Assembly: GCA_947453205.1 (NCBI GenBank) | Contig: CANGFT010000001.1 | Span: 1 to 64,000 of the forward strand | Reading direction: 5' to 3' | Source of the DNA: Beijerinckiaceae bacterium | GTDB taxonomy: Bacteria > Pseudomonadota > Alphaproteobacteria > Rhizobiales > Beijerinckiaceae | Length of the DNA: 64,000 nt | In this document: positions 1 through 64,000 of the stretch, piece after piece | Layout of the letters: the number at the start of each line of letters is the position of its first letter | Position numbering within the stretch: the stretch's first letter is position 1 | Program-made: the position numbers and the translations under genes | The notes under the pieces: generated by a model | The model's database searches: none | What the model was told of the DNA's origin: nothing | Seen by the model: the letters and a program-made list of their open reading frames with translations, nothing else

Positions 1-459
1 ATCACGGCCGATGACTCGCTTCATTATACTGCAGGCGCCGGAACAGGCTCTGATATAACGAAGTTGGTGCTCGCGGGCAAAACTGGCGTAACTGCTGCAA
101 TGAAAGCCGCTCTTACAATGTCGTTCGGCGGCGAGGGTGATTTGAGCGCCATCAAATATAGCGACATCCTGTCGGGCGACAACGCCTACAGCGCTCTGGG
201 CGCCATCGACAGCGCGATGTTGACGGTCAATGCGCAGCGCTCCGCCATGGGCGCCGTCATCAGCCGCCTCCAGTTCGCCCAGGACAACCTGTCGAACGTC
301 GCCGCCAAGGCCGCGGAATCCCGCAGCCGCATCGAAGACACCGACTATTCGATGGCGACGACGGAGCTGGCCAAGCGCAACATCATCCAGCAGGCGGCCC
401 AGGCCATGCTCGCCCAGGCGAACCAGGCTCCCCAGCTGGTGCTCCAGCTCCTCAAGTAA
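1..459 (+). CDS. fliC: Flagellin, C-terminal part (partial)
   Basis: The reading frame is open from the first base of the window, so the 5' end lies outside it. The last ~100 residues are a typical flagellin C-terminal D0/D1 region: a long amphipathic helix with LQFAQDNLSNVAA, then ESRSRIEDTDYSMATTELAK, then a Q/A-rich end with QAAQAMLAQANQAPQ. This part packs into the inner tube of the filament and carries the export and polymerisation surface. A strong intrinsic terminator follows 31 bp downstream and fliD comes next. The family is clear; the symbol is given by family because the N-terminus cannot be seen. Confidence 0.93.
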   Translation: MTADDSLHYTAGAGTGSDITKLVLAGKTGVTAAMKAALTMSFGGEGDLSAIKYSDILSGDNAYSALGAIDSAMLTVNAQRSAMGAVISRLQFAQDNLSNVAAKAAESRSRIEDTDYSMATTELAKRNIIQQAAQAMLAQANQAPQLVLQLLK

Positions 460-490
460 GCTTGGGATCACCGACGAAAAATTGACAGGA

Positions 491-515
491 GGGCGGGGAC
501 TATCCCCGCCCTTTT
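491..515 (+). terminator. Intrinsic terminator after flagellin gene
   Basis: A nine-base-pair GC-only-plus-one stem, GGGCGGGGA / TCCCCGCCC, closes a three-base loop and is followed directly by TTTT. It separates the flagellin transcript from fliD. Confidence 0.9.
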
Positions 516-549
516 GCGTTCTGGCGCTGGAGATCGGCCTTGCTTCGGC

Positions 550-565
550 TGGCCCATAAATTGCT
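550..565 (+). promoter_or_regulatory. Sigma-54 promoter of fliD
   Basis: TGGCCC-ATAAA-TTGCT matches the -24/-12 consensus TGGCAC-N5-TTGCW, with the invariant GG and GC ten bases apart. The predicted transcript start (about 575) lies only about 12 bases before the fliD ATG, so the Shine-Dalgarno GGAGG (577-581) would be almost at the 5' end of the RNA. Confidence 0.7.
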
Positions 566-586
566 AGATCCTTCCCGGAGGCAATC

Positions 587-2017
587 ATGGTCGCTATTTC
601 CCAGAATATCGTCAATAGTCTGACAGGCGGCACGCTGGACATCCAGAAGCTCGCCACAGACCTCACGAATGCGGTGAAGGCGCCGCAGCAGGCGGCGATC
701 GACTCGCGCAAGACTCTTGCCAATGCGCGCATCTCCTCGATCGGCAAGATCATGAGCTCGGCGAACCAGCTCAAGACGGCCATGGCGAATTATGGCGATC
801 CCAAAAACGTCGCCTATAAACTGTCCACAGACCCCAACGCCTCATTCCAGTTTCACGCGTCCGCCCAGGCGCGGGCGGTTGACTTCAGTTTTCAGGTCAA
901 TCATCCGGCATCGACCAATTCAGTCATGCTGGCGGGCTTTCCGGCCGATGGAACCCTGGCGGGCGCGGATGGCGTCGGCGTGCTGAACATCTATTCGGGC
1001 ACGAAGCCTGCCGATCCCACCGAAGGCAGGACGCTCCTGAAGTCCTTTAAACTGTCGGATTATGCGACGCTCGACGATCTCAAGAGCGCGATCCAGAAGG
1101 AGACGGGCTTCAGCGCATCGATCGTGAGTTCGGGCACGGGCGCAGGCGCCCTGAACTATCTCACCATCAGCCACGGCCTCGGCGTCGACAACAAATTTTT
1201 CGTCGACACCGTGAAGGACGATGGCTCGCCATTGACGGATGGCCTGCAGCTCCTGAGCGAGGCGGGAGCCCAGAGCAACGGACAGGATGCAGAGATCAGC
1301 TACAATGGTGTGATCTTCACCTCGCCCAACAACACCTTCGCCAATCTGGTCCCCGATCTCCAGATCAACATCAACGCGAATACGCCTGCGAACACGACGG
1401 TTCACTTGTCGACGACCAACAATACGGACGTATGCAAAGGGGCTTTGCAGGATATCGTCACCGCCTACAACATGCTTCTTGAGACGGTCACGACGGAAGC
1501 AAAATATGACAAGGATGTGACCAAGCGCGGCGGTCTCGCCAACGACTCCATCGTGCGGGGCCTGTTAAGCCAGATGCGCAAGCTGAGCACCGATCCGATC
1601 CAACTGGCCGACGGGAAATCGGTGACCCTCGCTGAGGTCGGCGTGAGGACAAACCTCGATGGATCCCTCGCCCTTGATACGACGAAGCTCAACCAGGTCG
1701 TCGCCTCCAGTCCAGGGCTGCTCGAATCCGTCATGGCCTCTGGCGCGTCAGCCGGCGCCATCGAACGGTTCACCAAACTGACCGATGTGGTCGTCGGCCC
1801 GTCATCATCGTTCACCACCATCCAGAACTCGGTGACGAATTCGGATCTGCCCAAGATTGCGGCCGATCAGTTAAAGCTCGACGATCAGATGACGGCGCTG
1901 ATGGATAAGTATCTCAAGCAATTTTCAGCGATGCAGACGATCGTGCAGGCCTCCAAGACCACGCAGGACAGCCTCACACAGTCGATGGCCGCCTGGACCG
2001 CCGGGCTGAAGGGTTAA
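587..2017 (+). CDS. fliD: Flagellar filament cap FliD
   Basis: This 476-residue protein has the FliD architecture. The N-terminal helical region (about 1-95) is followed by beta-rich domains and a C-terminal helical region with SVTNSDLPKIAADQLKLDDQ and a Met/Gln-rich end. The segment DAEISYNGVIFTSPNNTFANLVPDLQI is the usual FliD signature around the central domain. FliD caps the growing filament outside the cell and folds incoming flagellin. The ATG is preceded by GGAGG six bases upstream and by a sigma-54-type promoter. It lies directly after the flagellin gene, the common fliC-fliD order. Confidence 0.93.
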   Translation: MVAISQNIVNSLTGGTLDIQKLATDLTNAVKAPQQAAIDSRKTLANARISSIGKIMSSANQLKTAMANYGDPKNVAYKLSTDPNASFQFHASAQARAVDFSFQVNHPASTNSVMLAGFPADGTLAGADGVGVLNIYSGTKPADPTEGRTLLKSFKLSDYATLDDLKSAIQKETGFSASIVSSGTGAGALNYLTISHGLGVDNKFFVDTVKDDGSPLTDGLQLLSEAGAQSNGQDAEISYNGVIFTSPNNTFANLVPDLQININANTPANTTVHLSTTNNTDVCKGALQDIVTAYNMLLETVTTEAKYDKDVTKRGGLANDSIVRGLLSQMRKLSTDPIQLADGKSVTLAEVGVRTNLDGSLALDTTKLNQVVASSPGLLESVMASGASAGAIERFTKLTDVVVGPSSSFTTIQNSVTNSDLPKIAADQLKLDDQMTALMDKYLKQFSAMQTIVQASKTTQDSLTQSMAAWTAGLKG

Positions 2018-2043
2018 ACTGACGTCATCAAAGGAGATGAAGC

Positions 2044-2232
2044 ATGCAGAAGTATGTCGTCAAATGGTTGGTCGATGGCGAAATGATCGTCGAGGCGCCC
2101 GACCTTGAGAGCGCCGAGCGGGTTGTTCAGCAGCAGCTTGTGCTGACCATCACCAATCCCGACAAATGGCCTGTTGAACTTGGTGCGAATGGCATCCAGG
2201 GCGCCGCCACCCCTATGGAAGATCAGGTTTGA
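2044..2232 (+). CDS. Small protein of unknown function after fliD
   Basis: A 62-residue acidic soluble protein with no signal peptide or membrane segment. It begins with a beta-strand-like stretch (KYVVKWLVDGEMIVEAPDLESAE). AGGAGATGAAGC (2031-2042) supplies a good ribosome site before the ATG. It starts 26 bp after fliD and ends 14 bp before the next gene, so the three are probably one operon. I do not recognise a family. Its place next to fliD would fit a filament accessory or regulatory protein, but that is only context. Confidence 0.6.
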   Translation: MQKYVVKWLVDGEMIVEAPDLESAERVVQQQLVLTITNPDKWPVELGANGIQGAATPMEDQV

Positions 2233-2246
2233 AAGTTGCGTGATCC

Positions 2247-2786
2247 GTGAAAGCACCTCGCAAAGGGGCCTCGTCGCCCGTCAATAAGCTCGAGGCGCTC
2301 GACCTTTCGAATTTGTCGGAAGAGGAGCGCCTGTCTGCTGTTGCCGAGGTGCGTGCGCTCATCGGCGATATGACCGCGGAAAAGCGCCTGGATGCGTCCG
2401 TGTTGGAGCGCAAGCTTGCTTTGTTGCGGCTCTGGCAAAAGCTGGTGCAGCTGCGGATCGCCGACGTCAGGGATGACAAGCCCCCACCGGAGGTTAAGCC
2501 TGCGGTGGCGCGCATGTTCCCGCCAGAGGCTGAGCCAGAGCCTGTCGAGGCGCCTGCGCAAGAGGCGGCTCCGGCGCCTGCGCCAAAGCGCAAGGGCGCG
2601 GCGCAGATTTCTGTCAAGCTCAGTGAAGAGGCTGTCATCAAGGGCAAGACACATGCTGCCGATTCGGTCGTTCAGGTGTCGCGCAAGGAGGCGGATGGCC
2701 TTGTTGAAGCTGGCAAGGCTGTCGTCGTTGACGAGGCTGCCAAGAAAGCCCCCGCAGATGAAGCGGCGGAGGCCGCTGCGTCCTGA
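2247..2786 (+). CDS. Unknown charged protein with Ala/Pro-rich middle
   Basis: A 179-residue protein from a GTG start. Residues ~10-70 look helical and charged (SEEERLSAVAEVRALIGDM and VLERKLALLRLWQKLVQLR), which could be coiled. Residues ~75-115 are a low-complexity Pro/Glu/Ala linker, and the end is Ala/Lys-rich. No signal peptide or membrane helix is visible. It is probably the last gene of the fliD transcript, because a perfect stem-loop terminator follows 16 bp later. No family is recognised. The charged helical N-terminus could suit a chaperone or binding partner, but nothing in the sequence proves it. Confidence 0.6.
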   Translation: MKAPRKGASSPVNKLEALDLSNLSEEERLSAVAEVRALIGDMTAEKRLDASVLERKLALLRLWQKLVQLRIADVRDDKPPPEVKPAVARMFPPEAEPEPVEAPAQEAAPAPAPKRKGAAQISVKLSEEAVIKGKTHAADSVVQVSRKEADGLVEAGKAVVVDEAAKKAPADEAAEAAAS

Positions 2787-2801
2787 TTTTCAGCTATTTT
2801 G

Positions 2802-2838
2802 AGATCGGCCTCTTTCGCGAGAAAGGGGCCGATCTTTT
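2802..2838 (+). terminator. Intrinsic terminator of fliD operon
   Basis: AGATCGGCCTCTTTC (2802-2816) pairs with GAAAGGGGCCGATCT (2821-2835) over 15 positions with one G-U pair and a GCGA tetraloop, followed by TTTT overlapping the stem end. It sits between this operon and the convergent transglycosylase gene. Confidence 0.9.
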
Positions 2839-2848
2839 GTGCGCGACT

Positions 2849-3835
2849 TCAACGAGGGTCCGTCGCCTTCAGGATCAGGCGGGCGCCTGAGGCGAGCGGC
2901 GAAACGCCTTGTTCGCTCATGGCGTCATGGTCGTCATTGGCGGAGGCCGCGCGCGATGCGTCACGTTCATGAGGCTGCCCAACCTGGGCCATCCCGCTGT
3001 CGTGATCGACGAGCGAAAAATTCTTCAGATATTGAGTGAGCGCGTCCTCGGTGAGCGGCATAGGCGCTAGCGGTTCGGAGGCGGCGCCGTCGCTGGCCGC
3101 CTGCTGCTGGCGTTGCTGCGCGCTTGCCGAAAGGACGTTTGCAACCACTTCCTTCAGGCGCGCTTCGAGGGCGCCGGCCTGCTCCATGACCGCGGCCGCG
3201 CCTTCCTTGATCGCAGGGGTTGCGGCTGCAGACGTCGCGGCGGCGTCCGCAAATTTCTGTGCGAAGCGATTATAAATATCGAGATAGGAAAGCGGCGTTC
3301 TGTTGTTGAAGAAAACGCTGGTGTTGGCCGCCGCCGCGGCAGGAAGCGCCTTGGCGGCCGGCTCAAGCGGCTTGTCGCGCAAGCCGTTCAGGAAGGTGTT
3401 GGCGCCGCTCGCTCCGAGAAAATGCGCCATGTAAAGTTCGGTTGGCCCGATGGATTTGTGTCCTGCGGCAGCCAGAAGCTGCGCGTTGTCAGCCGCCAGA
3501 TGCGCCGCAAGCGCTGTCGCCAGATATGGCTCCTGACGCTTATTCAAGATTTGCGCGCGCTCGGCGTTTGAAATCATTTTCGAACGAAGGCTCTCGGCTT
3601 CAGACGCAAGGCCAACCTTGTCGCCATGGCGCATGACCACATTCATCCAGGTGCCGGAGGTGAACTGGAATAGGCCTGCAGCCGAGCTCGTGGAGGCTCT
3701 GGCGGCAGGGTTGAGCCCGCTCTCCAGTTTCGCCTGATTGAGAAGATATCTGAAGTCGGCGTTCTGAGAGTCCGCCACCTTGCGGATTGTGGAGATGATT
3801 TGATCGCGTGTGTCCGAAACCGCTTGAATTGGCAT
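2849..3835 (-). CDS. Lytic transglycosylase (SLT domain), probably flagellar
   Basis: This 328-residue protein has an SLT-type fold in residues ~20-110. The catalytic Glu is in NQAKLESGLNPAAR, followed by SSAAGLFQFTSGTWM and, later, YLATALAAHLAADN and LYMAHFLGASGA. The remaining C-terminal half is Ala-rich linker and helical sequence. It should cleave peptidoglycan so that the rod can cross the wall. The cluster's FlgJ has only the rod-binding half, so this enzyme probably supplies the missing activity. The ATG at 3835 is chosen because GCGAGGA lies 10 bases upstream and a sigma-54 site lies further up; an in-frame Met farther upstream would be above the promoter. Confidence 0.85.
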   Translation of the reverse strand: MPIQAVSDTRDQIISTIRKVADSQNADFRYLLNQAKLESGLNPAARASTSSAAGLFQFTSGTWMNVVMRHGDKVGLASEAESLRSKMISNAERAQILNKRQEPYLATALAAHLAADNAQLLAAAGHKSIGPTELYMAHFLGASGANTFLNGLRDKPLEPAAKALPAAAAANTSVFFNNRTPLSYLDIYNRFAQKFADAAATSAAATPAIKEGAAAVMEQAGALEARLKEVVANVLSASAQQRQQQAASDGAASEPLAPMPLTEDALTQYLKNFSLVDHDSGMAQVGQPHERDASRAASANDDHDAMSEQGVSPLASGARLILKATDPR

Positions 3836-3867
3836 ATCCGCATAGTCCTCGCTGATAACTAGTGATG

Positions 3868-3883
3868 AGCAATTTTCAAGCCA
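3868..3883 (-). promoter_or_regulatory. Sigma-54 promoter of transglycosylase gene
   Basis: On the minus strand the site reads TGGCTT-GAAAA-TTGCT, keeping the invariant GG and GC at the correct distance. The start codon is about 33 bases downstream of the -12 element, leaving a leader that contains the ribosome site. Confidence 0.65.
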
Positions 3884-3952
3884 GATCATAGCCTTGCGCG
3901 ATTTGTGATTTTGAAATACAATTATAATGAAAAATGAAAATCGGACAGGCCC

Positions 3953-4402
3953 ATGGACATCTTTGTTACAGTCATGTTGATTGCCATGATCTTGTTGGTG
4001 GTCGTCGTCGGCGCTGCTGTCTTCGTGCAGCAGAGCGGCACGCTTCGCGAAATCCAGAAAAAGCTCGACATGGCGCAGGAGCACGAGAAGAAGCGCAAGG
4101 ATCCGGAGATCCTTCGGCGCGAACGTGTCGCGCTTCTCGATCCGCTCATGCTTCTGGAATCCGAGCTGCACAAGAGGAAGCCGCAGGAATTGACCCCGGA
4201 GGAGATCGATTTGATCGCCACCTCCCGAGCCCGCATCATCGCCATTTCTGATGATCTGAAGGCGGCCAATGACTGGCTTGGCGCGCCTTATGATCTTGAA
4301 TGGTTCGAATATCTCGAACGCATTCCGTTGCTAAGGACCGCCTATCTCAATTCCGGCTTTGCGGATGTGGCGCCGCTGGAGCAGATCACTTCAGGTAATT
4401 GA
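3953..4402 (+). CDS. Unknown membrane-anchored protein
   Basis: A 149-residue protein with one N-terminal membrane helix (about residues 5-27, LIAMILLVVVVGAAVFV). A basic/acidic coiled-coil-like segment (~30-75) and a cytoplasmic-looking C-terminal region rich in Leu, Trp and Tyr (NDWLGAPYDLEWFEYLERIP) follow. It is divergent from the transglycosylase gene and its last 17 bp overlap the end of flgL on the other strand. The upstream region is AT-rich with a TATAAT-like box (3923-3928) but no well-spaced -35. No family is recognised; flagellar function is suggested only by location. Confidence 0.7.
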   Translation: MDIFVTVMLIAMILLVVVVGAAVFVQQSGTLREIQKKLDMAQEHEKKRKDPEILRRERVALLDPLMLLESELHKRKPQELTPEEIDLIATSRARIIAISDDLKAANDWLGAPYDLEWFEYLERIPLLRTAYLNSGFADVAPLEQITSGN

Positions 4403-5288
4403 ACAGCGACAGGTCCGAGATCTTCACGAAGGAGGCCTGGGCGGCGTTGATGGTGGTCATCTTCTGCGTGAGCTCGCTGATGGCCTTCTCCATATTCGTA
4501 TCTTCAAGAATCGAGATCTGGGATGTCGTTGCGGTCTGGGTGCTTTGAAGCTTCTGCGCCGCCGTATCGAGAATCGCCGAGCGCGAGCCCACAAGGGCGA
4601 GTTGTGCGGTGACATGTTCAAGCGCTGAAGCGATTTCATCCCTGCCGGTGGCGGGCGAGTCGCCATTTGCAAGCGCATCACCCATCTCTTTGACGATTTC
4701 GAAAACGGACTTCGACTGCGCGCCGCTCATGGGCACACGATCGAAGACTTCATGACCGGACAGGCCCACGACAATTTTCTCATGGTCGCCAACCGCCTGC
4801 TGCGTCTCATAGGCGTCGCCTCGATAAATGACTGCGCCATCGACCGTTTTCTCGAATGCTGCCTCAGACTGGTAGCCGCCGAAAATAGGCTGGCCGTTGG
4901 CGTCGAGCGTGTTGGCGAGGTCGTAGAGGCTATCCCCAAGGCCCTTGACCTCTGTCGACATCAATTTGCGGTCAGCGACGGTCAATGTGTCATTGGCGCC
5001 CTGGATGGAAAGCTCATGCAGGCGTGTGATGATGTTGGTGGCCTGGTTGAGCGAGCTTTCTTGAAGCGATAAACGCTGGCGCGCCACGTCGATGTTGCGG
5101 CTGTATTGCTGAAGCCTCGAATCGCGCGCCTTCAGCAGGGCCAGATCGGAGAATGCCACGGGATCGTCGGACGCGATGTTGACCTTTTTGCCGGTGGAGA
5201 TTTCTTCCTGAAGCTTGACTGTCTGCGTCTTCAGTTCCTGAAGATTCTCGGTGTTCTGGCGGAAAAAAGCGCTGGTGCTGATCTGCAT
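4386..5288 (-). CDS. flgL: Hook-filament junction protein FlgL
   Basis: At 300 residues this is close to the usual FlgL length. The flagellin-like N-terminus carries QEEISTGKKVNIASDDPVAFSDLALLKAR and the C-terminal helix carries SQISILEDTNMEKAISELTQKMTTINAAQASF. FlgL (HAP3) joins FlgK at the hook tip to the flagellin filament. It is the last gene of the long minus-strand flgB-to-flgL series and starts 8 bp after flgK. Unlike its neighbour FlgK it is not enlarged. Confidence 0.93.
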   Translation of the reverse strand: MQISTSAFFRQNTENLQELKTQTVKLQEEISTGKKVNIASDDPVAFSDLALLKARDSRLQQYSRNIDVARQRLSLQESSLNQATNIITRLHELSIQGANDTLTVADRKLMSTEVKGLGDSLYDLANTLDANGQPIFGGYQSEAAFEKTVDGAVIYRGDAYETQQAVGDHEKIVVGLSGHEVFDRVPMSGAQSKSVFEIVKEMGDALANGDSPATGRDEIASALEHVTAQLALVGSRSAILDTAAQKLQSTQTATTSQISILEDTNMEKAISELTQKMTTINAAQASFVKISDLSLFNYLK

Positions 5289-5296
5289 GGCGAACC

Positions 5297-8200
5297 TCAG
5301 AACGATTTCAGAATGGTTGAGAACATGTCACGCGCGGCCATGATGACCTGCGCGGCGGCCTGATAGGCCTGCTGGAAGCGGATGAGGTCCGCTGCCTCGC
5401 GATCCAGGTTGACGCCGGTCTTGGCTTCATAGGCTGATTTTAGATCAGATGCAGCCTGGGCGGCGGATGTCGCATTGTTGGATGAGGCTGATACTGATGA
5501 GCCAAGTTTCGCCGTCACGCCTGCATAGACGTCCTGAAAAGAGCCTTGCCCCTTGCCGACGAGTGAGGTTAGAGCGAGATCGGCGATGCGCAGGGCGTTC
5601 CGATTGTCCGACGAGCGTGTGCCATCGTTTCTGATGGTGAATATATCCCCCCCCTTGGCCGCTCCATGAATGGTGAAGCTCATGCCCTGATAGGTGATGG
5701 GCGAGTCCTGACGCCAGTTACGGTTGGCGAGGCTGACGCCTGTCGCGGGATCGAAGATCTCCAGACGCATGCTGTCGAGGATGCGGATTTCGAGATCCTG
5801 CGGCGGGGGCTTGTCGGCCGTTTTAGTGTCGGCCACGACATTGGCTGAAATCCGCTTCAACCCATCTGGCGCGCCGGTCAGGGCGACGATGAGGTTCTCT
5901 CGAATGCCATCCTTGAAGCTGATCGACTGGCCGACGCGCGAAACGGTGGCCGAGGAATCGACAAGAGCGCCGGCGCGATCAGTCGCCGTCGAAGTGAGCC
6001 TGATTCGTGCGCCTGCGATGGCGTTGTCAAAGCCATCGCCGCGGAAGCCAAGCGTTTGCGCTGCGCTGGCGGCGTCGGCTGTGGAGACCTTCACCTGAAA
6101 TCCCGTGCTCGTTGAGCTCAGCACGAGACGGTCGATCTGAGAGTCATAAGACCAGGAAACGCCGCTATCGGCGTCTGTTCCCGAAAGGCCGTTGATCAAA
6201 AACGTGCTGTCACCCCCATCATCGGTCGTGACGGTGATCGGCGCCCCGCCGTCGGCGCCAAGCATGCTGGGAACGAGATTGTTGGTGGCGACGACTTCGT
6301 TGCCCTGTGCTTCAGCCCCGGTGAATCCAAGCGCAGACGCGAGAGCCTTGGTTGTGGGCGATCCTGCATCAATCTGGAAGGTCGGATCGGCGCTGGTGAG
6401 CCGCAGCTTTCCATCGGGCGTCATCGACCAGGTGATTCCATTATAGGACCCGTTCGTGCCGTTGATGGTGAGAATCTGCGTCCCGATCTGGTCGCCTCTC
6501 ACCTGCAGACGTGGCCGCTCGCCAGCAAGAATCGCTTGCGTCAGGGAATTGGCGCTGGCGATGGTGCTCTCGATCTTGAGATCGAGATCCGAGCCACGGA
6601 AGCCCAGCGACTGCGCTGCTGAGCGCTGAGTGTCTGTCTCGCCCTTGATGACGATGGGGGCGTCGCTGGTGAGGGTGAGCTTCCCATTGTTCAGCGTCCA
6701 TGAAACGCCGCTGGCGGAGGGCGTCGCGGGCCCTGAGGCGCCGTTGATGGAAAGCGAATAAGTCGTGGGCACGCCGCCATTGTTTTTGGCGAAGGTGAGT
6801 GCGACAGGCGCTGCTGCCAGCATGGATGCGGCCAGATTCGCCCCTGCAGTTATGCGCTTTCCTGGCTGGCTGCTGGAGAAGCCCAGAGCCGTCGCAAGCG
6901 CATTGTAGGGCGAGGCCGTGACCACATGCATCGCAGCATCATCGCTCGACAAGGAGAGGCGCCCATCTGCATAGGACCAGTTGACGCCATGGCTTGCGCC
7001 GCTCGGCCCATTGATGACAAGTTCAAAGTCACCGTTGGAGGTTGAGACCTGCAGGTGAGGTTTGCGTTGCGCGAGCAGCGCCTCGCCAAGGTCTTGCGCG
7101 CTCGTCAGCGTGGCGGCGGCAGGGGCGCCGTTGGTGAAGCCAAGGGTGGCGAGGCCGATGGGAGAGCCTTGCACGCCAGTGATCGCTGTACCCGCCTGTT
7201 CGGCGCCGGAGAAGCCGAGCGTATTGGCGAGCGTGGTCTTTTGCGCGGTCGAGACATCGACCTGCATCGTCGCGTCGCTGCTGGTCAGGGTCAGCTTGCC
7301 ATCGGCGACCGACCACGAGACGCCCTTGCTGGTTCCGATCGGCTTGTCGATGGTCAGCTGCACTGTGCCAAGTTGCGCGCCTGTCACGAAGAGCGTCGGC
7401 CTTTTTTCGGCAAGCAAGGGCGCTGTGAGGATATTGGCGGGTGTGATGGACACTGTTGGAATGGTCGTGCGAAGCCGTTGCGGCGTCGTGATCATCACAC
7501 GGCCGCCGCTTACAAGGCTCACCTGCAGATCGCTCGCGCCCCCAAGGTCAAAGGTGCCGGTCTCCCGCAGCAGGCTGCTTGTACTGGCTGCGGTGATCTT
7601 GGCGCTGGCGGGTTCGGACCCCGTGAAGCCTAATGCAGCAAAGTCATCTTTCGAATTATCAATCGTTATATTGGAGCCATCTTTGCTGGATACCTCCAGT
7701 CTGCCATTCACATAGGCCCACTGGACGCCATTGCTGGACCCGCTGGGCTTATCAATGATGATTTCTTGCGAACCGATGCTGGTGCCCGTCACAGCGAGCT
7801 TGAGGTTGCGCGTCTCCTGAGAGCGGTTGAACGTGATCGTGTGGGGCTCGCCGCCGTCAATGGATACATTGAAGGCGATGGTCGGCGTCATGGAATCAGT
7901 GAAGTTGATGGGCGAGCCAAGCCAGGCGTAGCGGCCAGCCTGCGCATTCAACTGGTCGGCCAGCGCCGATGCGATCTCGGCCGGGCCTGCGCCTGCGAGC
8001 TGGTCGCCAGCCACACGCACGGGCGCGAGGCCGTCGATTTTCATCGCATAGACAGCGCCTGCTTTGGTCTTGTCGCCATATCCAGCCTGGGGCATGTCGA
8101 AGGCGGATTGGGACGCGACGTCGATCGTCGTGCTTGCGCCGCTGGTGACCGGCTTCAGAAGGGGATCGGCGGTGAAGACATTGACGCCGGGATAGCCGGT

Positions 8201-10201
8201 TGTGTTCTCAGGCGGCACATATTGCGCATCAGGCAGGAAGCCATTGGCGCTGGTGATCAGCGCCTTGGCCTGCTGGTCCGTCAGGGGCGGGCCCGAGAGT
8301 TGACGGCCTTCGCGGGTGAAAATCTGCATCTCCGCTGCGGCGGCGCCCGACTCGTTCACCCCTTGAATTTGAATGGGTGCGCCCGAAGCGGTGAAGCCCG
8401 CGCCGACAAGCGAGGCGTCGGAGACCTTATGCGATCCCAGAGCGTTGATGGTGAGCGTGCCATTCATCACGCTCGCGTAATAGGCGTCGCCGAGCCCTGA
8501 CTGACTGGCGGCGGCGTTGATGGCGTCCGCGACATCATTGATGCTGGAGCCGCTGAGATTGATCCTCAGGTCAGGTTGCAGCGCCCCGTCCAGCTTGATC
8601 GCGAGATTGAGGCTTGATGTGGTGGTCGTGCCGGTCACATAGGGCTTGGTGAGTGCGGCGATCTCGCCGCCGGTCGCATCGAAATGAACGGCGGAGAAGG
8701 CGCCAAGCGAGTTGAGCGTCGCGGAGGTTGCGCCCGCCGGCAGGTAGAAGGCCGCGCCATTGAAACGAAAATCTGTGACGGTGTTGCTTGTGTTGAAGAT
8801 GTCGGTCGCCGAGGGGATGGTCGGCGCGGCGTCCGCGTCGGTCCGCTTCAGCGGCAGCAATTCGCCATTGCCCGCATTGGTTGATGCAGGATCGACATAA
8901 AGCGGCAGCGCGACCGCCACTTCGTCAGGGTTCTTCAGCAAGAAGCGCATCGAGGAGGCTGCGCCGAACAGCGGCGAAACGGTGAAGGTGTCCTGATCGT
9001 GCGCGGCGCCGTCGAATGCGAAATTGACGCCGCCAAGCGAGAGGTTGTTCTCGCCTGTGACGGTCCCCCCCGTGCTGGATTTGACGGTCCAGGTTTTGTC
9101 TGCGGCGTTGAATTTTACGGTATAGGTGGCGTTGCTGAGAGATGCGGCGCTGTCGATGGACACCATCAGCTTGGCGTCGCCGAGATTGGTCTTGGCCCCG
9201 GTCGCGGTGAGTCCATCGGTCGAAAACAACGTCCCGCCTTGCACACCATTGAGATCGACGCCCTGCTGGTGCTGGTCATTGACAGCGATGGCGAAGCCCA
9301 CGGCAAGCCGGTTGACGTCATCGAGCAGGGATTTCGCCTGCGCGCGGAAATCCATCAGGCCTGCGACCGTTCCACTGGTGAGCTGATTGGTCGGCGAAGG
9401 CTGGGAGAAGGGGTCCATGGCGATTTCGAGCTTATCGCCAGTCTCGATGATTCCAAGCGGATGGGAATCGTCGGCAGTCACGATGGGGCGGCCGCTCGCG
9501 GTGTCTCCGAGATAGACTGTGACAGCGCCTGTCGTTTGTTCGGTATAATTGAAGTTGGCGAGGTTGGAGAGGCTGTTCAGCAACTTGTCGCGTTGGTCGA
9601 GGAGATCGTTGGCCTTCTGGCCGCTGGAGGACGCGCTCTGGATCTGGACGTTCAACCGCGCGAGCTGGCTGGTGATGCTGTTGACTGAGGTGAGGGCGGC
9701 GTCGATGCCGGCGCGGGCTGAATCGATGCTGTCTTGAATTGAGGCGGCGGTTTGTGCGAAGACGTTCGCAACCTGCTTTCCCGAATCCACAACCGAGATG
9801 CGTGAGGCTGCGGAAGTCGGCGAATTCGCGACATCTGCGAATCGACTATAGAAATCCTGGACGACGGAGCCTGGATTGCTGTTGGTCGCGAACAGTGTTT
9901 TTTCAAGCTGGGCCAGAGAATCCGCAAGCGTCTGTGACTGCATGTTCAGCGCATTGGCCTTGAGCGACTGGGTCTGAAGAAACGTATCGCTGGCGCGTCG
10001 TATGGAATCGACGACGACCCCTGAGCCGCTTGTGGAAGGGGCGGAGGTCGGCATCATCAAACTATCGCCCGCGACGCTCAGCTGCACGTCGCGGCGCACA
10101 TAACCATCCGTCGTGGCGTTCGTGATATTCCCGCCGACCGTCTCCAGCAGTTTGCGATAGGCGGCCAGACCCGAGGCGCCGATGCCGAGAATATCAACCA
10201 T
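5297..10201 (-). CDS. flgK: Giant hook-associated protein FlgK
   Basis: FlgK (HAP1) forms the first junction zone between hook and filament. The N-terminus (ILGIGASGLAAYRKLLETVGGNITNATTDGY) and the C-terminus (NLDREAADLIRFQQAYQAAAQVI and DMFSTILKSF) are typical. At 1634 residues it is about three times the usual ~480-550. The extra length is a surface-domain expansion: residues ~400-800 are beta-rich, and residues ~800-1395 hold six repeats with the core S-G-V-x-W-S-x-x-x-G-x-L-x-L-x-S and a following LGF-x-G. The start at 10201 is chosen because GGAG lies nine bases upstream and the protein then begins like FlgK; a longer frame to 10273 would add 24 non-FlgK residues over flgJ. Confidence 0.92.
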   Translation of the reverse strand: MVDILGIGASGLAAYRKLLETVGGNITNATTDGYVRRDVQLSVAGDSLMMPTSAPSTSGSGVVVDSIRRASDTFLQTQSLKANALNMQSQTLADSLAQLEKTLFATNSNPGSVVQDFYSRFADVANSPTSAASRISVVDSGKQVANVFAQTAASIQDSIDSARAGIDAALTSVNSITSQLARLNVQIQSASSSGQKANDLLDQRDKLLNSLSNLANFNYTEQTTGAVTVYLGDTASGRPIVTADDSHPLGIIETGDKLEIAMDPFSQPSPTNQLTSGTVAGLMDFRAQAKSLLDDVNRLAVGFAIAVNDQHQQGVDLNGVQGGTLFSTDGLTATGAKTNLGDAKLMVSIDSAASLSNATYTVKFNAADKTWTVKSSTGGTVTGENNLSLGGVNFAFDGAAHDQDTFTVSPLFGAASSMRFLLKNPDEVAVALPLYVDPASTNAGNGELLPLKRTDADAAPTIPSATDIFNTSNTVTDFRFNGAAFYLPAGATSATLNSLGAFSAVHFDATGGEIAALTKPYVTGTTTTSSLNLAIKLDGALQPDLRINLSGSSINDVADAINAAASQSGLGDAYYASVMNGTLTINALGSHKVSDASLVGAGFTASGAPIQIQGVNESGAAAAEMQIFTREGRQLSGPPLTDQQAKALITSANGFLPDAQYVPPENTTGYPGVNVFTADPLLKPVTSGASTTIDVASQSAFDMPQAGYGDKTKAGAVYAMKIDGLAPVRVAGDQLAGAGPAEIASALADQLNAQAGRYAWLGSPINFTDSMTPTIAFNVSIDGGEPHTITFNRSQETRNLKLAVTGTSIGSQEIIIDKPSGSSNGVQWAYVNGRLEVSSKDGSNITIDNSKDDFAALGFTGSEPASAKITAASTSSLLRETGTFDLGGASDLQVSLVSGGRVMITTPQRLRTTIPTVSITPANILTAPLLAEKRPTLFVTGAQLGTVQLTIDKPIGTSKGVSWSVADGKLTLTSSDATMQVDVSTAQKTTLANTLGFSGAEQAGTAITGVQGSPIGLATLGFTNGAPAAATLTSAQDLGEALLAQRKPHLQVSTSNGDFELVINGPSGASHGVNWSYADGRLSLSSDDAAMHVVTASPYNALATALGFSSSQPGKRITAGANLAASMLAAAPVALTFAKNNGGVPTTYSLSINGASGPATPSASGVSWTLNNGKLTLTSDAPIVIKGETDTQRSAAQSLGFRGSDLDLKIESTIASANSLTQAILAGERPRLQVRGDQIGTQILTINGTNGSYNGITWSMTPDGKLRLTSADPTFQIDAGSPTTKALASALGFTGAEAQGNEVVATNNLVPSMLGADGGAPITVTTDDGGDSTFLINGLSGTDADSGVSWSYDSQIDRLVLSSTSTGFQVKVSTADAASAAQTLGFRGDGFDNAIAGARIRLTSTATDRAGALVDSSATVSRVGQSISFKDGIRENLIVALTGAPDGLKRISANVVADTKTADKPPPQDLEIRILDSMRLEIFDPATGVSLANRNWRQDSPITYQGMSFTIHGAAKGGDIFTIRNDGTRSSDNRNALRIADLALTSLVGKGQGSFQDVYAGVTAKLGSSVSASSNNATSAAQAASDLKSAYEAKTGVNLDREAADLIRFQQAYQAAAQVIMAARDMFSTILKSF
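6020..7800 (-). repeat. Six divergent protein repeats inside flgK
   Basis: Six copies of a module of about 90-125 codons occur, with their conserved SxGVxW-type cores near 7725, 7330, 7000, 6700, 6440 and 6160. Each has a strand with I(D/N)(K/G)P-x-G, then the GV-x-W core, then G(K/R)L-x-L(T/S)S, then an LGF(S/T)G motif, and four are introduced by a stretch like LLA-x-(R/K)P-x-L-x-V. They resemble the flagellin/FliD IN-type beta modules. The copies have diverged, so this is an old amplification and not a recent slippage. Confidence 0.8.
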
Positions 10202-10205
10202 GCAC

Positions 10206-10691
10206 TCAGTCTCCGGTGATGAACTTCGGCGCGGTGCGCGGCGCCGACAGGCCTGCGGGCAGGCCAGAAACAAGACTCTTTGTTGAAAGGCTCTGACCTG
10301 CCGCAGCGCTCGCTGACAGGCCCTGGGTGAGCGCTTCAGCCTGCTCGCTGGTGAGCGCCACTGGCGTGATCGGCATCAGGCCCGTGGCCTTCGAGCCGTT
10401 CTTGGGCGAGAATTGCCGATTGATCGCTTCGGCAAGCCCCAGTTTCGTCGTCTTGACCGAGAGCTCGGAATAGGCGCCGTCCAGCATGGACTGGAATGGT
10501 TTTGATGCTTCATTGTCGAACAGGCCGCCCTCGATCTGCGCGTCCCGCATCGACTTCATGATCGTCTGCATGAACAGCGTTTCAAAGGCCTTGCCCACCT
10601 GGTCCATGGTGGCCTTGCGGCCGAAGTGACGGCTCTGATCGAGCGACAGAGAGCTGAGGGGGGCTGTGGAGCGGGCGGGGAGAGCGTCCAT
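10206..10691 (-). CDS. flgJ: FlgJ-like rod-binding protein (no muramidase domain)
   Basis: A 161-residue protein whose residues ~30-100 match the FlgJ N-terminal rod-scaffold domain: FETLFMQTIMKSMRDAQI, FDNEASKPFQSMLDGAYSE and GLAEAINRQF. The muramidase half found in enterobacterial FlgJ (about 315 aa) is absent, and the C-terminus is low-complexity. It caps the growing rod in the periplasm. Its stop codon lies four bases before the flgK start codon, so the two are probably co-translated. Cell-wall cutting is likely done by the separate transglycosylase at 2849-3835. Confidence 0.85.
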   Translation of the reverse strand: MDALPARSTAPLSSLSLDQSRHFGRKATMDQVGKAFETLFMQTIMKSMRDAQIEGGLFDNEASKPFQSMLDGAYSELSVKTTKLGLAEAINRQFSPKNGSKATGLMPITPVALTSEQAEALTQGLSASAAAGQSLSTKSLVSGLPAGLSAPRTAPKFITGD

Positions 10692-10698
10692 GACAACC

Positions 10699-11850
10699 TC
10701 AGATCACAAGGAGTTCGGCATGCAGGGCGCCGGCCTGTTTCAGCGCCTCAAGGATGGCCACGAGATCGCTGGGCGAAGCGCCTACGGCGTTGACGGCGTC
10801 GACAATGCTGGCGAGCTGCACATCGGGCGCGAAGAGGAAGGTGCGCACCGGCGCCTGGTCGGCTGTTATCTGGCTGTCAGGCGTGACGACGGTCTGGCCG
10901 GCGGCCCGGCCAACGACCGGCGCATTTGGCTGGGAGACGTTGAGATTCTCCTTGATCCGCACCGTGAGGCTGCCATGGGAGACCGCCGCTGGCGTGACCC
11001 GCACGCCTTCGCTGATGACGATGGTGCCTGTGCGCGAATTGACGATGACGCGGGCAGGCGGCGCCGCAGGCTGCACAAGCAAGTCTTCAATGGCCGACAT
11101 GAAGGCGACGCGGCGATCAAGCTCCTTGGGAGCGACGACCTTCACGGTCGTGGAGTCCATGGCGATGGCCGTTCCAGCGCCAAACGAAGCGTTGATCGCC
11201 GAAGTGAGGCGCGTGGCGTTGGTGAAGTCGGGCGTGTTGAGATTGAGAAACAGGGATTGGGCTGTCTCGAATGGGCTGGCGACCATCCGCTCGACGGTCG
11301 CGCCATCGGGAATGCGACCGACGGTCGGAATGTTCACCGTCAGGCTCGAGCCATCCTTGCCCGTGATGCCAAGGCCGCCGACGGCGAGATTGCCCTGCGC
11401 CACCGCATAGGTTTCGTTATCTGCGCCGACTAGCTGGGTGATGAGAAGGCTGCCGCCGCGAAGGCTTGAGGCCTTGCCCATGGAGGAGACGGTGACGTCG
11501 ATCTTCTGGCCCGGCTTGGCGAAAGCAGGCAGCTCAGCGGTGACCATCACGGCGGCGGTGTTCTTGGCGTCGATGCCGCTTATGTCAGGTATCGACATGC
11601 CGAAGCGCTGCAGAAGGCTCTGCATCGTCTGCCGCGTGGCTGCGATGCTGCCATCGCCCGTGCCTGCAAGACCAACGACGATGCCATAGCCCACGAGCTG
11701 GTTCGTGCGCACGCCTCCGATGGAGACCATATCCTTGACCCGGTCACGCGCCGGGGGCGGGGCCTGTGCCGCCGCCTGATGCAATACGAGGAATGACAGG
11801 CTCGCTGCGGCGGTGATGGAAGTCAGGAGACGCCGAAGATTGACCTTCAT
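10699..11850 (-). CDS. flgI: Flagellar P-ring protein FlgI
   Basis: At 383 residues it has the usual FlgI length. A Sec signal peptide (about 1-29, ending AAAQA) leads into RVKDMVSIGGVRTNQLVGYGIVVGLAGTGDG, the family's hallmark, and the end is LVAILEALKQAGALHAELLVI. FlgI forms the ring around the rod in the peptidoglycan layer; it is exported by Sec and folded with help from FlgA. It sits between flgH and flgJ in the operon. Confidence 0.96.
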   Translation of the reverse strand: MKVNLRRLLTSITAAASLSFLVLHQAAAQAPPPARDRVKDMVSIGGVRTNQLVGYGIVVGLAGTGDGSIAATRQTMQSLLQRFGMSIPDISGIDAKNTAAVMVTAELPAFAKPGQKIDVTVSSMGKASSLRGGSLLITQLVGADNETYAVAQGNLAVGGLGITGKDGSSLTVNIPTVGRIPDGATVERMVASPFETAQSLFLNLNTPDFTNATRLTSAINASFGAGTAIAMDSTTVKVVAPKELDRRVAFMSAIEDLLVQPAAPPARVIVNSRTGTIVISEGVRVTPAAVSHGSLTVRIKENLNVSQPNAPVVGRAAGQTVVTPDSQITADQAPVRTFLFAPDVQLASIVDAVNAVGASPSDLVAILEALKQAGALHAELLVI

Positions 11851-11860
11851 GTGAATGATC

Positions 11861-12544
11861 CTAGATAGGAGAAACCAGATTGAACATGCGACCCAGCCAG
11901 CCTTGCTTGGTGGCTTCGGTGTAGTCTCCCGCGCCGGAGTAGCTGATCTGCGCCTGAGCGAGTTTCTGGCCGGCGATCGTATTGCCCGGCTCGATGTCTT
12001 CGGGCCGAATGATCCCGGAAACCCGAACGAACTCCTCGCCCTGGTTCACAGCCAGCTGCTTTTGGCCCTGCACCCAAAGATTGCCATTTTCATAGACGCG
12101 GGTGACGACGACCGTGATGTCGAATTTCACGGAGTCGGCTTTATTCGCCTGCGCGGCCCCGGTGAAGTCAGATGAAGTGCTGGTCGTGAGGCCATTGGAG
12201 CGGGTGGGGGAGATATTGATCGCGCCGGGACCGAACAAGGCGGACGGCAGTGTCGCGCTGATGTTCCCTGTGCGACTGAGACTGGTGTCGTCCTTTTTGG
12301 TCGCTGTCATGGATTCATCCAGCTTCACCGTCAACAGGTCTCCGACCCGCTGCGCGCGACGATCGCCGAGGAAGAACCCTGCATTGGACCTTGAATAGAT
12401 CGCGCCATCGGGCGCCGCCTCCCTGACGGGCACGACCTCGTCGTAATTCATCTGGAATGATTCCGAGACCTTCGCCTCGCGCACGCTGGAGCAACCAGCG
12501 AGTGCGAGGCTTGCGGAAACGACGACGGCGACGGTGCGCATCAT
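11861..12544 (-). CDS. flgH: Flagellar L-ring lipoprotein FlgH
   Basis: A 227-residue protein with a lipoprotein signal ending in LAGC (Cys at ~18), which anchors the outer-membrane ring. Conserved FlgH segments include GAIYSRSNAGFFLGDRRAQRVGDLLTVKLDE, ENGNLWVQGQKQLAVNQGEEFVRVSGIIRPEDI and the C-terminal GWLGRMFNLVSPI. It lies 10 bp upstream of flgI in the flgG-flgH-flgI order. Confidence 0.96.
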   Translation of the reverse strand: MMRTVAVVVSASLALAGCSSVREAKVSESFQMNYDEVVPVREAAPDGAIYSRSNAGFFLGDRRAQRVGDLLTVKLDESMTATKKDDTSLSRTGNISATLPSALFGPGAINISPTRSNGLTTSTSSDFTGAAQANKADSVKFDITVVVTRVYENGNLWVQGQKQLAVNQGEEFVRVSGIIRPEDIEPGNTIAGQKLAQAQISYSGAGDYTEATKQGWLGRMFNLVSPI

Positions 12545-12555
12545 GGCTGCTCCGA

Positions 12556-13341
12556 TCAGACGTTCTGGGTGAGATATTTCGACATGCCATCGACGGCCGA
12601 GATGGCCTTTGAGTTGACCTCATAGGCGCGCTGGGTCTCGATCATGCTCACGAGTTCTTCCACCACGTTCACATTCGAGGATTCAAGCGAACCCTGGATC
12701 AGCTTGCCCGCGCCATTTGCGCCGGGTGCGCCAAGCGTCGGGTCGCCCGAGGAAGGTGTCGCAAGGGCGAAGGATTCGCCGATGGGCTTCAGACCCGAGT
12801 TGTTTGGGAAGGTCGCGACCTCGATCTGCCCGACCTGCGTCAGGGCTGAAGTTCCGGGCGTCGCGACAGAGACGATGCCGTCCTTCGAGATCGTGATGGA
12901 GGTTGCGTTCGTCGGGATGGTGATGGCCGGCTCAAGCGCATAGCCGCTGGAGGTGACGATCTGGCCCTGCGCGTTCTTGGTGAAGTTGCCAGCGCGTGTG
13001 TAAGCGATCTGGGCGCCGGGCGTCATGACCTGGAAGAACCCCGGACCATCAATGGTGAGGTCCAGGGAGTTTTCGGTGTTGATGATGTTGCCCTGATTAT
13101 AGAGCTTTTCGGTCGAGACGATGCGCACGCCGGTGCCGATGGAGAGGCCGGTGGGCAAGGTTGAGGTTTGCGACGTCTGGGCGCCTGCGTCGCGATAGTT
13201 CTGATAGAGCAGGGTCTCGAAGTTGGCGCGGTCCCGCTTGAAGCCGACCGTGTTGACGTTCGCGAGATTGTTGGAGATGACGCTCATGCGCTGCTGCTGC
13301 GCATTGAGGCCGGTCTTGGCTACGTGAAGTGCGTCGGGCAT
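12556..13341 (-). CDS. flgG: Distal rod protein FlgG
   Basis: At 261 residues it has exactly the family's usual length. The N-terminus has LHVAKTGLNAQQQRMSVISNNLANVNTVGFKRD, the middle has NSLDLTIDGPGFFQV, and the C-terminus has SLESSNVNVVEELVSMIETQRAYEVNSKAI. FlgG builds the distal rod that passes through the P and L rings. It lies between flgF and flgH. Confidence 0.96.
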   Translation of the reverse strand: MPDALHVAKTGLNAQQQRMSVISNNLANVNTVGFKRDRANFETLLYQNYRDAGAQTSQTSTLPTGLSIGTGVRIVSTEKLYNQGNIINTENSLDLTIDGPGFFQVMTPGAQIAYTRAGNFTKNAQGQIVTSSGYALEPAITIPTNATSITISKDGIVSVATPGTSALTQVGQIEVATFPNNSGLKPIGESFALATPSSGDPTLGAPGANGAGKLIQGSLESSNVNVVEELVSMIETQRAYEVNSKAISAVDGMSKYLTQNV

Positions 13342-13372
13342 CCTGCGGCTCCTGTTTTATCTTAAGTCCGAA

Positions 13373-14122
13373 CTAGCGGTCGGAACGCATTAATTTGGCT
13401 GTTTGATCGTCAAGCTCCTTGGCGGTCGCCAAGAGCTTCACATGGATTTCGAACGTGCGTGACGAGTTGAGCATCTCGATCATGGCGTCAATTGAGTTGA
13501 CGTTGCTCGATTCAAGGCTTTGGGTGTTGAGCGTGATGTTCGCGTCCGGGAGAGGCGGAGACTTGTCCTTGATGCGAAGTGTTCCATCAGAGCCCTTTTC
13601 GAGGCTGCCTGGAGGAACCTGAACCATCCGCAAACGACCCACCAGAGTGAGCGGTGTGGTGATCGGGGCGCCGGGGGGACGTATGAGAACGGAACCATCC
13701 CGCGAGATTTCAATGGTCTCGTAGGGAGGAAGCGTTATGGGAACGCCCGCCCCTTCCTCCATCGTCAGGTTCTCACCATTCCTCAAGATCCGATCCGGCC
13801 CCATCCGCAGGTCGCCGCGACGCGTGAGGACAGTTTCTCCAGCCGCATTCCGCGCTGTGAAATACCCCTGTCCCTCGATGGCGACATCCATTGGATTGTC
13901 AGTCGGGATCATTTTGCCCGTCTCAACGTCGACGGCGGCGTCTCCGCGGGAGGGGAATACACGGTCCGTGCCCCCCTCCACGTCAAAATAAGCGGAGGCG
14001 ACCGTCGAATAATCCCGTTTGAACGCAACCGTGTTCTGGTTCGCCAGCCCGGCTGCGATCATGCGCTGATTGTCTGCTTGCAGACGCATCGAGGCGCTGG
14101 AGATTTGAACATATCGCTCCAT
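13373..14122 (-). CDS. flgF: Proximal rod protein FlgF
   Basis: A 249-residue rod protein. The N-terminal axial motif is weaker than in FlgG (ADNQRMIAAGLANQNTVAFKRD), but NPMDVAIEGQGYFT and the C-terminal LESSNVNSIDAMIEMLNSSRTFEIHVKLL are clear. FlgF is part of the proximal rod between FlgC and FlgG. Its place between flgE and flgG supports the symbol. Confidence 0.93.
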   Translation of the reverse strand: MERYVQISSASMRLQADNQRMIAAGLANQNTVAFKRDYSTVASAYFDVEGGTDRVFPSRGDAAVDVETGKMIPTDNPMDVAIEGQGYFTARNAAGETVLTRRGDLRMGPDRILRNGENLTMEEGAGVPITLPPYETIEISRDGSVLIRPPGAPITTPLTLVGRLRMVQVPPGSLEKGSDGTLRIKDKSPPLPDANITLNTQSLESSNVNSIDAMIEMLNSSRTFEIHVKLLATAKELDDQTAKLMRSDR

Positions 14123-14146
14123 CTTATTCAGCCTTTGCTAGATCGA

Positions 14147-17100
14147 TCAGCCGCGGATCTGGATGATGGTCTGAGACAGCGTCGTCGTGGTCTCAATCGC
14201 CTTCGCGTTCGCCTGGAAGTTACGCTGGGCGGTGATGAGGTTCACGAGCTCCTCGGTGATGTCCACGTTCGAGCGCTCGAGCGCGCCGGCCTTGATGGTG
14301 CCGAAGCCGTCCGCGCCAGCCTGGCCCAGAACCACCTGACCCGAAACCGAGGTCGCCACATAGTTCGCGTTGCCGATCTGCTTGAGACCGTTGGCGTTCG
14401 CGAAGTTCGCCACCATGACCTTGCCCAGAGCGGTCGTCTGACCGTTCGTATAGTTGGCGCGGATGGTGCCGCTGGCGTCGATGTCGAGGCCGTTCAGGCT
14501 GCCCGAGGGATAACCGTCCTGCGAGAGCGAGAGCACGGAGAAGGGTGAGGAGAACTGGGTCGAGAACTTACCGTAGTCAATGTTGAGACGCAGAAGGTCG
14601 GAACCGTTCTGAGGATCGAAGGGCGAGTAGATCACGCCTTCCTTCGGAGAGATCAGCTTGCCGATCGTGTCGAAGGTCAGCTGGCCTTCCTGCAGGTAGA
14701 GCGGGTACCAGTTCTGCAGACCATCAGGCTGCTGTGTCGTGATGTTGCCCTTGGCGTCGACATAGAGTTTGTTGCCCTGCTCGTCAGTCGCCTGATGCAG
14801 GTTGGTGATGACAGGCACCTTGCCAGGCGTCTGGGTGACCTTGGCGAGGCCGAAGTTCGGGTGGCCCACCACGTTGATCTGCGACATGGCGCCGGTGGTG
14901 CCAGAGGTGAAGACCAGACGGTTGTTGTCGGGTTCGAACTTCACGGTCACGCCGCTGACGATGCGCCCGGAGACAGGATCCTGAATCTGGTTCACGCGGT
15001 CCTGAATGGCGGCGGCGAAAGTGTCGCCGGTGTAGGCGCGGATCGGCAGCGCGATCGTGCCGGTGATGCCGTCGACAGTGAATGTCATGCGGTTTTCACC
15101 AAGGCTTTCGTTCAGCAGGAACGTCTGCGCCATCGGGGTAACGCCGCGTTGGCCGACGGCGGTGGCCGCCGAAGAGGGAAGGCCGGTGCCGGCGACCAGG
15201 GTCGGCGGATATTTGACGCCAATGCCCAGAAGATCGTTATTGCCCTTGAACTCGCTGCCGACGGCGTTGCCGATCTGCAGGCCGACCTTACTGGTCGAGC
15301 CTTGAGCGCCGACGGGATCCTTGGTGCGGACGACTCCATCGATGCGCATGTTCAGACGGAAGGCCTTGCCAGTGGGATCCCCGGTGACTTCCAGGTTCAT
15401 GCCGGTGTGGCCAATGGCGAGCGGCCCAATATTGGTCGGGCGAACTGCTGTCCCTGCCACCGCCGACTGATCAACGACCATCTTGCCGGTCACGTGCCCG
15501 TTGTTGTTATAGGTGAACAGCAGCTTGTTGCTGTTGGTCGGATCAATAGAGAACACACCAAGGGCAAACATTTCAGTGTCCGCATTTGCGGCCGTGACCA
15601 GCGCCCCCAGATTGGCTCCAGCGATGGCGACTGTCTTGGTTATGACGCCACCTTCCGCCTTGGGAATGGTGAACGTGAATTTGTCGCCACTCGTGAATAC
15701 GGGAGCGCCGCCGTCAACCTTCTGGAAGAGGATCGATTGCTTGTTCTGGGTGGCGATCGTGCCATCCGTGACAGCGGCGATGCCCGTGGATATCGTAGGT
15801 TCCGTGAAGGAGATGGTGCTGCGGGTGGCGTCGTCAGAGCCCCGGACGGTCTGCTTCAATGAGACGAGGTTGGTGATTTCGCCGAAGCTGCTGTAGGTGA
15901 AGACGAGTTCGTTCGCTTCTTTGGTCACTACTGCATCGATGTCAGATGTATGGGTCGAATTATAGGCAGTTATTGCGGCAGCAATCTTGTCCTTCAATTC
16001 CGTCAGTCGATCTGAGGTTGAGTCCGTCGACGCAATGGACAGTGGGCCGATCGTAAGGGTGACGGGTGTGGTGTCCGTCCCCGAAGGCACGATCTCAAGT
16101 TCAAACTTATCCCTGTTCATGAGGCGGCCGAACACCTTGAGGCTCTGGCTTTCAGCGGCCGTCGTCGAGCCGGCGGCAAGTTGCTGCTGCTCACCAAAGG
16201 TCACTGGCAAGGCCTGTTCAATTCCAGCAAAGAACGCTGCGCCCGTTGTGTCGGAGCCGGCGACGTAATTGTAAGAAAGGGTGCGGCCGTTGACCTCCAG
16301 AGACACTGTGTGGTTCTCAGAGAAGTCCAGGGCGTCGAGATTGAAGCTGTCGACCTGAGCCGTGACGTCGGCAGACGTGGCAAGCTGCGTGCGTCCAACA
16401 GTGATCGAGGAAGCCTCGCCTGTGGAGCCCGAGGCGAATTCAAACTGACGGGTGTCCTTGTTGTAGAGAACCTTGATGCCCGTGCGCTGTTCGCGGGGAT
16501 CGACGATGAAGTCGCCGCCGGGCAACGAGGCCGTACCGGTCCAGACCGTGTTGGTGCGGATCAGAACGTCCGGGCTGGTGGTTTTGGAGGGGATGCCGAG
16601 GTCGTTGACGGTGTCCGTGGGGTTGTAGACCTGGATGCTGTTGAAGCGGCTCGCAGGCTCGTTGGCGTCAGGGCCAAGCTGACCGGGCACCACGGTGAAG
16701 GTCAGCGCGCGGCTTGCGACGTCATAGCCAACCTCGATCGGCGGGGACGCGAGGTTGTAGGGCCAGCTCGCGGGCTTGCCGAATTCGAGGTGCCTTTTGT
16801 TCAAGGCGTCGTTCAGTTTCGATTGCGCCGTTTGAACGAGTTGCTCACGGGTCAACTGCAGCTTGGTTTCAGCTGTGGGCGCGCCGTCAACGGGAGGGGT
16901 GCCGTCAGAACCCGCCGAGCCCAGGAGATCGATCTCAATGGGGTTCACCATGGAGACGGATGATCCGTCTTCCGCAAGTTTCGAAAGGTTGATCTGGAGG
17001 ATGTCGTTGCCGTTGGTGACCGAGCCGCCTTCGCGACGGTAGGTGTCGGTGATGCTGAAGTAATGAGCGCCGCCGAATTTCGCATTCACGGCGCGCGTCA

Positions 17101-18253
17101 GTTCGGCAGCCAGTTGAGTGCCTGTGTAGGATCCCGCATTGATGCTGACGGACTGAGGCGCTGAACCGTCAACGATGACGGAGAACATATCAATGCCCCA
17201 ATAGGGCGGGTTGGAGCCCGAAGCGCTCTGATTGCCGCTTTCGCGCGTCGTATCATAAAGGGCGGGGTCGGTGACGATGGTCACTTTGTTCGCGTCGGTG
17301 TCGCCGAAGTCGAAGCCGGTCGCCTTGATGATGCTGCCGACGACAGAGGCTGCGGTCGAGTCGGTCCGGTCAGTCTGCTCGTCCTGCTTGTAGAGAGGAT
17401 GGGCGGCGGCCGCGTTGAAGGTGGGGTCGACCGCTTGCGGGTCCGTGGTGATCTGGCCGAACTTGTTGGTGTAATAGGTCCTGCTCTGGTCATCCTTCGC
17501 GGTGATCAACTGCGGCGTGACTTCGCGATCGCCCACGAACACGTGCGTCTGCCACTTGTTGGTCGGCGAGGCCTCGGTCGCGTTGCTCGTCTTCACATAG
17601 TAGATCGTCGCGATGGTCGAGTTGCCGAGAGAGTCGTAAATCGTGATCGAAGTCGACTTGTTGTAGGTGGCTGAGTTCGTCTTGTCGAAGACGTAGGGGT
17701 TGTTCGCCGTATAGGTGCTGCTCGCGGGAATGATTTCTGCGTCGGCGGGCAGGTTCAGGCCGAGCTGGATGGTCTGAGACGCTTTCGGCAGGCCCGAGGT
17801 CGTGGGCAGCTGCAGGTTCTTGGCGGAGTTGATGCCGGTCGCGATGACCGAACCGTCGGCGTTGACGGGGAAGACCTGGAGCAACTGGCCCTGGGCGTCG
17901 ACGACATATCGGTCGTTGTTCACGCTGAAGGCGCCGTTGCGGGTGTAGACCGTCTGCGTTGAGGTCAGGCTCGGCTTGAGGGCGAAGAAGCCCTGGCCGG
18001 AGATGGCGAGATCGAGCGCGTTCAAGCTGGACTCGATGTTGCCCTGCGTGAACTGCTGCTTGATCGACTTGAGAATGGTGCCCGAGCCGATGGCCGAGCT
18101 GGCCGCCTGCAATGGCGATGTCGCGAAAATATCGCCGAATTCGGCACGTGACCGCTTGAAGCCGGTCGTGCCGACGTTGGCGATGTTGTTCGAGATGGCT
18201 GCGATGTCAGCCTGGGCGCCGTTGAGGCCGGTGAGCGAGGTATAAAAGGACAT
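14147..18253 (-). CDS. flgE: Giant flagellar hook protein FlgE
   Basis: The termini are canonical for FlgE: [35 protein letters not shown] at the start, [12 protein letters not shown] after it, and [31 protein letters not shown] at the end. At 1368 residues it is more than three times the enterobacterial hook protein (about 400). The extra sequence (about residues 180-1130) is Thr/Ser/Asp-rich and beta-like, with several modules of the form LxFTSGTTG or LVFTYSSFG that recall the FlgK repeats. The ends form the D0/D1 core of the universal joint; the inserts should lie on the outer surface. It follows flgD in the operon. Confidence 0.94.
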   Translation of the reverse strand: [1368 protein letters not shown]

Positions 18254-18303
18254 GGTGTGTTTCTCGCGTGTAGCTGATCGGGTTGCTGCTGTTCGCTATC
18301 GGT

Positions 18304-19020
18304 TCAGTATTTGAAAGCGCGGATGTCAGACATCTTGACGACGCCGACGCCAGCCACCTTGAGGGTCTGGGTCTCTCCGGTTCCGGGGACCGAGGCCTCG
18401 ATGATCGGCGCGTAAACATCAGTGGCCGGTTGCGACGTCTTGCCGCCTGAGACCATGGAGGCGGTGACGATGTAGCGGGCTGCGCCAACGGCTGCGCCCT
18501 TGTCGTCCTTGCCGTCCCACTGGAAGCCGACGAGGCCGGTTGGGTTTGCGCCGAGGTCAATGCTCTTGACGAGCGCGCCAGCCTGGCCGTTTGCGCTCAT
18601 CGTGCTGATCTGCAACTGGACAGAGGTTGCATCTGTCGGCAGATCGATGGCGCCGCTGATGGCGCCGGTGTCGTCGGCCATGGCGATGTTGCCGGGCACG
18701 AGCACCGTCTTCCCAATGAAGTTGGCCGCGGTTGCGATACGGTTCTCCGAAATCTGGGTCGCGATGCTTGTCATCGTCGAGTTGAGCTGCGTGATGCCCG
18801 ACACCGTCGAGAACTGCGCCATCTGCGCGATCATCTGATCGTTCGACTGAGGCTGGAAGGGGTCCTGATTGGACAGCTGCGCCGTCATCAGTTTGAGGAA
18901 GTCGCTCTGATCGAGTTGCGTCTTGTGGGGCGTCGTCGATGTCGTGGAAGCGGGCGTAGCGCCCAACTTTTTCAACAAAGAGTCCAGCGTCTGCTGCGAT
19001 GTTGCGCTGATGTCCGTCAT
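18304..19020 (-). CDS. flgD: Hook cap/assembly protein FlgD
   Basis: At 238 residues it has the usual length. The N-terminal motif DQSDFLKLMTAQLSNQDPFQPQSNDQMIAQMAQFSTVSGI is diagnostic, and the C-terminal half holds the FlgD Ig/tudor-like region (FQWDGKDDKGAAVGAARYIVTA). FlgD caps the growing hook and is replaced by FlgK when the hook is finished. It stands directly before flgE. Confidence 0.95.
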   Translation of the reverse strand: MTDISATSQQTLDSLLKKLGATPASTTSTTPHKTQLDQSDFLKLMTAQLSNQDPFQPQSNDQMIAQMAQFSTVSGITQLNSTMTSIATQISENRIATAANFIGKTVLVPGNIAMADDTGAISGAIDLPTDATSVQLQISTMSANGQAGALVKSIDLGANPTGLVGFQWDGKDDKGAAVGAARYIVTASMVSGGKTSQPATDVYAPIIEASVPGTGETQTLKVAGVGVVKMSDIRAFKY

Positions 19021-19026
19021 GTCTAA

Positions 19027-19443
19027 TTACTTTCCGACGCTGAGGGTTTTGAGCATGAGCGATTTCGCCGTCGCTATGACTTCGACATTGTTCTGGTACT
19101 GCCGGGCGGCTTCCATCATCTCGACCATTTCTTCGTTGTTATCGACGTTGGTCGCGTAGATGTAGCCATCCTTGTCAGCGAGAGGGTGGCTGGGCGAGTA
19201 GCGCTTTTCCGGCACAGCCTGAGAGCGTTCGATGCCAACGGCCGACACTGTGGCGACGCCCGTGTTCTGCATGAAGGCCGCATATTCAGTCTCGAACACC
19301 GGGCGCATCGCACGATAGGCGTTGTCAGCCGTACTCGAGATGGACTGGGCGTTCGCGAGATTGCTGGCCACCGCGTTGAGGCGCACCTGCTGCGCGGACA
19401 TGGCCCTGCCGGCGATGTCAAAGATGGTCAGATTTTTCATCAT
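19027..19443 (-). CDS. flgC: Proximal rod protein FlgC
   Basis: A 138-residue protein, the usual FlgC length. It has the axial N-terminal motif ([20 protein letters not shown]), a central [23 protein letters not shown] and a C-terminal [26 protein letters not shown]. It forms part of the proximal rod. Its ATG overlaps the flgB stop by four bases (ATGA), showing translational coupling. Confidence 0.95.
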
Positions 19444-19826
19444 TCACCTCTCAGCGCGGCGCGAAGGGAGCGGATTCGGTCGCCGATGAACTGCAATGAG
19501 GCCTCATAGCGCGTGCTGTTTTCAGCAAACTGCAGCTGCTCGACATGCAGCTCGACCGTATTGCCGTCGAGCGAGGGGGAGATGGGCTGGCGATAGAGCA
19601 GCTCGGATGAGCCGCCGGTGCTGGTGTCTATATGCCGCGCACTTGTGGTCCTCAGCGTGCCTTGGCCCTCGATCGCACGGCTATATTCGGCCGCGAAATC
19701 GATGTCTCTGGCCTTGTAGTGAGGGGTTGCGGCGTTCGCGATGTTGGAGCCAAGCACTTCCATGCGCTGCTGTCTGAGCTGCAGGGCCGTGGCGTGTGGA
19801 CCAAGATATTTGTCGATCACATTCAT
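19440..19826 (-). CDS. flgB: Proximal rod protein FlgB
   Basis: A 128-residue protein with [28 protein letters not shown] near the N-terminus and [24 protein letters not shown] near the C-terminus, both typical of FlgB. It is the first gene of the minus-strand flgBCDEFGHIJKL series. A consensus sigma-54 promoter lies 37 bp upstream of the ATG. Confidence 0.95.
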
Positions 19827-19862
19827 GTCGGCGACGAGTCCTAAGTGGAACTATCGTCACTC

Positions 19863-19878
19863 AGCAATCTTTGTGCCA
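19863..19878 (-). promoter_or_regulatory. Sigma-54 promoter of flgBCDEFGHIJKL
   Basis: On the minus strand the site reads TGGCAC-AAAGA-TTGCT, a full match to the -24/-12 consensus. The predicted transcript start is near 19851, about 25 bases before the flgB ATG. The stretch just upstream (19879-19905) is AT-rich. Confidence 0.9.
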
Positions 19879-19905
19879 ATTATAAAATTATTTTAAAACA
19901 ATAAC

Positions 19906-20460
19906 TTACTGAACAAAATACTTCTTGATCAGCACCCGCTCCACCGGCGCGATCCCGCTTTTCGGCTGGAGGAGAGCATTGATGGCCTGCTTGAGCTTAT
20001 CTGCGGTCGCCTGCCTCGCGTCTGGCGCGGTCGCCTGGTCGATCGTCATTTCGGAGAGGATCGAAAGAACGAAGGCCCGCAACGGAACGCGCTCGGAGGT
20101 GAGCAGAAGTTCTGCATTCTCGCCGCGTTGGGTCACGAGCTCGACCTCGGTGATGAGCACGCGCCCCTTGCCCGGCAGCGGCGACAGGATCTCTTCGCCA
20201 AGGGAGACATAGCGGGGTTCAAAGGGGCTCGGGCCGTCACTCGGCGGCTCGACCACACGTTGAGGCGGGGCGGGGCCCTTGAGCGCTTCTGCCGCCGCCG
20301 CCTTCTCAGCCTTCTGCTTTTCAACCCGGGCTGCGTCCATATTGGCGGAGATGATGAAGCCCACCGCCACGCCGATCACGACGAGGAGCGAAATGCCAAG
20401 GGCCATGGCGAAGGGGCCGGTGAGGGCGGCGATGACGGCGGCGAGGATTTTCTTGATCAT
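19906..20460 (-). CDS. FliL-like membrane protein (second FliL paralogue)
   Basis: A 184-residue protein with one N-terminal membrane helix (about 15-38, FAMALGISLLVVIGVAVGFII). A charged Ala/Lys/Pro linker and a periplasmic domain follow. The domain has the layout of FliL: a strand GKGRVLITEVELVT, a leucine-rich helix LRAFVLSILSEMT, and the end KSGIAPVERVLIKKYFVQ, which recalls the FliL C-terminal (V..V.f..f.vQ) pattern. FliL proteins surround the stator units and support torque. A standard FliL is encoded at 36863-37516. The ATG overlaps the stop of the preceding small gene. Confidence 0.7.
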   Translation of the reverse strand: MIKKILAAVIAALTGPFAMALGISLLVVIGVAVGFIISANMDAARVEKQKAEKAAAAEALKGPAPPQRVVEPPSDGPSPFEPRYVSLGEEILSPLPGKGRVLITEVELVTQRGENAELLLTSERVPLRAFVLSILSEMTIDQATAPDARQATADKLKQAINALLQPKSGIAPVERVLIKKYFVQ

Positions 20461-20672
20461 CAGACCCAGCCCCCGCCGCTGCGCGGCTTCTTGGGGTCGG
20501 AGGCCATGATGCTTTTGAAGGCGGCGGCCATGGTCTGCGCGCGTGCGCTCGTCTTGCCAAGCTCGTTTCTGCGCAAGATGATGTCGCCGGCGATGGTTTG
20601 GCGATCCATCGTGAAAGCGGGATACTGCTTCATCAATTTTTCAAGTTCGGTGAAGAATTCCGCTTCTGTCAC
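20460..20672 (-). CDS. Small unknown protein coupled to FliL-like gene
   Basis: A 70-residue soluble, helical-looking protein (FFTELEKLMKQYPAFTMDRQTIAGDIILRRNEL) with a Gly/Ser-rich tail. It starts nine bases after the preceding gene and shares an ATGA overlap with the FliL-like gene, so it belongs to the same operon. No family is recognised. Confidence 0.65.
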   Translation of the reverse strand: MTEAEFFTELEKLMKQYPAFTMDRQTIAGDIILRRNELGKTSARAQTMAAAFKSIMASDPKKPRSGGGWV

Positions 20673-20681
20673 AACCGTTCC

Positions 20682-21137
20682 TCAGACCATGAGATCGACC
20701 CGCGCGCGCCTTTCATAGGGGTTCCATGGCATGAAGGAGACGCAGGCGTAAAGAGTGCTGGCGAATTGATGCATATAGAGCGGTTCAACCGAGATCCGCG
20801 CCTGAAGTCGGCTGAGTGCGGGAACCGCATCAGACGGCGCCCCGCGAGGATTATAAACGGGCCGGGATTGGTCCCAGGCCTGCGCGTCGGCTGCGACGCC
20901 CGGACCTCTCGGCTTCCAGCCGCCAACTGGCGGCTCCGGCCTTTCAGCGGCGCGCCAGTCATCGTCGGACGCCCTGTAGGCGTCGCCGGAGAACGGGGTC
21001 TGTGAAGGGTCGCTGTCTTCACTGTTGAACGTGCCCCCAGTCGGATCGACGCGAAGCGGCTCACCATTGCGAAAATCGGTGACCGGCGCGAGCTGGGACA
21101 GCGGCGCACGGACGAGAGGCGGAAGATCGAGAACCAT
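20682..21137 (-). CDS. Unknown protein in accessory hook operon
   Basis: A 151-residue protein. Residues ~1-105 are Pro/Asp/Gly-rich and probably disordered (PSQTPFSGDAYRASDDDW and similar). The C-terminal ~45 residues look folded, with VEPLYMHQFASTLYACVSFMPWNPYERRARVDL. No signal peptide is visible. A gap of 133 bp separates it from the upstream hook-like gene, with no terminator and no sigma-54 site in the gap, so read-through from 22143 is likely. A competing shifted frame (20669-21109) is Arg-rich and less protein-like. Function unknown. Confidence 0.6.
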   Translation of the reverse strand: MVLDLPPLVRAPLSQLAPVTDFRNGEPLRVDPTGGTFNSEDSDPSQTPFSGDAYRASDDDWRAAERPEPPVGGWKPRGPGVAADAQAWDQSRPVYNPRGAPSDAVPALSRLQARISVEPLYMHQFASTLYACVSFMPWNPYERRARVDLMV

Positions 21138-21270
21138 GATACGCTACCCCGGCCAGAACACAGGACGGGTGACGCCGCCCCTAGGCTGGGGGCAGTTTAT
21201 GGTTAACGAATTCTTAACTCCACCTCTTTTTAACGTTCTCCAGCACTAAGAGCCGCAGAAAAGCTCCTCG

Positions 21271-22089
21271 TCAGCGGATGAGGTTTTCAATTGCTGAGCG
21301 AAGCATTTCAGATCCTGTCTGAAGAGCGCGCGCATTGCCGTTATAAGCTTGCTGCGCCCTTATCATACGTAACATTTCAGCGGTCATGTCGACGTTTGCG
21401 TCTTCGAGCGCGCCTTGCTGCACCGATCCCAGACCATTGGTGTTGGCGCGGCCAAGAATGGCCGGGCCGGACTCATCGGTCTCGAGGAAGGCGGCGCCGC
21501 CCTGGCTCTTGAGGCCATCCTCGTTGTTGAAGTGTGCGATGGCGAGCACCCCGATCGGGGTCACCACGCCGTTCGTCCGCGACACGCTCACGACCCCTTT
21601 GGAGTCGACGCTCAGCGACTGGACCTGCGATATGTCCCCATTGGCTCCCGACGCGACGTTAAGCCCCTGCAGCTTTCCGCCCGATAGTCCCATCAGGGGA
21701 CGGCCGGACAGGCGGTCAATGATCTGGCCTGTCGGGGTGATCTGCAGTTGCCCGGCGCGGCTGTAGTAATAGGTTGGCTCGCTCGACGAATTTGCGTCCG
21801 TCACCGCAGTGTCAGCGAAAGTGAAGTGGCCTGCGCCGACGAGGGCGATGTCGAGCGCGCTGTTCGTGGTTCTGATGGCGCCCTGGGAGTCGCTGCGGCG
21901 CACCACCTCCGTCATTGCGCCCTGACCGATGTCGAGGCCCGGGCGGTCGTTCTGGCTCAGGCCCGCGACATCGACGAAATGTGAGGTTGACCGCTTGAAG
22001 CCTACGGTCATGGCGTTGGCGAGGTTATTGGAGATGACGCTGAGGTCGCGGGAGGCGGACATCACGCCTGTCAGTGCAGTCTTCATCAT
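21271..22089 (-). CDS. Flagellar rod/hook-family axial protein (FlgE/F/G-like)
   Basis: A 272-residue axial protein. The N-terminus has TALTGVMSASRDLSVISNNLANAMTVGFKRS, the middle has NSALDIALVGAGHFTF, and the end has GALEDANVDMTAEMLRMIRAQQAYNGNARAL. This is the hook/rod superfamily signature, but it is distinct from the FlgF, FlgG and FlgE encoded in the main operon. It could be a second rod/hook component or a hook variant. The MM start at 22089 follows GGAGAG; a Met nine codons upstream is less likely. A consensus sigma-54 promoter lies about 54 bp upstream, so it heads its own small operon. Confidence 0.85.
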   Translation of the reverse strand: MMKTALTGVMSASRDLSVISNNLANAMTVGFKRSTSHFVDVAGLSQNDRPGLDIGQGAMTEVVRRSDSQGAIRTTNSALDIALVGAGHFTFADTAVTDANSSSEPTYYYSRAGQLQITPTGQIIDRLSGRPLMGLSGGKLQGLNVASGANGDISQVQSLSVDSKGVVSVSRTNGVVTPIGVLAIAHFNNEDGLKSQGGAAFLETDESGPAILGRANTNGLGSVQQGALEDANVDMTAEMLRMIRAQQAYNGNARALQTGSEMLRSAIENLIR

Positions 22090-22142
22090 CGGACAGAGCT
22101 CTCCGGCAAGTCCCATTGCGGCAATAGCGCCGCACAGAGTTC

Positions 22143-22158
22143 AGCAATTCATGTGCCA
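22143..22158 (-). promoter_or_regulatory. Sigma-54 promoter of accessory hook operon
   Basis: On the minus strand it reads TGGCAC-ATGAA-TTGCT, a full consensus match. The predicted transcript start is near 22131, leaving a leader of about 40 bases before the hook-like gene. Confidence 0.9.
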
Positions 22159-22237
22159 AGTAATATTGGCTTGAAAATAATAGATAATTCACCGCTTTTC
22201 ATAGCGGCGGTCAATGGCTGGGCGCTGCGTCAGGGCT

Positions 22238-22957
22238 TCAATCCGCTTCCTGCATCCATGTGCGAAGCTGCGCGAGGGCGGCTTTCTTGAGTTGCGACAC
22301 GCGCCCGACGGTGACGGAAAGAACCTCGCTGATTTCCTCGAGGTTGAGCTCCTCGACATAATAGAGCTGCAGCACGAGGGCTTCGCGCTCCTTGAGACGT
22401 TTGAGGTGCCGCGCCAGCGTGGCGCGCAATTCATCCGCCACAAGCGCGCTCTCGGGCGTGTGGCCTTCGTCCACGAACCAGACGGAATGGTCGTCGTAGA
22501 CTTCATCGAGCGACTTGTTGAGCGATGACGTCGTCTTGTCGCGCCATGACTGCAGTTCGGCGACGCTGATGCCAAGCTCCGCAGCGACAAGCTCGCGGTT
22601 CGCCGGATCGCCACCCGCCGCCTTCACGGCGAGTTCGGCGATGTTGATCTGCGCGCGACGCTGCACGCCAAGGCGGGTCAGGGTCAGGTTCTTGCGCAGA
22701 TGGTCCGTCAGCGCGCCACGGATGCGCACGGCCGCGTAGCTGGAGAAGCTGGCCTGGCCGAGATCCTGAAACCGTTTGGCCGCCTCCACGAGCGCGACCA
22801 TGCCGATCTGCACGAGATCGTCGATTTCGAAGACGTCACGCACGCGTCCATGGATCTGCCATGCGATCTTGCGCACGAGCTGCATATGCGAGCGCACGCG
22901 TTGTTCGATTTCCCGCGGGTTCGGGCTTGTCGCTACATATGACTGTGTGGCCGTCAT
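22238..22957 (-). CDS. fliA: Flagellar sigma factor FliA (sigma-28)
   Basis: A 239-residue sigma-70-family factor of the FliA/WhiG class, with no sigma region 1. Region 2 has HMQLVRKIAWQIHGRV, FEIDDLVQIGMVALVEAAKRF and FSSYAAVRIRGALTDHLRKN. Region 4 has LKEREALVLQLYYVEELNLEEISEVLSVTVGRVSQLKKAALAQL. It directs RNA polymerase to late flagellar promoters and is held back by FlgM (29612-29902). Its ATG overlaps the flhG stop (ATGA), so it is the last gene of flhA-flhF-flhG-fliA. Confidence 0.95.
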   Translation of the reverse strand: MTATQSYVATSPNPREIEQRVRSHMQLVRKIAWQIHGRVRDVFEIDDLVQIGMVALVEAAKRFQDLGQASFSSYAAVRIRGALTDHLRKNLTLTRLGVQRRAQINIAELAVKAAGGDPANRELVAAELGISVAELQSWRDKTTSSLNKSLDEVYDDHSVWFVDEGHTPESALVADELRATLARHLKRLKEREALVLQLYYVEELNLEEISEVLSVTVGRVSQLKKAALAQLRTWMQEAD

Positions 22958-23784
22958 TGGATGGCCCCCTGCGGGACGATGGAGCCCCTGGCGAAGAACA
23001 TGTCGTCGTCTTCGTTGATCGGCGTCGCCTGGGGGCCGGCGATCATGGTCCCGAGAGACGTGATGGCCTGAGCGGCCTTGGAGTCCGGCGCCGATACGAG
23101 CGGGGGAACGCAGTTGTTGACGCTCGCCAGAAGATGGTCGTCTTCAGGAATCGTGGCGACATGGTAGAGATTGGCGGTGAGGAAGCGATCAACGATCCCT
23201 TTGAACCGCTTGAACACATCCCGGCCATGGGCCTCATCGCGGGCGAGGTTGACCACGATGTCGAAATGCGTCACTCGCCCGAACTGGCTGAGCACCTTGA
23301 TGCAGGCGTAGGCGTCGATGAAGGCTGCGGGCTCGCCCACGACGACGACGAGAACGCGGTTGCATGCGAAGACGAAGTCGAGAACATTGTCCTCGATTCC
23401 CGCCGCCGTATCGACCACGAGATAGTCGAACTCGGTCGAGAGCTCACGCAAGGAGCGGATGATGCGATGCCGGCTTTTCGTCGACATGTTCATGAGCTCG
23501 TTGAGCCCGCTGCCGCCGGAGATGAGCTTGAGGCCCATGGGGCCATCGGTGCAGACCTGGCTCAGGGGCAGATCGGCCTCAAGCGCGTCCACGATGGTCT
23601 GCTTGGGGCTGAGACCCATGAGGATATAAGCGTTCGAAAGCGACAGATCCGCATCGAACAGCACGACGCGCTTGCCGAGTTTGCAAAGCGAAAGCGCGAG
23701 ATTGACAGCGATGTTCGTCTTTCCGACGCCGCCTTTGCCGCTCGTGATGGCGATCGCCTGACCTTTGTTTATGACTTTGGTCAT
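22954..23784 (-). CDS. flhG: Flagellar number regulator FlhG (FleN), MinD-like ATPase
   Basis: A 276-residue ParA/MinD-type ATPase with a deviant Walker A (SGKGGVGKTNIAVNLA), the switch I/II areas VVLFDADLSLSNAYILMGL and DYLVVDTAAGIEDNVLDF, and VVGEPAAFIDAYACIKVL. In polar flagellates FlhG counteracts FlhF and FleQ-type activators to limit flagellar number. The gene follows flhF by five bases and overlaps fliA. The C-terminal ~40 residues lack an obvious MinD-type amphipathic membrane helix and end NEDDDMFFARGSIVPQGAIQ. Confidence 0.93.
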   Translation of the reverse strand: MTKVINKGQAIAITSGKGGVGKTNIAVNLALSLCKLGKRVVLFDADLSLSNAYILMGLSPKQTIVDALEADLPLSQVCTDGPMGLKLISGGSGLNELMNMSTKSRHRIIRSLRELSTEFDYLVVDTAAGIEDNVLDFVFACNRVLVVVVGEPAAFIDAYACIKVLSQFGRVTHFDIVVNLARDEAHGRDVFKRFKGIVDRFLTANLYHVATIPEDDHLLASVNNCVPPLVSAPDSKAAQAITSLGTMIAGPQATPINEDDDMFFARGSIVPQGAIQ

Positions 23785-23789
23785 TCCGA

Positions 23790-24947
23790 TTAAACCTCTG
23801 CGGGAGCGGCGGGGAGGAGGGAGCCACGAATGAGCTGGTCGAGGTCCTCAGGTCCGGGTTCCGAGAGGCCGCGTGTCAAATGTGAGGTGGTGGAGAGGAA
23901 GGCGATCTTTGCGTTGCGCAGGCTGAGCTGCCCCAGCATGGCGGCCGTGGGGCTGCCTTCTGAAAGCTTTGTGATGGCGATGGCTTCAAGATCCTTGTAG
24001 CGGTCGATGATGCTTGTGGCCGCCTCGCGCGAGACGCTTGCGGGCACAACGCCAATGCGCGTGATAGGCGCGATGCGTTCGGCGTTCTCCTGCAAAACCT
24101 CGGAGATGCGCGCGCAGTCTTCTGGCGCGCTTGGCATGTCGACGAAGACATAAATCCGCTGGTCGATGCTCTTGATGAAGTCCGCCAATTCATCGGGATG
24201 GTCGATGTCGATGGTCGGCGCATCAAGGATGCGGCCATAGGCGCGCAGGTCTTCGGCTGCGCCAAAGCGGCTCGAATGCGCGTTGACGAGCGTCACGCGC
24301 GCATTGGGCTCGGTCATGCGCAGGCGGGCGATCATCTGCGCCAGCAGCGTCGTCTTGCCGACGCCCGAGGGTCCGAGGGCCACAACGACGCGTGGGATGC
24401 TCAGCAGCTTGTCAGCGTCGGGATAGGCGAGGCGCCGGGCCAGGAAGCCGCCGAATTTCTTGTCGGCGTTCTCCTGGTCATAGGCGCCGGACTGCGCGAG
24501 GAAGATCGCGATCAGTTCGGGGCTGGCGCCCGCCGTCGAAAGCGCATTTGTCATCAGGCTGCAGCTCAACATCGCCTTGATTTCCGCGACGGTGTTTTCG
24601 ATCGCCGTGATGCGCGTCTCATCCACGGCGGGGCGAGGCCTGTAGGGATTTTCAGGTGCGGGGCTCGGCGCCTTCTGGGCGCGCTCCCCATAACGCGCGA
24701 CCTCGCGCGCGCTCGCCAGGAGCGAGGCGAAATCAGCCTGGGCCTTCTCCTTGGGGTTCGGGCGAAGGCCGCGCTGCACCGAGTCCAGCGTTTCCTCATC
24801 ATCGTCTTCGCCCATGCCAGCGACGATCTCAATGCCGCCGTTGACGCGCCGCGTCGAATAGATGCGGGCCTCGCTGCCCAGCTCCTTGGTGATCTTGGCC
24901 ATGGCTTCGACGCTGTCAGCGGCGAAGACTTTCATGCGATTCATCAT
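23790..24947 (-). CDS. flhF: Flagellar placement GTPase FlhF with altered G motifs
   Basis: A 385-residue SRP-type GTPase. Residues ~1-45 are the FlhF N-terminal region (KVFAADSVEAMAKITKELGSEA), ~50-130 a linker, and ~185-380 the NG domain. The P-loop GPSGVGKTT (192-200) is intact. The family's DTAG (G3) is replaced by DMPS (270-273), the G2-area Asp of the TDSYRxGA pattern is replaced (NAHSSRFGA), and G4 reads TKLSE (326-330). FlhF marks the cell pole for basal-body assembly. The residue changes suggest poor or absent GTP hydrolysis, which is inference. Located between flhA and flhG. Confidence 0.9.
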   Translation of the reverse strand: MMNRMKVFAADSVEAMAKITKELGSEARIYSTRRVNGGIEIVAGMGEDDDEETLDSVQRGLRPNPKEKAQADFASLLASAREVARYGERAQKAPSPAPENPYRPRPAVDETRITAIENTVAEIKAMLSCSLMTNALSTAGASPELIAIFLAQSGAYDQENADKKFGGFLARRLAYPDADKLLSIPRVVVALGPSGVGKTTLLAQMIARLRMTEPNARVTLVNAHSSRFGAAEDLRAYGRILDAPTIDIDHPDELADFIKSIDQRIYVFVDMPSAPEDCARISEVLQENAERIAPITRIGVVPASVSREAATSIIDRYKDLEAIAITKLSEGSPTAAMLGQLSLRNAKIAFLSTTSHLTRGLSEPGPEDLDQLIRGSLLPAAPAEV

Positions 24948-24960
24948 CCGCGCGATCCTT

Positions 24961-27060
24961 TCATTCCGTGCTGCCGATCACGGCTACGACTGTGATACGT
25001 TTTGTTTCGGGAACTTCCCTGAAGCTGAGCGTGAGCGCGTCGGGCGCCGCCTGGCGGACAAGCGTTGCGAGGTCGCGGCGCAGCATGGGGCTGGTGACGA
25101 CGACGAGCGGCTTGTTGGCTTCCGCCAGAACGCGCGATTGCTCCTGGAAAGATTCGACAAGTTTGCGGCCGAGGCTCGGCTCGATGATGCTCGCGCCTGT
25201 TCCAGCGGCGCGGGCGTTCTGCATGATGATCTGCTCGAGGCCGGGGTCCAGCGTGACGACCGAGAGCGCCTCCTTCGGGCCGCAGACGCGCTGGATGATG
25301 AGCGGGCCAAGAGCCACGCGCACGGCGTCCACCAACTCGTCCACTTCGCGGCTCTTCTCGCTCGCGAGGCACTCGAGGATGCGGTGCATGTCGCTGATCG
25401 AGATCTGGTCCGCGAGCAGGAGCTTCAGCACCCGCGTCAGGATGCTGAGCGACAGAACCTTCGGCACGAGGCCGGACACGAGGTTGGGCGAGCTCTTCGC
25501 CACGTGGTCGAGCAGGGCCTGGGTCTCGTCCTGCGTCAGCAGGTCGCCGGCGTTCTGACGCAGCAGCTGGTTGAAGTGCGTGGCGATGACGGTGCTGGGA
25601 TCGACCACGGTATAGCTCGCCGCTTGGGCGCGAGCCCGTTCCTGCGGTTCGATCCAGATCGCGTCGAGGCCGAAGGTCGGATCCTTGACCGCTTCACCAC
25701 GCAGCACGACGTTGCTCTTGCCGCCCTGGATCGCCAGAAGCTTGCCCGTCTGCACCTTGTCATCCGCGAGGATGACGCCGCCGATGGTGACGCGATAGCC
25801 GCTGGGCTCAAGCGAGAGATTGTCGCGGATGCGCACGGCCGGAACGATGAAGCCGAAGTCGCGCGAGGCCTGCTTGCGAATGCCCGTGATGCGCGTGACC
25901 AGCGAACTCTTGCTGTCGTCTTCGAGCAGGGGAATGAGGCCGTAGCCGACTTCGAGCAGCAGTTGGGGACGGCTGGAGACGTCTTCGATCGAAAGCTGTC
26001 CGTCCTTGTCCGCGTCTGTCTCGACCGTTTCTTCGGCTGCTCCTTCGGTGAGGGAGGGTGTCTTGGGATCCGCCGGACGCCCGGTCGAGGACTTGATGGC
26101 GACGAGGGCTGAGAGCATGCCTGCGCCGACGAAAAGCGTGGTCGGCATGCCCGGCACGAGGCCAAAGAGGCAGAGGATGCCCGACACGGGCCACCACGCG
26201 CGTTTGCCGCCGAGCTGACGCATCATGCGGTCGGTGAGGTCATGGCCCGAGGAGTCGCGGGTCACGATGACGGCGGTCGCGAGCGAGAGAAGCAGCGAGG
26301 GGATCTGCGCGACGAGGCCGTCGCCGATGGCCAGGGTCGTATAGACCTTCGCCGCCTTGGCCAGCGTCAGGTCGTGGAAGATCATGCCGACGATCAGGCC
26401 GCCGATGATGTTGATGCCGAGAATCATGAGACCGGCGACCGCGTCGCCTTTCACGAACTTCGTCGCGCCGTCCATGGAGCCGTAGAAGTCGGATTCGCGG
26501 GTGACTTCCTCGCGGCGCCTTTTGCCTTCCTCTGGGGTGATGAGGCCGGCGTTGAGTTCGGCGTCGATCGCCATCTGCTTGCCGGGCATCGCGTCAAGGG
26601 TGAAGCGCGCGCTCACTTCCGAGACGCGGCCTGTGCCCTTCACGATCACGATCAGGTTGATGATGACGAGAATGAAGAAGACCAGAAGGCCGATGGCGAA
26701 ATTGCCCGCCGTGATGAATTCGCCGAAGGCCTTGATGACCTGTCCCGCTGCATCCGTTCCCGCATGGCCATGGGCCAGCACCACGCGCGCCGAAGCGACG
26801 TTGAGCGACAGGCGCAGGATCGTGGCGAAGAGGAGAACGGTGGGAAAGGACGAGAAGTCGAGCGGACGGTAAGTGTTGAGGCTCGCCATGAGGATGGCGA
26901 GGCCGAGGACGATGTTGAGCGTGAAGAAGATATCAAGCAGCAACGGTGGCACGGGGACCACCATCATCAGGATCAGGGCGACCAGGGCGACAGGCATGAC
27001 GAGCGACTTCGCCATCCGCCCGGCGCCAGACCCTTGTGATAATAGAGCTACGTCAGCCAC
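24961..27060 (-). CDS. flhA: Flagellar export gate protein FlhA
   Basis: At 699 residues it has the family length. About eight N-terminal membrane helices (to ~residue 330) include the signature FPTVLLFATILRLSLNVASARVVL and the loop DAMPGKQMAIDAELNAGLITPEEGKRRREEV (FHIPEP region). A cytoplasmic domain follows, with LEVGYGLIPLLED and PEVKRITVVAVIGSTE-like ends. FlhA forms the nonameric export gate that docks substrates and chaperones and uses the proton-motive force. It is the first gene of flhA-flhF-flhG-fliA, with a sigma-54 promoter ~95 bp upstream. Confidence 0.97.
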   Translation of the reverse strand: MADVALLSQGSGAGRMAKSLVMPVALVALILMMVVPVPPLLLDIFFTLNIVLGLAILMASLNTYRPLDFSSFPTVLLFATILRLSLNVASARVVLAHGHAGTDAAGQVIKAFGEFITAGNFAIGLLVFFILVIINLIVIVKGTGRVSEVSARFTLDAMPGKQMAIDAELNAGLITPEEGKRRREEVTRESDFYGSMDGATKFVKGDAVAGLMILGINIIGGLIVGMIFHDLTLAKAAKVYTTLAIGDGLVAQIPSLLLSLATAVIVTRDSSGHDLTDRMMRQLGGKRAWWPVSGILCLFGLVPGMPTTLFVGAGMLSALVAIKSSTGRPADPKTPSLTEGAAEETVETDADKDGQLSIEDVSSRPQLLLEVGYGLIPLLEDDSKSSLVTRITGIRKQASRDFGFIVPAVRIRDNLSLEPSGYRVTIGGVILADDKVQTGKLLAIQGGKSNVVLRGEAVKDPTFGLDAIWIEPQERARAQAASYTVVDPSTVIATHFNQLLRQNAGDLLTQDETQALLDHVAKSSPNLVSGLVPKVLSLSILTRVLKLLLADQISISDMHRILECLASEKSREVDELVDAVRVALGPLIIQRVCGPKEALSVVTLDPGLEQIIMQNARAAGTGASIIEPSLGRKLVESFQEQSRVLAEANKPLVVVTSPMLRRDLATLVRQAAPDALTLSFREVPETKRITVVAVIGSTE

Positions 27061-27153
27061 TCTTCATCTCCGCTGTCGGATTTCCGTCACTCACCAATGG
27101 TTCGTCCGGTTTCCGACGGTTTTTTGAGGTAAAACCCTACGGAAAAGAGGGGG

Positions 27154-27169
27154 TGCAAGGGACATGCCA
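27154..27169 (-). promoter_or_regulatory. Sigma-54 promoter of flhA operon
   Basis: On the minus strand it reads TGGCAT-GTCCC-TTGCA, a near-consensus -24/-12 element. It is back to back with the divergent flgP promoter; the two -24 elements are only 15 bp apart, so one upstream activator site could serve both. Confidence 0.85.
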
Positions 27170-27183
27170 GCCCTTTTTCGCGG

Positions 27184-27199
27184 CGGCACGGTTTTTGCT
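27184..27199 (+). promoter_or_regulatory. Sigma-54 promoter of flgP-flgT-flgA operon
   Basis: CGGCAC-GGTTT-TTGCT keeps GGCAC and TTGCT at exact spacing. The predicted transcript start (near 27211) precedes the GTG start of flgP by about 25 bases, which also rules out the longer upstream reading frame that begins inside or above the promoter. Confidence 0.88.
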
Positions 27200-27235
27200 A
27201 GCTCCATCTCGACTGGCTTTCTAAGAGGTCGAGAC

Positions 27236-27661
27236 GTGAAAACTTCGATGGTTCTGGCCGCGTGCCTTCTGCTGACGGGATGCTCGGTTCACGAGATGCA
27301 GCTCAGCACTGAGGTCAACGAGCAAATACCGTACCGCGCGATCGGCTACGCCTCGATGCGCATCCAGCCGGGGAAAACCCCCGCGCAGAAACAGCTCATG
27401 GCGATCCGCGCCGCCAAGGCCGCCGCCATGCGCGAGCTCGCCGAGAAGATCTATGGCGCTGACATATCGGGTCAGACCTCGCTCACCGGCGGCGGCGTCT
27501 ATAGCGACCAGCTTCGCAGCAGCGTCGATGGCCTCGTGCGCGGCGCCCGCGTCGTCAGCATCACGCCGATCCGCAACGATGTCTATGAGGCGGTGCTTGA
27601 GGTCGAGGCCTGGGAGGTCGAGGCCATGCGGGCCCGCTGGCCCAATCGTCACCACCGATAG
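27236..27661 (+). CDS. flgP: FlgP-like outer-membrane lipoprotein (LPP20 family)
   Basis: A 141-residue lipoprotein: the signal VKTSMVLAACLLLTGC has an LTGC lipobox (Cys ~16). The body has the LPP20/FlgP pattern, RAAKAAAMRELAEKIYG followed by alternating strands (GARVVSITPIRNDVYEAVLEVE). In Vibrio and Campylobacter, FlgP forms an outer-membrane-associated disk around the basal body. The GTG at 27236 gives a clean lipoprotein signal and lies just downstream of the sigma-54 site; an upstream ATG in the same frame would bury the signal. flgT follows eight bases later. Confidence 0.85.
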   Translation: MKTSMVLAACLLLTGCSVHEMQLSTEVNEQIPYRAIGYASMRIQPGKTPAQKQLMAIRAAKAAAMRELAEKIYGADISGQTSLTGGGVYSDQLRSSVDGLVRGARVVSITPIRNDVYEAVLEVEAWEVEAMRARWPNRHHR

Positions 27662-27669
27662 GAGCCACG

Positions 27670-28779
27670 ATGCGCCCTCTCGCTTATCTCCTCGCTGCAG
27701 GCGTCTCCCTCGCGGCTTTCGCTCAGGCCCAAGCCGGCCAGCGGTTTGTGCAGGGCGAGGGCAGGGCGGTTCTTGCCGGCAAGGATCTGTCCACGGCGCG
27801 CAGTGCCGCCCTGGCCGATGCGCTCTATGACGCAGCGTCAAAGATCGACTCGCGGGTCCGCGGTGCGAGCCTCATCGACACGGATGGCGCGCTCAAGGAA
27901 GAAAGCAGCATGCTCGTCGCAGGGCGCTTCTCTGGCTATCATGTCGTTTTCGAAGGGCGTGAAGGCGGCGCCTATATCGTTCGTGTCGAGGCCGTCGGCC
28001 TGACGGACGAAGAAGCCTGCAGCGGCAAGCGCGTCGATCTCGACATCCGCGAAATCCGAACACGCGTCGCGCCTGGCGTCCAGGGGCAGGTGCAGCGCAA
28101 TGTGGCGGAAGGCCTGTCGCGCGGCATCGAGTCCTTGGGCGAGGCGAGCGGCTTCCGCATCTCCGACCAGCGCTATCTGCGTCAGACCCGGGGCGATGAG
28201 CGCACCCATCGGTCGCAATATGACTATATGGCGCAGCTGACCAACTCCATGCCGAGCCCGGCCGGATTCTCCATCTCCGGCAACGTGATCGTGGAGATGG
28301 CGCGCCGCGACCGCGCTTTGATGAACGTCACCGACATCGTGGTTCGCATGAGCCTCACGCTCAAGGATAATTATACGGGCGCCCGGATCAGGGACATTCA
28401 TCGCGAGATGGTCGTGCCCGACAAGCGCATGGTCTTTGGCGTCGAAAGCATGTTGGGCCTGACGTCCACGCCGCATGTTCAGCCACGGGTCGATCTTGCT
28501 CCCCTGTTTGAAGAGGTGCGCGACGATCTTGAGGAAGAACTCGCCTGCAAGCCGCTTCGGGCTGTCGTGCGCAGTTCTGAAAAGGGCGACATCGTCCTCT
28601 CGGTCGGGCTTGAGCATGGGGTGCAGCGCGGCGACTACTTCATGGTGACGCTGCCCAACGCGAACAATGACTGGCAGGTCATCCGGATCGATGACGTCAC
28701 GCCATCTGAATCCATCGCGCGGACCTTGAAGGCGAAGCCCGGCATCCCCCTCAACGCCCTCGCGACCTTGATGCGGTAA
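27670..28779 (+). CDS. flgT: FlgT-like H-ring protein
   Basis: A 369-residue periplasmic protein with a signal peptide (about 1-22, ending AQAQA). The N-terminal domain has GEGRAVLAGKDLSTARSAALADALYDAASKIDS, as in FlgT. The middle part (~130-280) resembles the TolB-like FlgT domain, with GNVIVEMARRDRALMNVTDIVVRMSLTL, and the C-terminal part (~300-369, GDIVLSVGLEHGVQRGDYFMVT) is the small beta-domain. FlgT builds the H ring that recruits stators in Vibrio, and a distant FlgT homologue is needed for rotation in Rhodobacter sphaeroides Fla1. Gene neighbours flgP and flgA support the call. Confidence 0.85.
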   Translation: MRPLAYLLAAGVSLAAFAQAQAGQRFVQGEGRAVLAGKDLSTARSAALADALYDAASKIDSRVRGASLIDTDGALKEESSMLVAGRFSGYHVVFEGREGGAYIVRVEAVGLTDEEACSGKRVDLDIREIRTRVAPGVQGQVQRNVAEGLSRGIESLGEASGFRISDQRYLRQTRGDERTHRSQYDYMAQLTNSMPSPAGFSISGNVIVEMARRDRALMNVTDIVVRMSLTLKDNYTGARIRDIHREMVVPDKRMVFGVESMLGLTSTPHVQPRVDLAPLFEEVRDDLEEELACKPLRAVVRSSEKGDIVLSVGLEHGVQRGDYFMVTLPNANNDWQVIRIDDVTPSESIARTLKAKPGIPLNALATLMR

Positions 28780-28784
28780 GGACC

Positions 28785-29534
28785 ATGACCATGATGCGCA
28801 TCAGCAAACTGGCCTTTCTCATGGGCGCCCTCTGGGCCTCTTCGGCCTGCGCCGAGCCGGCCGCCCCCGATCCCGCGATCTGGGGCCCGGATGATCTGCG
28901 GCGCGTGATGATCGACTGGTTGAGCAGCAATGGGCGCACCGCCCCCGAGCCCAAAGCCATCGGCCCGCTGGACCCGCGCCTGACCGTCGCGGCATGCGAC
29001 AAGGTCGATGTGGCGCCGCGCGGCGCGTCCAGCACAACCTTCACCTTGCGCTGCAAGTCGCCCGCGGATTGGACCTTTGTTCTGCGGGTCGATCAACCTG
29101 TGCCGCCCTCCATCGCGAAAGCTGCGGGCGAGCCTGCAGCCGATGCGCCAACCTGGGTCATTGTCGTTCCCAAGGTCGAGTTGCCCAAGGGCGCGATCCT
29201 GACCGCCGAGGTGCTTGAAGAGCGCAAGGTCTCTTCGCCGCCTACGGGGCAGGCGTTCAAGTCCATCGCCGAGGTTGTCGGGCTGCGGGTCAGCTACCCC
29301 ATCGGTCCCGGCGCTCCCCTTGCCGCACGCAACGTCGCCCGGACGCCGCTTGTCGCCAAAGGGGAGAACGTCACCCTGGTCGCCAATGGGTCCGGTTTTG
29401 AAATCAGCGTGCCCGGCCGCGCCGAGCAGGACGGCTACGAGGGCGACCTGATCGCCGTGAAAAACGTCAAGACCGGGGCTGTCCTGAAGGGCAGGCTTGA
29501 GCGTGGCAAAATGGTCAGCGTGATGCAGCTCTGA
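28785..29534 (+). CDS. flgA: P-ring assembly chaperone FlgA
   Basis: A 249-residue periplasmic protein with a signal peptide (about 1-23). The C-terminal SAF-type domain carries VPKVELPKGAILTAEVLEERKV, GLRVSYPIGPGAPLAARNVAR, the NVTLVANGSGFEISVPGRA motif and ENDG-like GDLIAVKNVKTGAVLKGRL, which together identify FlgA. It assists folding of FlgI into the P ring. It lies five bases after flgT. Confidence 0.94.
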   Translation: MTMMRISKLAFLMGALWASSACAEPAAPDPAIWGPDDLRRVMIDWLSSNGRTAPEPKAIGPLDPRLTVAACDKVDVAPRGASSTTFTLRCKSPADWTFVLRVDQPVPPSIAKAAGEPAADAPTWVIVVPKVELPKGAILTAEVLEERKVSSPPTGQAFKSIAEVVGLRVSYPIGPGAPLAARNVARTPLVAKGENVTLVANGSGFEISVPGRAEQDGYEGDLIAVKNVKTGAVLKGRLERGKMVSVMQL

Positions 29535-29611
29535 CAAAGTTTGGGTCGCAGGCTTTGTTGGTGTATAGTTTTTTAATGCGCGGCCGTTTATAAGGACGCA
29601 GAGGTGACACT

Positions 29612-29902
29612 ATGATCGACGGCATTCGTCAGAACCTGAACCTGATCGAGCCCGGCTCCCGCAAGTCGAGCAAGGCCGAGGCGTCCAAAAGCTCGGCTTC
29701 AGTCGAGTCTTCCGGCCTTTCCGCCGCCACCAGCGCGGAATCGGTGGAGATCAGCACGTCTGTCGGGTCTCTTGGCGGCGCTCCTATTGATCGTGCGCGT
29801 GTAGACGCTATACGCTCCGCTATACGCAACAACGCCTATCCCGTTGACTTTGACGTGCTCGCCAAGCGCATGGTCGAATCGTTGGTTGGGGAAAAGGCGT
29901 AA
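29612..29902 (+). CDS. flgM: Anti-sigma-28 factor FlgM
   Basis: A 96-residue protein. The N-terminal half is Ser/Ala-rich and disordered, as expected for FlgM. The C-terminal sigma-binding part has IDRARVDAIRSAIRNNAYPVDFDVLAKRMVESL, matching the FlgM pattern. FlgM binds FliA until the hook is complete and is then exported through the flagellum. It starts 77 bp after flgA behind AGAGGTG. No confident sigma-28 or sigma-54 promoter is seen in that gap. Confidence 0.9.
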   Translation: MIDGIRQNLNLIEPGSRKSSKAEASKSSASVESSGLSAATSAESVEISTSVGSLGGAPIDRARVDAIRSAIRNNAYPVDFDVLAKRMVESLVGEKA

Positions 29903-29915
29903 CCCGGGATAGCCA

Positions 29916-30206
29916 TTGACCCAGACCTCTCTGGAAGAAGACCTCCTTTCTCTACGCGAGGCTGTCACGCAGCTTGGTCGCGCAATAGCCGTTTCTGATC
30001 TTGCTCTGGTCGAGTCCGCGACGGCGCAGATCAAGGCCCTTGTCGAGCGCGCCAACGCCTCAGGCGGAGAGGCCAGGGAAAGCCAGCGGGCCCTGATCCA
30101 GGAGCTGGAGGGGGCAAGTCAGGAAATCGAGACCCTTCTCGCCTCCAGATTGCGCGCCTTCGACATCGCCATCGCCGCCTGGCGCACCCCTGAGCCGGGA
30201 CTCTGA
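29916..30206 (+). CDS. flgN: FlgN-like export chaperone
   Basis: A 96-residue all-helical protein with LLSLREAVTQLGRAIAVSDL and a long Ala/Glu-rich helix. Size, helicity and position right after flgM fit FlgN, the chaperone for FlgK and FlgL. The primary sequence is too divergent to be sure. The start is a TTG; no strong ribosome site is visible, and coupling to flgM (13 bp gap) may drive translation. Confidence 0.65.
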   Translation: MTQTSLEEDLLSLREAVTQLGRAIAVSDLALVESATAQIKALVERANASGGEARESQRALIQELEGASQEIETLLASRLRAFDIAIAAWRTPEPGL

Positions 30207-30208
30207 CG

Positions 30209-30622
30209 ATGAGTGAGCTTCTCGCTGTCGCGTCCCTGATCATCAGCCTGGCTGGCTGCGCGGGCGGATTCTTCTACATCCGCATCAAGGAAAGCGCATG
30301 GCAGGCGCGCCATGATGAATTGTCGGCGCGAATCAATCTGCTGGTCCTTGAGGAGAGCCGTCACCGCCGGAGCATGTCTGAGGTTCTGGACGAGCGCGAG
30401 GTCACCCTCGAACACGAGGTCCGCCAGATGCAGTCAGACATGAAGATGCTTGACTTGCAGTTGCGCTCAGGGCCCTCACGCGAGGCGCCGGAGGCGGTCG
30501 AGCTTGCGATTCAGCTCGCCCGCGCTGGCGAGCCCCGCGAGGTCGTGGCGAGCCGCACGGGCCTGGCGCCCGACATCGTCGATTTCATCACGGCGATGCA
30601 TTCGTCCCGCTCGAAGGCCTGA
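30209..30622 (+). CDS. DUF2802-like membrane-anchored protein
   Basis: A 137-residue protein with an N-terminal membrane helix (about 4-24), a coiled coil (~25-90) and a C-terminal helix-turn-helix-like motif, AVELAIQLARAGEPREVVASRTGLAPDIVDFITAMH. That layout matches DUF2802 proteins found in polar flagellar/chemotaxis clusters of Pseudomonas and Vibrio. Function is unknown there too. It starts two bases after the flgN-like gene's stop and converges with the next gene. Confidence 0.7.
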   Translation: MSELLAVASLIISLAGCAGGFFYIRIKESAWQARHDELSARINLLVLEESRHRRSMSEVLDEREVTLEHEVRQMQSDMKMLDLQLRSGPSREAPEAVELAIQLARAGEPREVVASRTGLAPDIVDFITAMHSSRSKA

Positions 30623-30640
30623 GCTGCGTAATCCCCCCGA

Positions 30641-31333
30641 TCAGCCCGCTTCCGCCTCGACGTTCAGCGTCGGCTTCGGCGCGTGGGGCTTGGGCTTCAG
30701 AAGCCGAGCCGTGACCAGCTCCAGGGCGGCGGCGCTCTGGTAGGAGGCCAGCCCGTAGTGGCCTCTGGCGGCGTATCCCTGTTTTTTGGATGCGTCCACG
30801 AGCATGGACGAGCCGCCGACGAGCGCGACGGCGACCGCGATCAGATAGGACAGGATGAAGGTGATCGGCCCTTCCACCAGGGCGATGGCCATGACGAGGC
30901 AGATGGCCGACAGCATCTGCCAATTGTGAAAGCGCGCATAGAGCACGGGGGGCGCGAGCGCCCAGACCCAGGAGATTTGGTCGGGTATCAGCACCATGTC
31001 GCCGCCCGTCTGCACCCCGCCCCAATAGGTGACCCATTGGCCGCTGCTGGGCACGGTGACGTTTTCAGCGGGCGTCGTCGCTTCAAAGGCGCAGCCTTCG
31101 AGCCCCTCACCGACGGCGAGCCGGAAAGCGACGTCGTCACGCTTTATGAGAAGCCATTCCCCCTGTTTGAGGCTGGCCGCCAGCTCCGCGTCTTCGAGCA
31201 GTTCAGTTGGCGCATGGGCGCCCAGGGTCAAAATCAGATCCCCCGCCACGAAACCGTTGCGTTCGGCCTTGGAATAGCGCGACACATTTGTCACGAGCAC
31301 GGGGGTATCGAAGGTGCGCTGCTCGGTTTTCAT
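30641..31333 (-). CDS. Unknown protein with PDZ-like N-terminus and membrane helices
   Basis: A 230-residue protein. Residues ~10-75 look like a PDZ-type module (RNGFVAGDLILTLGAHAP and EWLLIKRDDVAFRLAVG). Residues ~115-170 hold two or three membrane helices, with SWVWALAPPVLYARFHNWQM (similar in style to DUF2628) and ICLVMAIALVEGPITFILSYLIAVAVALVG. It is the last gene of the fliK-flhB operon, 18 bp after its neighbour. Role unknown; a membrane adaptor is possible. Confidence 0.7.
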   Translation of the reverse strand: MKTEQRTFDTPVLVTNVSRYSKAERNGFVAGDLILTLGAHAPTELLEDAELAASLKQGEWLLIKRDDVAFRLAVGEGLEGCAFEATTPAENVTVPSSGQWVTYWGGVQTGGDMVLIPDQISWVWALAPPVLYARFHNWQMLSAICLVMAIALVEGPITFILSYLIAVAVALVGGSSMLVDASKKQGYAARGHYGLASYQSAAALELVTARLLKPKPHAPKPTLNVEAEAG

Positions 31334-31351
31334 GGGGTTGGATCCCGTGGC

Positions 31352-32173
31352 TCAGGGATAGCGGATAAGCGCGTCGCGTCCGGATGCGACGGCCGGGGCG
31401 CGCTTGGGTGCAGGCTTCTGAACCTCAACCTTCGGCTTCTCAACCACAGGCGGGGGGGCCTGGTCGCGCGCGATCTGCGCCTGCTGCATGTCGATCAGCC
31501 GGGCGTTGATGCCCTTGTTCGAGGCCGTCAGGTCGTCGATGGATTGCTTGAGGGCTGCGATCGGCTTGTCATAGGCGTTGGCGGGCGGAATCTTGCCTGC
31601 AAGCGCGTTATGCGCCGCAGTGAAGCCCTGAATGGCCTTCTTGATCTCTTCGGTTTGAGCGCCTGATGTGGCGAGCGCCTCTTCGGACACCTTCAGAGAT
31701 TCCTCGATTTTCGAGCTCGTGGAGATCAGGCTGTTGATTTCGCCTGCGAAGGCGAGCAGCGCGTCCCGATTGACCTTCGCCACAGCGTCGAACTCATTGA
31801 AGGAGCGCTTGTAGAAGACCAGCGCGCTGAAGAGGCCGACGCAGGCGAAGACGATCACCAGAATGGTCGAATAGAACAGGATCATGTTCGAGCGTTTCGA
31901 GCCCTGCACGATGGTCTGCACCTCGCCGCGCAGACGCTGGATCTCCTGCGCGGAGTCGACGGCGGTGCTCGCCGAAGCAAGGGCAAGCTCGATGGCTTCC
32001 TCGATGGGGGTCTTGGGGCTGGGCGCAGGCTTGGCGGCGTCGAGCGCGCCCGGCTTGCGCAGGCTCAAGCCAAGCGGCTTCTTGAGCGGAGACTTGGCGC
32101 CGTCGCCGCCTGCGTTCTCGGCGTCAGCATCCGCAGGCTTGCCCGGTGAAACGGAGATAGGGGGCTTGCTCAT
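31352..32173 (-). CDS. Bitopic membrane protein with periplasmic coiled coil, MotF-like topology
   Basis: A 273-residue protein. Residues ~1-95 are a Pro/Ala-rich cytoplasmic region. One membrane helix follows (~97-121, MILFYSTILVIVFACVGLFSALVFY), then a long helical periplasmic region (~125-225) and a basic Pro-rich tail. It lacks a signal peptide cleavage site. Rhodobacter sphaeroides Fla1 needs a bitopic protein of this topology (MotF) for rotation; similarity here is by topology and location only. It overlaps the preceding small Cys gene by four bases. Confidence 0.65.
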   Translation of the reverse strand: MSKPPISVSPGKPADADAENAGGDGAKSPLKKPLGLSLRKPGALDAAKPAPSPKTPIEEAIELALASASTAVDSAQEIQRLRGEVQTIVQGSKRSNMILFYSTILVIVFACVGLFSALVFYKRSFNEFDAVAKVNRDALLAFAGEINSLISTSSKIEESLKVSEEALATSGAQTEEIKKAIQGFTAAHNALAGKIPPANAYDKPIAALKQSIDDLTASNKGINARLIDMQQAQIARDQAPPPVVEKPKVEVQKPAPKRAPAVASGRDALIRYP

Positions 32174-32358
32174 TGTCTTACGCTCCTTTTTCCGGCGATG
32201 GCCTGCTCACGCCTGCCACAGTCCAGCCCAGAGGAAGATTTGACTTCCAATGAAGGCAGGCGCCGCGATCGAAACATGTAGGCGCGGCAGGCGTAGGGCG
32301 TCGCCGCATCGTGGGTAATCATGAAATATCGGCAGCCGAAGCAGGATGGAGCTGTCAT
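32170..32358 (-). CDS. Small four-cysteine protein
   Basis: A 62-residue protein with CFGCRYF, then YACRAYMFRSRRLPSLEVKSSSGLDCG. The four cysteines (CxxC ... C ... C) in this spacing suggest a structural zinc site. Small proteins with this look occur in several proteobacteria and are sometimes labelled as uracil-DNA-glycosylase-like, without proof. The gene overlaps flhB upstream and the bitopic protein gene downstream by four bases each, so it is fully embedded in the flagellar operon. Confidence 0.7.
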   Translation of the reverse strand: MTAPSCFGCRYFMITHDAATPYACRAYMFRSRRLPSLEVKSSSGLDCGRREQAIAGKRSVRQ

Positions 32359-33491
32359 GCAGACGCTCCAATCTTGCGGCCGTTTGCGTCGAACTGAAGT
32401 TCTTCAGGCACTTCAACCTCAGGCACGTCAGCGCCTGGCGCAGCCTGGAAGACGAAGCTGAGGACCGTCGCCACGGCGCGGTAAAGTTCGGAATGGATCT
32501 CCGCGCCGATTTCGCTGGTGTAATAGAGCGCGCGGGCGAGCAGGGGAATGGTGAGGACAGGCACGCCAAGCGCCTCCGCCTTTTCGCGGATGCTGGCGGC
32601 GATGGCGTCCGTCCCCTTGGCGAGAACTTTCGGCGCCGTGCCGTCTTCGAAATCATAACGCAGCGCAACGGCGAAACGCTTGGGGTTGACGATGACGACC
32701 TGGGCCTGCTCCACCTGCGCGACCGAGCCGCGCTGCGCCAATTCCTGCTGCATCTTGCGGATGCGCGCCTTGACTTCGGGAGAGCCTTCAGTCTGCTTGT
32801 GCTCGTCCTTCATCTCCTGCTTGCTCATCAACATCCGCTGGCTGTGCTGGCGCCATTGGATGAAAGCGTCGATGGCGCCAAGGATGGCGATGGCGCCGAC
32901 GAGCACGAGCAGGGTGAGCAGGAACAGCATGCCTGTGCTCTGCATCGCCGACTCGAAGGGGGCAGCCGCCATGCCCAATATGTCCGGCAGCTTTGACATG
33001 AGGAACCAGAAGCCGACGGTTCCGATGGTGATGACCTTCAGGATCGACTTGCCAAGCTCGATCAGAGATTGCATGCCGAACATGCGGCCGAGGCCTGCTA
33101 GCGGCGAGATGCGGCTCGCCTTGAAGCCGAGATTCTCAAGGGTGAAATGAAAGCCGCCGAACAGGCTCTGCGTCAGAATCGGGGCCAGCGCCAGAGGTGC
33201 GCTGAACAAGAGGACGATCAGAACCGCTGACCCGAACCGGTCCCCAAGCACGTGCAGCAAGGGGATCTCGCGCGCGAGTGGTCCCGATATGTCCAGCCCG
33301 TTTCTAAACGTGTTGAGCATTTCGTTGAAAAAGGTTCGACCCACGAAATAGAACTGCAAGGCGGCCGCGAGCAGAACAATGCTCATGGCCAGATCCCTGG
33401 ACGTCAGGACCTGACCTTGCTCGATGGCTTCTCGAAGCCGTCGTTCTGTAGGTTGTTCTGTTTTTTCCTGTCCGCCTTCCTGATCGCTCAT
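32355..33491 (-). CDS. flhB: Flagellar export switch protein FlhB with NPKR motif
   Basis: A 378-residue protein with four membrane helices in residues ~30-210 and the cytoplasmic autocleavage domain after. SKQEMKDEHKQTEGSPEVKARIRKMQQELAQR leads into the cleavage site. That site, N-P-T-H in almost all FlhB proteins, reads N-P-K-R here at 269-272 (VIVNPKRFAVALRYD). Cleavage between N and P normally switches export from rod/hook to filament substrates; N and P, the two key residues, are retained. The ATG overlaps the fliR stop (ATGA). Confidence 0.95.
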   Translation of the reverse strand: MSDQEGGQEKTEQPTERRLREAIEQGQVLTSRDLAMSIVLLAAALQFYFVGRTFFNEMLNTFRNGLDISGPLAREIPLLHVLGDRFGSAVLIVLLFSAPLALAPILTQSLFGGFHFTLENLGFKASRISPLAGLGRMFGMQSLIELGKSILKVITIGTVGFWFLMSKLPDILGMAAAPFESAMQSTGMLFLLTLLVLVGAIAILGAIDAFIQWRQHSQRMLMSKQEMKDEHKQTEGSPEVKARIRKMQQELAQRGSVAQVEQAQVVIVNPKRFAVALRYDFEDGTAPKVLAKGTDAIAASIREKAEALGVPVLTIPLLARALYYTSEIGAEIHSELYRAVATVLSFVFQAAPGADVPEVEVPEELQFDANGRKIGASA

Positions 33492-34273
33492 GGCAGCGCC
33501 TTTGTCTGGAGGACGATGTCACGCACCATGCCTGATGCGGTTTGAACGAGGCCGCTCATGGCGTTTCCCATGGCCGGCAGGCTTATCAGCATCATGGCGA
33601 AGCCGACGAGGATCGTCAGGGGAAAGCCGATGGAGAAAATGTTCATCTGCGGCGCGACGCGGGTCATGAAGCCGATGAGCACGTTCACCAGAAACAGCAG
33701 CACGACTGCGGGCAGACTTATGATGATCGCAGCGGAAAAGATCAGCGCGCCCGCCTTGATGACGCCAAAGAACAGCTCCGCGTTGAGATCGCCGCCGATC
33801 GGCGCAACCTGATAGCTGGCGACCAGTTGACGCAGCAGCACATGATGCCCTTCGGTCACCAGAAAGATCAGGATCATGAGGATCGACATGAATTGGGTGA
33901 CGACGACCGATTGAGCGCCCGTCTGCGGATCTACGAGGGATGCGAAGCCAAGGCCCATGGCTGAGGCGATATGCTCACCCGCCATCGCGACGCTGGCGAA
34001 GGCGATCTGGAAGAGGAAGCCGACGCTCACGCCGATGATGATCTCGCGCGCGATGACTGCGACCCCCTGAGGAGAAAACAAATCAACCGTAGGCGCTTCA
34101 ACCGTCATCATCACGATAAAGGTCAAAGCCGCCATGATGGCGATGCGCAGAGTGACGGTGACGGCCGAAGCGGAGAACACCGGCGACACCAGGAAGAAGG
34201 CGGAGATTCTCACGGAAAGCAGCAGGAACTCGCTGACTTTCTGCATGAGGAATTCGTCATTGAGGACGATCAT
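33488..34273 (-). CDS. fliR: Flagellar export protein FliR
   Basis: A 261-residue membrane protein with about six helices, the usual FliR length. Recognisable parts are FLLLSVRISAFFLVSPVFS, GEHIASAMGLGFASLVDPQTGAQS and QMNIFSIGFPLTILVGFAMMLISL. FliR completes the FliP-FliQ-FliR gate. The ATG at 34273 overlaps the fliQ stop by four bases; the longer frame reading upstream covers fliQ and is spurious. Confidence 0.95.
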   Translation of the reverse strand: MIVLNDEFLMQKVSEFLLLSVRISAFFLVSPVFSASAVTVTLRIAIMAALTFIVMMTVEAPTVDLFSPQGVAVIAREIIIGVSVGFLFQIAFASVAMAGEHIASAMGLGFASLVDPQTGAQSVVVTQFMSILMILIFLVTEGHHVLLRQLVASYQVAPIGGDLNAELFFGVIKAGALIFSAAIIISLPAVVLLFLVNVLIGFMTRVAPQMNIFSIGFPLTILVGFAMMLISLPAMGNAMSGLVQTASGMVRDIVLQTKALP

Positions 34274-34539
34274 CGGCTCACCCTCGCGATTTCGGTGAAG
34301 ACCGTCTGGAAGAAGGTGCTGATCGTCGAGATCATGAAGGGCGCCGACAGGGCCAGCACGCCGACGATGACGAGCAGCTTCGGCACGAAGGTCAGCGTCG
34401 CCTCGTTGATCGAGGTGGCGGCCTGGAAGATGCCGATGACGAGACCGATCAGCAGCGCGGCGAGCAGAGTTGGCCCAATGGTCCACAACACGCTCTGAAG
34501 CGTTTCGCGGCCGATCATGATGAATTGCTGATATTGCAT
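34270..34539 (-). CDS. fliQ: Flagellar export protein FliQ
   Basis: At 89 residues it has the usual FliQ length. It has two membrane helices around LLAALLIGLVIGIFQAATSINEATLTFVPKLLVIVGVL, the FliQ signature. Part of the FliPQR export pore. It begins two bases after fliP and overlaps fliR. Confidence 0.96.
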   Translation of the reverse strand: MQYQQFIMIGRETLQSVLWTIGPTLLAALLIGLVIGIFQAATSINEATLTFVPKLLVIVGVLALSAPFMISTISTFFQTVFTEIARVSR

Positions 34540-34541
34540 CG

Positions 34542-35318
34542 TCAGTTCCTCATGAAGCTTTCAACGAGCGCGCTGACGGTGGCGCTCCAGCCATCGACGA
34601 TGACGAAGAGCAACAGCTTGAACGGCAGGGACACGAGGGTTGGCGAAAGCATCATCATGCCAAGGGACATGAGGACGCTGGCCACCACGATGTCGATGAC
34701 GAGGAAGGGCAGGAAGAGCAGGAAGCCGATGGTGAAGGCCGTGCGCAATTCGCTGACGATGAAGGCGGGCACAAGCACGACGAGCGGAACGGCTTCCGGG
34801 GAATCATAACGCTGGTCGCCCTGCAGGTCCGCCATGAGCAACAGATCGCTTTCGCGCGTATGACGCAGCATGAAGGTCTTCATCACGCCGACGCCGCGCA
34901 TGGTCGCTTCTTCCATCTGGATGGTTCCGCCGACGTAGGGCTTGTAGGCGACCTCGTTGATCTGCTTCATCGTCGGCGTCATGATGAAAAGGGTCATGAA
35001 AAGCGCAAGGCCGACGAGCACCTGGTTGGGCGGGGTCTGCTGCGTGCCGATGGCCTGGCGCAGGATCGACAGGGTGATGATGATGCGCGTGAAGCTGGTG
35101 GTGACGAGCAGAAGCGAGGGCAGCAGCGTCAGCGCCGTCATCAGCGCGAGTGTCTGAAGGGACAGGGACAATGTCTGGCCGCCGCCGGCCTGCGACTGCA
35201 GTTGCAGCAGCGGCAGATCAAGACCCTGCGCTTGCGCAAGCGCCTGTTGCGAGGCGCAGGCGATCAGCGCGCAAACCAGCGCAGCGCGAACAGGGAGACG
35301 AAGCGCGCGGGGGGTCAC
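34542..35318 (-). CDS. fliP: Flagellar export protein FliP
   Basis: A 258-residue protein with a cleavable signal peptide (ends ALAQAQ) and four membrane helices. Diagnostic segments are LLVTTSFTRIIITLSILRQAIGTQQTPPNQVLVGLALFMTLFIM, the FMLRHTRESDL region and FLLFLPFLVIDIVVASVLMSLGMMMLSP. FliP pentamers form the core of the export gate. The GTG at 35318 is chosen because it overlaps the fliO stop (GTGA) and yields the signal peptide; the longer frame upstream runs across fliO. Confidence 0.95.
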   Translation of the reverse strand: MTPRALRLPVRAALVCALIACASQQALAQAQGLDLPLLQLQSQAGGGQTLSLSLQTLALMTALTLLPSLLLVTTSFTRIIITLSILRQAIGTQQTPPNQVLVGLALFMTLFIMTPTMKQINEVAYKPYVGGTIQMEEATMRGVGVMKTFMLRHTRESDLLLMADLQGDQRYDSPEAVPLVVLVPAFIVSELRTAFTIGFLLFLPFLVIDIVVASVLMSLGMMMLSPTLVSLPFKLLLFVIVDGWSATVSALVESFMRN

Positions 35319-35581
35319 GTGGCGCCCCCATTGGCGCGGTTGACGACCTGCAGGGCGGTGATGCCAGTCTTGTTGAGCCCGCAGACCACGGTCATGCCAT
35401 CGACTTCCACGACCATGATGCGAGCGCCGGGCGCAATTTCGAGATTGGCCCTGGCGGTGGGGGTGCGGGCGCCAAAATAGGAATGGAGACGATCGCGATG
35501 ACGGCCAAGCAGAATGGCGAGGCCAATGGCGCAGCCAAGCACAACAGCCATCGTGATCGAATAGGCGCCCAGGTTGTTCAC
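35315..35581 (-). CDS. fliO: Flagellar export protein FliO
   Basis: An 88-residue protein with one membrane helix near the N-terminus (SITMAVVLGCAIGLAILLG) and a small cytoplasmic domain (LEIAPGARIMVVEVDGMTVVCGLNKTGITALQVV), the FliO layout in its shorter form. FliO helps FliP assemble. The GTG start overlaps the fliN stop, and the stop overlaps the fliP start. Confidence 0.88.
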   Translation of the reverse strand: MNNLGAYSITMAVVLGCAIGLAILLGRHRDRLHSYFGARTPTARANLEIAPGARIMVVEVDGMTVVCGLNKTGITALQVVNRANGGAT

Positions 35582-35877
35582 AGGCTGCGGGCCCGCTTCT
35601 CGGGTGAAATGATCTCGGTGAAGCGGATGCCGAGCCGCTCGCCCACGAGCACGACTTCGCCGCGCGCCAGCAATGTGCCGTTGACCAGAATGTCGAGGTG
35701 CTCGCCCGCGAGGCGCTCAAGCTCAACCACGGAGCCGTCGTTGAGCTTCATGAGGTCGCCAATGGAGATCTTTGTGCCGCCGACTTCCACGGTCAGCTGC
35801 ACTTCGATGTTTTCGAGCCGCTTGAGGTTGGTGGACACGCCCTCGGGAGCGCCCTCTGGTTTCTCGGTGGTGCTCAT
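35578..35877 (-). CDS. fliN: Flagellar switch protein FliN
   Basis: A 99-residue SpoA-domain protein: ENIEVQLTVEVGGTKISIGDLMKLNDGSVVELERLAGEHLDILVNGTLLARGEVVLVGERLGIRFTEI. FliN forms the lower C-ring and takes part in switching and in docking FliH. It lies 19 bp after fliM. Confidence 0.96.
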   Translation of the reverse strand: MSTTEKPEGAPEGVSTNLKRLENIEVQLTVEVGGTKISIGDLMKLNDGSVVELERLAGEHLDILVNGTLLARGEVVLVGERLGIRFTEIISPEKRARSL

Positions 35878-35896
35878 TTTTATCTCGCTCTTTCGT

Positions 35897-36856
35897 CTAG
35901 CCGGTTATGCGGACTGCGATCTTGCCATCGCGCTCGCCGATGGTCGCATCGAAAAGGGATTCGCCTTCGACAAAGATCTTGACGCTGTCAAAGGCCGGTA
36001 TCTCCACAACCATTCCTTCATGGACATTCACGAGGTCGCCCAGCTTGATGGTGGGCTGCGCGATGCGTGGAATGAAGTTCAGCGGCACTTCGAGCAGCGC
36101 GTCGCGCAGGCGTTGCGCCCACTGCATGTCACGGCCATCGCTGGTGTGCTGGATTTTGCTGCGCAGGATCGTGGCGATCTGCTTGAGGCCCTGCCGGGGA
36201 TAGACGATGTCGATGGTCGCAGGCTGCGAGAAGGGCAGTTGGACCACGAAGGAATTGATGACGACATTCTCCTGTCCCTCCACGAAGGAGGTGAAGGCGG
36301 GATTCGTCTCGGTGTTCAGATATTCGAAATTGACCGGATAGACCTCGCGCCAGGCGTCTTCAAGCGTGCGCAGCGCGCCTTCCACCACGACCTGGTGGAT
36401 GCGCTCTTCGGTTGGCGTGAATTCCGTCTGGCGCGTGATGTTGCAGTCGCCTTTCCCGCCAAAGAAAGTATTGACGAGAATGCTGATGAGGCGTGGCGGA
36501 ACGCGGACGAGGATAAGGCTCTTGAGCGTGTCGGCTTTCGCGATGCTCTGGCTGGTGAAGGCGTCGACGGTGCGCATATGTTCATCGAAGCGTTTGGACT
36601 CCGGCGGAAGCGTGGTGATGCGCGGCTGGAACCTCAGCATCGGCAAGAGCACGTTGCGCACCTGCCGACCGAAACGCTCGTTGATGAGACGAAGCGTATG
36701 CAGGTCGCCAAGCAGGCTGGCGTCTTCGTTGCCGAGCTGGAAGGGCTTGTACTCGACCTCTGGCAGGCTGCCTGAACCGGACTCGATTTCGCCCGTGTTC
36801 AGGCCCGCGATGAGCGCCGAGACTTCTTCGTTGCTGAGTTTGCGGTTAGTTGCCAT
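35897..36856 (-). CDS. fliM: Flagellar switch protein FliM
   Basis: A 319-residue protein. The N-terminal CheY-binding stretch is a variant of LSQxEIDALL (LSNEEVSALIAGL). The middle domain has RRFGRQVRNVLLPMLRFQPRI, and the C-terminal SpoA domain has LLEVPLNFIPRIAQPTIKLGDLVNVHEGMVVEIPAFD. FliM couples chemotaxis signals to the rotor. It follows fliL by six bases. Confidence 0.95.
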   Translation of the reverse strand: MATNRKLSNEEVSALIAGLNTGEIESGSGSLPEVEYKPFQLGNEDASLLGDLHTLRLINERFGRQVRNVLLPMLRFQPRITTLPPESKRFDEHMRTVDAFTSQSIAKADTLKSLILVRVPPRLISILVNTFFGGKGDCNITRQTEFTPTEERIHQVVVEGALRTLEDAWREVYPVNFEYLNTETNPAFTSFVEGQENVVINSFVVQLPFSQPATIDIVYPRQGLKQIATILRSKIQHTSDGRDMQWAQRLRDALLEVPLNFIPRIAQPTIKLGDLVNVHEGMVVEIPAFDSVKIFVEGESLFDATIGERDGKIAVRITG

Positions 36857-36862
36857 GGGTCT

Positions 36863-37516
36863 TCACTGCAGGACGAGGGCGGTGATGTAGACGTCTTCCA
36901 CGCCACCGAAACTGACTCGTTCGTTGAGAAGTTTGTTGATCGCGTCGCGGATCAGGACCTGGAGCTTCTTTCGGTTGTCGACGCCGATGACGTCGGCTTC
37001 CGTCTGCTCAGCCAGGAGGGCCAGAACCTCTGCGCGAATGGCGACTTCGTGCTTCTGCACGTTCTCGATCACCTTCTTGTCATATTGGGTGGCGAGAGCG
37101 ACCGACATCTGGGCGAAGCGGCGCGAGCCGCGCAGATTGGTTGTGAAGTTGCCCGGGAATTCGAAATAGCTCGTCACGAACTGTTCTTTCGAAGGCACGG
37201 GTTTGCCAGTGGGGCCAGCAGGCGCTGCAGGGGCGCCATGTCCGTCGCCGCCGCCGTGGCCGCCAGCGGCAGGCGCGGGGGCCGCCGCATGTTCGTCTTT
37301 CGGCGCTTCGCCATGTCCGTCGCCTTCCGCAGGCGCGCCTTTGCGTTCGATGACGATGGCGAGCGGATTTTCATCGGCGGGCTTCGTCAACTTGTTGAAC
37401 AGAATCGCCGCCCCGGCGCCGACGCCGATCAACACGATGGCGCCAACCACCATGACGAGAATCTTGACGATTGGAAGTTTCTTCTTTGGTTCTTGCGCTT
37501 CGGGTTCGGCTGCCAT
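36863..37516 (-). CDS. fliL: Flagellar stator-associated protein FliL
   Basis: A 217-residue protein with one membrane helix (about 16-38, ILVMVVGAIVLIGVGAGAAILF). A long Gly/Ala/His-rich linker (~50-110) precedes the periplasmic domain with EQFVTSYFEFPGNFTTNLRGSRRFAQMSVALATQYDKKVIENVQKHEVAIRAEVLALLAEQ. The end, VSFGGVEDVYITALVLQ, is typical. It rings the stators and supports torque. A second, more divergent FliL-like protein is encoded at 19906-20460. Confidence 0.94.
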   Translation of the reverse strand: MAAEPEAQEPKKKLPIVKILVMVVGAIVLIGVGAGAAILFNKLTKPADENPLAIVIERKGAPAEGDGHGEAPKDEHAAAPAPAAGGHGGGDGHGAPAAPAGPTGKPVPSKEQFVTSYFEFPGNFTTNLRGSRRFAQMSVALATQYDKKVIENVQKHEVAIRAEVLALLAEQTEADVIGVDNRKKLQVLIRDAINKLLNERVSFGGVEDVYITALVLQ

Positions 37517-37535
37517 GGGTTAGGCTCCCCTTCGT

Positions 37536-39575
37536 TCAGGCGTTCAATTCAACGGTGAAGGACTCATCGGTCCCACCGCTGCGTGTCTTGATGACGGGCT
37601 CGGCCGGCTGCTGACGGCGCGGCGCCTCGTCGTTTGGTCCATCTTCGGAAACGTCGAAGCCGGCGAGGTGAAGCCCGTTGCCGGAGAGGGCGTTCCGCAA
37701 GTCGTTCTCCATGTTCCGCAATGTGTCAGCCGCCTCTGTGGTCGAGGCGCGGGTGGCCAGGCGCAGGCGCTGGCCATCCATTGCAAGGCGCAGCACAACC
37801 TGGCCAAGGCCCGGCGGATAGAGCTGGATGCTGAGGGTCTGGGTGCCGTTGCGCGCAGCGTTGACGACCATGCGCTCAAGCGCACGAAGACGAATGTCCT
37901 CCGCCATTGTGCGGCGCTCGCCGTTGGTTTCGACATTGGTCGTGGCGGCGGTCGAGGCTTGCGGCGTCGATGCAATGGTGTTTGTCATATCCGGCACGAG
38001 AATGGGCGCCAGCTGATCCGCTTCGGCCTGCGGCGCGACAAGCGGGGGCGCTTCATGGCTCAAGGCGACGTCTGTGACGCCGAGCTTCAGCAACTCGCGG
38101 ATGTTGACGTCACCTTTGGCCGGAGCGTCGGCGGACGCGGTTTTGTTGTCCTCCTTGTCCGCTTTCTCAACCCCTGCCTTGGTTTGCTGCGCATCCTCCA
38201 AATGGGTGGCGGACTTGTCGTGCGGCGGTTGCTCGGCATCATAGGACAAAGGCGCGGGGGCGGCGGGCGCGGCTCCCGCAGGTGATGTCGTCGTCGGGTT
38301 AAGTTGCGTCAGGCCGCGAATGTCTGCGCTATGGATCGTTGCGACCAACGCAGTCTCCGCAGCGCCCTGCGCCCCTGGCGCCATAGCTTCCGGCGCTTCG
38401 GCATTCATGGTCGTCGTGGCTTGCGCAGAACCGTCAGCCTTCTCGATGCCCGCGGCGCCCTGAGCGTTCAACTGACCCTGCACTGCGCCTGATTGCGGAT
38501 TGGCGGGCATGTTGCCCTGAGCCGCTGGATCGGTCCATTGCGGCGCCGCCGCGCGTGAGCCTTGCAATAGGGGATCGCCGTCGAGGGGCTGGTCAGCCCC
38601 AGCAGGCGTCGGTGCGTTGACAGGCGGCGCGCTCATCATCGCGGCTGCCTGGGCAGCCAGTTCTCCGGGATCGGCCTGCGGCGTCGGCGGAACGATTTCA
38701 GAAACGTCTCGGCTGGCGTCGTCGGACAGATCTGAATCGGAAGAAGCTTGCGTGGCTGGAGCGGCTTCATGCGCCTCCCCTTCCGCCTGGGCGACGCTCC
38801 CCTCGATCAACGCCGCTTCGTCTTTGGACTGCGCCTTTGCGGCGCCGTCAAACCATGCGACGGCCTGCAGCGCCGGAATGCGCGGTGGCGCAGTGGTTTC
38901 TCCGGCGGCGACCGGCGTCACGGCGTCGGCTGCGACAGTCGTTTGGATTGCGCCAGTCGCGACCCCTTGCGTCAGGGAATCGACAACGCCGGTGGAAGCC
39001 GTCAGGGCGGTGATCGCCTGCAGTTCGTTGGCCGCCTCGTCTTGCTGTGTCGGCGCCACATGAGTGTCCGTCGCGTCAGTCATCTCGCCATGCGCGCCCG
39101 CAACTGTGATCGACGCTGACACCGCCATCTGGATGAGCGCCTGCACATTCATATTTGATGGGTCAGTCACCGTCGCAAGGTCTGCGGCGGCGGTCTCAAC
39201 TTTGTGATCCGGGTTCGCTTCATTGTCGCCAGCGGCCAAATCGGATGCCACGTCGTCGACGGCGCCATCGGGCGCTTTCAAGGCTAAGCTCAAGTGGATT
39301 TCGACGGGCGCAGGAGCGGCTTTCAGGCTGACGCCTCGGGACGCCGCCTGTGTCGCTGCGGCGAGCGCCGCGACGGCCTCGTCCGCGGCTTGTGAGTCAG
39401 GGTCAACGGCGGCTTGCACATTGGCAGCATCGCCTGATTTCGTCGGCTGCGCGGCAGCCGCCATGAGCTCACCAAAAAGCAATCCGCCAGGGCTTTTTCC
39501 CGACGAGGCCGCAGAACCCGCGCTGTCGCCAGCGTCGGTGGTGATCGAAGCGTTTTGTAAAGCGAGCGGCTGCAA
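37536..39575 (-). CDS. fliK: Hook-length control protein FliK (long form)
   Basis: A 679-residue protein, long for FliK (~400 in Salmonella). The N-terminal ~540 residues are low-complexity Ala/Asp/Thr/Pro and presumably act as the molecular ruler. The C-terminal domain has LSIQLYPPGLGQVVLRLAMDGQRLRLATRAST and DLRNALSGNGLHLAGFDVSED, matching the FliK switch domain that contacts FlhB. The start codon is TTG with AGGGGC upstream; a downstream start is possible. A perfect sigma-54 promoter lies 58 bp upstream, so fliK heads its own operon. Confidence 0.88.
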   Translation of the reverse strand: MQPLALQNASITTDAGDSAGSAASSGKSPGGLLFGELMAAAAQPTKSGDAANVQAAVDPDSQAADEAVAALAAATQAASRGVSLKAAPAPVEIHLSLALKAPDGAVDDVASDLAAGDNEANPDHKVETAAADLATVTDPSNMNVQALIQMAVSASITVAGAHGEMTDATDTHVAPTQQDEAANELQAITALTASTGVVDSLTQGVATGAIQTTVAADAVTPVAAGETTAPPRIPALQAVAWFDGAAKAQSKDEAALIEGSVAQAEGEAHEAAPATQASSDSDLSDDASRDVSEIVPPTPQADPGELAAQAAAMMSAPPVNAPTPAGADQPLDGDPLLQGSRAAAPQWTDPAAQGNMPANPQSGAVQGQLNAQGAAGIEKADGSAQATTTMNAEAPEAMAPGAQGAAETALVATIHSADIRGLTQLNPTTTSPAGAAPAAPAPLSYDAEQPPHDKSATHLEDAQQTKAGVEKADKEDNKTASADAPAKGDVNIRELLKLGVTDVALSHEAPPLVAPQAEADQLAPILVPDMTNTIASTPQASTAATTNVETNGERRTMAEDIRLRALERMVVNAARNGTQTLSIQLYPPGLGQVVLRLAMDGQRLRLATRASTTEAADTLRNMENDLRNALSGNGLHLAGFDVSEDGPNDEAPRRQQPAEPVIKTRSGGTDESFTVELNA

Positions 39576-39632
39576 GTTGGGACGCCCCTGAGTCAGACCA
39601 CGTGTCGATTTTTCAACACCTGGGACAGGGGG

Positions 39633-39648
39633 AGCAAGTATCGTGCCA
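39633..39648 (-). promoter_or_regulatory. Sigma-54 promoter of fliK-flhB operon
   Basis: On the minus strand it reads TGGCAC-GATAC-TTGCT, a full consensus. It begins on the base directly after the fliJ stop codon, so the fliK operon has its own promoter even though fliJ and fliK are adjacent. Confidence 0.9.
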
Positions 39649-40059
39649 CTAATTTCTGCGCGTCGGCGTCAATCTTTCGAGGCGTTCGTCCCGCTCCCGC
39701 CGCTCCTGAAGCTTCGCCTGTTTGGCCGATTCCTCAAGCGTTTCGATCTGTCGCTGTTTTTCCGCGAGTATCGTGCGCAGGCGCGTGCGCTCCACGTCGA
39801 GGATCTCGTTGCGGGCCTTGTCGATGTCGCTGCGCTCGCGCAACTTGCCGATGATCTGCAGGACGTCGCGATATTCCGTGACATGCATTTCGGGATGCGC
39901 CAACTGCTCCCGATAGCCACGGTCGAGTTCGGCGATCTGTGCGATGCGCGCCTCAAGTCGAGCGATTTCCTCGAAGAGGCGCTTGGCTTCCCGCCGGTGG
40001 GCCTGGAGCGTGATCGTCTGCTTCAGCGCGATCAATTCCATTGTGCGGGCGCGGCTCAT
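39649..40059 (-). CDS. fliJ: Flagellar export protein FliJ
   Basis: A 136-residue basic, fully helical coiled-coil protein (KRLFEEIARLEARIAQIAELDRGYREQL and later EILDVERTRLRTILAEKQRQIETLEES), the FliJ pattern. FliJ sits in the FliI ring as the stalk. It is the last gene of fleT-fliEFGHIJ and starts eight bases after fliI. Assigned from form and position; primary similarity is weak, as usual in this family. Confidence 0.82.
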   Translation of the reverse strand: MSRARTMELIALKQTITLQAHRREAKRLFEEIARLEARIAQIAELDRGYREQLAHPEMHVTEYRDVLQIIGKLRERSDIDKARNEILDVERTRLRTILAEKQRQIETLEESAKQAKLQERRERDERLERLTPTRRN

Positions 40060-40067
40060 GGTGGTCC

Positions 40068-41393
40068 CTAGGGCAGGAGCGTCTGGAGCCGCGCTTCGCT
40101 TTCAACGAAGTTGGAGCGCTCCTGCATGCCCTGGGCGATATAGCCGACGAGTTGCGGGTGGAGTTGGAACGCGGAGTCAAGTTCCGGATCCTGGCCTGCC
40201 TGATAGCCGCCGAGCAACATGAGGTCGCGATTCTGCTCCCACAGGCTGAGATAGCGGCGGAACTTGCGCACCCGCGCCACATGGCTCGGGGAGACGCAGT
40301 CGACCATGGTGCGGCTGATGGAGGCGTTCACGTCGATGGCGGGGAAGATGCCTTGTTCGGCCTGCTTGCGCGACAACACTATATGGCCGTCAAGAATCGC
40401 GCGCGCAGTATCGACAATGGGATCGTTGGTGATGTCGTCGCCGTCGGCGAGAATGGTGTAGACGCCAGTGATGCTGCCGCCGGTCTGTCCATCAAGACCC
40501 GCGCGCTCCAGCACCGAGCCGATCAGCGAAATGACGGAAGGCGGATAACCCTTCGTCGTGGGATGCTCGCCAAGGGCGAGCCCGAGTTCACGCTGGGCAT
40601 GGGCGACGCGCGTCAACGAGTCGATCATGAGCAGCACATGCTTGCCCTTCGATCTGAAATATTCAGCATAGGCGGTGGCGCGATGCAGGCCGCGCAGACG
40701 CAGCACCGGAGATTGGTCTGCGGGAACGGCGACGACCGACGTATGGGCGAAGGAGGGAGCTGTGGAAAGCTCCTCCACGAAGCCCGCGACTTCACGGCCA
40801 CGTTCGCCGATGAGGCCGATGATGACGACTTCCGCCTCAGTGTAGCGCGCGATGCACGACAGCAGCGATGATTTGCCTACGCCGCTGCCCGCGATGATGC
40901 CGATCTTCTGGCCACGCCCCACCGTGAGCAAACCGTTCAGCGCGCGCACGCCGACATCGAGCGTTTCGCGCACCGGCCTTCTGCGCAGGGGATTGACGCG
41001 CTCGCCGCGCAGGGGCCAATGCTCATTGAGATAAGCTGGGGAGAGACCGTCCAGTTCGCCGCCCGCGCCATCAAAGACGCGGCCGAGAAGTCCATCGCCA
41101 ACCTGCACCACATCAGCGCGCTGCACAGTTTCGACACGCGCCCCCGCGAGCAGGGGCGCAGAGCCGCCTGTCAGAACCATGACGGTGTAATTGTCGAGAA
41201 AGCCGATGACTTCAGCTTCGGCCCAGCCGCCGTTCTCGCAAGCCACGCGGCATTCCGTGCCGACCGACGCGGGAAAGGAGCTTGCATGGACGATCTGGCC
41301 GTCATAGCGCCGCACGCGACCGGCGGCGTTGGTGACTCTGCTGGCCTTAACGCTTTGCAGGCGCCGATCAAGAACGGCAGTCATGTCTTGCAT
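40068..41393 (-). CDS. fliI: Flagellar export ATPase FliI
   Basis: A 441-residue F1-beta-like ATPase. Key parts are the P-loop GIIAGSGVGKSSLL, the Walker B region KHVLLMIDSLTRVAHAQRELGLALGEHPTTKGYPPSV, and SITGVYTILADGDDITNDPIVDTARAILDGHIVLSR. It powers chaperone release and substrate entry at the export gate. It follows fliH by two bases. Confidence 0.97.
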   Translation of the reverse strand: MQDMTAVLDRRLQSVKASRVTNAAGRVRRYDGQIVHASSFPASVGTECRVACENGGWAEAEVIGFLDNYTVMVLTGGSAPLLAGARVETVQRADVVQVGDGLLGRVFDGAGGELDGLSPAYLNEHWPLRGERVNPLRRRPVRETLDVGVRALNGLLTVGRGQKIGIIAGSGVGKSSLLSCIARYTEAEVVIIGLIGERGREVAGFVEELSTAPSFAHTSVVAVPADQSPVLRLRGLHRATAYAEYFRSKGKHVLLMIDSLTRVAHAQRELGLALGEHPTTKGYPPSVISLIGSVLERAGLDGQTGGSITGVYTILADGDDITNDPIVDTARAILDGHIVLSRKQAEQGIFPAIDVNASISRTMVDCVSPSHVARVRKFRRYLSLWEQNRDLMLLGGYQAGQDPELDSAFQLHPQLVGYIAQGMQERSNFVESEARLQTLLP

Positions 41394-41395
41394 GT

Positions 41396-42244
41396 TCAGG
41401 AACCCCGAATGTCCGACAACATGGGAGCGTCTTCATAGTCGAGATCGCGTGACGAAAGATGAAATGCGCCGGACTGCAGCGCGTCATCCTCGATGATGCG
41501 GATCTTCTCGAAGATCTCGTTCTCCTGCATCAGCGGTTGCAGCGCCAGCAGATCGTGCGGATTCATCGCCAGCGTGAATTCGGCGCCGGCCTTGGTGAAC
41601 ATTTCGGCTGCAGTCTTGATTCGCTCCACATAGACATCCGGCATCTCCGCGAAAACGGCGCCGAAGAGATCCTGTGCGATGCGGCGGACATGATGCGCCA
41701 TGATGTCGGCGTTGCGTTCGACGGCGTCTGCCGCCAGCGTCGTGATCTGGGCCTCCAGCTTGCGCAGAGTCGAGATGGTCGCGCTGAGTTCACGCCGCGT
41801 CGCATCGACGCCCTGCTGATAACCAAGGTTTCGCCCATCTTCGCGCGCCTGATCGATGGCGGCGATGATTTCTTCCGCGCTGGGTCCGGGCGGCTCTGGC
41901 GGCGGCGGCGCCTTTGGCGCCGGGGCAGGGCGGGCAGGAGCGGTTGGCGCAGCGGCTCCGGCGGCCTCTGCAGCCGGCGACTGAGCCTCCTCGGCTTCGG
42001 CCTGCGCGGCGTCATCAACGACCGCGTTCTCGTCTTCGGGCGCCGCCTCCTGTTCGGCGGCCTGGTCCGGCGCCGGTGGCGGGTTCTGCTTGCTTGGCGC
42101 AGGCTTGAAGCTTTTGCGCCCCCACGGCACGAACTCGGCGTCCGGGTCCGAGCCGTAGCGGTTTTCTTCCAGATAGTCGCCGCCCTTGGGCAGCAGATCC
42201 GGGATCTGCGAAAGTGAGATGGTGCGTTGCGCTGCTTCAGACAT
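41396..42244 (-). CDS. fliH: Flagellar export ATPase regulator FliH
   Basis: A 282-residue protein. Residues ~30-125 are Ala/Pro/Glu-rich low complexity. The C-terminal ~150 residues have the FliH coiled coil and the AxxxG-like run around EEIIAAIDQAREDGRNLGYQQGVDATRREL, followed by the stator-like domain. FliH holds FliI near the C-ring and inhibits it until docking. The ATG at 42244 overlaps the fliG stop by eight bases (ATGTCTGA); a Met seven codons upstream is less likely. Confidence 0.88.
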   Translation of the reverse strand: MSEAAQRTISLSQIPDLLPKGGDYLEENRYGSDPDAEFVPWGRKSFKPAPSKQNPPPAPDQAAEQEAAPEDENAVVDDAAQAEAEEAQSPAAEAAGAAAPTAPARPAPAPKAPPPPEPPGPSAEEIIAAIDQAREDGRNLGYQQGVDATRRELSATISTLRKLEAQITTLAADAVERNADIMAHHVRRIAQDLFGAVFAEMPDVYVERIKTAAEMFTKAGAEFTLAMNPHDLLALQPLMQENEIFEKIRIIEDDALQSGAFHLSSRDLDYEDAPMLSDIRGS

Positions 42245-43277
42245 AGTCTTCGCCACGTCCAGCAAGGACCATTGTGCCGGCGTCCGACAGCTTGCGGGCG
42301 ATGGCTACGATCCGCTTCTGAGCCTCTTGAACCTCGGTCACGCGCATGGGGCCCTTCGCCTCCATTTCATCAACGATGGCGGCTGCTGCGCGTTGCGACA
42401 TACAGCCAAGGATCTTGTCGCGCAGACGCTCGTCCGCGCCCTTGAGCGCAATGGCCAGATCGCTCGGCTCGACGTTGCGCATGAGCACGCCCAGGTTCTT
42501 GTCGTCGACGGCCAGAAGGTTGTCGAAGACGAACATGTTTTCCTGAATCGCCGTCATGAGATCCTTGTCCAGCTTGAACAGGTCTCTCATGATCCGACCT
42601 TCCTGCGCGGCTTGCGTGAAGTTCATGATCTTGGCGGCGGCCTTGACGCCGCCGATCTTCGAGGCGCGCAGCGAAGTGTTCGCCTGGAACTGGAGCTGCA
42701 TCACGCGCTCCAGCTGTTCGATCGCCTCGGGCTGCACCGAATCCAGGGTGGCGATGCGGTGCAGAACCGCGTGCTGGATGTTTTCCGGCAGCAGGATCAG
42801 AACGTCGGCGGCGACGGCGTAATCGAGATGGGCGACGATGAGGCCGATGATCTGCGGATGTTCCCCTTCGATCATTTCCGCAATGGACCTCGCGTCCATC
42901 CATTGCAGAATTTCGATTCCCTTGGCGCTGCTTGAAGGCGTGATGCGCGTGAGCACGCTGCCAGCCTTGTCTTCGCCCAGAGCCTTGACCAGCATGCGGC
43001 GGATATAGGCGTCGGCGCCAAGGCCGACGCTCGTCTGCGCCTTGATGATGGCAAGGAACTCGTCGAGCACGACATTGACGGTGCGTTGATCGACTTCCGT
43101 GACGGAATACATCGCGCTGCCGAGCTGCTGAACCTCACGCGGGGAGAGGTTCTTCATGATTTCCGAGGCTTCATCCTCGCCCAGGAGCAGCATCAGGATG
43201 GCGCATTTCTGCGTACCCGACAGCAGCCTGATGGCGTCGTCGTCGGCCTCGGGGGGTGTCGCCACTGCTTCAGCCAT
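42237..43277 (-). CDS. fliG: Flagellar motor switch protein FliG
   Basis: A 346-residue armadillo-type protein. It has LSGTQKCAILMLLLGEDEASEIMKNLSPREVQQLGSAM, the EHPQ motif (EGEHPQIIGLIVAHLD) and the C-terminal torque helix area (LAIALKGADERLRDKILGCMSQRAAAAIVDEMEAKGPMRVTEVQEAQ). FliG links the MS ring to the C ring and meets MotA. It follows fliF by 21 bp. Confidence 0.96.
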   Translation of the reverse strand: MAEAVATPPEADDDAIRLLSGTQKCAILMLLLGEDEASEIMKNLSPREVQQLGSAMYSVTEVDQRTVNVVLDEFLAIIKAQTSVGLGADAYIRRMLVKALGEDKAGSVLTRITPSSSAKGIEILQWMDARSIAEMIEGEHPQIIGLIVAHLDYAVAADVLILLPENIQHAVLHRIATLDSVQPEAIEQLERVMQLQFQANTSLRASKIGGVKAAAKIMNFTQAAQEGRIMRDLFKLDKDLMTAIQENMFVFDNLLAVDDKNLGVLMRNVEPSDLAIALKGADERLRDKILGCMSQRAAAAIVDEMEAKGPMRVTEVQEAQKRIVAIARKLSDAGTMVLAGRGEDYV

Positions 43278-43298
43278 GATCGATATCGCTCGCTTGAG

Positions 43299-45020
43299 TT
43301 AGTTCAGATCGCGTTGGATGAGGGACTTCAGCACCGCAGTGACGCGCGTGGCATCGTCGCCCACCAACATTCGGATCAGGGTGACCTTATCATCGTAGGT
43401 ATTGGCGGTGTCCAGCATGTCAGCGGAGATCGCCGGCTTCTTGGGCTTGAGCCGCGCCTTGATTTGTTCAAGGCTCTCGCCCTCACGCACCTCGATGGTT
43501 TCGCCATCGCCCAGCACCGGCTCATCGGTGCGCATGGAGGCGGTCATGGACTGGTCGAGGAGGCGCTCGAGGAAGGGCTTCAGGGCGCCAAGGACAACCA
43601 CGCCAAGGATCAGGACGATGGCGATCTGCTTGATGGCGTCTTCAAGCCAGGGGGCGTCATACCAGCTGCGGCCCTGATACTTCTTTTCTTCCGCAAAGCT
43701 GCTGGAGATGATGGTGAGTTTGTCGCCGCGGTCCGCATTATAGCCAATGGCTTCCTGCAGGAGTTGCGTCAGGCGTGTCTTCTCCTCATCGCTGATCGGC
43801 TTCTCCACGACCCGGCCGTTTTCATCGACGGTGGTGCCGGAGCGCAGCACGACGGCGAGGGTCAGGCGCTTGACGTCGCCGGTGGCGCGACGGGTCGAGC
43901 GGACCTCCTTGCTCACCTCGAAATTGCGGACGGTGGTGCTGGACTTGTTACGAGTCGTGTCGCCCGACGCAGCGCTTGCATTCGCTGGCGGCGTCGCGGT
44001 GATCGCAGGCGTCGTGGGCGGCGAGTTCGAGGCGGCGCCGGGAACGCCGCGCGACCTGCCTTCAGCCGACTCTTGGATCGACTCCTGCTGCGAGCGCAGG
44101 ATCTGGTTCGTCGGGTCGAAGATCTCGTTCGTTTGTTCGGTGCGCGTGAAGTCGATGTCGGCGTTCACTTCCGAATTGAAATTGCCAATGCCGATGATGG
44201 GCGTCAGCAGATTGGCGACGCGCTCACGCAGGATCTTTTCGACCTGGCTCTTGTATTCAAGCTGCTGCGAGGAGAGGCCCATTTCGGCGTCGCGGCTGGG
44301 ATTGGTCAACAGGCCGCCCGACTGGTCGACGACTGTGACGCTGGCCACAGGCATGTAGGGAACGCTCGAACTCACGAGATGGGTGATGGACTGCACCTGG
44401 CCGACCGACAGGCTGCGTCCGGGCGCGAGGCGAAGGAAGACGGATGCGGAGGGCGGCGTCTGATCGCGCACGAAGGCCGAACGCTCGGGAAGCGCCAGAT
44501 GCACGCGCGCGCCCTCGATGTCGCGAATCTCCATGATGCTGCGCGCAAGCTCGCTTTCCTGCGCCTGTTTCAGTTTGACCTGCTCCACCGCCCGGCTCGA
44601 GCCCAGCGGCAGTTGGGTCAACAAATCATATCCGGTCACTGAGGCTTTTGGCAGGCCAGCCGCAGCCAGCTGCATTTTCGCCCGGTAATAGTCATTGCGC
44701 GGCACCAGCAACTGTCCGGTCGCCCCGTCGAGCTTTCCCTTAATGCCCTGGGCCTCGAGGTTCTGCATGACGAGCGCCTTGTCTTCCTCGCTGAGGTGAG
44801 GAAAGAGCTGCGTCATGGCCGGCTCGCGCATCATGAAGATGGCGGCAAGGCCTACGATCATGATCAGCCCCACCAGAATGATCGGTGTGGCCCGAACGAT
44901 CGCTGGCTGCCTCAGAAATTCCTGGGCGCTCGCGAGCCCCCGCGCAAGCTGGGGTCCAAGCGGGCCCAAGCCAGCCGGCGTCTGAGTTGCAACAGGGTTG
45001 ATGTCTGACACGGATGTCAT
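43299..45020 (-). CDS. fliF: Flagellar MS-ring protein FliF
   Basis: A 573-residue protein with two membrane helices (~45-65 and ~450-470). The ring-building domains lie between them, with LPHLSEEDKALVMQNLEAQGIKGKL, GYDLLTQLPLGSSRAVEQVKLKQAQESELARSI and ARVHLALPERSAFVRDQTPPSASVFL. The C-terminal FliG-binding tail is present (DKVTLIRMLVGDDATRVTAVLKSLIQ). FliF is the first basal-body structure made. It follows fliE by 34 bp. Confidence 0.97.
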   Translation of the reverse strand: MTSVSDINPVATQTPAGLGPLGPQLARGLASAQEFLRQPAIVRATPIILVGLIMIVGLAAIFMMREPAMTQLFPHLSEEDKALVMQNLEAQGIKGKLDGATGQLLVPRNDYYRAKMQLAAAGLPKASVTGYDLLTQLPLGSSRAVEQVKLKQAQESELARSIMEIRDIEGARVHLALPERSAFVRDQTPPSASVFLRLAPGRSLSVGQVQSITHLVSSSVPYMPVASVTVVDQSGGLLTNPSRDAEMGLSSQQLEYKSQVEKILRERVANLLTPIIGIGNFNSEVNADIDFTRTEQTNEIFDPTNQILRSQQESIQESAEGRSRGVPGAASNSPPTTPAITATPPANASAASGDTTRNKSSTTVRNFEVSKEVRSTRRATGDVKRLTLAVVLRSGTTVDENGRVVEKPISDEEKTRLTQLLQEAIGYNADRGDKLTIISSSFAEEKKYQGRSWYDAPWLEDAIKQIAIVLILGVVVLGALKPFLERLLDQSMTASMRTDEPVLGDGETIEVREGESLEQIKARLKPKKPAISADMLDTANTYDDKVTLIRMLVGDDATRVTAVLKSLIQRDLN

Positions 45021-45054
45021 CTCCAGGAAGAGAAAGTTTTAAACTCAAGCCTCA

Positions 45055-45351
45055 TCAGACAGGCATTGACATGATGTCTTTGTATGCGCTGAGGAGTTTG
45101 TTGCGGATCTGCATGGTCGCTTCGAAGGCGAGAGAGGCCTTTTCACGCGCCAGCATCACTTTGGTCACATCGACTTCCTTGCCGCTTTCAAAAGCCTGGG
45201 CGGCGTTGCCTGCTTCCGCCTGCGCCTGCGCGACCTGCGCAAGAGCTGCGTTGAAGTGGTGCCAGAAGTCGTTGTTGCTGGTGGCGCCGGCCTGCAGTTT
45301 CTGCTGGACGTTGCTTTGTATTTCGCGGGTCAGGTTTATGACATTTGCCAT
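45055..45351 (-). CDS. fliE: MS ring-rod junction protein FliE
   Basis: A 98-residue protein, usual for FliE, with DFWHHFNAALAQVAQAQAEAGNAAQAFESGKEVDVTKVMLAREKASLAFEATMQIRNKLLSAYKDIMSM. It links the MS ring to the rod and opens the fliEFGHIJ block. It starts 12 bp after fleT. Confidence 0.95.
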   Translation of the reverse strand: MANVINLTREIQSNVQQKLQAGATSNNDFWHHFNAALAQVAQAQAEAGNAAQAFESGKEVDVTKVMLAREKASLAFEATMQIRNKLLSAYKDIMSMPV

Positions 45352-45363
45352 GATTTTTTCTCC

Positions 45364-46524
45364 TCAGACGACAGCTGCGAGACGGCGTGGAGCCAGCTCT
45401 GTGACTTCGAACATCTCCTGGATTTCGAGCATGAGATGCTCGCTCAGAATCTGCTCGCCACCCGAAAGCACCAGCGCGCGCTGCAGCACATTCTCCAGCT
45501 CGCGCACATTTCCCGGCCACACATGCGCTTCGAGTTTCTGAATCGCTTCTTCGGTCAGCTCGGGCATCTTGGCGAAACCGCCAGCATGTTTGGCGAGCAG
45601 ACTGACTGCGATGGGAAGGATGTCGCCGGGACGCTCCTCCAGGGCCTTGGTGACCAGGGGGAAGACGTTGAGGCGGTAATAGAGATCCTCACGGAAGCGG
45701 CCGGCCTTCACCTCATGAAGCATGTATCGGTTTGATGTCGCGATGACCCGCACATCGACCGGAACCGGCTTTGAAGCGCCCAGGGGCGTGACTTCCTTCT
45801 CCTGCAGAACGCGCAGGAGCTTGGCCTGCAACGGCAGGGCCATTTCGGAAATTTCGTCGAGCAGCAGCGTGCCGCCATCGGCCGCACGGAAGATGCCTTT
45901 GTTGGGATGATGCGCGCCGGTGAAGGCGCCACGCTCATAGCCGAAGAGCAGCGCCTCAAGCATCGTGTCGGGCACGGCCGCGCAATTCACCGCAATGAAG
46001 GGGTTGCGGTTGCGCGGCGAGGCCCGGTGCAGGAAGCGCGAGAGCACTTCCTTGCCAGTGCCTGTCGGCCCGACCAGCATGACCGTGACATCGCTGGCGG
46101 CGACGCGGCGTGCAAGGCGCAGGAGATTGAAGGTCGAAGGGTCGCCCGCAGCAGCGCTCTGGTCCTCGTCGAGGAAGCGTGCTACAACTTCGGCTGTGAA
46201 CCGCCAGTTGTTGTCTGCGGGCCGCACGTGCAGGGTGCTTCCGTTGAATTCGCATTTCAACGAAAATCCCTTGCCTGCTTCAGTCAGCACGACAATCCGT
46301 TCAGCCTTGAGCTGGCGGCACCATTTCACGAAGCCTGTCGCATCTGCGGCGAGCTTTTTGGCTACGGCGTAGGACATCATCAAACCGCACTGCGGCCATG
46401 ATGTTTGCACCGCTCCGAGTTTGGCGAGCGTCGTGGTGTGGGTCTCATACCCGCGGTTGTGCAGGTGTGTGATCCAGGCCTCGGAGTCGGCCAATCCGTC
46501 GGTGACACAAAGAACTGCGCTCAC
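45364..46524 (-). CDS. fleT: Sigma-54 activator without DNA-binding domain (FleT-like)
   Basis: A 386-residue AAA+ activator. Residues ~1-125 are a divergent N-terminal domain without the phosphoacceptor pattern of a receiver. The AAA+ domain (~130-350) has Walker A GPTGTGKE, the sigma-54 contact loop ERGAFTGAHH, Walker B GTLLLDEISE and the VWPGNVRELENVLQRALVL arginine-finger region. The protein ends ~35 residues later with no Fis-type helix-turn-helix. The fleT-fliEFGHIJ arrangement equals that of R. sphaeroides Fla1, where FleT works with FleQ. The GTG at 46524 follows AGGAAGGG and sits below the sigma-54 site; the longer frame would start inside the promoter. Confidence 0.88.
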   Translation of the reverse strand: MSAVLCVTDGLADSEAWITHLHNRGYETHTTTLAKLGAVQTSWPQCGLMMSYAVAKKLAADATGFVKWCRQLKAERIVVLTEAGKGFSLKCEFNGSTLHVRPADNNWRFTAEVVARFLDEDQSAAAGDPSTFNLLRLARRVAASDVTVMLVGPTGTGKEVLSRFLHRASPRNRNPFIAVNCAAVPDTMLEALLFGYERGAFTGAHHPNKGIFRAADGGTLLLDEISEMALPLQAKLLRVLQEKEVTPLGASKPVPVDVRVIATSNRYMLHEVKAGRFREDLYYRLNVFPLVTKALEERPGDILPIAVSLLAKHAGGFAKMPELTEEAIQKLEAHVWPGNVRELENVLQRALVLSGGEQILSEHLMLEIQEMFEVTELAPRRLAAVV

Positions 46525-46561
46525 GGCATTTCCCTTCCTATTCGCGCTTCGCAGCAGGAGA

Positions 46562-46577
46562 AGCAACGGGTGAGCCA
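46562..46577 (-). promoter_or_regulatory. Sigma-54 promoter of fleT-fliEFGHIJ
   Basis: On the minus strand it reads TGGCTC-ACCCG-TTGCT, keeping GG and GC at exact spacing. The predicted transcript start is near 46550, about 26 bases before the fleT GTG. This would let FleQ-type activation switch on the partner activator and the basal-body genes together. Confidence 0.82.
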
Positions 46578-46845
46578 GAGGCGTAATCTTATTGTTACGT
46601 TTATTTATAAGTGTTTCTTTTTAGATTTAAGCTATTGTTTTTTAGATGTAATTTAATAAAACCCATTCTGGTGCTCATTCATATGATATCTCGCTCGCCA
46701 ATTTTTTCGTGGGTCGAAACTCAGATTGCGTCGTATATTCCGCAGTGTTCCTTGATTGTCTGACAGTTAGCAGTCAAAAACTCGACATGCTTAAAACGAG
46801 CCGTCCGAGATTCGATATTGGACTTCCTCTGGGTGCGGACCGCAC
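46578..46845. other. AT-rich regulatory region between fleT and fleQ
   Basis: This divergent intergenic stretch is far more AT-rich than the coding DNA around it, especially 46590-46665 with poly-T and TTTTTAGAT-type runs. It must contain the fleQ promoter and could hold activator sites for the fleT sigma-54 promoter. No sigma-54 site points toward fleQ, which agrees with FleQ being at the top of the cascade under a housekeeping sigma factor. I cannot place a convincing -35/-10 pair. Confidence 0.55.
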
Positions 46846-48030
46846 ATGACCAGAGAAGAGGTTCTCAGCTATCTTGAATTGCCAAGTCCGGCGATGCGTG
46901 AGGCGCTCGACCTCATTCTGCGCGTCGCGCCCTTGATGACGACCGTCTATATCAGTGGTCCCTCGGGCAGCGGCAAGGAATTCGCCGCGCGCGCGGTCCA
47001 TGCCTTCTCAAACAGGGCGGCCGCTCCCTTTGTTGCGGTGAATTGCGGGGCCATTCCGCGCGATCTGCTTGAGAGCGAATTGTTCGGGAGCGAAAAGGGG
47101 GCTTACACCGGGTCGGTGCGCACACGCCCGGGCCTTCTCGAGACCGCGGCGGGCGGCACCTTGTTTCTCGACGAACTTGGCGACATGCCGCTGGACATGC
47201 AGGTCAAGCTGCTGCGTGTTCTTGAAGACCGGCGTTTCGCCCGCGTTGGCGGCTCCCAGGAAATAAAAGCCGACGTGCGCCTCGTCTGCGCCACTCACCG
47301 CGACCTCATGCGGATGGTGGAGGAAGGGCGCTTCCGCGAGGATCTCTACTACCGCATCAATGTCTTCCCAATCGCCATGAAGGGGTTGGACGAGCGGCGC
47401 GAGGACATTCCCCGTCTTGTCGAACTCATATTAAAGCGTTTCCGCGGGCAGGGGGGCGTTGGCGAGTCGCCGAAATTCCAGCCCGGCGCCATCGCAGCTC
47501 TTCAGGCATCGTCATGGCCCGGCAATGTGCGTCAGTTGCGCAATGTGCTTGAGCGCTGCTGTGTGCTTTATCCCGGGCAGTTGGTGGGCAGGGTCGAGAT
47601 CGAGCGCATCGCCGCGCCCCGCAAGGCGATCGACCGTGTCGAGGAGACCATGGCCCTGTTCTCGTCTTTGCAGGGGCTTGGCTTTGGACCTTCGGTGGAG
47701 GCTGCTCCGGAGGCAGCGCCCGTATTCAATGAAGGCTCAGAGCCGAAGGCGCCGAGCGAGGCGCCAGCCGATCCCACTGTGGCGCTTGAGCCTGCGCCGC
47801 CGCTGGCGCCGGATTTGCTGAGCATACCCGGTGATGTCTCAGGGTTTTTGCGTGCGACGCCCGACTTCAACTTCCGCGATCACATGACCAAGATCGAGAT
47901 CGCCTTCATCAAGGGCGCCTTGTCAGAGATGAATGGCTCGGTGAGCGGGGCCGCGCGTGTGCTGGGTTTGCAGCGCACGACCCTTATTGAAAAGATGCGT
48001 AAATACGCGATTGATCGCGAGGAGGCTTGA
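46846..48030 (+). CDS. fleQ: Sigma-54 activator FleQ-like (with helix-turn-helix)
   Basis: A 394-residue AAA+ activator that starts almost directly with the ATPase domain and has no receiver or FleQ-type N-terminal domain. Walker A is GPSGSGKE (38-45). The sigma-54 loop reads GAYTGS (85-90) instead of GAFTGA. Walker B is GTLFLDELGD and SSWPGNVRQLRNVLERC is present. A Pro/Ala/Glu linker (~290-340) leads to a Fis-type helix-turn-helix, MNGSVSGAARVLGLQRTTLIEKMRKY. It can bind DNA and probably pairs with the fleT product. It is divergent from fleT and ends exactly against fliS. Confidence 0.88.
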   Translation: MTREEVLSYLELPSPAMREALDLILRVAPLMTTVYISGPSGSGKEFAARAVHAFSNRAAAPFVAVNCGAIPRDLLESELFGSEKGAYTGSVRTRPGLLETAAGGTLFLDELGDMPLDMQVKLLRVLEDRRFARVGGSQEIKADVRLVCATHRDLMRMVEEGRFREDLYYRINVFPIAMKGLDERREDIPRLVELILKRFRGQGGVGESPKFQPGAIAALQASSWPGNVRQLRNVLERCCVLYPGQLVGRVEIERIAAPRKAIDRVEETMALFSSLQGLGFGPSVEAAPEAAPVFNEGSEPKAPSEAPADPTVALEPAPPLAPDLLSIPGDVSGFLRATPDFNFRDHMTKIEIAFIKGALSEMNGSVSGAARVLGLQRTTLIEKMRKYAIDREEA

Positions 48031-48435
48031 TCAGGCCGCTTTGGCGGCGCTGCTGATCGTGTTCCAGGCGCTGGCGATTTCGCTGATCGCCTCGTGCACT
48101 TCGTTCAGCGCCTCGAGGTTGTTCCTGAAGCTGGCTTCGATGAGCCGCTTGCGCGCCCAGACATAGACTTGTTCGAGCGATTGGGCCACCTCGCCGCCGC
48201 GGTCGAAATCGAGGCTGGTCGCGAGCACGTGGACGATGGTCAGGGCCTTGGTGAGGTGTTCCGACTTCGACGCGAGATCCTTGATCTCCAGCGCATCGCG
48301 CGCGAGCTCCATGCTCAGCAACAGGTGGGTGAACAAAATCTGAACGAGATCGTGGGGGTCGGCGCCCTCAACCAGGTAATCCTGCTCCGCCGTTTGATAG
48401 GCCTTGATCGCGTCCTGATTAAACATGGTGTTCAC
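48031..48435 (-). CDS. fliS: Flagellin export chaperone FliS
   Basis: A 134-residue helical protein with the FliS pattern: AIKAYQTAEQDYLVEGADPHDLVQILFTHLLLSMELARDAL and later HVLATSLDFDRGGEVAQSLEQVYVWARKRLIEASF. It keeps flagellin unfolded for export. The stop codon abuts the fleQ stop on the other strand with no gap. GAGGAG lies 10 bases before the ATG and a sigma-28-like site is further upstream. Confidence 0.92.
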   Translation of the reverse strand: MNTMFNQDAIKAYQTAEQDYLVEGADPHDLVQILFTHLLLSMELARDALEIKDLASKSEHLTKALTIVHVLATSLDFDRGGEVAQSLEQVYVWARKRLIEASFRNNLEALNEVHEAISEIASAWNTISSAAKAA

Positions 48436-48456
48436 GCTCCTCTACGGAGGTGAGGA

Positions 48457-48479
48457 CGGCGCGGACAGCGCGAATTTTA
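48457..48479 (-). promoter_or_regulatory. Possible sigma-28 promoter of fliS
   Basis: On the minus strand TAAA is followed after 15 bases by GCCG, agreeing with the first halves of both sigma-28 elements (TAAA-N15-GCCGATAA); the second part of the -10 (TCCT) does not match. It lies 22 bases before the fliS start, close enough for a short leader. Confidence 0.45.
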
Positions 48480-48513
48480 GGTGAGGGCGGCCTTTTTCAG
48501 TTCGGAATTCTCT

Positions 48514-48529
48514 TGGCACAAGGATTGCT
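48514..48529 (+). promoter_or_regulatory. Sigma-54 promoter of second flgE-like gene
   Basis: TGGCAC-AAGGA-TTGCT is a full consensus match. The transcript would begin near 48541, about 50 bases before the ATG, leaving room for the AGAGAGCAG ribosome site. Confidence 0.92.
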
Positions 48530-48590
48530 AAACACCGGATAGCCGTCTGCAGGTGCAGCGAAATTCATAGATCAACGCGGAGAGAGCAGA

Positions 48591-49853
48591 ATGCTGTCCA
48601 TCGTCATGTCCGGACTGAATGTCTCGCAAAAGAGCCTTGACGTCACCGCCAACAACCTCGCAAACGCCGGAACGGTGGGCTTCAAGCGGTCCGAAGCATC
48701 GTTCCTGGACGTCTTTGCGAATGACGCTGCGACAGGCTCCCGCGTGGCGATCGGCTCGGGCGCGGCCATTGGCGCGATTGAGCGTTCGACGTCGCAAGGA
48801 CAGCTCTCGACCACCGACAGCGTGACCGACATGGCCATCGCCGGGCGCGGTTATTTCACCATGCTGGCGCGCGATGAGGTCACAGGCCTCACTGACATCA
48901 TGTATACGCGCGCCGGCAACTTCGCCATCAACTCAAACGGCGAGATCTGCGACTCCCAGGGAAATCTGCTGCAATGTTTTGCGGTCGATCAGGAAGGCAA
49001 TATCTCCAAGTCCCTCACCAGCGCAGTGATCGAACCGCAGAAGTCCACGGGCACCGCGACGGTGCGGCTGGGCGCCAACGCTGTCGTGGGCACGACGGTG
49101 TCCTTGTCGCTTTATGGCCAGCAGATTGCGACGCAGGAAGTCGCCCAGTCCGATATCGACGCAGGCTTTGTGTCTTTCTCCTCCGATCAGTTGACGCCCG
49201 ACGTGACCGGTCATCTCAGCGGCAGCTATCCCATCACGCGCGTCAACTTGCCGCTCGGCGCCAACAGCGCCGTTGGGCAGACAGTTCAGCTCATGAAGGG
49301 CGGAACGGTTCTGGCGCGTAAAATCCTCAATGCTGCGGATGTTGGTCTTGGTTCCATCGCCATTGACCAGCCCTTGATGTCCGATGCCGACATCGCTCAG
49401 CTCTCGGCGAACCAGATCCAGAATGGCGTTTCGACTGCCTTGACTGGCCCCTTCGCCGGAACCACGGTTCAGCTCGCAGCCACCTCTGAGTTCCGCGGCA
49501 TCTTCGTGCAGAGCATCTCCGTCAGTTCGAAGGGCATGATCCAGGAGAACTATAGCGATGGCTCCAAGCGCTTCGTCGGCGCCATAGCCCTTGCGACATT
49601 CCCAAATGAAGCCGGCCTCAAGCCCATCGGCAACACCGACTTTGTCTCTTGCGAAGCCAGCGGCGAACCTACGCTGACGCAGGCGGGCGCGCCTTACGCA
49701 GGGGACATCCATTCAGGAACTCTTGAACAGGCCAACGTGGACATCACGCAGGAATTGATGGGCATGTTGAAGGCGCAGCAGATATATAACGGCAACGCCC
49801 GCATGATGCAGACGGCGATCGAAGTCACTCAGCGCATCACCGATAAAATCTGA
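48591..49853 (+). CDS. Second hook-type protein (FlgE-like)
   Basis: A 420-residue axial protein of normal FlgE length. The N-terminus has SIVMSGLNVSQKSLDVTANNLANAGTVGFKRSEASFLDVFA, then VTDMAIAGRGYFTM, and the C-terminus has GTLEQANVDITQELMGMLKAQQIYNGNARMMQTAIEV. By length it looks more like an ordinary hook protein than the giant FlgE at 14147-18253. It has its own sigma-54 promoter and lies apart from the flgB-L operon, just before motA. It may be a hook variant, a minor hook component or a distal rod piece; it could also be the true hook with the giant protein in another role. Confidence 0.88.
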   Translation: MLSIVMSGLNVSQKSLDVTANNLANAGTVGFKRSEASFLDVFANDAATGSRVAIGSGAAIGAIERSTSQGQLSTTDSVTDMAIAGRGYFTMLARDEVTGLTDIMYTRAGNFAINSNGEICDSQGNLLQCFAVDQEGNISKSLTSAVIEPQKSTGTATVRLGANAVVGTTVSLSLYGQQIATQEVAQSDIDAGFVSFSSDQLTPDVTGHLSGSYPITRVNLPLGANSAVGQTVQLMKGGTVLARKILNAADVGLGSIAIDQPLMSDADIAQLSANQIQNGVSTALTGPFAGTTVQLAATSEFRGIFVQSISVSSKGMIQENYSDGSKRFVGAIALATFPNEAGLKPIGNTDFVSCEASGEPTLTQAGAPYAGDIHSGTLEQANVDITQELMGMLKAQQIYNGNARMMQTAIEVTQRITDKI

Positions 49854-49969
49854 TAGCGGGTTTTAAAGATCGGATCATCGCAGGCGCAACTTAAGTCGCG
49901 CCTGACCGTCTCCACCTCTGCCGCGTCATGCGGCGTCGCGCCCGGAGGGCGCTACCAAGGGAGTTGCTC

Positions 49970-50833
49970 GTGTTCGGCATCATTGGCATCGTTCTGCTGT
50001 TTGCATGCGTGTTCGGCGTGTTCGTCGCGCATGGCGGCGATCTTGCCCCTATCATCCATGCTGCGCCATCTGAGCTTGCGACCATCGGCGGCGCCGCCAT
50101 CGGCGCCATGCTCCTTGGCAACGATCTTGACACGATCAAGGGCGTCGCTGGCGGCATGGGCAAGATTTTTGGCGGATCAAAATGGAAGAAGCAGGACTTC
50201 CTTGACGTCATCTTCCTCGTTTCGCGTTTGATGAAGATCCTTCGCGTCGACGGACCCGTGGCGCTCGAAGCGCATGTGGAGAGTCCCGATTCCAGCGCGA
50301 TCTTCGGCGAATATCCAAGGATCATGGCGGATCACCATCTCCTGCATCTCATCACGGACAATATCCGTCTTATGGTGATTTCGTCCGGCAACCTCAACGC
50401 CTATGCGGTTGAAGAGGTGATGGACGCTTCCATCAAGGAGCATTCGAACCACGCGCAGCATCCCGCCCATGCGCTCGCCTCCATGGCCGGCGCGCTTCCC
50501 GCGCTCGGCATCGTGGCCTGCGTGCTCGGCGTGGTGAAGACCATGGGCGCGATCGACCAGCCTCCGACGGTTCTGGGCGCGCTCATCGGCTCCGCGCTCG
50601 TCGGCACGTTCATCGGCGTGTTCCTGGCCTATGGTCTGGTCGAGCCGATGGCTGGTCGTCTGGCGGTGGTGTGCAAGGAGGAGATGCAGATCTACCATGT
50701 GGTCAAGCAGATCATCGTGGCGAGCCTGCATGGCCATCCCCAGCCGCTCGTCATCGAAGCGGCGCGCGTCACCATCAGCTCGCACAACCAGCCGAGCTTC
50801 GCTGAAGTCTTCGACGGCCTGCGAGGGAAATAA
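49970..50833 (+). CDS. motA: Stator protein MotA
   Basis: A 287-residue protein with four membrane helices: IIGIVLLFACVFGVFVAHGG, IGGAAIGAMLLG, then the large cytoplasmic loop, and SMAGALPALGIVACVLGVVKTMGAI plus LGALIGSALVGTFIGVFLAYGLVEPMA. The Pro residues around the channel (LPALGIV and PPTVLG) are present. MotA with MotB forms the proton-driven stator. The GTG at 49970 is chosen because AAGGGAG precedes it by six bases and the protein then begins at the first helix; an ATG 14 codons upstream would add an Arg-rich leader. Confidence 0.95.
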   Translation: MFGIIGIVLLFACVFGVFVAHGGDLAPIIHAAPSELATIGGAAIGAMLLGNDLDTIKGVAGGMGKIFGGSKWKKQDFLDVIFLVSRLMKILRVDGPVALEAHVESPDSSAIFGEYPRIMADHHLLHLITDNIRLMVISSGNLNAYAVEEVMDASIKEHSNHAQHPAHALASMAGALPALGIVACVLGVVKTMGAIDQPPTVLGALIGSALVGTFIGVFLAYGLVEPMAGRLAVVCKEEMQIYHVVKQIIVASLHGHPQPLVIEAARVTISSHNQPSFAEVFDGLRGK

Positions 50834-50835
50834 CC

Positions 50836-51858
50836 ATGGCTGAGGCCAAAAAGGGGAAGAAGGGCGAAGCGGCTCCGCCGCCGCCCGCACCCATCATCAT
50901 CAAGAAGGTGCAGGGCGAAGAGGGCGGCGGTCACGGCGGCGCGTGGAAGATCGCACTCGCCGACATGATGACCGCCATGATGGCCTTCTTCCTTCTCATG
51001 TGGCTTCTCGGCGCGACCGCTGAATCCAAGCGCAAGAGCGTCGCCGATTATTTCAAACCCACGCCCAAGAGCCTTGTGCAGATGGGCCAGCTTGCAGGCT
51101 CCAACGGCGTGCTCGGCGGCCGTTCGATCCTCGACCCCGAGGGTCTCCCCACTGCGGCCTCGCAGACCTCCATTCTCGACCTGGAGCCCCCCAAGGTTCC
51201 CGAGGGCGAGGAAGGACAGGGCAAGGGCTCCCAGACCGAGGACAAGCAGGGCAAGGGCGACAGCGAGGACAAGGGCGACAAGTCCGGCGGCAAGGGAACC
51301 GAGGCTGCGGACAACAAGGGCAAGGGCAACTCCTCCGGGGAGCAGTCCGAAGCGGCCAAGGCGAAGTCTGCGGCTGAGCAGGATCAGAAGAACTTCGACT
51401 CCATCGAACAGGATCTGCGCCAGAAGCTGCAGGACAGCAAGCAACTGGCGGCCCTGCAAGGACAGGTGCAGTTCATTCGCGACAACGACGGCCTGCGCAT
51501 CGAGGTGATCGACAAGGCGGACTTCTCGATGTTCGCGCTTGGCACTTCGAAGCTTCTGCCGCGCGCGCAGCAACTGCTTGATGAAATCGCCAAGTCTGTC
51601 GCGGCCATGCCCAACAAGGTCAAGGTGCGCGGACACACCGACAGCATTCCCTTCGCCAACCCCGAGCAGAAGAACAACTGGCTGCTGTCGGCGGAGCGCG
51701 CGGACCAGACTCGGCAACTGCTTGAGAAGCGCGGTGTTTCGACAGAGCGGTTCGCCAGCATCGAAGGGCTTGCAGACAACGAGCCGTTCATTCCCGCCGA
51801 CAAGGCCGATCCTCGCAACCGGCGCATCAGCATCACGCTTAAATATCAGGGACAGTGA
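50836..51858 (+). CDS. motB: Stator protein MotB
   Basis: A 340-residue protein. The plug/helix region has AWKIALADMMTAMMAFFLLMWLLG, with the proton-carrying Asp at 43. A highly charged Gly/Lys/Glu/Asp-rich low-complexity linker (~115-185) precedes the OmpA-like peptidoglycan-binding domain with KVRGHTDSIPFANPEQKNNWLLSAERADQTRQLLEKRGV and DPRNRRISITL. It starts two bases after motA and ends one base before the next gene. Confidence 0.96.
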   Translation: MAEAKKGKKGEAAPPPPAPIIIKKVQGEEGGGHGGAWKIALADMMTAMMAFFLLMWLLGATAESKRKSVADYFKPTPKSLVQMGQLAGSNGVLGGRSILDPEGLPTAASQTSILDLEPPKVPEGEEGQGKGSQTEDKQGKGDSEDKGDKSGGKGTEAADNKGKGNSSGEQSEAAKAKSAAEQDQKNFDSIEQDLRQKLQDSKQLAALQGQVQFIRDNDGLRIEVIDKADFSMFALGTSKLLPRAQQLLDEIAKSVAAMPNKVKVRGHTDSIPFANPEQKNNWLLSAERADQTRQLLEKRGVSTERFASIEGLADNEPFIPADKADPRNRRISITLKYQGQ

Positions 51859-51859
51859 C

Positions 51860-52174
51860 ATGAAGCGCGCATTCGCTCTTCTGGTTTGCCTTGCTCTTGT
51901 CATGGGCGGGCCTTTGTTCGGGATGGGCGCTCTGGCGAATGAGCCGCCGAAACCGCCGCCAAAGAATGATCCGAACGCACCCAAGCCCCCGCCGCCCTCC
52001 AGTCTGACGGGCAATTCGATTCCCAAATGCGATCTTGGGTCTTATCCCGCCGGCAATGTCTGTCGGCCCGCGCGTCCAGGCTTTTACGCAGGCCCGAGCG
52101 CGCTCTATCCAACGGCCTGTCCTGCAGGAAAGACGTCGAATTACGGCGCGCGCGGCTCCTCGGAGTGCTTTTGA
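51860..52174 (+). CDS. Secreted Pro- and Cys-rich protein coupled to motB
   Basis: A 104-residue protein with a signal peptide (about 1-26, ending GALA). A Pro-rich stretch (EPPKPPPKNDPNAPKPPPP) is followed by a Cys module: CDLGSYPAGNVCRPARPGFY, then TACPAGKTSNYGARGSSECF. The four cysteines and the CPaGkTSn-G pattern recall small disulfide modules of the GCC2/GCC3 type. Only one base separates the motB stop from its ATG, so its expression is tied to the stator. It probably acts in the periplasm or at the cell surface; the role is unknown. Confidence 0.8.
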   Translation: MKRAFALLVCLALVMGGPLFGMGALANEPPKPPPKNDPNAPKPPPPSSLTGNSIPKCDLGSYPAGNVCRPARPGFYAGPSALYPTACPAGKTSNYGARGSSECF

Positions 52175-52863
52175 AAAAAAGCGCGGATCGCACTGGCGGT
52201 TTTTTCTGGCACATGCGCGCCCTCGTGGCGCGCCAGGGGCTGTGGACGCCATTCAGGCATGAGGTCGATGCCTGGCTTGCGGGCTGGAAGCCGCCGCAGC
52301 GCAAGCTCGTTCTGATAGGGCCAAGCGCGGGCTGGTGCCTGCCTGACAGTTTTCTGACACGTTTCGATGAGATCGCGGCTGTGGATATAGACCCTGCGGC
52401 GCCGCGCCTCTTCGCGCTTGTCCACGGCCGCGCCTTGCGGCGCGCTGGGGTCTCCCTGGTCTGGTCGAACGCCAGCTTCTTCGCTGACCCCGCTGGGGTT
52501 CTCGACGCCCATCCGCAGGCTGCGGTCCTCTTCTGCAATGTCATGGGGCAGCGGTGCATTCAGGTGCGCGATTCAGCTGCCGTCGAAGCGGAGATGCTGC
52601 ATCTGCGCGCCTTGTTGAAGGGCCGGAGTTGGGCCTCGTTCCATGATCTTCTGTCAGGCATCGCCAGCGAGGCGCCCGCGCCCCGCTCGCTTGATCGCGC
52701 CATGAGCGCCTACGAGCTTTTGTCGTCCTATGGTCTTGGCGGGGAATGGTTCGATCACCTCACCGGCCAGCTTCTGCCCGCAGACGCGCCGCGCCGCATC
52801 CTGCCCTGGCGGTTCAAGCGTGATCGTCTGCATTTGATCGAGGCCGGCTGGGTCGACGGTTAG
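52171..52863 (+). CDS. Possible SAM-dependent methyltransferase-like protein
   Basis: A 230-residue cytoplasmic protein. KLVLIGPSAGWCLPDSFLTRFDEIAAVDIDPAAPRLF resembles the first strand-loop-helix and second acidic strand of class I methyltransferases, and HPQAAVLFCNVMGQ could be the fourth strand. The usual GxGxG is replaced by GPSAGW, so the fold and SAM binding are uncertain. The TTG at 52171 overlaps the previous stop (TTTTGA) and has GGAG five bases upstream; an ATG at 52213 is an alternative. It is the last of four tightly packed genes, motA-motB-orf-orf. Confidence 0.6.
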   Translation: MKKSADRTGGFFWHMRALVARQGLWTPFRHEVDAWLAGWKPPQRKLVLIGPSAGWCLPDSFLTRFDEIAAVDIDPAAPRLFALVHGRALRRAGVSLVWSNASFFADPAGVLDAHPQAAVLFCNVMGQRCIQVRDSAAVEAEMLHLRALLKGRSWASFHDLLSGIASEAPAPRSLDRAMSAYELLSSYGLGGEWFDHLTGQLLPADAPRRILPWRFKRDRLHLIEAGWVDG

Positions 52864-52952
52864 GCCCCTCCGTTCGTCGGGGCTGGCGCGCGCAAGCCGC
52901 CATCATCGCTCTTCGCCGACCCTGGGGAACAATCCAGTCCAGCAATGAAAAA

Positions 52953-52979
52953 GCCCGCCCCGAGCGAGACGGGGCGGGC
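52953..52979 (-). terminator. Intrinsic terminator of alaC
   Basis: A ten-base-pair GC stem, GCCCGCCCCG (52953-52962) with CGGGGCGGGC (52970-52979), and a seven-base loop. On the minus strand it is followed by TTTTTCATT, so it ends transcripts from the aminotransferase gene. It also faces the end of the motAB operon. Confidence 0.88.
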
Positions 52980-53006
52980 ATGACGCCATTGCGTTGAGGC
53001 GGAGCC

Positions 53007-54224
53007 TTATGCAGGCCGTTTCATCTGCACGACATTGTGGAGGATCTGGTCGGCCTGATCGAAGAACCTGCGCACGCCGCGCGCGGCCTGACGGATGCGC
53101 TGTTCGTTCTCGACGATGGCGAGGCGCACATAGTCGTCGCCGAATTCGCCAAAGCCTATGCCCGGCGCCACGGCCACGTCAGCCTTCTCGATCATGAGCT
53201 TGGAGAATTCGAGGCTGCCGAGGTGGCGGAACTTCTCCGGCACGGGCACCCATGCGAACATGGTCGCCTGCGGCGCGGGAATGTCCCAGCCGGCGGCGGC
53301 GAAGCTCTCCACCAGAACGTCGCGGCGCTTCTTGTAGATGGAGCGCATCTCCACGATGCAGTCCTCCGGGCCGTTCAGCGCGGCTGCGGCCGCGACCTGA
53401 ATGGGGGTGTAGGCGCCATAGTCGAGATAGGATTTCACACGCGCCAGCGCCGCCAGCAGGCGCTCGTTGCCCACCGCAAAGCCCATGCGCCAGCCCGCCA
53501 TGGAGAAGGTCTTGGACATGGAGGTGAACTCCACCGTCACATCGTTCGCGCCGGGGATCTGGAGCACGGAGGGCGGCGGGTTGTCGTCGAAATAGACCTC
53601 GGCATAGGCGAGGTCGGAGAGGATGAAGAGCTCATGCTTCTTCGCGAAGGCGACGAGGTCTTTATAGAAGTCGAGACCCGCCACGCAGGCGGTCGGGTTC
53701 GAGGGGTAGCAGGTCACGACAGCGATGGGCTTGGGGATCGAATGGATCACCGCCCGCTCGAGCTGGGTGAAGAAGTCCGGGGTCGGATCGGCGTTGACCG
53801 AACGGATCACGCCGCCCGCCATCAGGAAGCCGAAGGCGTGGATGGGATAGGAGGGGTTGGGCACCACCACCACATCGCCGGGGGCGGTGATGGCCTGCGC
53901 CATGTTGGCGAAGCCTTCCTTTGAGCCGAGCGTCGCCACGACCTGCGTGTCGGGATTGAGCTTCACGCCGAAGCGGCGCTCGTAATAGCTGGCCTGAGCG
54001 CGCCTGAGGCCGACGATGCCCTTGGAGGCGGAATAGCGGTCGGTGCGGGGCTTGCCGGCGGTCTCCACCAGCTTCTCGATCACATGGCGGGGGGCGGGCA
54101 GGTCCGGGTTGCCCATGCCAAGATCGATGATGTCGGCCCCATTGGCCCGCGCCTGAGCCTTCAGGCGGTTCACCTGTTCGAACACATAGGGCGGCAGACG
54201 CTTGACGCGATGGAAGTCGCTCAT
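53007..54224 (-). CDS. alaC: PLP aminotransferase, AlaC/LL-DAP aminotransferase-like
   Basis: A 405-residue class I aminotransferase. It has RLPPYVFEQVNRLKAQARANGADIIDLGMGNPDLPAPRHV, the PLP Lys in FTSMSKTFSMAGWRMGF, PSNPTACVAGLDFYKDLVAFAKKH and the Arg-containing YVRLAIVENEQRIRQAARGVRRF. This subgroup (AlaC/YfdZ) makes alanine from pyruvate with glutamate and is often labelled LL-diaminopimelate aminotransferase. In Hyphomicrobiales it commonly stands directly before hom; here hom is 6.5 kb away on the opposite strand. Confidence 0.9.
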   Translation of the reverse strand: MSDFHRVKRLPPYVFEQVNRLKAQARANGADIIDLGMGNPDLPAPRHVIEKLVETAGKPRTDRYSASKGIVGLRRAQASYYERRFGVKLNPDTQVVATLGSKEGFANMAQAITAPGDVVVVPNPSYPIHAFGFLMAGGVIRSVNADPTPDFFTQLERAVIHSIPKPIAVVTCYPSNPTACVAGLDFYKDLVAFAKKHELFILSDLAYAEVYFDDNPPPSVLQIPGANDVTVEFTSMSKTFSMAGWRMGFAVGNERLLAALARVKSYLDYGAYTPIQVAAAAALNGPEDCIVEMRSIYKKRRDVLVESFAAAGWDIPAPQATMFAWVPVPEKFRHLGSLEFSKLMIEKADVAVAPGIGFGEFGDDYVRLAIVENEQRIRQAARGVRRFFDQADQILHNVVQMKRPA

Positions 54225-54315
54225 CGATTCATCCTCGAAAACTACGCCGGTGTATCTGATCGGGGCCGGGGCGCCAACCTTGGGGGAATCCTCTGACAGT
54301 CTATCCTGAAGGCTC

Positions 54316-54729
54316 TTAACGGAGCGTTGGGATCACAAGCTTCACGGGCTGCGGCTCGGCGGGTTTGGTCTCCGTCTTCTTCGGGGGCCTCGGAGCCTGC
54401 AGGGGCTTGTAGGCGGCCTTGACCGGCGCTCGCTCGCCCGCCTTGTCGTGGGCGGCGCGCAGGGCGTCGAGTTCGCGCTCCTGCGCCTTCAACGCGTCAG
54501 GGGTCAGAAGCTTTCCCGGCGGCTCCGTCCGCTTGCTGTGCACGGGCACATAGCCAAGCTCAGCGGGGCGGCTGTCACGAACGAAATCCGCGGACTCCAC
54601 GGGTTGGGAGCGCTGGCCGATCTGCCGGGCGAGGGAGTCGAGCGGCCCGTCCTGCGCGGCGGCAGGCGCCAGCCCGAGGGCCAGCAGGGCCAGCAGCGCG
54701 GCGCGAGCGAGGGACAGGGGGAGAGACAT
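54316..54729 (-). CDS. Unknown secreted basic protein
   Basis: A 137-residue protein with a signal peptide (about 1-25, LARAALLALLALGLAPAAAQ) and a mature part that is Pro/Lys/Ala-rich and charged, with few hydrophobic stretches, so it is probably unstructured in the periplasm. The ATG at 54729 has GAGG six bases upstream; an ATG four codons further up is possible. No family recognised. Confidence 0.65.
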   Translation of the reverse strand: MSLPLSLARAALLALLALGLAPAAAQDGPLDSLARQIGQRSQPVESADFVRDSRPAELGYVPVHSKRTEPPGKLLTPDALKAQERELDALRAAHDKAGERAPVKAAYKPLQAPRPPKKTETKPAEPQPVKLVIPTLR

Positions 54730-54945
54730 GCGTGACCTCATCCATTCTTTTCCCGCCCGACTGCGGCGACATCATGGCCCCGGCGGCGCGCCTTCGGCAG
54801 ACCGAACAACCCTAAAATCCTGCGGACCGGAAATCCACCCAAAAGCATCCTCGCCCCTTAGGCAAGGCGTCAAAAGGCCGACATCCGCCTGGGCGGCTCT
54901 AAATTTCCTCATGCTTAACAGATGCTTGACGGGAATCCGCCTGCT

Positions 54946-54961
54946 TGGCCCCAGACTTGCT
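54946..54961 (+). promoter_or_regulatory. Sigma-54-like promoter before small orphan gene
   Basis: TGGCCC-CAGAC-TTGCT matches the -24/-12 pattern exactly as well as the fliD site does. It lies about 51 bases before the proposed start of the small gene at 55013. It is outside the flagellar block, so a chance match is possible. Confidence 0.5.
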
Positions 54962-55012
54962 CCAGCCAGATGAGCCCTTGTGCAGACGCCAGGGCATGGA
55001 TCGGAGCTGACC

Positions 55013-55237
55013 TTGAACAGGATGAAGGCCCTTCTTTTCGGCTCTGTCGAGAAAATCGTCATCCACTGCGCGCCGACGCGGGTTGAAGAGACCCTCAAGA
55101 CCCATGTCCGCCCGGAGTTCAGTCCTGCGGTTCCCGTCTCCATCGAGCCGACCATGCTGGGGGTGGAGTATATGCAGGTTCATTATTCCGCCGGACTGCT
55201 GCGCTGCGCCCATTCGGATGTGCTGGTCCTCGGGTGA
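55013..55237 (+). CDS. Small unknown protein
   Basis: A 74-residue protein from a TTG (GGAG six bases upstream) or 71 residues from the ATG at 55022. It contains LLFGSVEKIVIHCAPTRVEETLKTHVRPEF and a C-terminal LRCAHSDVLVLG. No signal peptide or membrane helix. The reading frame has ordinary codon use, but I see no known family. A sigma-54-like element stands upstream, which is the main hint of regulation. Confidence 0.5.
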   Translation: MNRMKALLFGSVEKIVIHCAPTRVEETLKTHVRPEFSPAVPVSIEPTMLGVEYMQVHYSAGLLRCAHSDVLVLG

Positions 55238-55338
55238 GGCGGCGGATTCGGCGCATCTTGCCCTCTGGCGGGAGATTATGGCATTAATTGAAAATTAGGT
55301 CCGCAGTGTAGCGTAGCGGATCAGTCAGGTTGCGTTCC

Positions 55339-55737
55339 ATGCTTGCGTCGAATTCGGATAATCTTCCGGCGATCGTGCCCGGCCTTGGCGCCGAGGGCGT
55401 CGCCTCCGTCTGGACTCCGCAGGCCGAGCAGGAGTTCGAGCAAGAGCCGCCGATTGAAATCGTCATCGATTCCCGGCAGCTCAAGGAACGCATCATCGAC
55501 TATCTCGGCGCGGTTCTGGCGCGCTGCTGGATCGACCGCAGCCTGCTGGGGCATATCGAGCAGAATCCGCACCGGGCGCTTCGAGGCCTTGGCATCCTCC
55601 TTCCCGACGAGATCGACATCAAGGTGGAGCGGCTCAACAAGGAGCGGCCTCGCCTCGTCATCTTCGAATATAATCAGGAACGCACCTACCGCCGCCGCGT
55701 CTGCTATCTCCAGCTCATCATGATGGCCGGAAAATAG
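55339..55737 (+). CDS. Unknown soluble protein
   Basis: A 132-residue protein from the ATG at 55339. Residues ~45-80 look folded and hydrophobic (IEIVIDSRQLKERIIDYLGAVLARCWIDRSLL), followed by GLGILLPDEIDIKVERLNKERPRLVIFEY and a basic end with a Met-rich tail. No signal peptide. It lies ~100 bp after the previous small gene on the same strand and converges with the dehydrogenase gene. No family recognised. Confidence 0.6.
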   Translation: MLASNSDNLPAIVPGLGAEGVASVWTPQAEQEFEQEPPIEIVIDSRQLKERIIDYLGAVLARCWIDRSLLGHIEQNPHRALRGLGILLPDEIDIKVERLNKERPRLVIFEYNQERTYRRRVCYLQLIMMAGK

Positions 55738-55778
55738 GTGAGGCGGGCGCCCGCCGCCCGGCCTCGATCCGCAGCCCC

Positions 55779-56837
55779 TCAGTCCAGCGTCGCCAGATCA
55801 ATCACGAAGCGATATTTCACATCGCTGCGCTGCATGCGGCCATAGGCGTCGTTGATCGCCGCGACATCAATCACCTCGACGTCGGCCGTAATGTTATTAA
55901 GACCTGCGAAATCAAGCATTTCCTGCGTTTCCTTGATTCCGCCTATGAGCGATCCCGCGATGTTCCTGCGGCCCATGACGAGGGGCGCCGTGTTCAAGGC
56001 CGCCGCTGGTCCGATGGCGCCGACGATGCACATGGTCGCGTCCCGCTTCAGCAGGCCCATATAGGCGTTGAAGTCGTGGGGCACGGGGATGGTGTTCAGC
56101 AGGAAGTCGAACTTGCCCGCGAAACCCGCCATGGCCTTCGCATCGCTCGAGATCAGAACGTCATCCGCGCCGAGCTTGCGGGCGTCCTCACCCTTCTGCG
56201 GCGAGGTCGTGATCATGACGACCCTGGCGCCGAGGGCGTGGGCGAATTTGACGCCCATATGCCCGAGGCCGCCGAGGCCTATGACGCCGACGGTCATGCC
56301 CGGGCCGATCTTCCAGTGCGCCAGCGGCGACCAGGTCGTGATCCCCGCGCAGAGCAGTGGGGCGGCCCCCGCAGGATCGAGCGTCTCGGGCACGGTGACC
56401 ACATAGTTGCGGTCGACGACGATCTGCTTGGAATAGCCCCCGAAGGTGAGCCCGCCCGGATCCCTGGTGGGGCTGCTGTAGGTGAGGGTGAAGCCCTTGA
56501 CGCAATATTGCTCGAGATGATCGTCGCAGGCCTCGCACTGGCGGCAACTGTCGACGAGGCAGCCGACGCCGACCCGCTTGCCCGCCGCAAGGTCCGTCAC
56601 TTCAGCGCCGGTGGAGACCACCCGCCCGATGATCTCGTGGCCGGGGACCATCGGAAACAACGACATGCCCCAGTCGTTTCGCGCCATATGCAGATCGGAA
56701 TGGCAGACGCCGCAATAATCGATCTCGATCAGCACATCGCGCGGCCCGACCGGGCGGCGCTCGATCTTGACCGGGCCAAGAGCCGCACCGGCTGTGGGGG
56801 CGCAGAAGGCTGAGACGGATCGAAGGGGGCTGTTCAT
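55779..56837 (-). CDS. Zinc-dependent NAD(P) alcohol dehydrogenase (YahK/CAD type)
   Basis: A 352-residue medium-chain dehydrogenase. It has the catalytic zinc motif DYCGVCHSDLHMARND with MVPGHEIIGRVV, the structural zinc cysteines in CLVDSCRQCEACDDHLEQYC, and the Rossmann motif GVIGLGGLGHMGVKFA. This group reduces aldehydes, usually with NADPH. The segment FTLTYSSPTRDPGGLTFGGYS is typical of the YahK/cinnamyl-alcohol branch. Substrate cannot be told from sequence. It is divergent from the TctC genes with 192 bp between. Confidence 0.9.
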   Translation of the reverse strand: MNSPLRSVSAFCAPTAGAALGPVKIERRPVGPRDVLIEIDYCGVCHSDLHMARNDWGMSLFPMVPGHEIIGRVVSTGAEVTDLAAGKRVGVGCLVDSCRQCEACDDHLEQYCVKGFTLTYSSPTRDPGGLTFGGYSKQIVVDRNYVVTVPETLDPAGAAPLLCAGITTWSPLAHWKIGPGMTVGVIGLGGLGHMGVKFAHALGARVVMITTSPQKGEDARKLGADDVLISSDAKAMAGFAGKFDFLLNTIPVPHDFNAYMGLLKRDATMCIVGAIGPAAALNTAPLVMGRRNIAGSLIGGIKETQEMLDFAGLNNITADVEVIDVAAINDAYGRMQRSDVKYRFVIDLATLD

Positions 56838-57029
56838 GGCGGCTCCAGAAGAAAAAGGTTTGAAGAACAGAGAATCACGCGAAAGTTATCCGATTGGTTA
56901 CACTACGCTGCCGGATGCTTCAAGGTTCGCAGGGCGTCGGCGCTGGGGGCCAGTGGACGCGGGGGCGGACTTCTGGTCTCATGGTCAGCCAAGGCGTCGG
57001 GGGCGCCGAAAGGTGACAAGGGATTGGTG

Positions 57030-58091
57030 ATGCGCGCACTAGGGTTGGGCTGGTTACATCGTTTTGGCGTCATGGTTGCGGCTTGCGCATCCGCCTTGTG
57101 CGGCGTGGGGCAGGCGATGGCCGATGATGCGGCGGTCGCCGCCTTCTACAAGGGCAAGACCATCACCCTTCTGGTCGGCTCCTCCGCAGGCGGGGGCTAT
57201 GACACCTACGCCCGCCTCATCTCCCGGCACATGAGCAAGCACATGCTGGGCAATCCCACGGTGATCGTCTCCAACATGCCGGGCGCGGGCAGCAATGTGG
57301 CCGCCAACTATATCTACAACGCCGCCGCCAAGGACGGCACGATGGTCGGCGCCCTCTATGGCGGCTCGCCGATCGAGCCCCTGATCGGGACGACGCCCGT
57401 CCAGCATGACCCCTCGAAATCGCAATTCCTCGGCAGCGCCAACAACGACGTCTATATATGCGTCGCCCGAAAGGACGCGACGGCCAAATCCATCGAGGAT
57501 GTCTTCAAGATGGAGCTGCTCGCGGGCGCCAGCAACGCCAGCTCCACCGCCGATTTCCCGGCCATTCTGAACGCGGTGCTCGGCACGAAATTCAAGCTCG
57601 TCCTGGGCTATCCCGGCAGCCGCGAGATTGGGCTGGCCATCGACAAGGGCGAGGTCATGTCCGCCTGCGGCCTCGCCTGGCCGTCTGTCTCCGTCACCAA
57701 CCCCGGCTGGTTTGGCCCCAACGGGACCATGCATGTCATCTTGCAGACCCATCCCACCGGCCATGCCGAGCTGAACGCCATGGGCATCCCCAACGCCATG
57801 AGCTTCGCCAGGACCGAAGAGCAGCGCACCATGCTGGAGCTGTTCTTCTCCCAGGAGATCTTCGGCCGCCCCTATGTGGTCGCGCCTGAAGTTCCCAAGG
57901 ACCGGGTCGAAGCCCTGCGCAAGGCTTTCTGGGCCACCCTGAAGGATCCCGAACTGCTCGCCGACGCCAAGCGCGCCAATCTCGAAGTCAATCCTGTTTC
58001 GGCCGAAGAGGTCGAGAAGCTGATCGCCAAGGTCTATGCGGCGCCGCGCGAGCTGACGCAGAAAATCAAGAAGGCCATCCAGTTGAACTGA
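57030..58091 (+). CDS. TctC/Bug-family binding protein 1
   Basis: A 353-residue periplasmic substrate-binding protein. After a signal peptide (about 1-31, ending GQAMA) comes AFYKGKTITLLVGSSAGGGYDTYARLISRHMSKHMLGNPTVIVSNMPGAGSNVAANYIYN, the TctC/Bug signature including the GGGYD ligand loop. These proteins bind carboxylates for tripartite tricarboxylate transporters. AAGGGA lies before the ATG at 57030. No tctA or tctB is present here. It is paired with a close paralogue downstream. Confidence 0.9.
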   Translation: MRALGLGWLHRFGVMVAACASALCGVGQAMADDAAVAAFYKGKTITLLVGSSAGGGYDTYARLISRHMSKHMLGNPTVIVSNMPGAGSNVAANYIYNAAAKDGTMVGALYGGSPIEPLIGTTPVQHDPSKSQFLGSANNDVYICVARKDATAKSIEDVFKMELLAGASNASSTADFPAILNAVLGTKFKLVLGYPGSREIGLAIDKGEVMSACGLAWPSVSVTNPGWFGPNGTMHVILQTHPTGHAELNAMGIPNAMSFARTEEQRTMLELFFSQEIFGRPYVVAPEVPKDRVEALRKAFWATLKDPELLADAKRANLEVNPVSAEEVEKLIAKVYAAPRELTQKIKKAIQLN

Positions 58092-58102
58092 ACGGAGACG
58101 CC

Positions 58103-59134
58103 ATGCGGCTTGCCCGTCTTTGCATCGCCGCGCTTCTGGCCTGCGCCCCCGGCTTCGCCCGGGGGCAGGATACGGTGGCGCAATTCTACAGGGGCAAGCA
58201 GATCTCCATCATCGTGGGGACGGCGGCCGGGGGCGGCTATGACGCCTATGCGCGGTTCATAGCCCGCCATTTCGGGCGGCATATCCCCGGCGAGCCTGCG
58301 GTCAGCGTGTCCAACATGCCGGGGGCGGGCAGCAATCTTGCAGCCTACCATGTAGCCGCCGTCGCGCCGAAGGATGGGACTGTGATCGGCGCCATCTTCG
58401 CCGGCGCCCTGCTGGAGCCCCTCATCGGCACGACCACCGTTCGCCACGACCCCAACCGCTTCCAGCTTCTGGGGTCGGCCAATGACGACGTCTATGTCTG
58501 CCTCGCGCGCAAGGATGCGCCGGTGAAGACCTTCGCCGAGGCGCTTGAGACGCCGCTCATCATGGGCGCGAGCATGGCGAGCTCCAGCGCCGATTTCGCC
58601 ATGACCCTGAACAATGTTCTGGGGACGAAGTTCAAGGTCGTGATCGGCTACAACGGCAGCCGCAACATCATGCTGGCCATGGAGAAGGGGGAGGTGCAGG
58701 GCGCCTGCGGCTTCGCTTGGCCCTCGATCTCCGTCACCAATCCCAACTGGTTCGGGCCGACCGGCCAGATGCAGGTGCTCGCCCAGACCCATGTGCAGGG
58801 CTATCCCGGCCTCAATCAGGAGGGCGTGCCCCGCGCCAGCGAATTCGCCAAGACGCCCGAGCAGCGCGAGATCATGGAGCTGTTCTTCAGCCATACGAGC
58901 TTCGGGCGGCCCTATCTCGTCGCTGCGGAGGTGCCCGCCGACCGGGTCGCGGCGCTGCGCAAGGCCTTCATGGAGACCATGCGCGATCCCGAATTCATGG
59001 CCGAGGCCCGCCGCGCCGGGCTCGACATCGACGCGGTCGACGGCGAGCAGACCCAGCGGCTCGTCAGGCGCTTTTACGAGGCCTCGCCCGACATCGTGAG
59101 CAAGGTGAAAAAAGCGCTCCAGCCGCCCCAGTGA
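58103..59134 (+). CDS. TctC/Bug-family binding protein 2 (paralogue)
   Basis: A 343-residue paralogue of the previous gene, 11 bp downstream. It has a signal peptide (about 1-21) and GKQISIIVGTAAGGGYDAYARFIARHFGRHIPGEPAVSVSNMPGAGSNLAAYHVA. Many segments match the first copy, for example EPLIGTT, GSANDDVYVCLARKDA and TEQREIMELFF-like ends, so the two arose by tandem duplication and then diverged. It has no transporter genes beside it. It may bind a related carboxylate or serve as a sensor. Confidence 0.9.
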   Translation: MRLARLCIAALLACAPGFARGQDTVAQFYRGKQISIIVGTAAGGGYDAYARFIARHFGRHIPGEPAVSVSNMPGAGSNLAAYHVAAVAPKDGTVIGAIFAGALLEPLIGTTTVRHDPNRFQLLGSANDDVYVCLARKDAPVKTFAEALETPLIMGASMASSSADFAMTLNNVLGTKFKVVIGYNGSRNIMLAMEKGEVQGACGFAWPSISVTNPNWFGPTGQMQVLAQTHVQGYPGLNQEGVPRASEFAKTPEQREIMELFFSHTSFGRPYLVAAEVPADRVAALRKAFMETMRDPEFMAEARRAGLDIDAVDGEQTQRLVRRFYEASPDIVSKVKKALQPPQ

Positions 59135-59161
59135 CAGGCCCCTGCGCGCCAAAATAGGGTC

Positions 59162-59190
59162 TTGAAACACACAAGCTTTGCTTTTATGAT
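59162..59190 (+). promoter_or_regulatory. Housekeeping-type promoter
   Basis: TTGAAA and TATGAT are separated by exactly 17 bases, a strong sigma-70 layout. It precedes the unknown membrane protein gene at 59279 by about 85 bases. This is the clearest sigma-70-type promoter in the window. Confidence 0.6.
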
Positions 59191-59278
59191 TCGTGTTGCT
59201 GACCGTTCAGCCGATGAGGACACGATCCATTGATGGCAGGGTCGGACATGTCCTCTGATTTTCAGACGGACGGGTCTC

Positions 59279-60253
59279 ATGTTGCGGGTAGCATTCATTG
59301 TCTTGACCGTCCTCGCCGCCGCCCCGGTGGCCGTGCCCCGACTTGTGGAGCGGGTGCGCTACTTTCCGCTCGGCGAGCCCCTGGGCTTCGTCTTCAACGT
59401 CGCTCCCGTGGCGCTCGTGGCGCTCATCCTTGCCGTTGGCGGCCGTCGACTGATGGATGTCCGCTGGTATCTTCCCTTCGTGGCCGGAGTGTGCCTCCTG
59501 GGTCTGCTGGCGCTCTTTCCCCCCGTCGCCAGCAAGGTCGCGCAATGGCGGATGGCGGAGCTCTCCGCAGGGGATCAGCGCAGGTTCACCCGCCCGACAA
59601 GGATCGACGCCCTCGCCGTCATCCGCATGCAGGAGGCTCTGTGCGATGGGCTCTGCCAGCGGCTTCTGCTGAACAATCAGGTGAAGCGTCTGCTCTATGT
59701 CAACGTGAGCGATCCTGCCTTCGCGCCGGTCATGGGCGCCCCCGCCACCGCTTTCAGGCTGGAGCGCCGCGCCTCCTGCCCCGTCGCCAAACTCGATCCC
59801 GATGGCGGGGAGATCCTGCTTCCCGGTGAGAAGACCCGCAATCCCGCGCCTTCGCTCATGGATCGCATGCAAAGGGCCATTGCGGACGGCCAATGCCTGA
59901 TCGTCGAGCGGGCGACCCTCGGCGAGGCGGATGTGGCCTTGTTTCGGCGGATGGTGGTCAACACCCAGCCCTCCGCGCTGGCCACCCTGTTTGGCGTCGA
60001 TGGCGAGGCTGTGTGCGGCGAAAGGCTGTCCATGTATCAGCATGATGGAAGCCTGTTTCGTGAGTCCTATCGCCGCACAAGCGCCATCACCGAGACCTTC
60101 GCCAATGTTTCGCTCTGGAATTTCAATCTGAACGCGCTTCTGTCCGGTTCGGTCATGCGGCGCGTCACCCAGACCTATTACGATGAACCCACCTGGACTG
60201 TCTTCCTCACGGAGATGCTCGGATTCGATCTGGCGGTGAAGACGCAAACGTGA
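59279..60253 (+). CDS. Unknown membrane protein with cysteine-containing soluble domain
   Basis: A 324-residue protein. Residues ~1-85 hold three hydrophobic segments: an N-terminal one (VAFIVLTVLAAAPVAVP), then FVFNVAPVALVALILAVGG, then WYLPFVAGVCLLGLLALFPPV. The remaining ~240 residues form a soluble domain with several Cys (ALCDGLCQRLLL, RRASCPVAKL, DGQCLIV, EAVCGERLS), which may form disulfides in the periplasm. No family is recognised. A 17-bp-spaced TTGAAA/TATGAT promoter lies upstream. Confidence 0.75.
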   Translation: MLRVAFIVLTVLAAAPVAVPRLVERVRYFPLGEPLGFVFNVAPVALVALILAVGGRRLMDVRWYLPFVAGVCLLGLLALFPPVASKVAQWRMAELSAGDQRRFTRPTRIDALAVIRMQEALCDGLCQRLLLNNQVKRLLYVNVSDPAFAPVMGAPATAFRLERRASCPVAKLDPDGGEILLPGEKTRNPAPSLMDRMQRAIADGQCLIVERATLGEADVALFRRMVVNTQPSALATLFGVDGEAVCGERLSMYQHDGSLFRESYRRTSAITETFANVSLWNFNLNALLSGSVMRRVTQTYYDEPTWTVFLTEMLGFDLAVKTQT

Positions 60254-60326
60254 CCGGCGCGATCCTTGCCCCGGTGGCGTCAAGCGACTAGCTTTTTCGC
60301 GAATCGACAGTCGCGGCGAGGGCCCC

Positions 60327-60572
60327 TTGATCGACGGCATCATCAAATTCCTTGTTCTGTGTCTGGGAGGCCTGCTCATATTCCTCGCCGGGCATCTCCT
60401 CCTTGGAGAGGGCGAGGTGTTCGGCCGCCCCGCGCGCATGGCGGCGCCAGCGTCGTCGGCGCCTCCGCAGGCCGAAACGACCGATGCCAACGCCGCCGAT
60501 CTCGCCACCAAGCGGGTCAAGACCTTCCCCGTGCGCCCCGACGAGCCCGGGACGCCCGCGCAAAAACCCTGA
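60327..60572 (+). CDS. Small unknown membrane protein
   Basis: An 81-residue protein from a TTG start with GCGAGGG a few bases upstream. One membrane helix (about 6-26, IKFLVLCLGGLLIFLAGHLLL) is followed by a Pro/Ala/Thr-rich tail. It follows the unknown membrane protein gene by 73 bp. No family recognised; the short frame with GC-rich third positions is plausible but unproven. Confidence 0.5.
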   Translation: MIDGIIKFLVLCLGGLLIFLAGHLLLGEGEVFGRPARMAAPASSAPPQAETTDANAADLATKRVKTFPVRPDEPGTPAQKP

Positions 60573-60704
60573 ACCGCCGGGAATCTGGGGAACAGGGCAG
60601 GGGCCGCGCCGCCCCTTGGCTCAGCTTCCTTGATCGGCGCGTCCAAATCAGGCACAAGGCCAGCCAGCCCTACCCGAAGGCGCAAGTTTCCAGCCAGAGG
60701 CCAC

Positions 60705-62018
60705 ATGTCCCAGTCCCTGCGCGTCGGCATAGCCGGTCTCGGCAACGTCGGCGCTTCCGTCATCCGCCTCCTCGAACGCCAGTCCGCCGCCCTCGCGAGC
60801 CGGACGGGCCGCTCCATCAAGGTCACGGCCGTGTCCGCCCGCGAACGCAACCGCGAGCGCGGCGTCGACGTCTCGGGCTTCGCCTGGTTCGACGATCCCG
60901 TGGCCCTCGCCCGCTCGCCCGACATCGACCTCTTCGTGGAGCTGATGGGCGGGGCCGAGGGCGCGGCCCGGCAGGCGGTGGAGGCGGCGCTGGCCGCCGG
61001 CAAGTCGGTCGTCACCGCCAATAAGGCGCTGCTGGCCGCCCATGGCATGGCTCTGGCCCGGCTCGCCGAGGACAAGCATGTGGCGCTGGCCTTCGAGGCC
61101 TCGGTCGCCGGCGGCATCCCCATCGTCAAGACCCTGCGCGAGGGCCTGGCGGGCAACCAGATCGTCCGCGTCTACGGCATCCTCAACGGCACCTGCAACT
61201 ACATCCTCTCGCGCATGGAGCTGGAGGGCCTGTCCTTCGAGGCCTGCCTCAAGGAGGCCCAGCGCCTTGGCTATGCGGAGGCCGACCCCACGTTCGACAT
61301 CGGCGGCTTCGATTCCGCCAACAAGCTCGCGATCCTGACCGCGCTCGCCTTCGGCACGGCGGTCGATCTCGAGGCCATCCATGTGGAGGGCATCCAGTCC
61401 ATCACCCTCGCCGATCTCAAGGCGGCCGATGAGCTGGGCTATCGCATCAAGCTTCTGGGCGTCGCACAGCGCACGGCGGGGGGCATCGAGCAGCGCGTCC
61501 ACCCGACGATGATCCCCAAGTCGTCGTCCGTTGCGCAGGTCATGGGCGTGACCAACGCGGTCACCATCGACGCCGATGCGGTCAAGGAGCTGACGCTGGT
61601 GGGGCCCGGCGCCGGGGGCGACGCCACCGCTTCTGCTGTCGTGGCCGACATCGCCGACATCGCCAAGGGCATCCGCTCCGCCCCCTTCGGCCTGCCGGTC
61701 GCCGATCTCGAGGTCGCCTCGCGCCTGCCCATGCAGCGCCATGAGGGCGGCTATTACATCCGCCTGTCCGTCCATGACCGTCCCGGCGCCGCCGCCGCCA
61801 TCGCCACCCGCATGGCCGAGCGGCAGATCTCCCTTGAGAGCATCGTCCAGCGCAGCCGTCCCGCCAAACCCGGCGAGGTCAGCCCCAATGGGGTCGTGCC
61901 GGTCATCCTCATGACCTACGCCACCTCCGAAACGACGATCCGCGAAGTGCTGGAAGCCGTCGTCAAGGACGGCTATATCGCCGAACGCCCGCAAGTCATC
62001 CGAATCGAGCGCGAGTGA
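60705..62018 (+). CDS. hom: Homoserine dehydrogenase
   Basis: A 437-residue enzyme that reduces aspartate semialdehyde to homoserine in threonine and methionine synthesis. It has the NAD(P) motif VGIAGLGNVGASVIRLL, the catalytic stretch GGIPIVKTLREGLAGNQIVRVYGILNGTCNYILS with LGYAEADPTFDIGGFDSANKLAILTALAFG, and a C-terminal ACT domain (YIRLSVHDRPGAAAAIATRMAERQISLESIVQR). The ATG at 60705 follows AGAGG. It is probably co-transcribed with glpX 33 bp downstream. Confidence 0.97.
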   Translation: MSQSLRVGIAGLGNVGASVIRLLERQSAALASRTGRSIKVTAVSARERNRERGVDVSGFAWFDDPVALARSPDIDLFVELMGGAEGAARQAVEAALAAGKSVVTANKALLAAHGMALARLAEDKHVALAFEASVAGGIPIVKTLREGLAGNQIVRVYGILNGTCNYILSRMELEGLSFEACLKEAQRLGYAEADPTFDIGGFDSANKLAILTALAFGTAVDLEAIHVEGIQSITLADLKAADELGYRIKLLGVAQRTAGGIEQRVHPTMIPKSSSVAQVMGVTNAVTIDADAVKELTLVGPGAGGDATASAVVADIADIAKGIRSAPFGLPVADLEVASRLPMQRHEGGYYIRLSVHDRPGAAAAIATRMAERQISLESIVQRSRPAKPGEVSPNGVVPVILMTYATSETTIREVLEAVVKDGYIAERPQVIRIERE

Positions 62019-62051
62019 AGCGCGCCCCCATTTTCCGCCCAGAGGAACGTC

Positions 62052-63038
62052 ATGGCTGATCTCGTCATTCAGGAAGAAAAGATCATCGAGCGCATCCTGA
62101 CGCTCGAACTCGTCCGCGTGACCGAGCGGGCCGCCGTGGCCTCCGCGCGCCTGCGTGGCCGGGGCGACGAGAAGGCCGCCGATCAGGCCGCCGTCGACGC
62201 CATGCGCCGCGAGCTGAACCGCCTGCCCATCGACGGCACGGTCGTCATCGGCGAGGGCGAGCGCGACGAGGCGCCCATGCTCTTCATCGGCGAGCGCCTC
62301 GGCACCCGCACCGGCCCGCGCGTCGACATCGCCGTTGACCCGCTGGAGGGCACGACCCTCTGCGCCAAGGACATGCCCGGCTCCATCGCCGTCATGGCCA
62401 TGGCCGAAGGCGGCACCCTGCTCAACGCTCCCGACGTCTATATGGACAAGATCGCCATCGGCCCCGGCTATCCCGCGGGCGTGGTGGACCTCGACATGTC
62501 GCCTGAGGAGAATGTGCGGGCGCTGGCCAAGGCCAAGGGCGTGAAGCCCGGCGAAATCACCGTGCTGGTCCTCGACCGTCCCCGCCATGAGCATATCATC
62601 TCCGGCGTGCGCCGCGCCGGCGCCTCCGTGCGCCTCATCACCGATGGCGATGTGGCCGGCGTGATCTTCACCGCCCAGGCCGCCCAGACCGGCGTCGACA
62701 TGTATATCGGCACCGGCGGCGCCCCCGAGGGCGTGCTGGCGGCGGGCGCGCTGCGCTGCGTCGGCGGCCAGATGCAGGGCCGCCTGATCCTCGACACCGA
62801 GGCCAAGCGCGAACGCGCCTTCAAGATGGGCATCAAGGATCCCACAAAGAAATATGACATGCGCGAACTCGCCTCCGGCGACGTCATCGTCTGCGCCACC
62901 GGCGTCACCGACGGCGCGCTGCTCAGAGGCGTGCGCTTCGGCCATGACGTGATCGAGACCGAAACGGTCATCTACCGCTCCGTCACCGGCACCGTCCGCC
63001 GCATTCAGGCCGAGCATCGGGAGATGTCGAAGTTCTGA
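62052..63038 (+). CDS. glpX: Class II fructose-1,6-bisphosphatase
   Basis: A 328-residue GlpX-type phosphatase of gluconeogenesis. It has VTERAAVASARLRGRGDEKAADQAAVDAMRREL, the metal site GTVVIGEGERDEAPMLFIGE, the VDIAVDPLEGTTLCAKDMPGSIAVMAMAEGG phosphatase motif and YIGTGGAPEGVLAAGALRCVGG. AGAGGAACGTC precedes the ATG. The hom-glpX pair is common in Hyphomicrobiales, where recJ usually comes next; recJ is missing here. Confidence 0.97.
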   Translation: MADLVIQEEKIIERILTLELVRVTERAAVASARLRGRGDEKAADQAAVDAMRRELNRLPIDGTVVIGEGERDEAPMLFIGERLGTRTGPRVDIAVDPLEGTTLCAKDMPGSIAVMAMAEGGTLLNAPDVYMDKIAIGPGYPAGVVDLDMSPEENVRALAKAKGVKPGEITVLVLDRPRHEHIISGVRRAGASVRLITDGDVAGVIFTAQAAQTGVDMYIGTGGAPEGVLAAGALRCVGGQMQGRLILDTEAKRERAFKMGIKDPTKKYDMRELASGDVIVCATGVTDGALLRGVRFGHDVIETETVIYRSVTGTVRRIQAEHREMSKF

Positions 63039-63075
63039 TCGCTGGAAGAGGAGAGGGTTTGAGGGCCGCTCCGGC

Positions 63076-63100
63076 TAAACTGACTGCGTAAAGTTGGACA
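63076..63100. mobile_element. Possible IS3-family end remnant
   Basis: TAAACTG ... AAAGTTGGACA resembles the terminal inverted repeat of IS150/IS3-group elements (TGnACTG-x-GTTGGAC pattern). No transposase frame follows, so only the tip would remain. It lies just at the change from GC-rich glpX to the AT-rich end of the window. This is a match by eye. Confidence 0.35.
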
Positions 63101-63124
63101 GTTTAAAGTCTAGGCCGATCTAAG

Positions 63125-63155
63125 GGCCGGGTTCTGTATTTAACAGGGCTCGGCC
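63125..63155. other. Stem-loop after glpX
   Basis: A 12-bp imperfect stem (63125-63136 with 63144-63155, three G-U pairs) and a seven-base loop. It could end the hom-glpX transcript or that of the gene beyond, but neither strand has a proper T-run. Confidence 0.35.
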
Positions 63156-63168
63156 GTGTGGGATTAGC

Positions 63169-63963
63169 TCAATTACCTCGCGCAACCACGACTGTGATTT
63201 GGTCCACTTTAAGTCCGATTCTTGCTCCCATTGTATCGGTAGGCTGATGCTTTGTTATGTAATTAACTCGTTGAATCATTGCATCTAATATAAGCGAATT
63301 TTTCAAGGATATACGCCCACGCTCATACGGACTCAGAGCAATTAGGTCCGCATCCAAATGCGCCATAATCGAACGTGCCCTTGATTTTGCCGCCCTATCC
63401 TCCGCCTTTAACTTAGACTCAGCATTTTTAAGTTGGCGCTGAGTAGGTGGAAATGCCTGATACTCATCGTAAGAAATGCGAATATCGACCAAACAATCTT
63501 TTACAAAGGATTTGTTCTCCACTGGACATTTAGAGTCAATTTTCTCTTTTATATCACCCGGTGACAATGAATCAGACAATACGAAAACGTCATTTTTTTC
63601 CGTAATGCACCCATAACCGTCCTTCTCTTTTTTGCAGTAGATATCCCTGATCTCAATTGGAGTTTTAAGGAACCACGTTGTTCTAACAATAAGGTCGAAC
63701 GGTTCTACGTGTATAAAATTGAGTTTTCGCGTATCAATATCTTTTATAGTGTTCCTTTTTATCCAAGCCGCCATTTCCGTATTTCCAAACAAGGCGTCGA
63801 CGGCACTAATAAATTTTGGAGAAGCGGTGCACTTCGGTTGTTGTTCACTATCGCGGCACGCCCTAATAGCTCGGAGTGCAACATCTGCCGAAGTTTCGGC
63901 GAATGCTACATTGGCGACCGATAAGCAGGCTACGGCGATAAATGTGCGCGATTTCATATTCAT
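63169..63963 (-). CDS. AT-rich gene for unknown secreted protein
   Basis: A 264-residue protein with a signal peptide (about 1-22, TFIAVACLSVANVAFA). The mature part is rich in Lys, Asp and Ile, with six Cys that might form disulfides (RACRDSEQQPKC, YCKKEKDGYGC, KC and DCLVDIRIS). GGAG lies 11 bases before the first ATG. Codon use and base composition are far more AT-rich than in any other gene of the window, which points to a foreign origin. No family recognised. Confidence 0.75.
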   Translation of the reverse strand: MNMKSRTFIAVACLSVANVAFAETSADVALRAIRACRDSEQQPKCTASPKFISAVDALFGNTEMAAWIKRNTIKDIDTRKLNFIHVEPFDLIVRTTWFLKTPIEIRDIYCKKEKDGYGCITEKNDVFVLSDSLSPGDIKEKIDSKCPVENKSFVKDCLVDIRISYDEYQAFPPTQRQLKNAESKLKAEDRAAKSRARSIMAHLDADLIALSPYERGRISLKNSLILDAMIQRVNYITKHQPTDTMGARIGLKVDQITVVVARGN

Positions 63964-64000
63964 AACGATGTAATCTCCGCAACATGGATATTTAAAGTTA

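Follow-up and report, generated by a model that had tools for sequence, protein, structure and literature searches.

Hetero-oligomeric sigma-54 activators have been called rare, the FleQ/FleT pair of Rhodobacter (Cereibacter) sphaeroides being the flagellar case named in this context (PMC9542535). For its Fla1 system, it is reported that FleQ activates the fleT operon, that the FleQ/FleT complex serves the class III genes, and that FleT alone is inactive (PMC11999139, PMC7277832, PMC11655674). Both proteins are described as forming hetero-oligomers (PMC9542535, PMC11999139, PMC11655674), and the fleT operon is described as including fliEFGHIJ (PMC7277832). Two further systems share features with this pair. 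HrpR and HrpS of Pseudomonas syringae are described as co-dependent activators forming hetero-hexamers (PMC9542535), and FlgR of Helicobacter pylori is an activator reported to lack a DNA-binding domain and to act without binding DNA (PMC3930126).

Here we describe a fleQ/fleT pair located on a stretch of 64,000 nucleotides (in the following, the window) from a Beijerinckiaceae bacterium (GenBank assembly GCA_947453205.1, contig CANGFT010000001.1). With a probability of about 0.75, we infer a pair of the R. sphaeroides kind, in which FleQ would start the fleT operon alone, mixed rings would serve the later promoters, and the deviating FleQ loop GAYTGS would be a working variant. FleQ would bind enhancer DNA via its helix-turn-helix (HTH) and, together with the single sigma-54 of the cell, switch on the operon beginning with fleT and fliE, FleT not being needed at this stage. 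FleT, devoid of DNA binding, would join FleQ in mixed AAA+ rings acting on later flagellar promoters.

Domain content and gene order of the locus

The gene fleT (45364..46524, minus strand) encodes an AAA+ sigma-54 activator according to its open reading frame, Pfam content and AF2 model. Translation most likely begins with the GTG at 46524 and the gene ends at 45364, which gives 386 aa; some ORF calls extend to 46527, equaling one extra codon. Pfam assigned Sigma54_activat and AAA_lid_14 to FleT and detected no HTH; the AAA+ motifs are kept and the loop is GAFTGA. HTH_8 was found at E<=0.01 in 0/29 scanned FleT proteins, including the one of the window, which argues against a frameshift artefact. 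As the fleT stop is located only 12 nt before fliE, there is no space for a hidden domain 3' of the gene. A concealed DNA-binding domain or a frameshift at the fleT end, considered in the earlier note, is thereby ruled out.

The same note had FleT end right after its AAA+ domain. This holds for the GAFTGA loop and the missing HTH (Pfam, 0/29), but FleT is not a bare AAA+ protein: residues 1 to ~120 are modelled by AF2 as a region that folds separately, with an alpha/beta topology predicted at high confidence (mean pLDDT 89.6). A Foldseek search with this region yielded nothing at E<=0.001, and Pfam Response_reg was unmatched in the 29 FleT proteins. Among the top 50 Foldseek matches, 31 were counted as response-regulator receivers by their titles, with unrelated folds interspersed; the receivers include FleR (7w9h) with a TM of 0.54. 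Judged from the model, the region appears weakly receiver-like, a resemblance that does not prove its identity. The sequence of R. sphaeroides FleT, a protein described to be devoid of an N-terminal regulatory domain (PMC3162934, PMC9542535), contains a counterpart of it.

Adjacent to fleT and divergent from it, inside the flagellar cluster, lies fleQ (46846..48030, plus strand). It codes for an AAA+ sigma-54 activator of 394 aa, whose AAA+ domain starts at residue 14 and whose C-terminal Fis-type HTH covers residues 350-387 (Pfam HTH_8). ORF and Pfam data confirm what had been noted before, i.e., a Fis-type HTH, the loop GAYTGS and the lack of an N-terminal domain. In the alignment, the loop departs from the canonical GAFTGA of activators but retains T4 and G5. 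Both FleQ and FleT retain intact Walker A and Walker B motifs and an intact REDLYYR segment.

On the minus strand, fleT directly precedes fliE (45055..45351, Pfam FliE), the first structural gene after it, and fliF (43299..45020, Pfam YscJ_FliF). These are followed by fliG (42237..43277, minus; Pfam FliG domains), an ORF without Pfam match and fliI (40068..41393, minus; Pfam ATP-synt_ab and T3SS_ATPase_C). Elsewhere in the window (22238-24947), a sigma-70-like factor, a ParA/MinD-like ATPase and an SRP54-type GTPase are found side by side, which we name as probable FliA, FlhG and FlhF, respectively. The ATPase is a possible antagonist of FleQ.

Comparison with known systems and descent of the pair

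To represent R. sphaeroides, we used genome G510, taken as C. sphaeroides based on one contig with 99.9% match to named plasmids and on its four rpoN genes. The alignment suggested in the earlier note revealed 51% identity over 338 aligned positions for FleT and 44% over 376 aligned positions for FleQ. Like the pair of the window, G510 harbors an HTH-less FleT with GAFTGA loop, a FleQ with HTH_8 and without N-terminal domain, and a sigma-54 site before fleT; the FleT proteins of both share one clade. The two systems differ in three respects: in G510 about 20 kb separate fleQ from fleT, which are adjacent and divergent here, the FleQ loop reads GAFTGA there and GAYTGS here, and four rpoN genes contrast with one. 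Homology and the order fleT-fliE-fliF-fliG-ORF-fliI agree with the earlier assignment to an R. sphaeroides-like pair with fleT before the fli genes. Moreover, the published reading of R. sphaeroides, homology and gene order together support, by analogy, the earlier proposal that FleQ may supply DNA binding to the HTH-less FleT in mixed oligomers, an idea already known in kind from R. sphaeroides. HrpR and HrpS both bind DNA, whereas the HTH of the present pair is confined to FleQ.

The top Foldseek matches of FleT are AAA+ structures of FlrC (58% identity), representing the gammaproteobacterial FlrC/FleR activators. The sole such row scanned (L108) carries Response_reg and HTH_8, whereas FleT has neither by Pfam. 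In a midpoint-rooted tree of 84 rows, selected from those at hand and with group labels of our own, FleT forms one clade (30 rows, 98/96) that includes R. sphaeroides FleT. This clade joins two HTH-bearing proteins of family f38 (100/100), and together they are nested among rows labelled FlrC. FleQ (23 rows) represents one group versus the other groups (100/100), but the support that separates it from three gammaproteobacterial FleQ-like rows is weaker (90/73). An identity of FleT as FlbD is ruled out by the separate groups in the tree, for which two (L026 and L028) of 14 intended FlbD loci gave no protein under the filter, and by the FlbD profile NCBIfam NF050807 (curated cut-off 750), where FleT (299.8) and FleQ (246.1) both score below.

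The HTH-bearing sisters of FleT in f38 (L184 9307-10569, L185 9189-10517 and L186 9195-10559, the protein of the latter standing outside the tree) precede fliE in 3/3 cases (Pfam), with fliF next in both tested. An upstream sigma-54 site was detected in 0/3, and the FleQ profile matched the AAA region only in the f38 genomes (3/3, E<=1e-70), none of which has a recognisable FleQ. This pattern suggests that FleT arose from an FlrC-type activator whose DNA-binding domain was lost in the presence of FleQ; with a single evolutionary event on the tree, the correlation between HTH loss and FleQ presence is suggestive only.

Predicted promoter, enhancer-like site and sigma-54

A predicted sigma-54 type promoter of fleT, TGGCTCACCCGTTGCT, was located by scan and conservation at 46562..46577 on the minus strand. 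Its core GCAA-N7-GCCA is unchanged in 12/12 aligned intergenic regions from the window's genus. A site with <=3 mismatches occurs at the same place before fleT in 11/11 genus members scanned, G005 being left out because its fleT is split between two contigs. All HTH-less relatives tested (28/28) exhibit a sigma-54 site before fleT with 1-4 mismatches, 26 of them with <=3; the sites of L099 and L187 were placed relative to an assumed start that is possibly too early. Across the window, 14 sigma-54-like sites with <=2 mismatches compare with about 5.7 in 20 shuffles, and six with <=1 mismatch compare with 0.25.

Located 195 bp upstream of the fleT promoter element is a FleQ-box-like site, GTCAAAAACTCGAC (46773..46786, plus strand). 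Its pattern GTCAAAAA-N3-GAC is unchanged in 12/12 aligned genus intergenic regions and has a single exact match in the window, with 0 in 20 shuffles; near matches with 1-3 mismatches were found in ten intergenic regions outside the genus, a count without shuffle control. The site is three mismatches away from the P. aeruginosa FleQ-box consensus GTCaNTAAAtTGAC, quoted in PMC6120874, and five such sites occur in the window versus 1.7 in shuffles. The same source calls the FleQ box unreliable genome-wide in P. fluorescens. Judged by sequence and conservation, the site is a probable enhancer of fleT. A further FleQ-box-like site (one mismatch) is found at window 54869-54961 on the plus strand, where a sigma-54-like site (two mismatches) follows 77 bp downstream.

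A search with Sigma54_DBD returned one match in G000, and all 16 genus genomes with FleT, G000 among them, have one match each. A second, dedicated sigma-54 behind the altered FleQ loop is therefore ruled out. Within all FleT-bearing genomes searched, 45/47 contain a match; in G202 and G781, where FleT and FleQ are present, Sigma54_DBD remained unmatched, owing to either an incomplete genome or a divergent sigma-54.

Variation and probable competence of the FleQ loop

Comparison of the loops revealed a clear difference between the partners. Within the genus, FleT has GAFTGA in 16/16 cases, while 13 of the 15 FleQ proteins have GAYTGS and two have GAFTGS, so that S6 is found in 15/15 and Y3 in 13/15. 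S6 is absent (0/46) from the FleQ-like proteins outside the genus, whose 46 distinct cores, all from FleT-bearing genomes or loci, comprise 38 GAFTGA, six GSFTGA, one GAYTGA and one GAFSGA. The HTH-less FleT-like proteins outside the genus (n=52, possibly including a protein clipped at a locus end) split into 42 with GAFTGA and ten with GSFTGA, keeping F3 in 52/52. The outside-genus counts depend on automatic size and motif filters, with L304 and L309 as doubtful FleQs. The GAYTGA protein (L281, 1375) indicates that Y3 arose at least one further time. Random decay is unlikely to explain the loop change, as S6 is fixed in 15/15.

Several lines of literature bear on whether such a loop can function. 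NorR F264Y is reported to retain activity and, in PspF, only the change from F to Y to permit activation (PMC2941729), both being single changes. TouR with Y3 and PrpR with S6 are listed as experimentally validated activators (PMC3162934). Desulfovibrio DVU0679 has exactly GAYTGS and is listed with the activity-compatible variants (PMC4641369), its target being taken from another study without a loop test. Given this tolerance of Y3, S6 and GAYTGS in other activators, FleQ is probably competent for sigma-54 contact, an argument by analogy in which loop activities are taken from other proteins. The altered loop can probably be considered a lineage-specific working variant confined to one genus.

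A second argument comes from the promoter. The conserved sigma-54 promoter and the FleQ-box-like site at fleT imply that a competent activator is needed before FleT is made. Based on these sequence features, FleQ is probably required to act at a time when FleT is not yet present, although a leaky FleT starting its own promoter by feedback would weaken the argument for FleQ acting alone. The fixed loop (S6 in 15/15, Y3 in 13) also leaves room for a more speculative and rather doubtful variant, in which FleQ would be a weak starter, the FleT loop would do most of the sigma-54 work, and FleT would boost its own expression. Such a system could have emerged from a former FlrA-FlrC-like cascade by one loss of a DNA-binding domain and a weakened partner loop; if true, commitment to the flagellum would be controlled by a switch with positive feedback.

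According to the stricter view of the earlier note, GAYTGS leaves the sigma-54 contact to FleT. In that case FleQ could not engage sigma-54 at all, every active ring would need the GAFTGA of FleT, and FleQ would serve as a DNA anchor only. The asymmetry on which this view builds is real, both in the genus (GAFTGA in 16/16 FleT versus S6 in 15/15 and Y3 in 13/15 FleQ) and in the invariant F3 of the outside FleT-like proteins. We nevertheless regard it as improbable and did not retain it: other activators work with Y3 or S6, and the complete GAYTGS is listed as activity-compatible; a sigma-54 promoter of its own precedes fleT; and 38/46 FleQ-like proteins outside the genus have GAFTGA. In R. sphaeroides, FleQ has GAFTGA and FleT is its partner nonetheless, which means that a broken loop does not explain the need for FleT there.

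That FleT acts from solution in the manner of FlgR, with FleQ being unneeded, appears very unlikely. The precedent of an activator without DNA-binding domain exists (PMC3930126), and three FleT-bearing genomes lack a detected FleQ; however, FlgR is reported to act without DNA binding, whereas R. sphaeroides FleT is reported as inactive without FleQ (PMC11999139), and fleQ and fleT adjoin and co-occur in the genus. It is hardly credible that FleQ stands outside sigma-54 activation altogether, as a repressor or sigma-70 factor: non-GAFTGA loops mark the non-sigma-54 relatives TyrR, DhaR and HupR, but changes at positions 3 and 6 are listed from validated activators in the same source (PMC3162934), and FleQ keeps T4, G5, Walker A, Walker B and the REDLYYR segment. 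For a mixed FleQ/FleT ring as preferred here, the genus-specific FleQ loop would offer a natural test of each partner's share in the sigma-54 contact.

Distribution of the pair

The survey places the FleQ/FleT pair in several alphaproteobacterial groups and hints at its origin. Within the genus, where many genomes are incomplete drafts, FleT is present in 12/37 genomes, the window's own counted. FleQ (E<=1e-75) was found in 15/51 genus genomes, corresponding to 11 of the 12 FleT genomes plus four genomes beyond the 37, which carry an adjoining fleT. Hence fleT is present in 15/15 FleQ-bearing genus genomes, in G005 in its split form. The FleT genome without FleQ match is G006, where the contig stops 858 nt upstream of fleT.

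Of 385 evenly sampled class genomes, 12 yielded a hit at E<=1e-118. Nine of these hits are HTH-less FleT (the window's counted), each with a short tail after the lid, and three belong to family f38 and were excluded from the FleT count due to their HTH_8. Locus L107 (Thalassobacter stenotrophicus) lies in genome G459, and within the family of this genome, which we take to be the Rhodobacteraceae, FleT occurs in 25/394 genomes and FleQ (E<=1e-100) in 22/25 of the FleT-bearing ones. In the other three (G489, G682 and G848; L203, L216 and L205, respectively), FleQ was not found beside the HTH-less FleT, reflecting an assembly gap or a real absence. Both HTH-less FleT and FleQ (E<=1e-100) are present in 3/3 f34 genomes, and FleQ is adjacent to HTH-less FleT in 4/4 f134/f44 genomes; G164 has a weak FleQ candidate only (3e-97, loop GAFSGA). 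Among the best 80 of 590 matches, both genes were found at loci from SAR116, the PS1 clade and Thalassobacter stenotrophicus. Literature on the pair outside R. sphaeroides was not recognised among the open-licence matches listed, judged by titles and abstract starts; FleT, FlrC and FleQ were found to be mentioned jointly in one paper.

Some FleQ proteins deviate from the common pattern. Those encoded next to fleT at L224 (8210-9304), L233 (8003-9100) and L093 (8610-9788) have a drifted recognition helix without RTTL, and G784, G794 and G683 have a second FleQ-like gene elsewhere in the genome. Both genes also occur on a plasmid of Octadecabacter arcticus, pOA238_118 (L190), within a fleQ-fleT flagellar cluster that carries its own rpoN.
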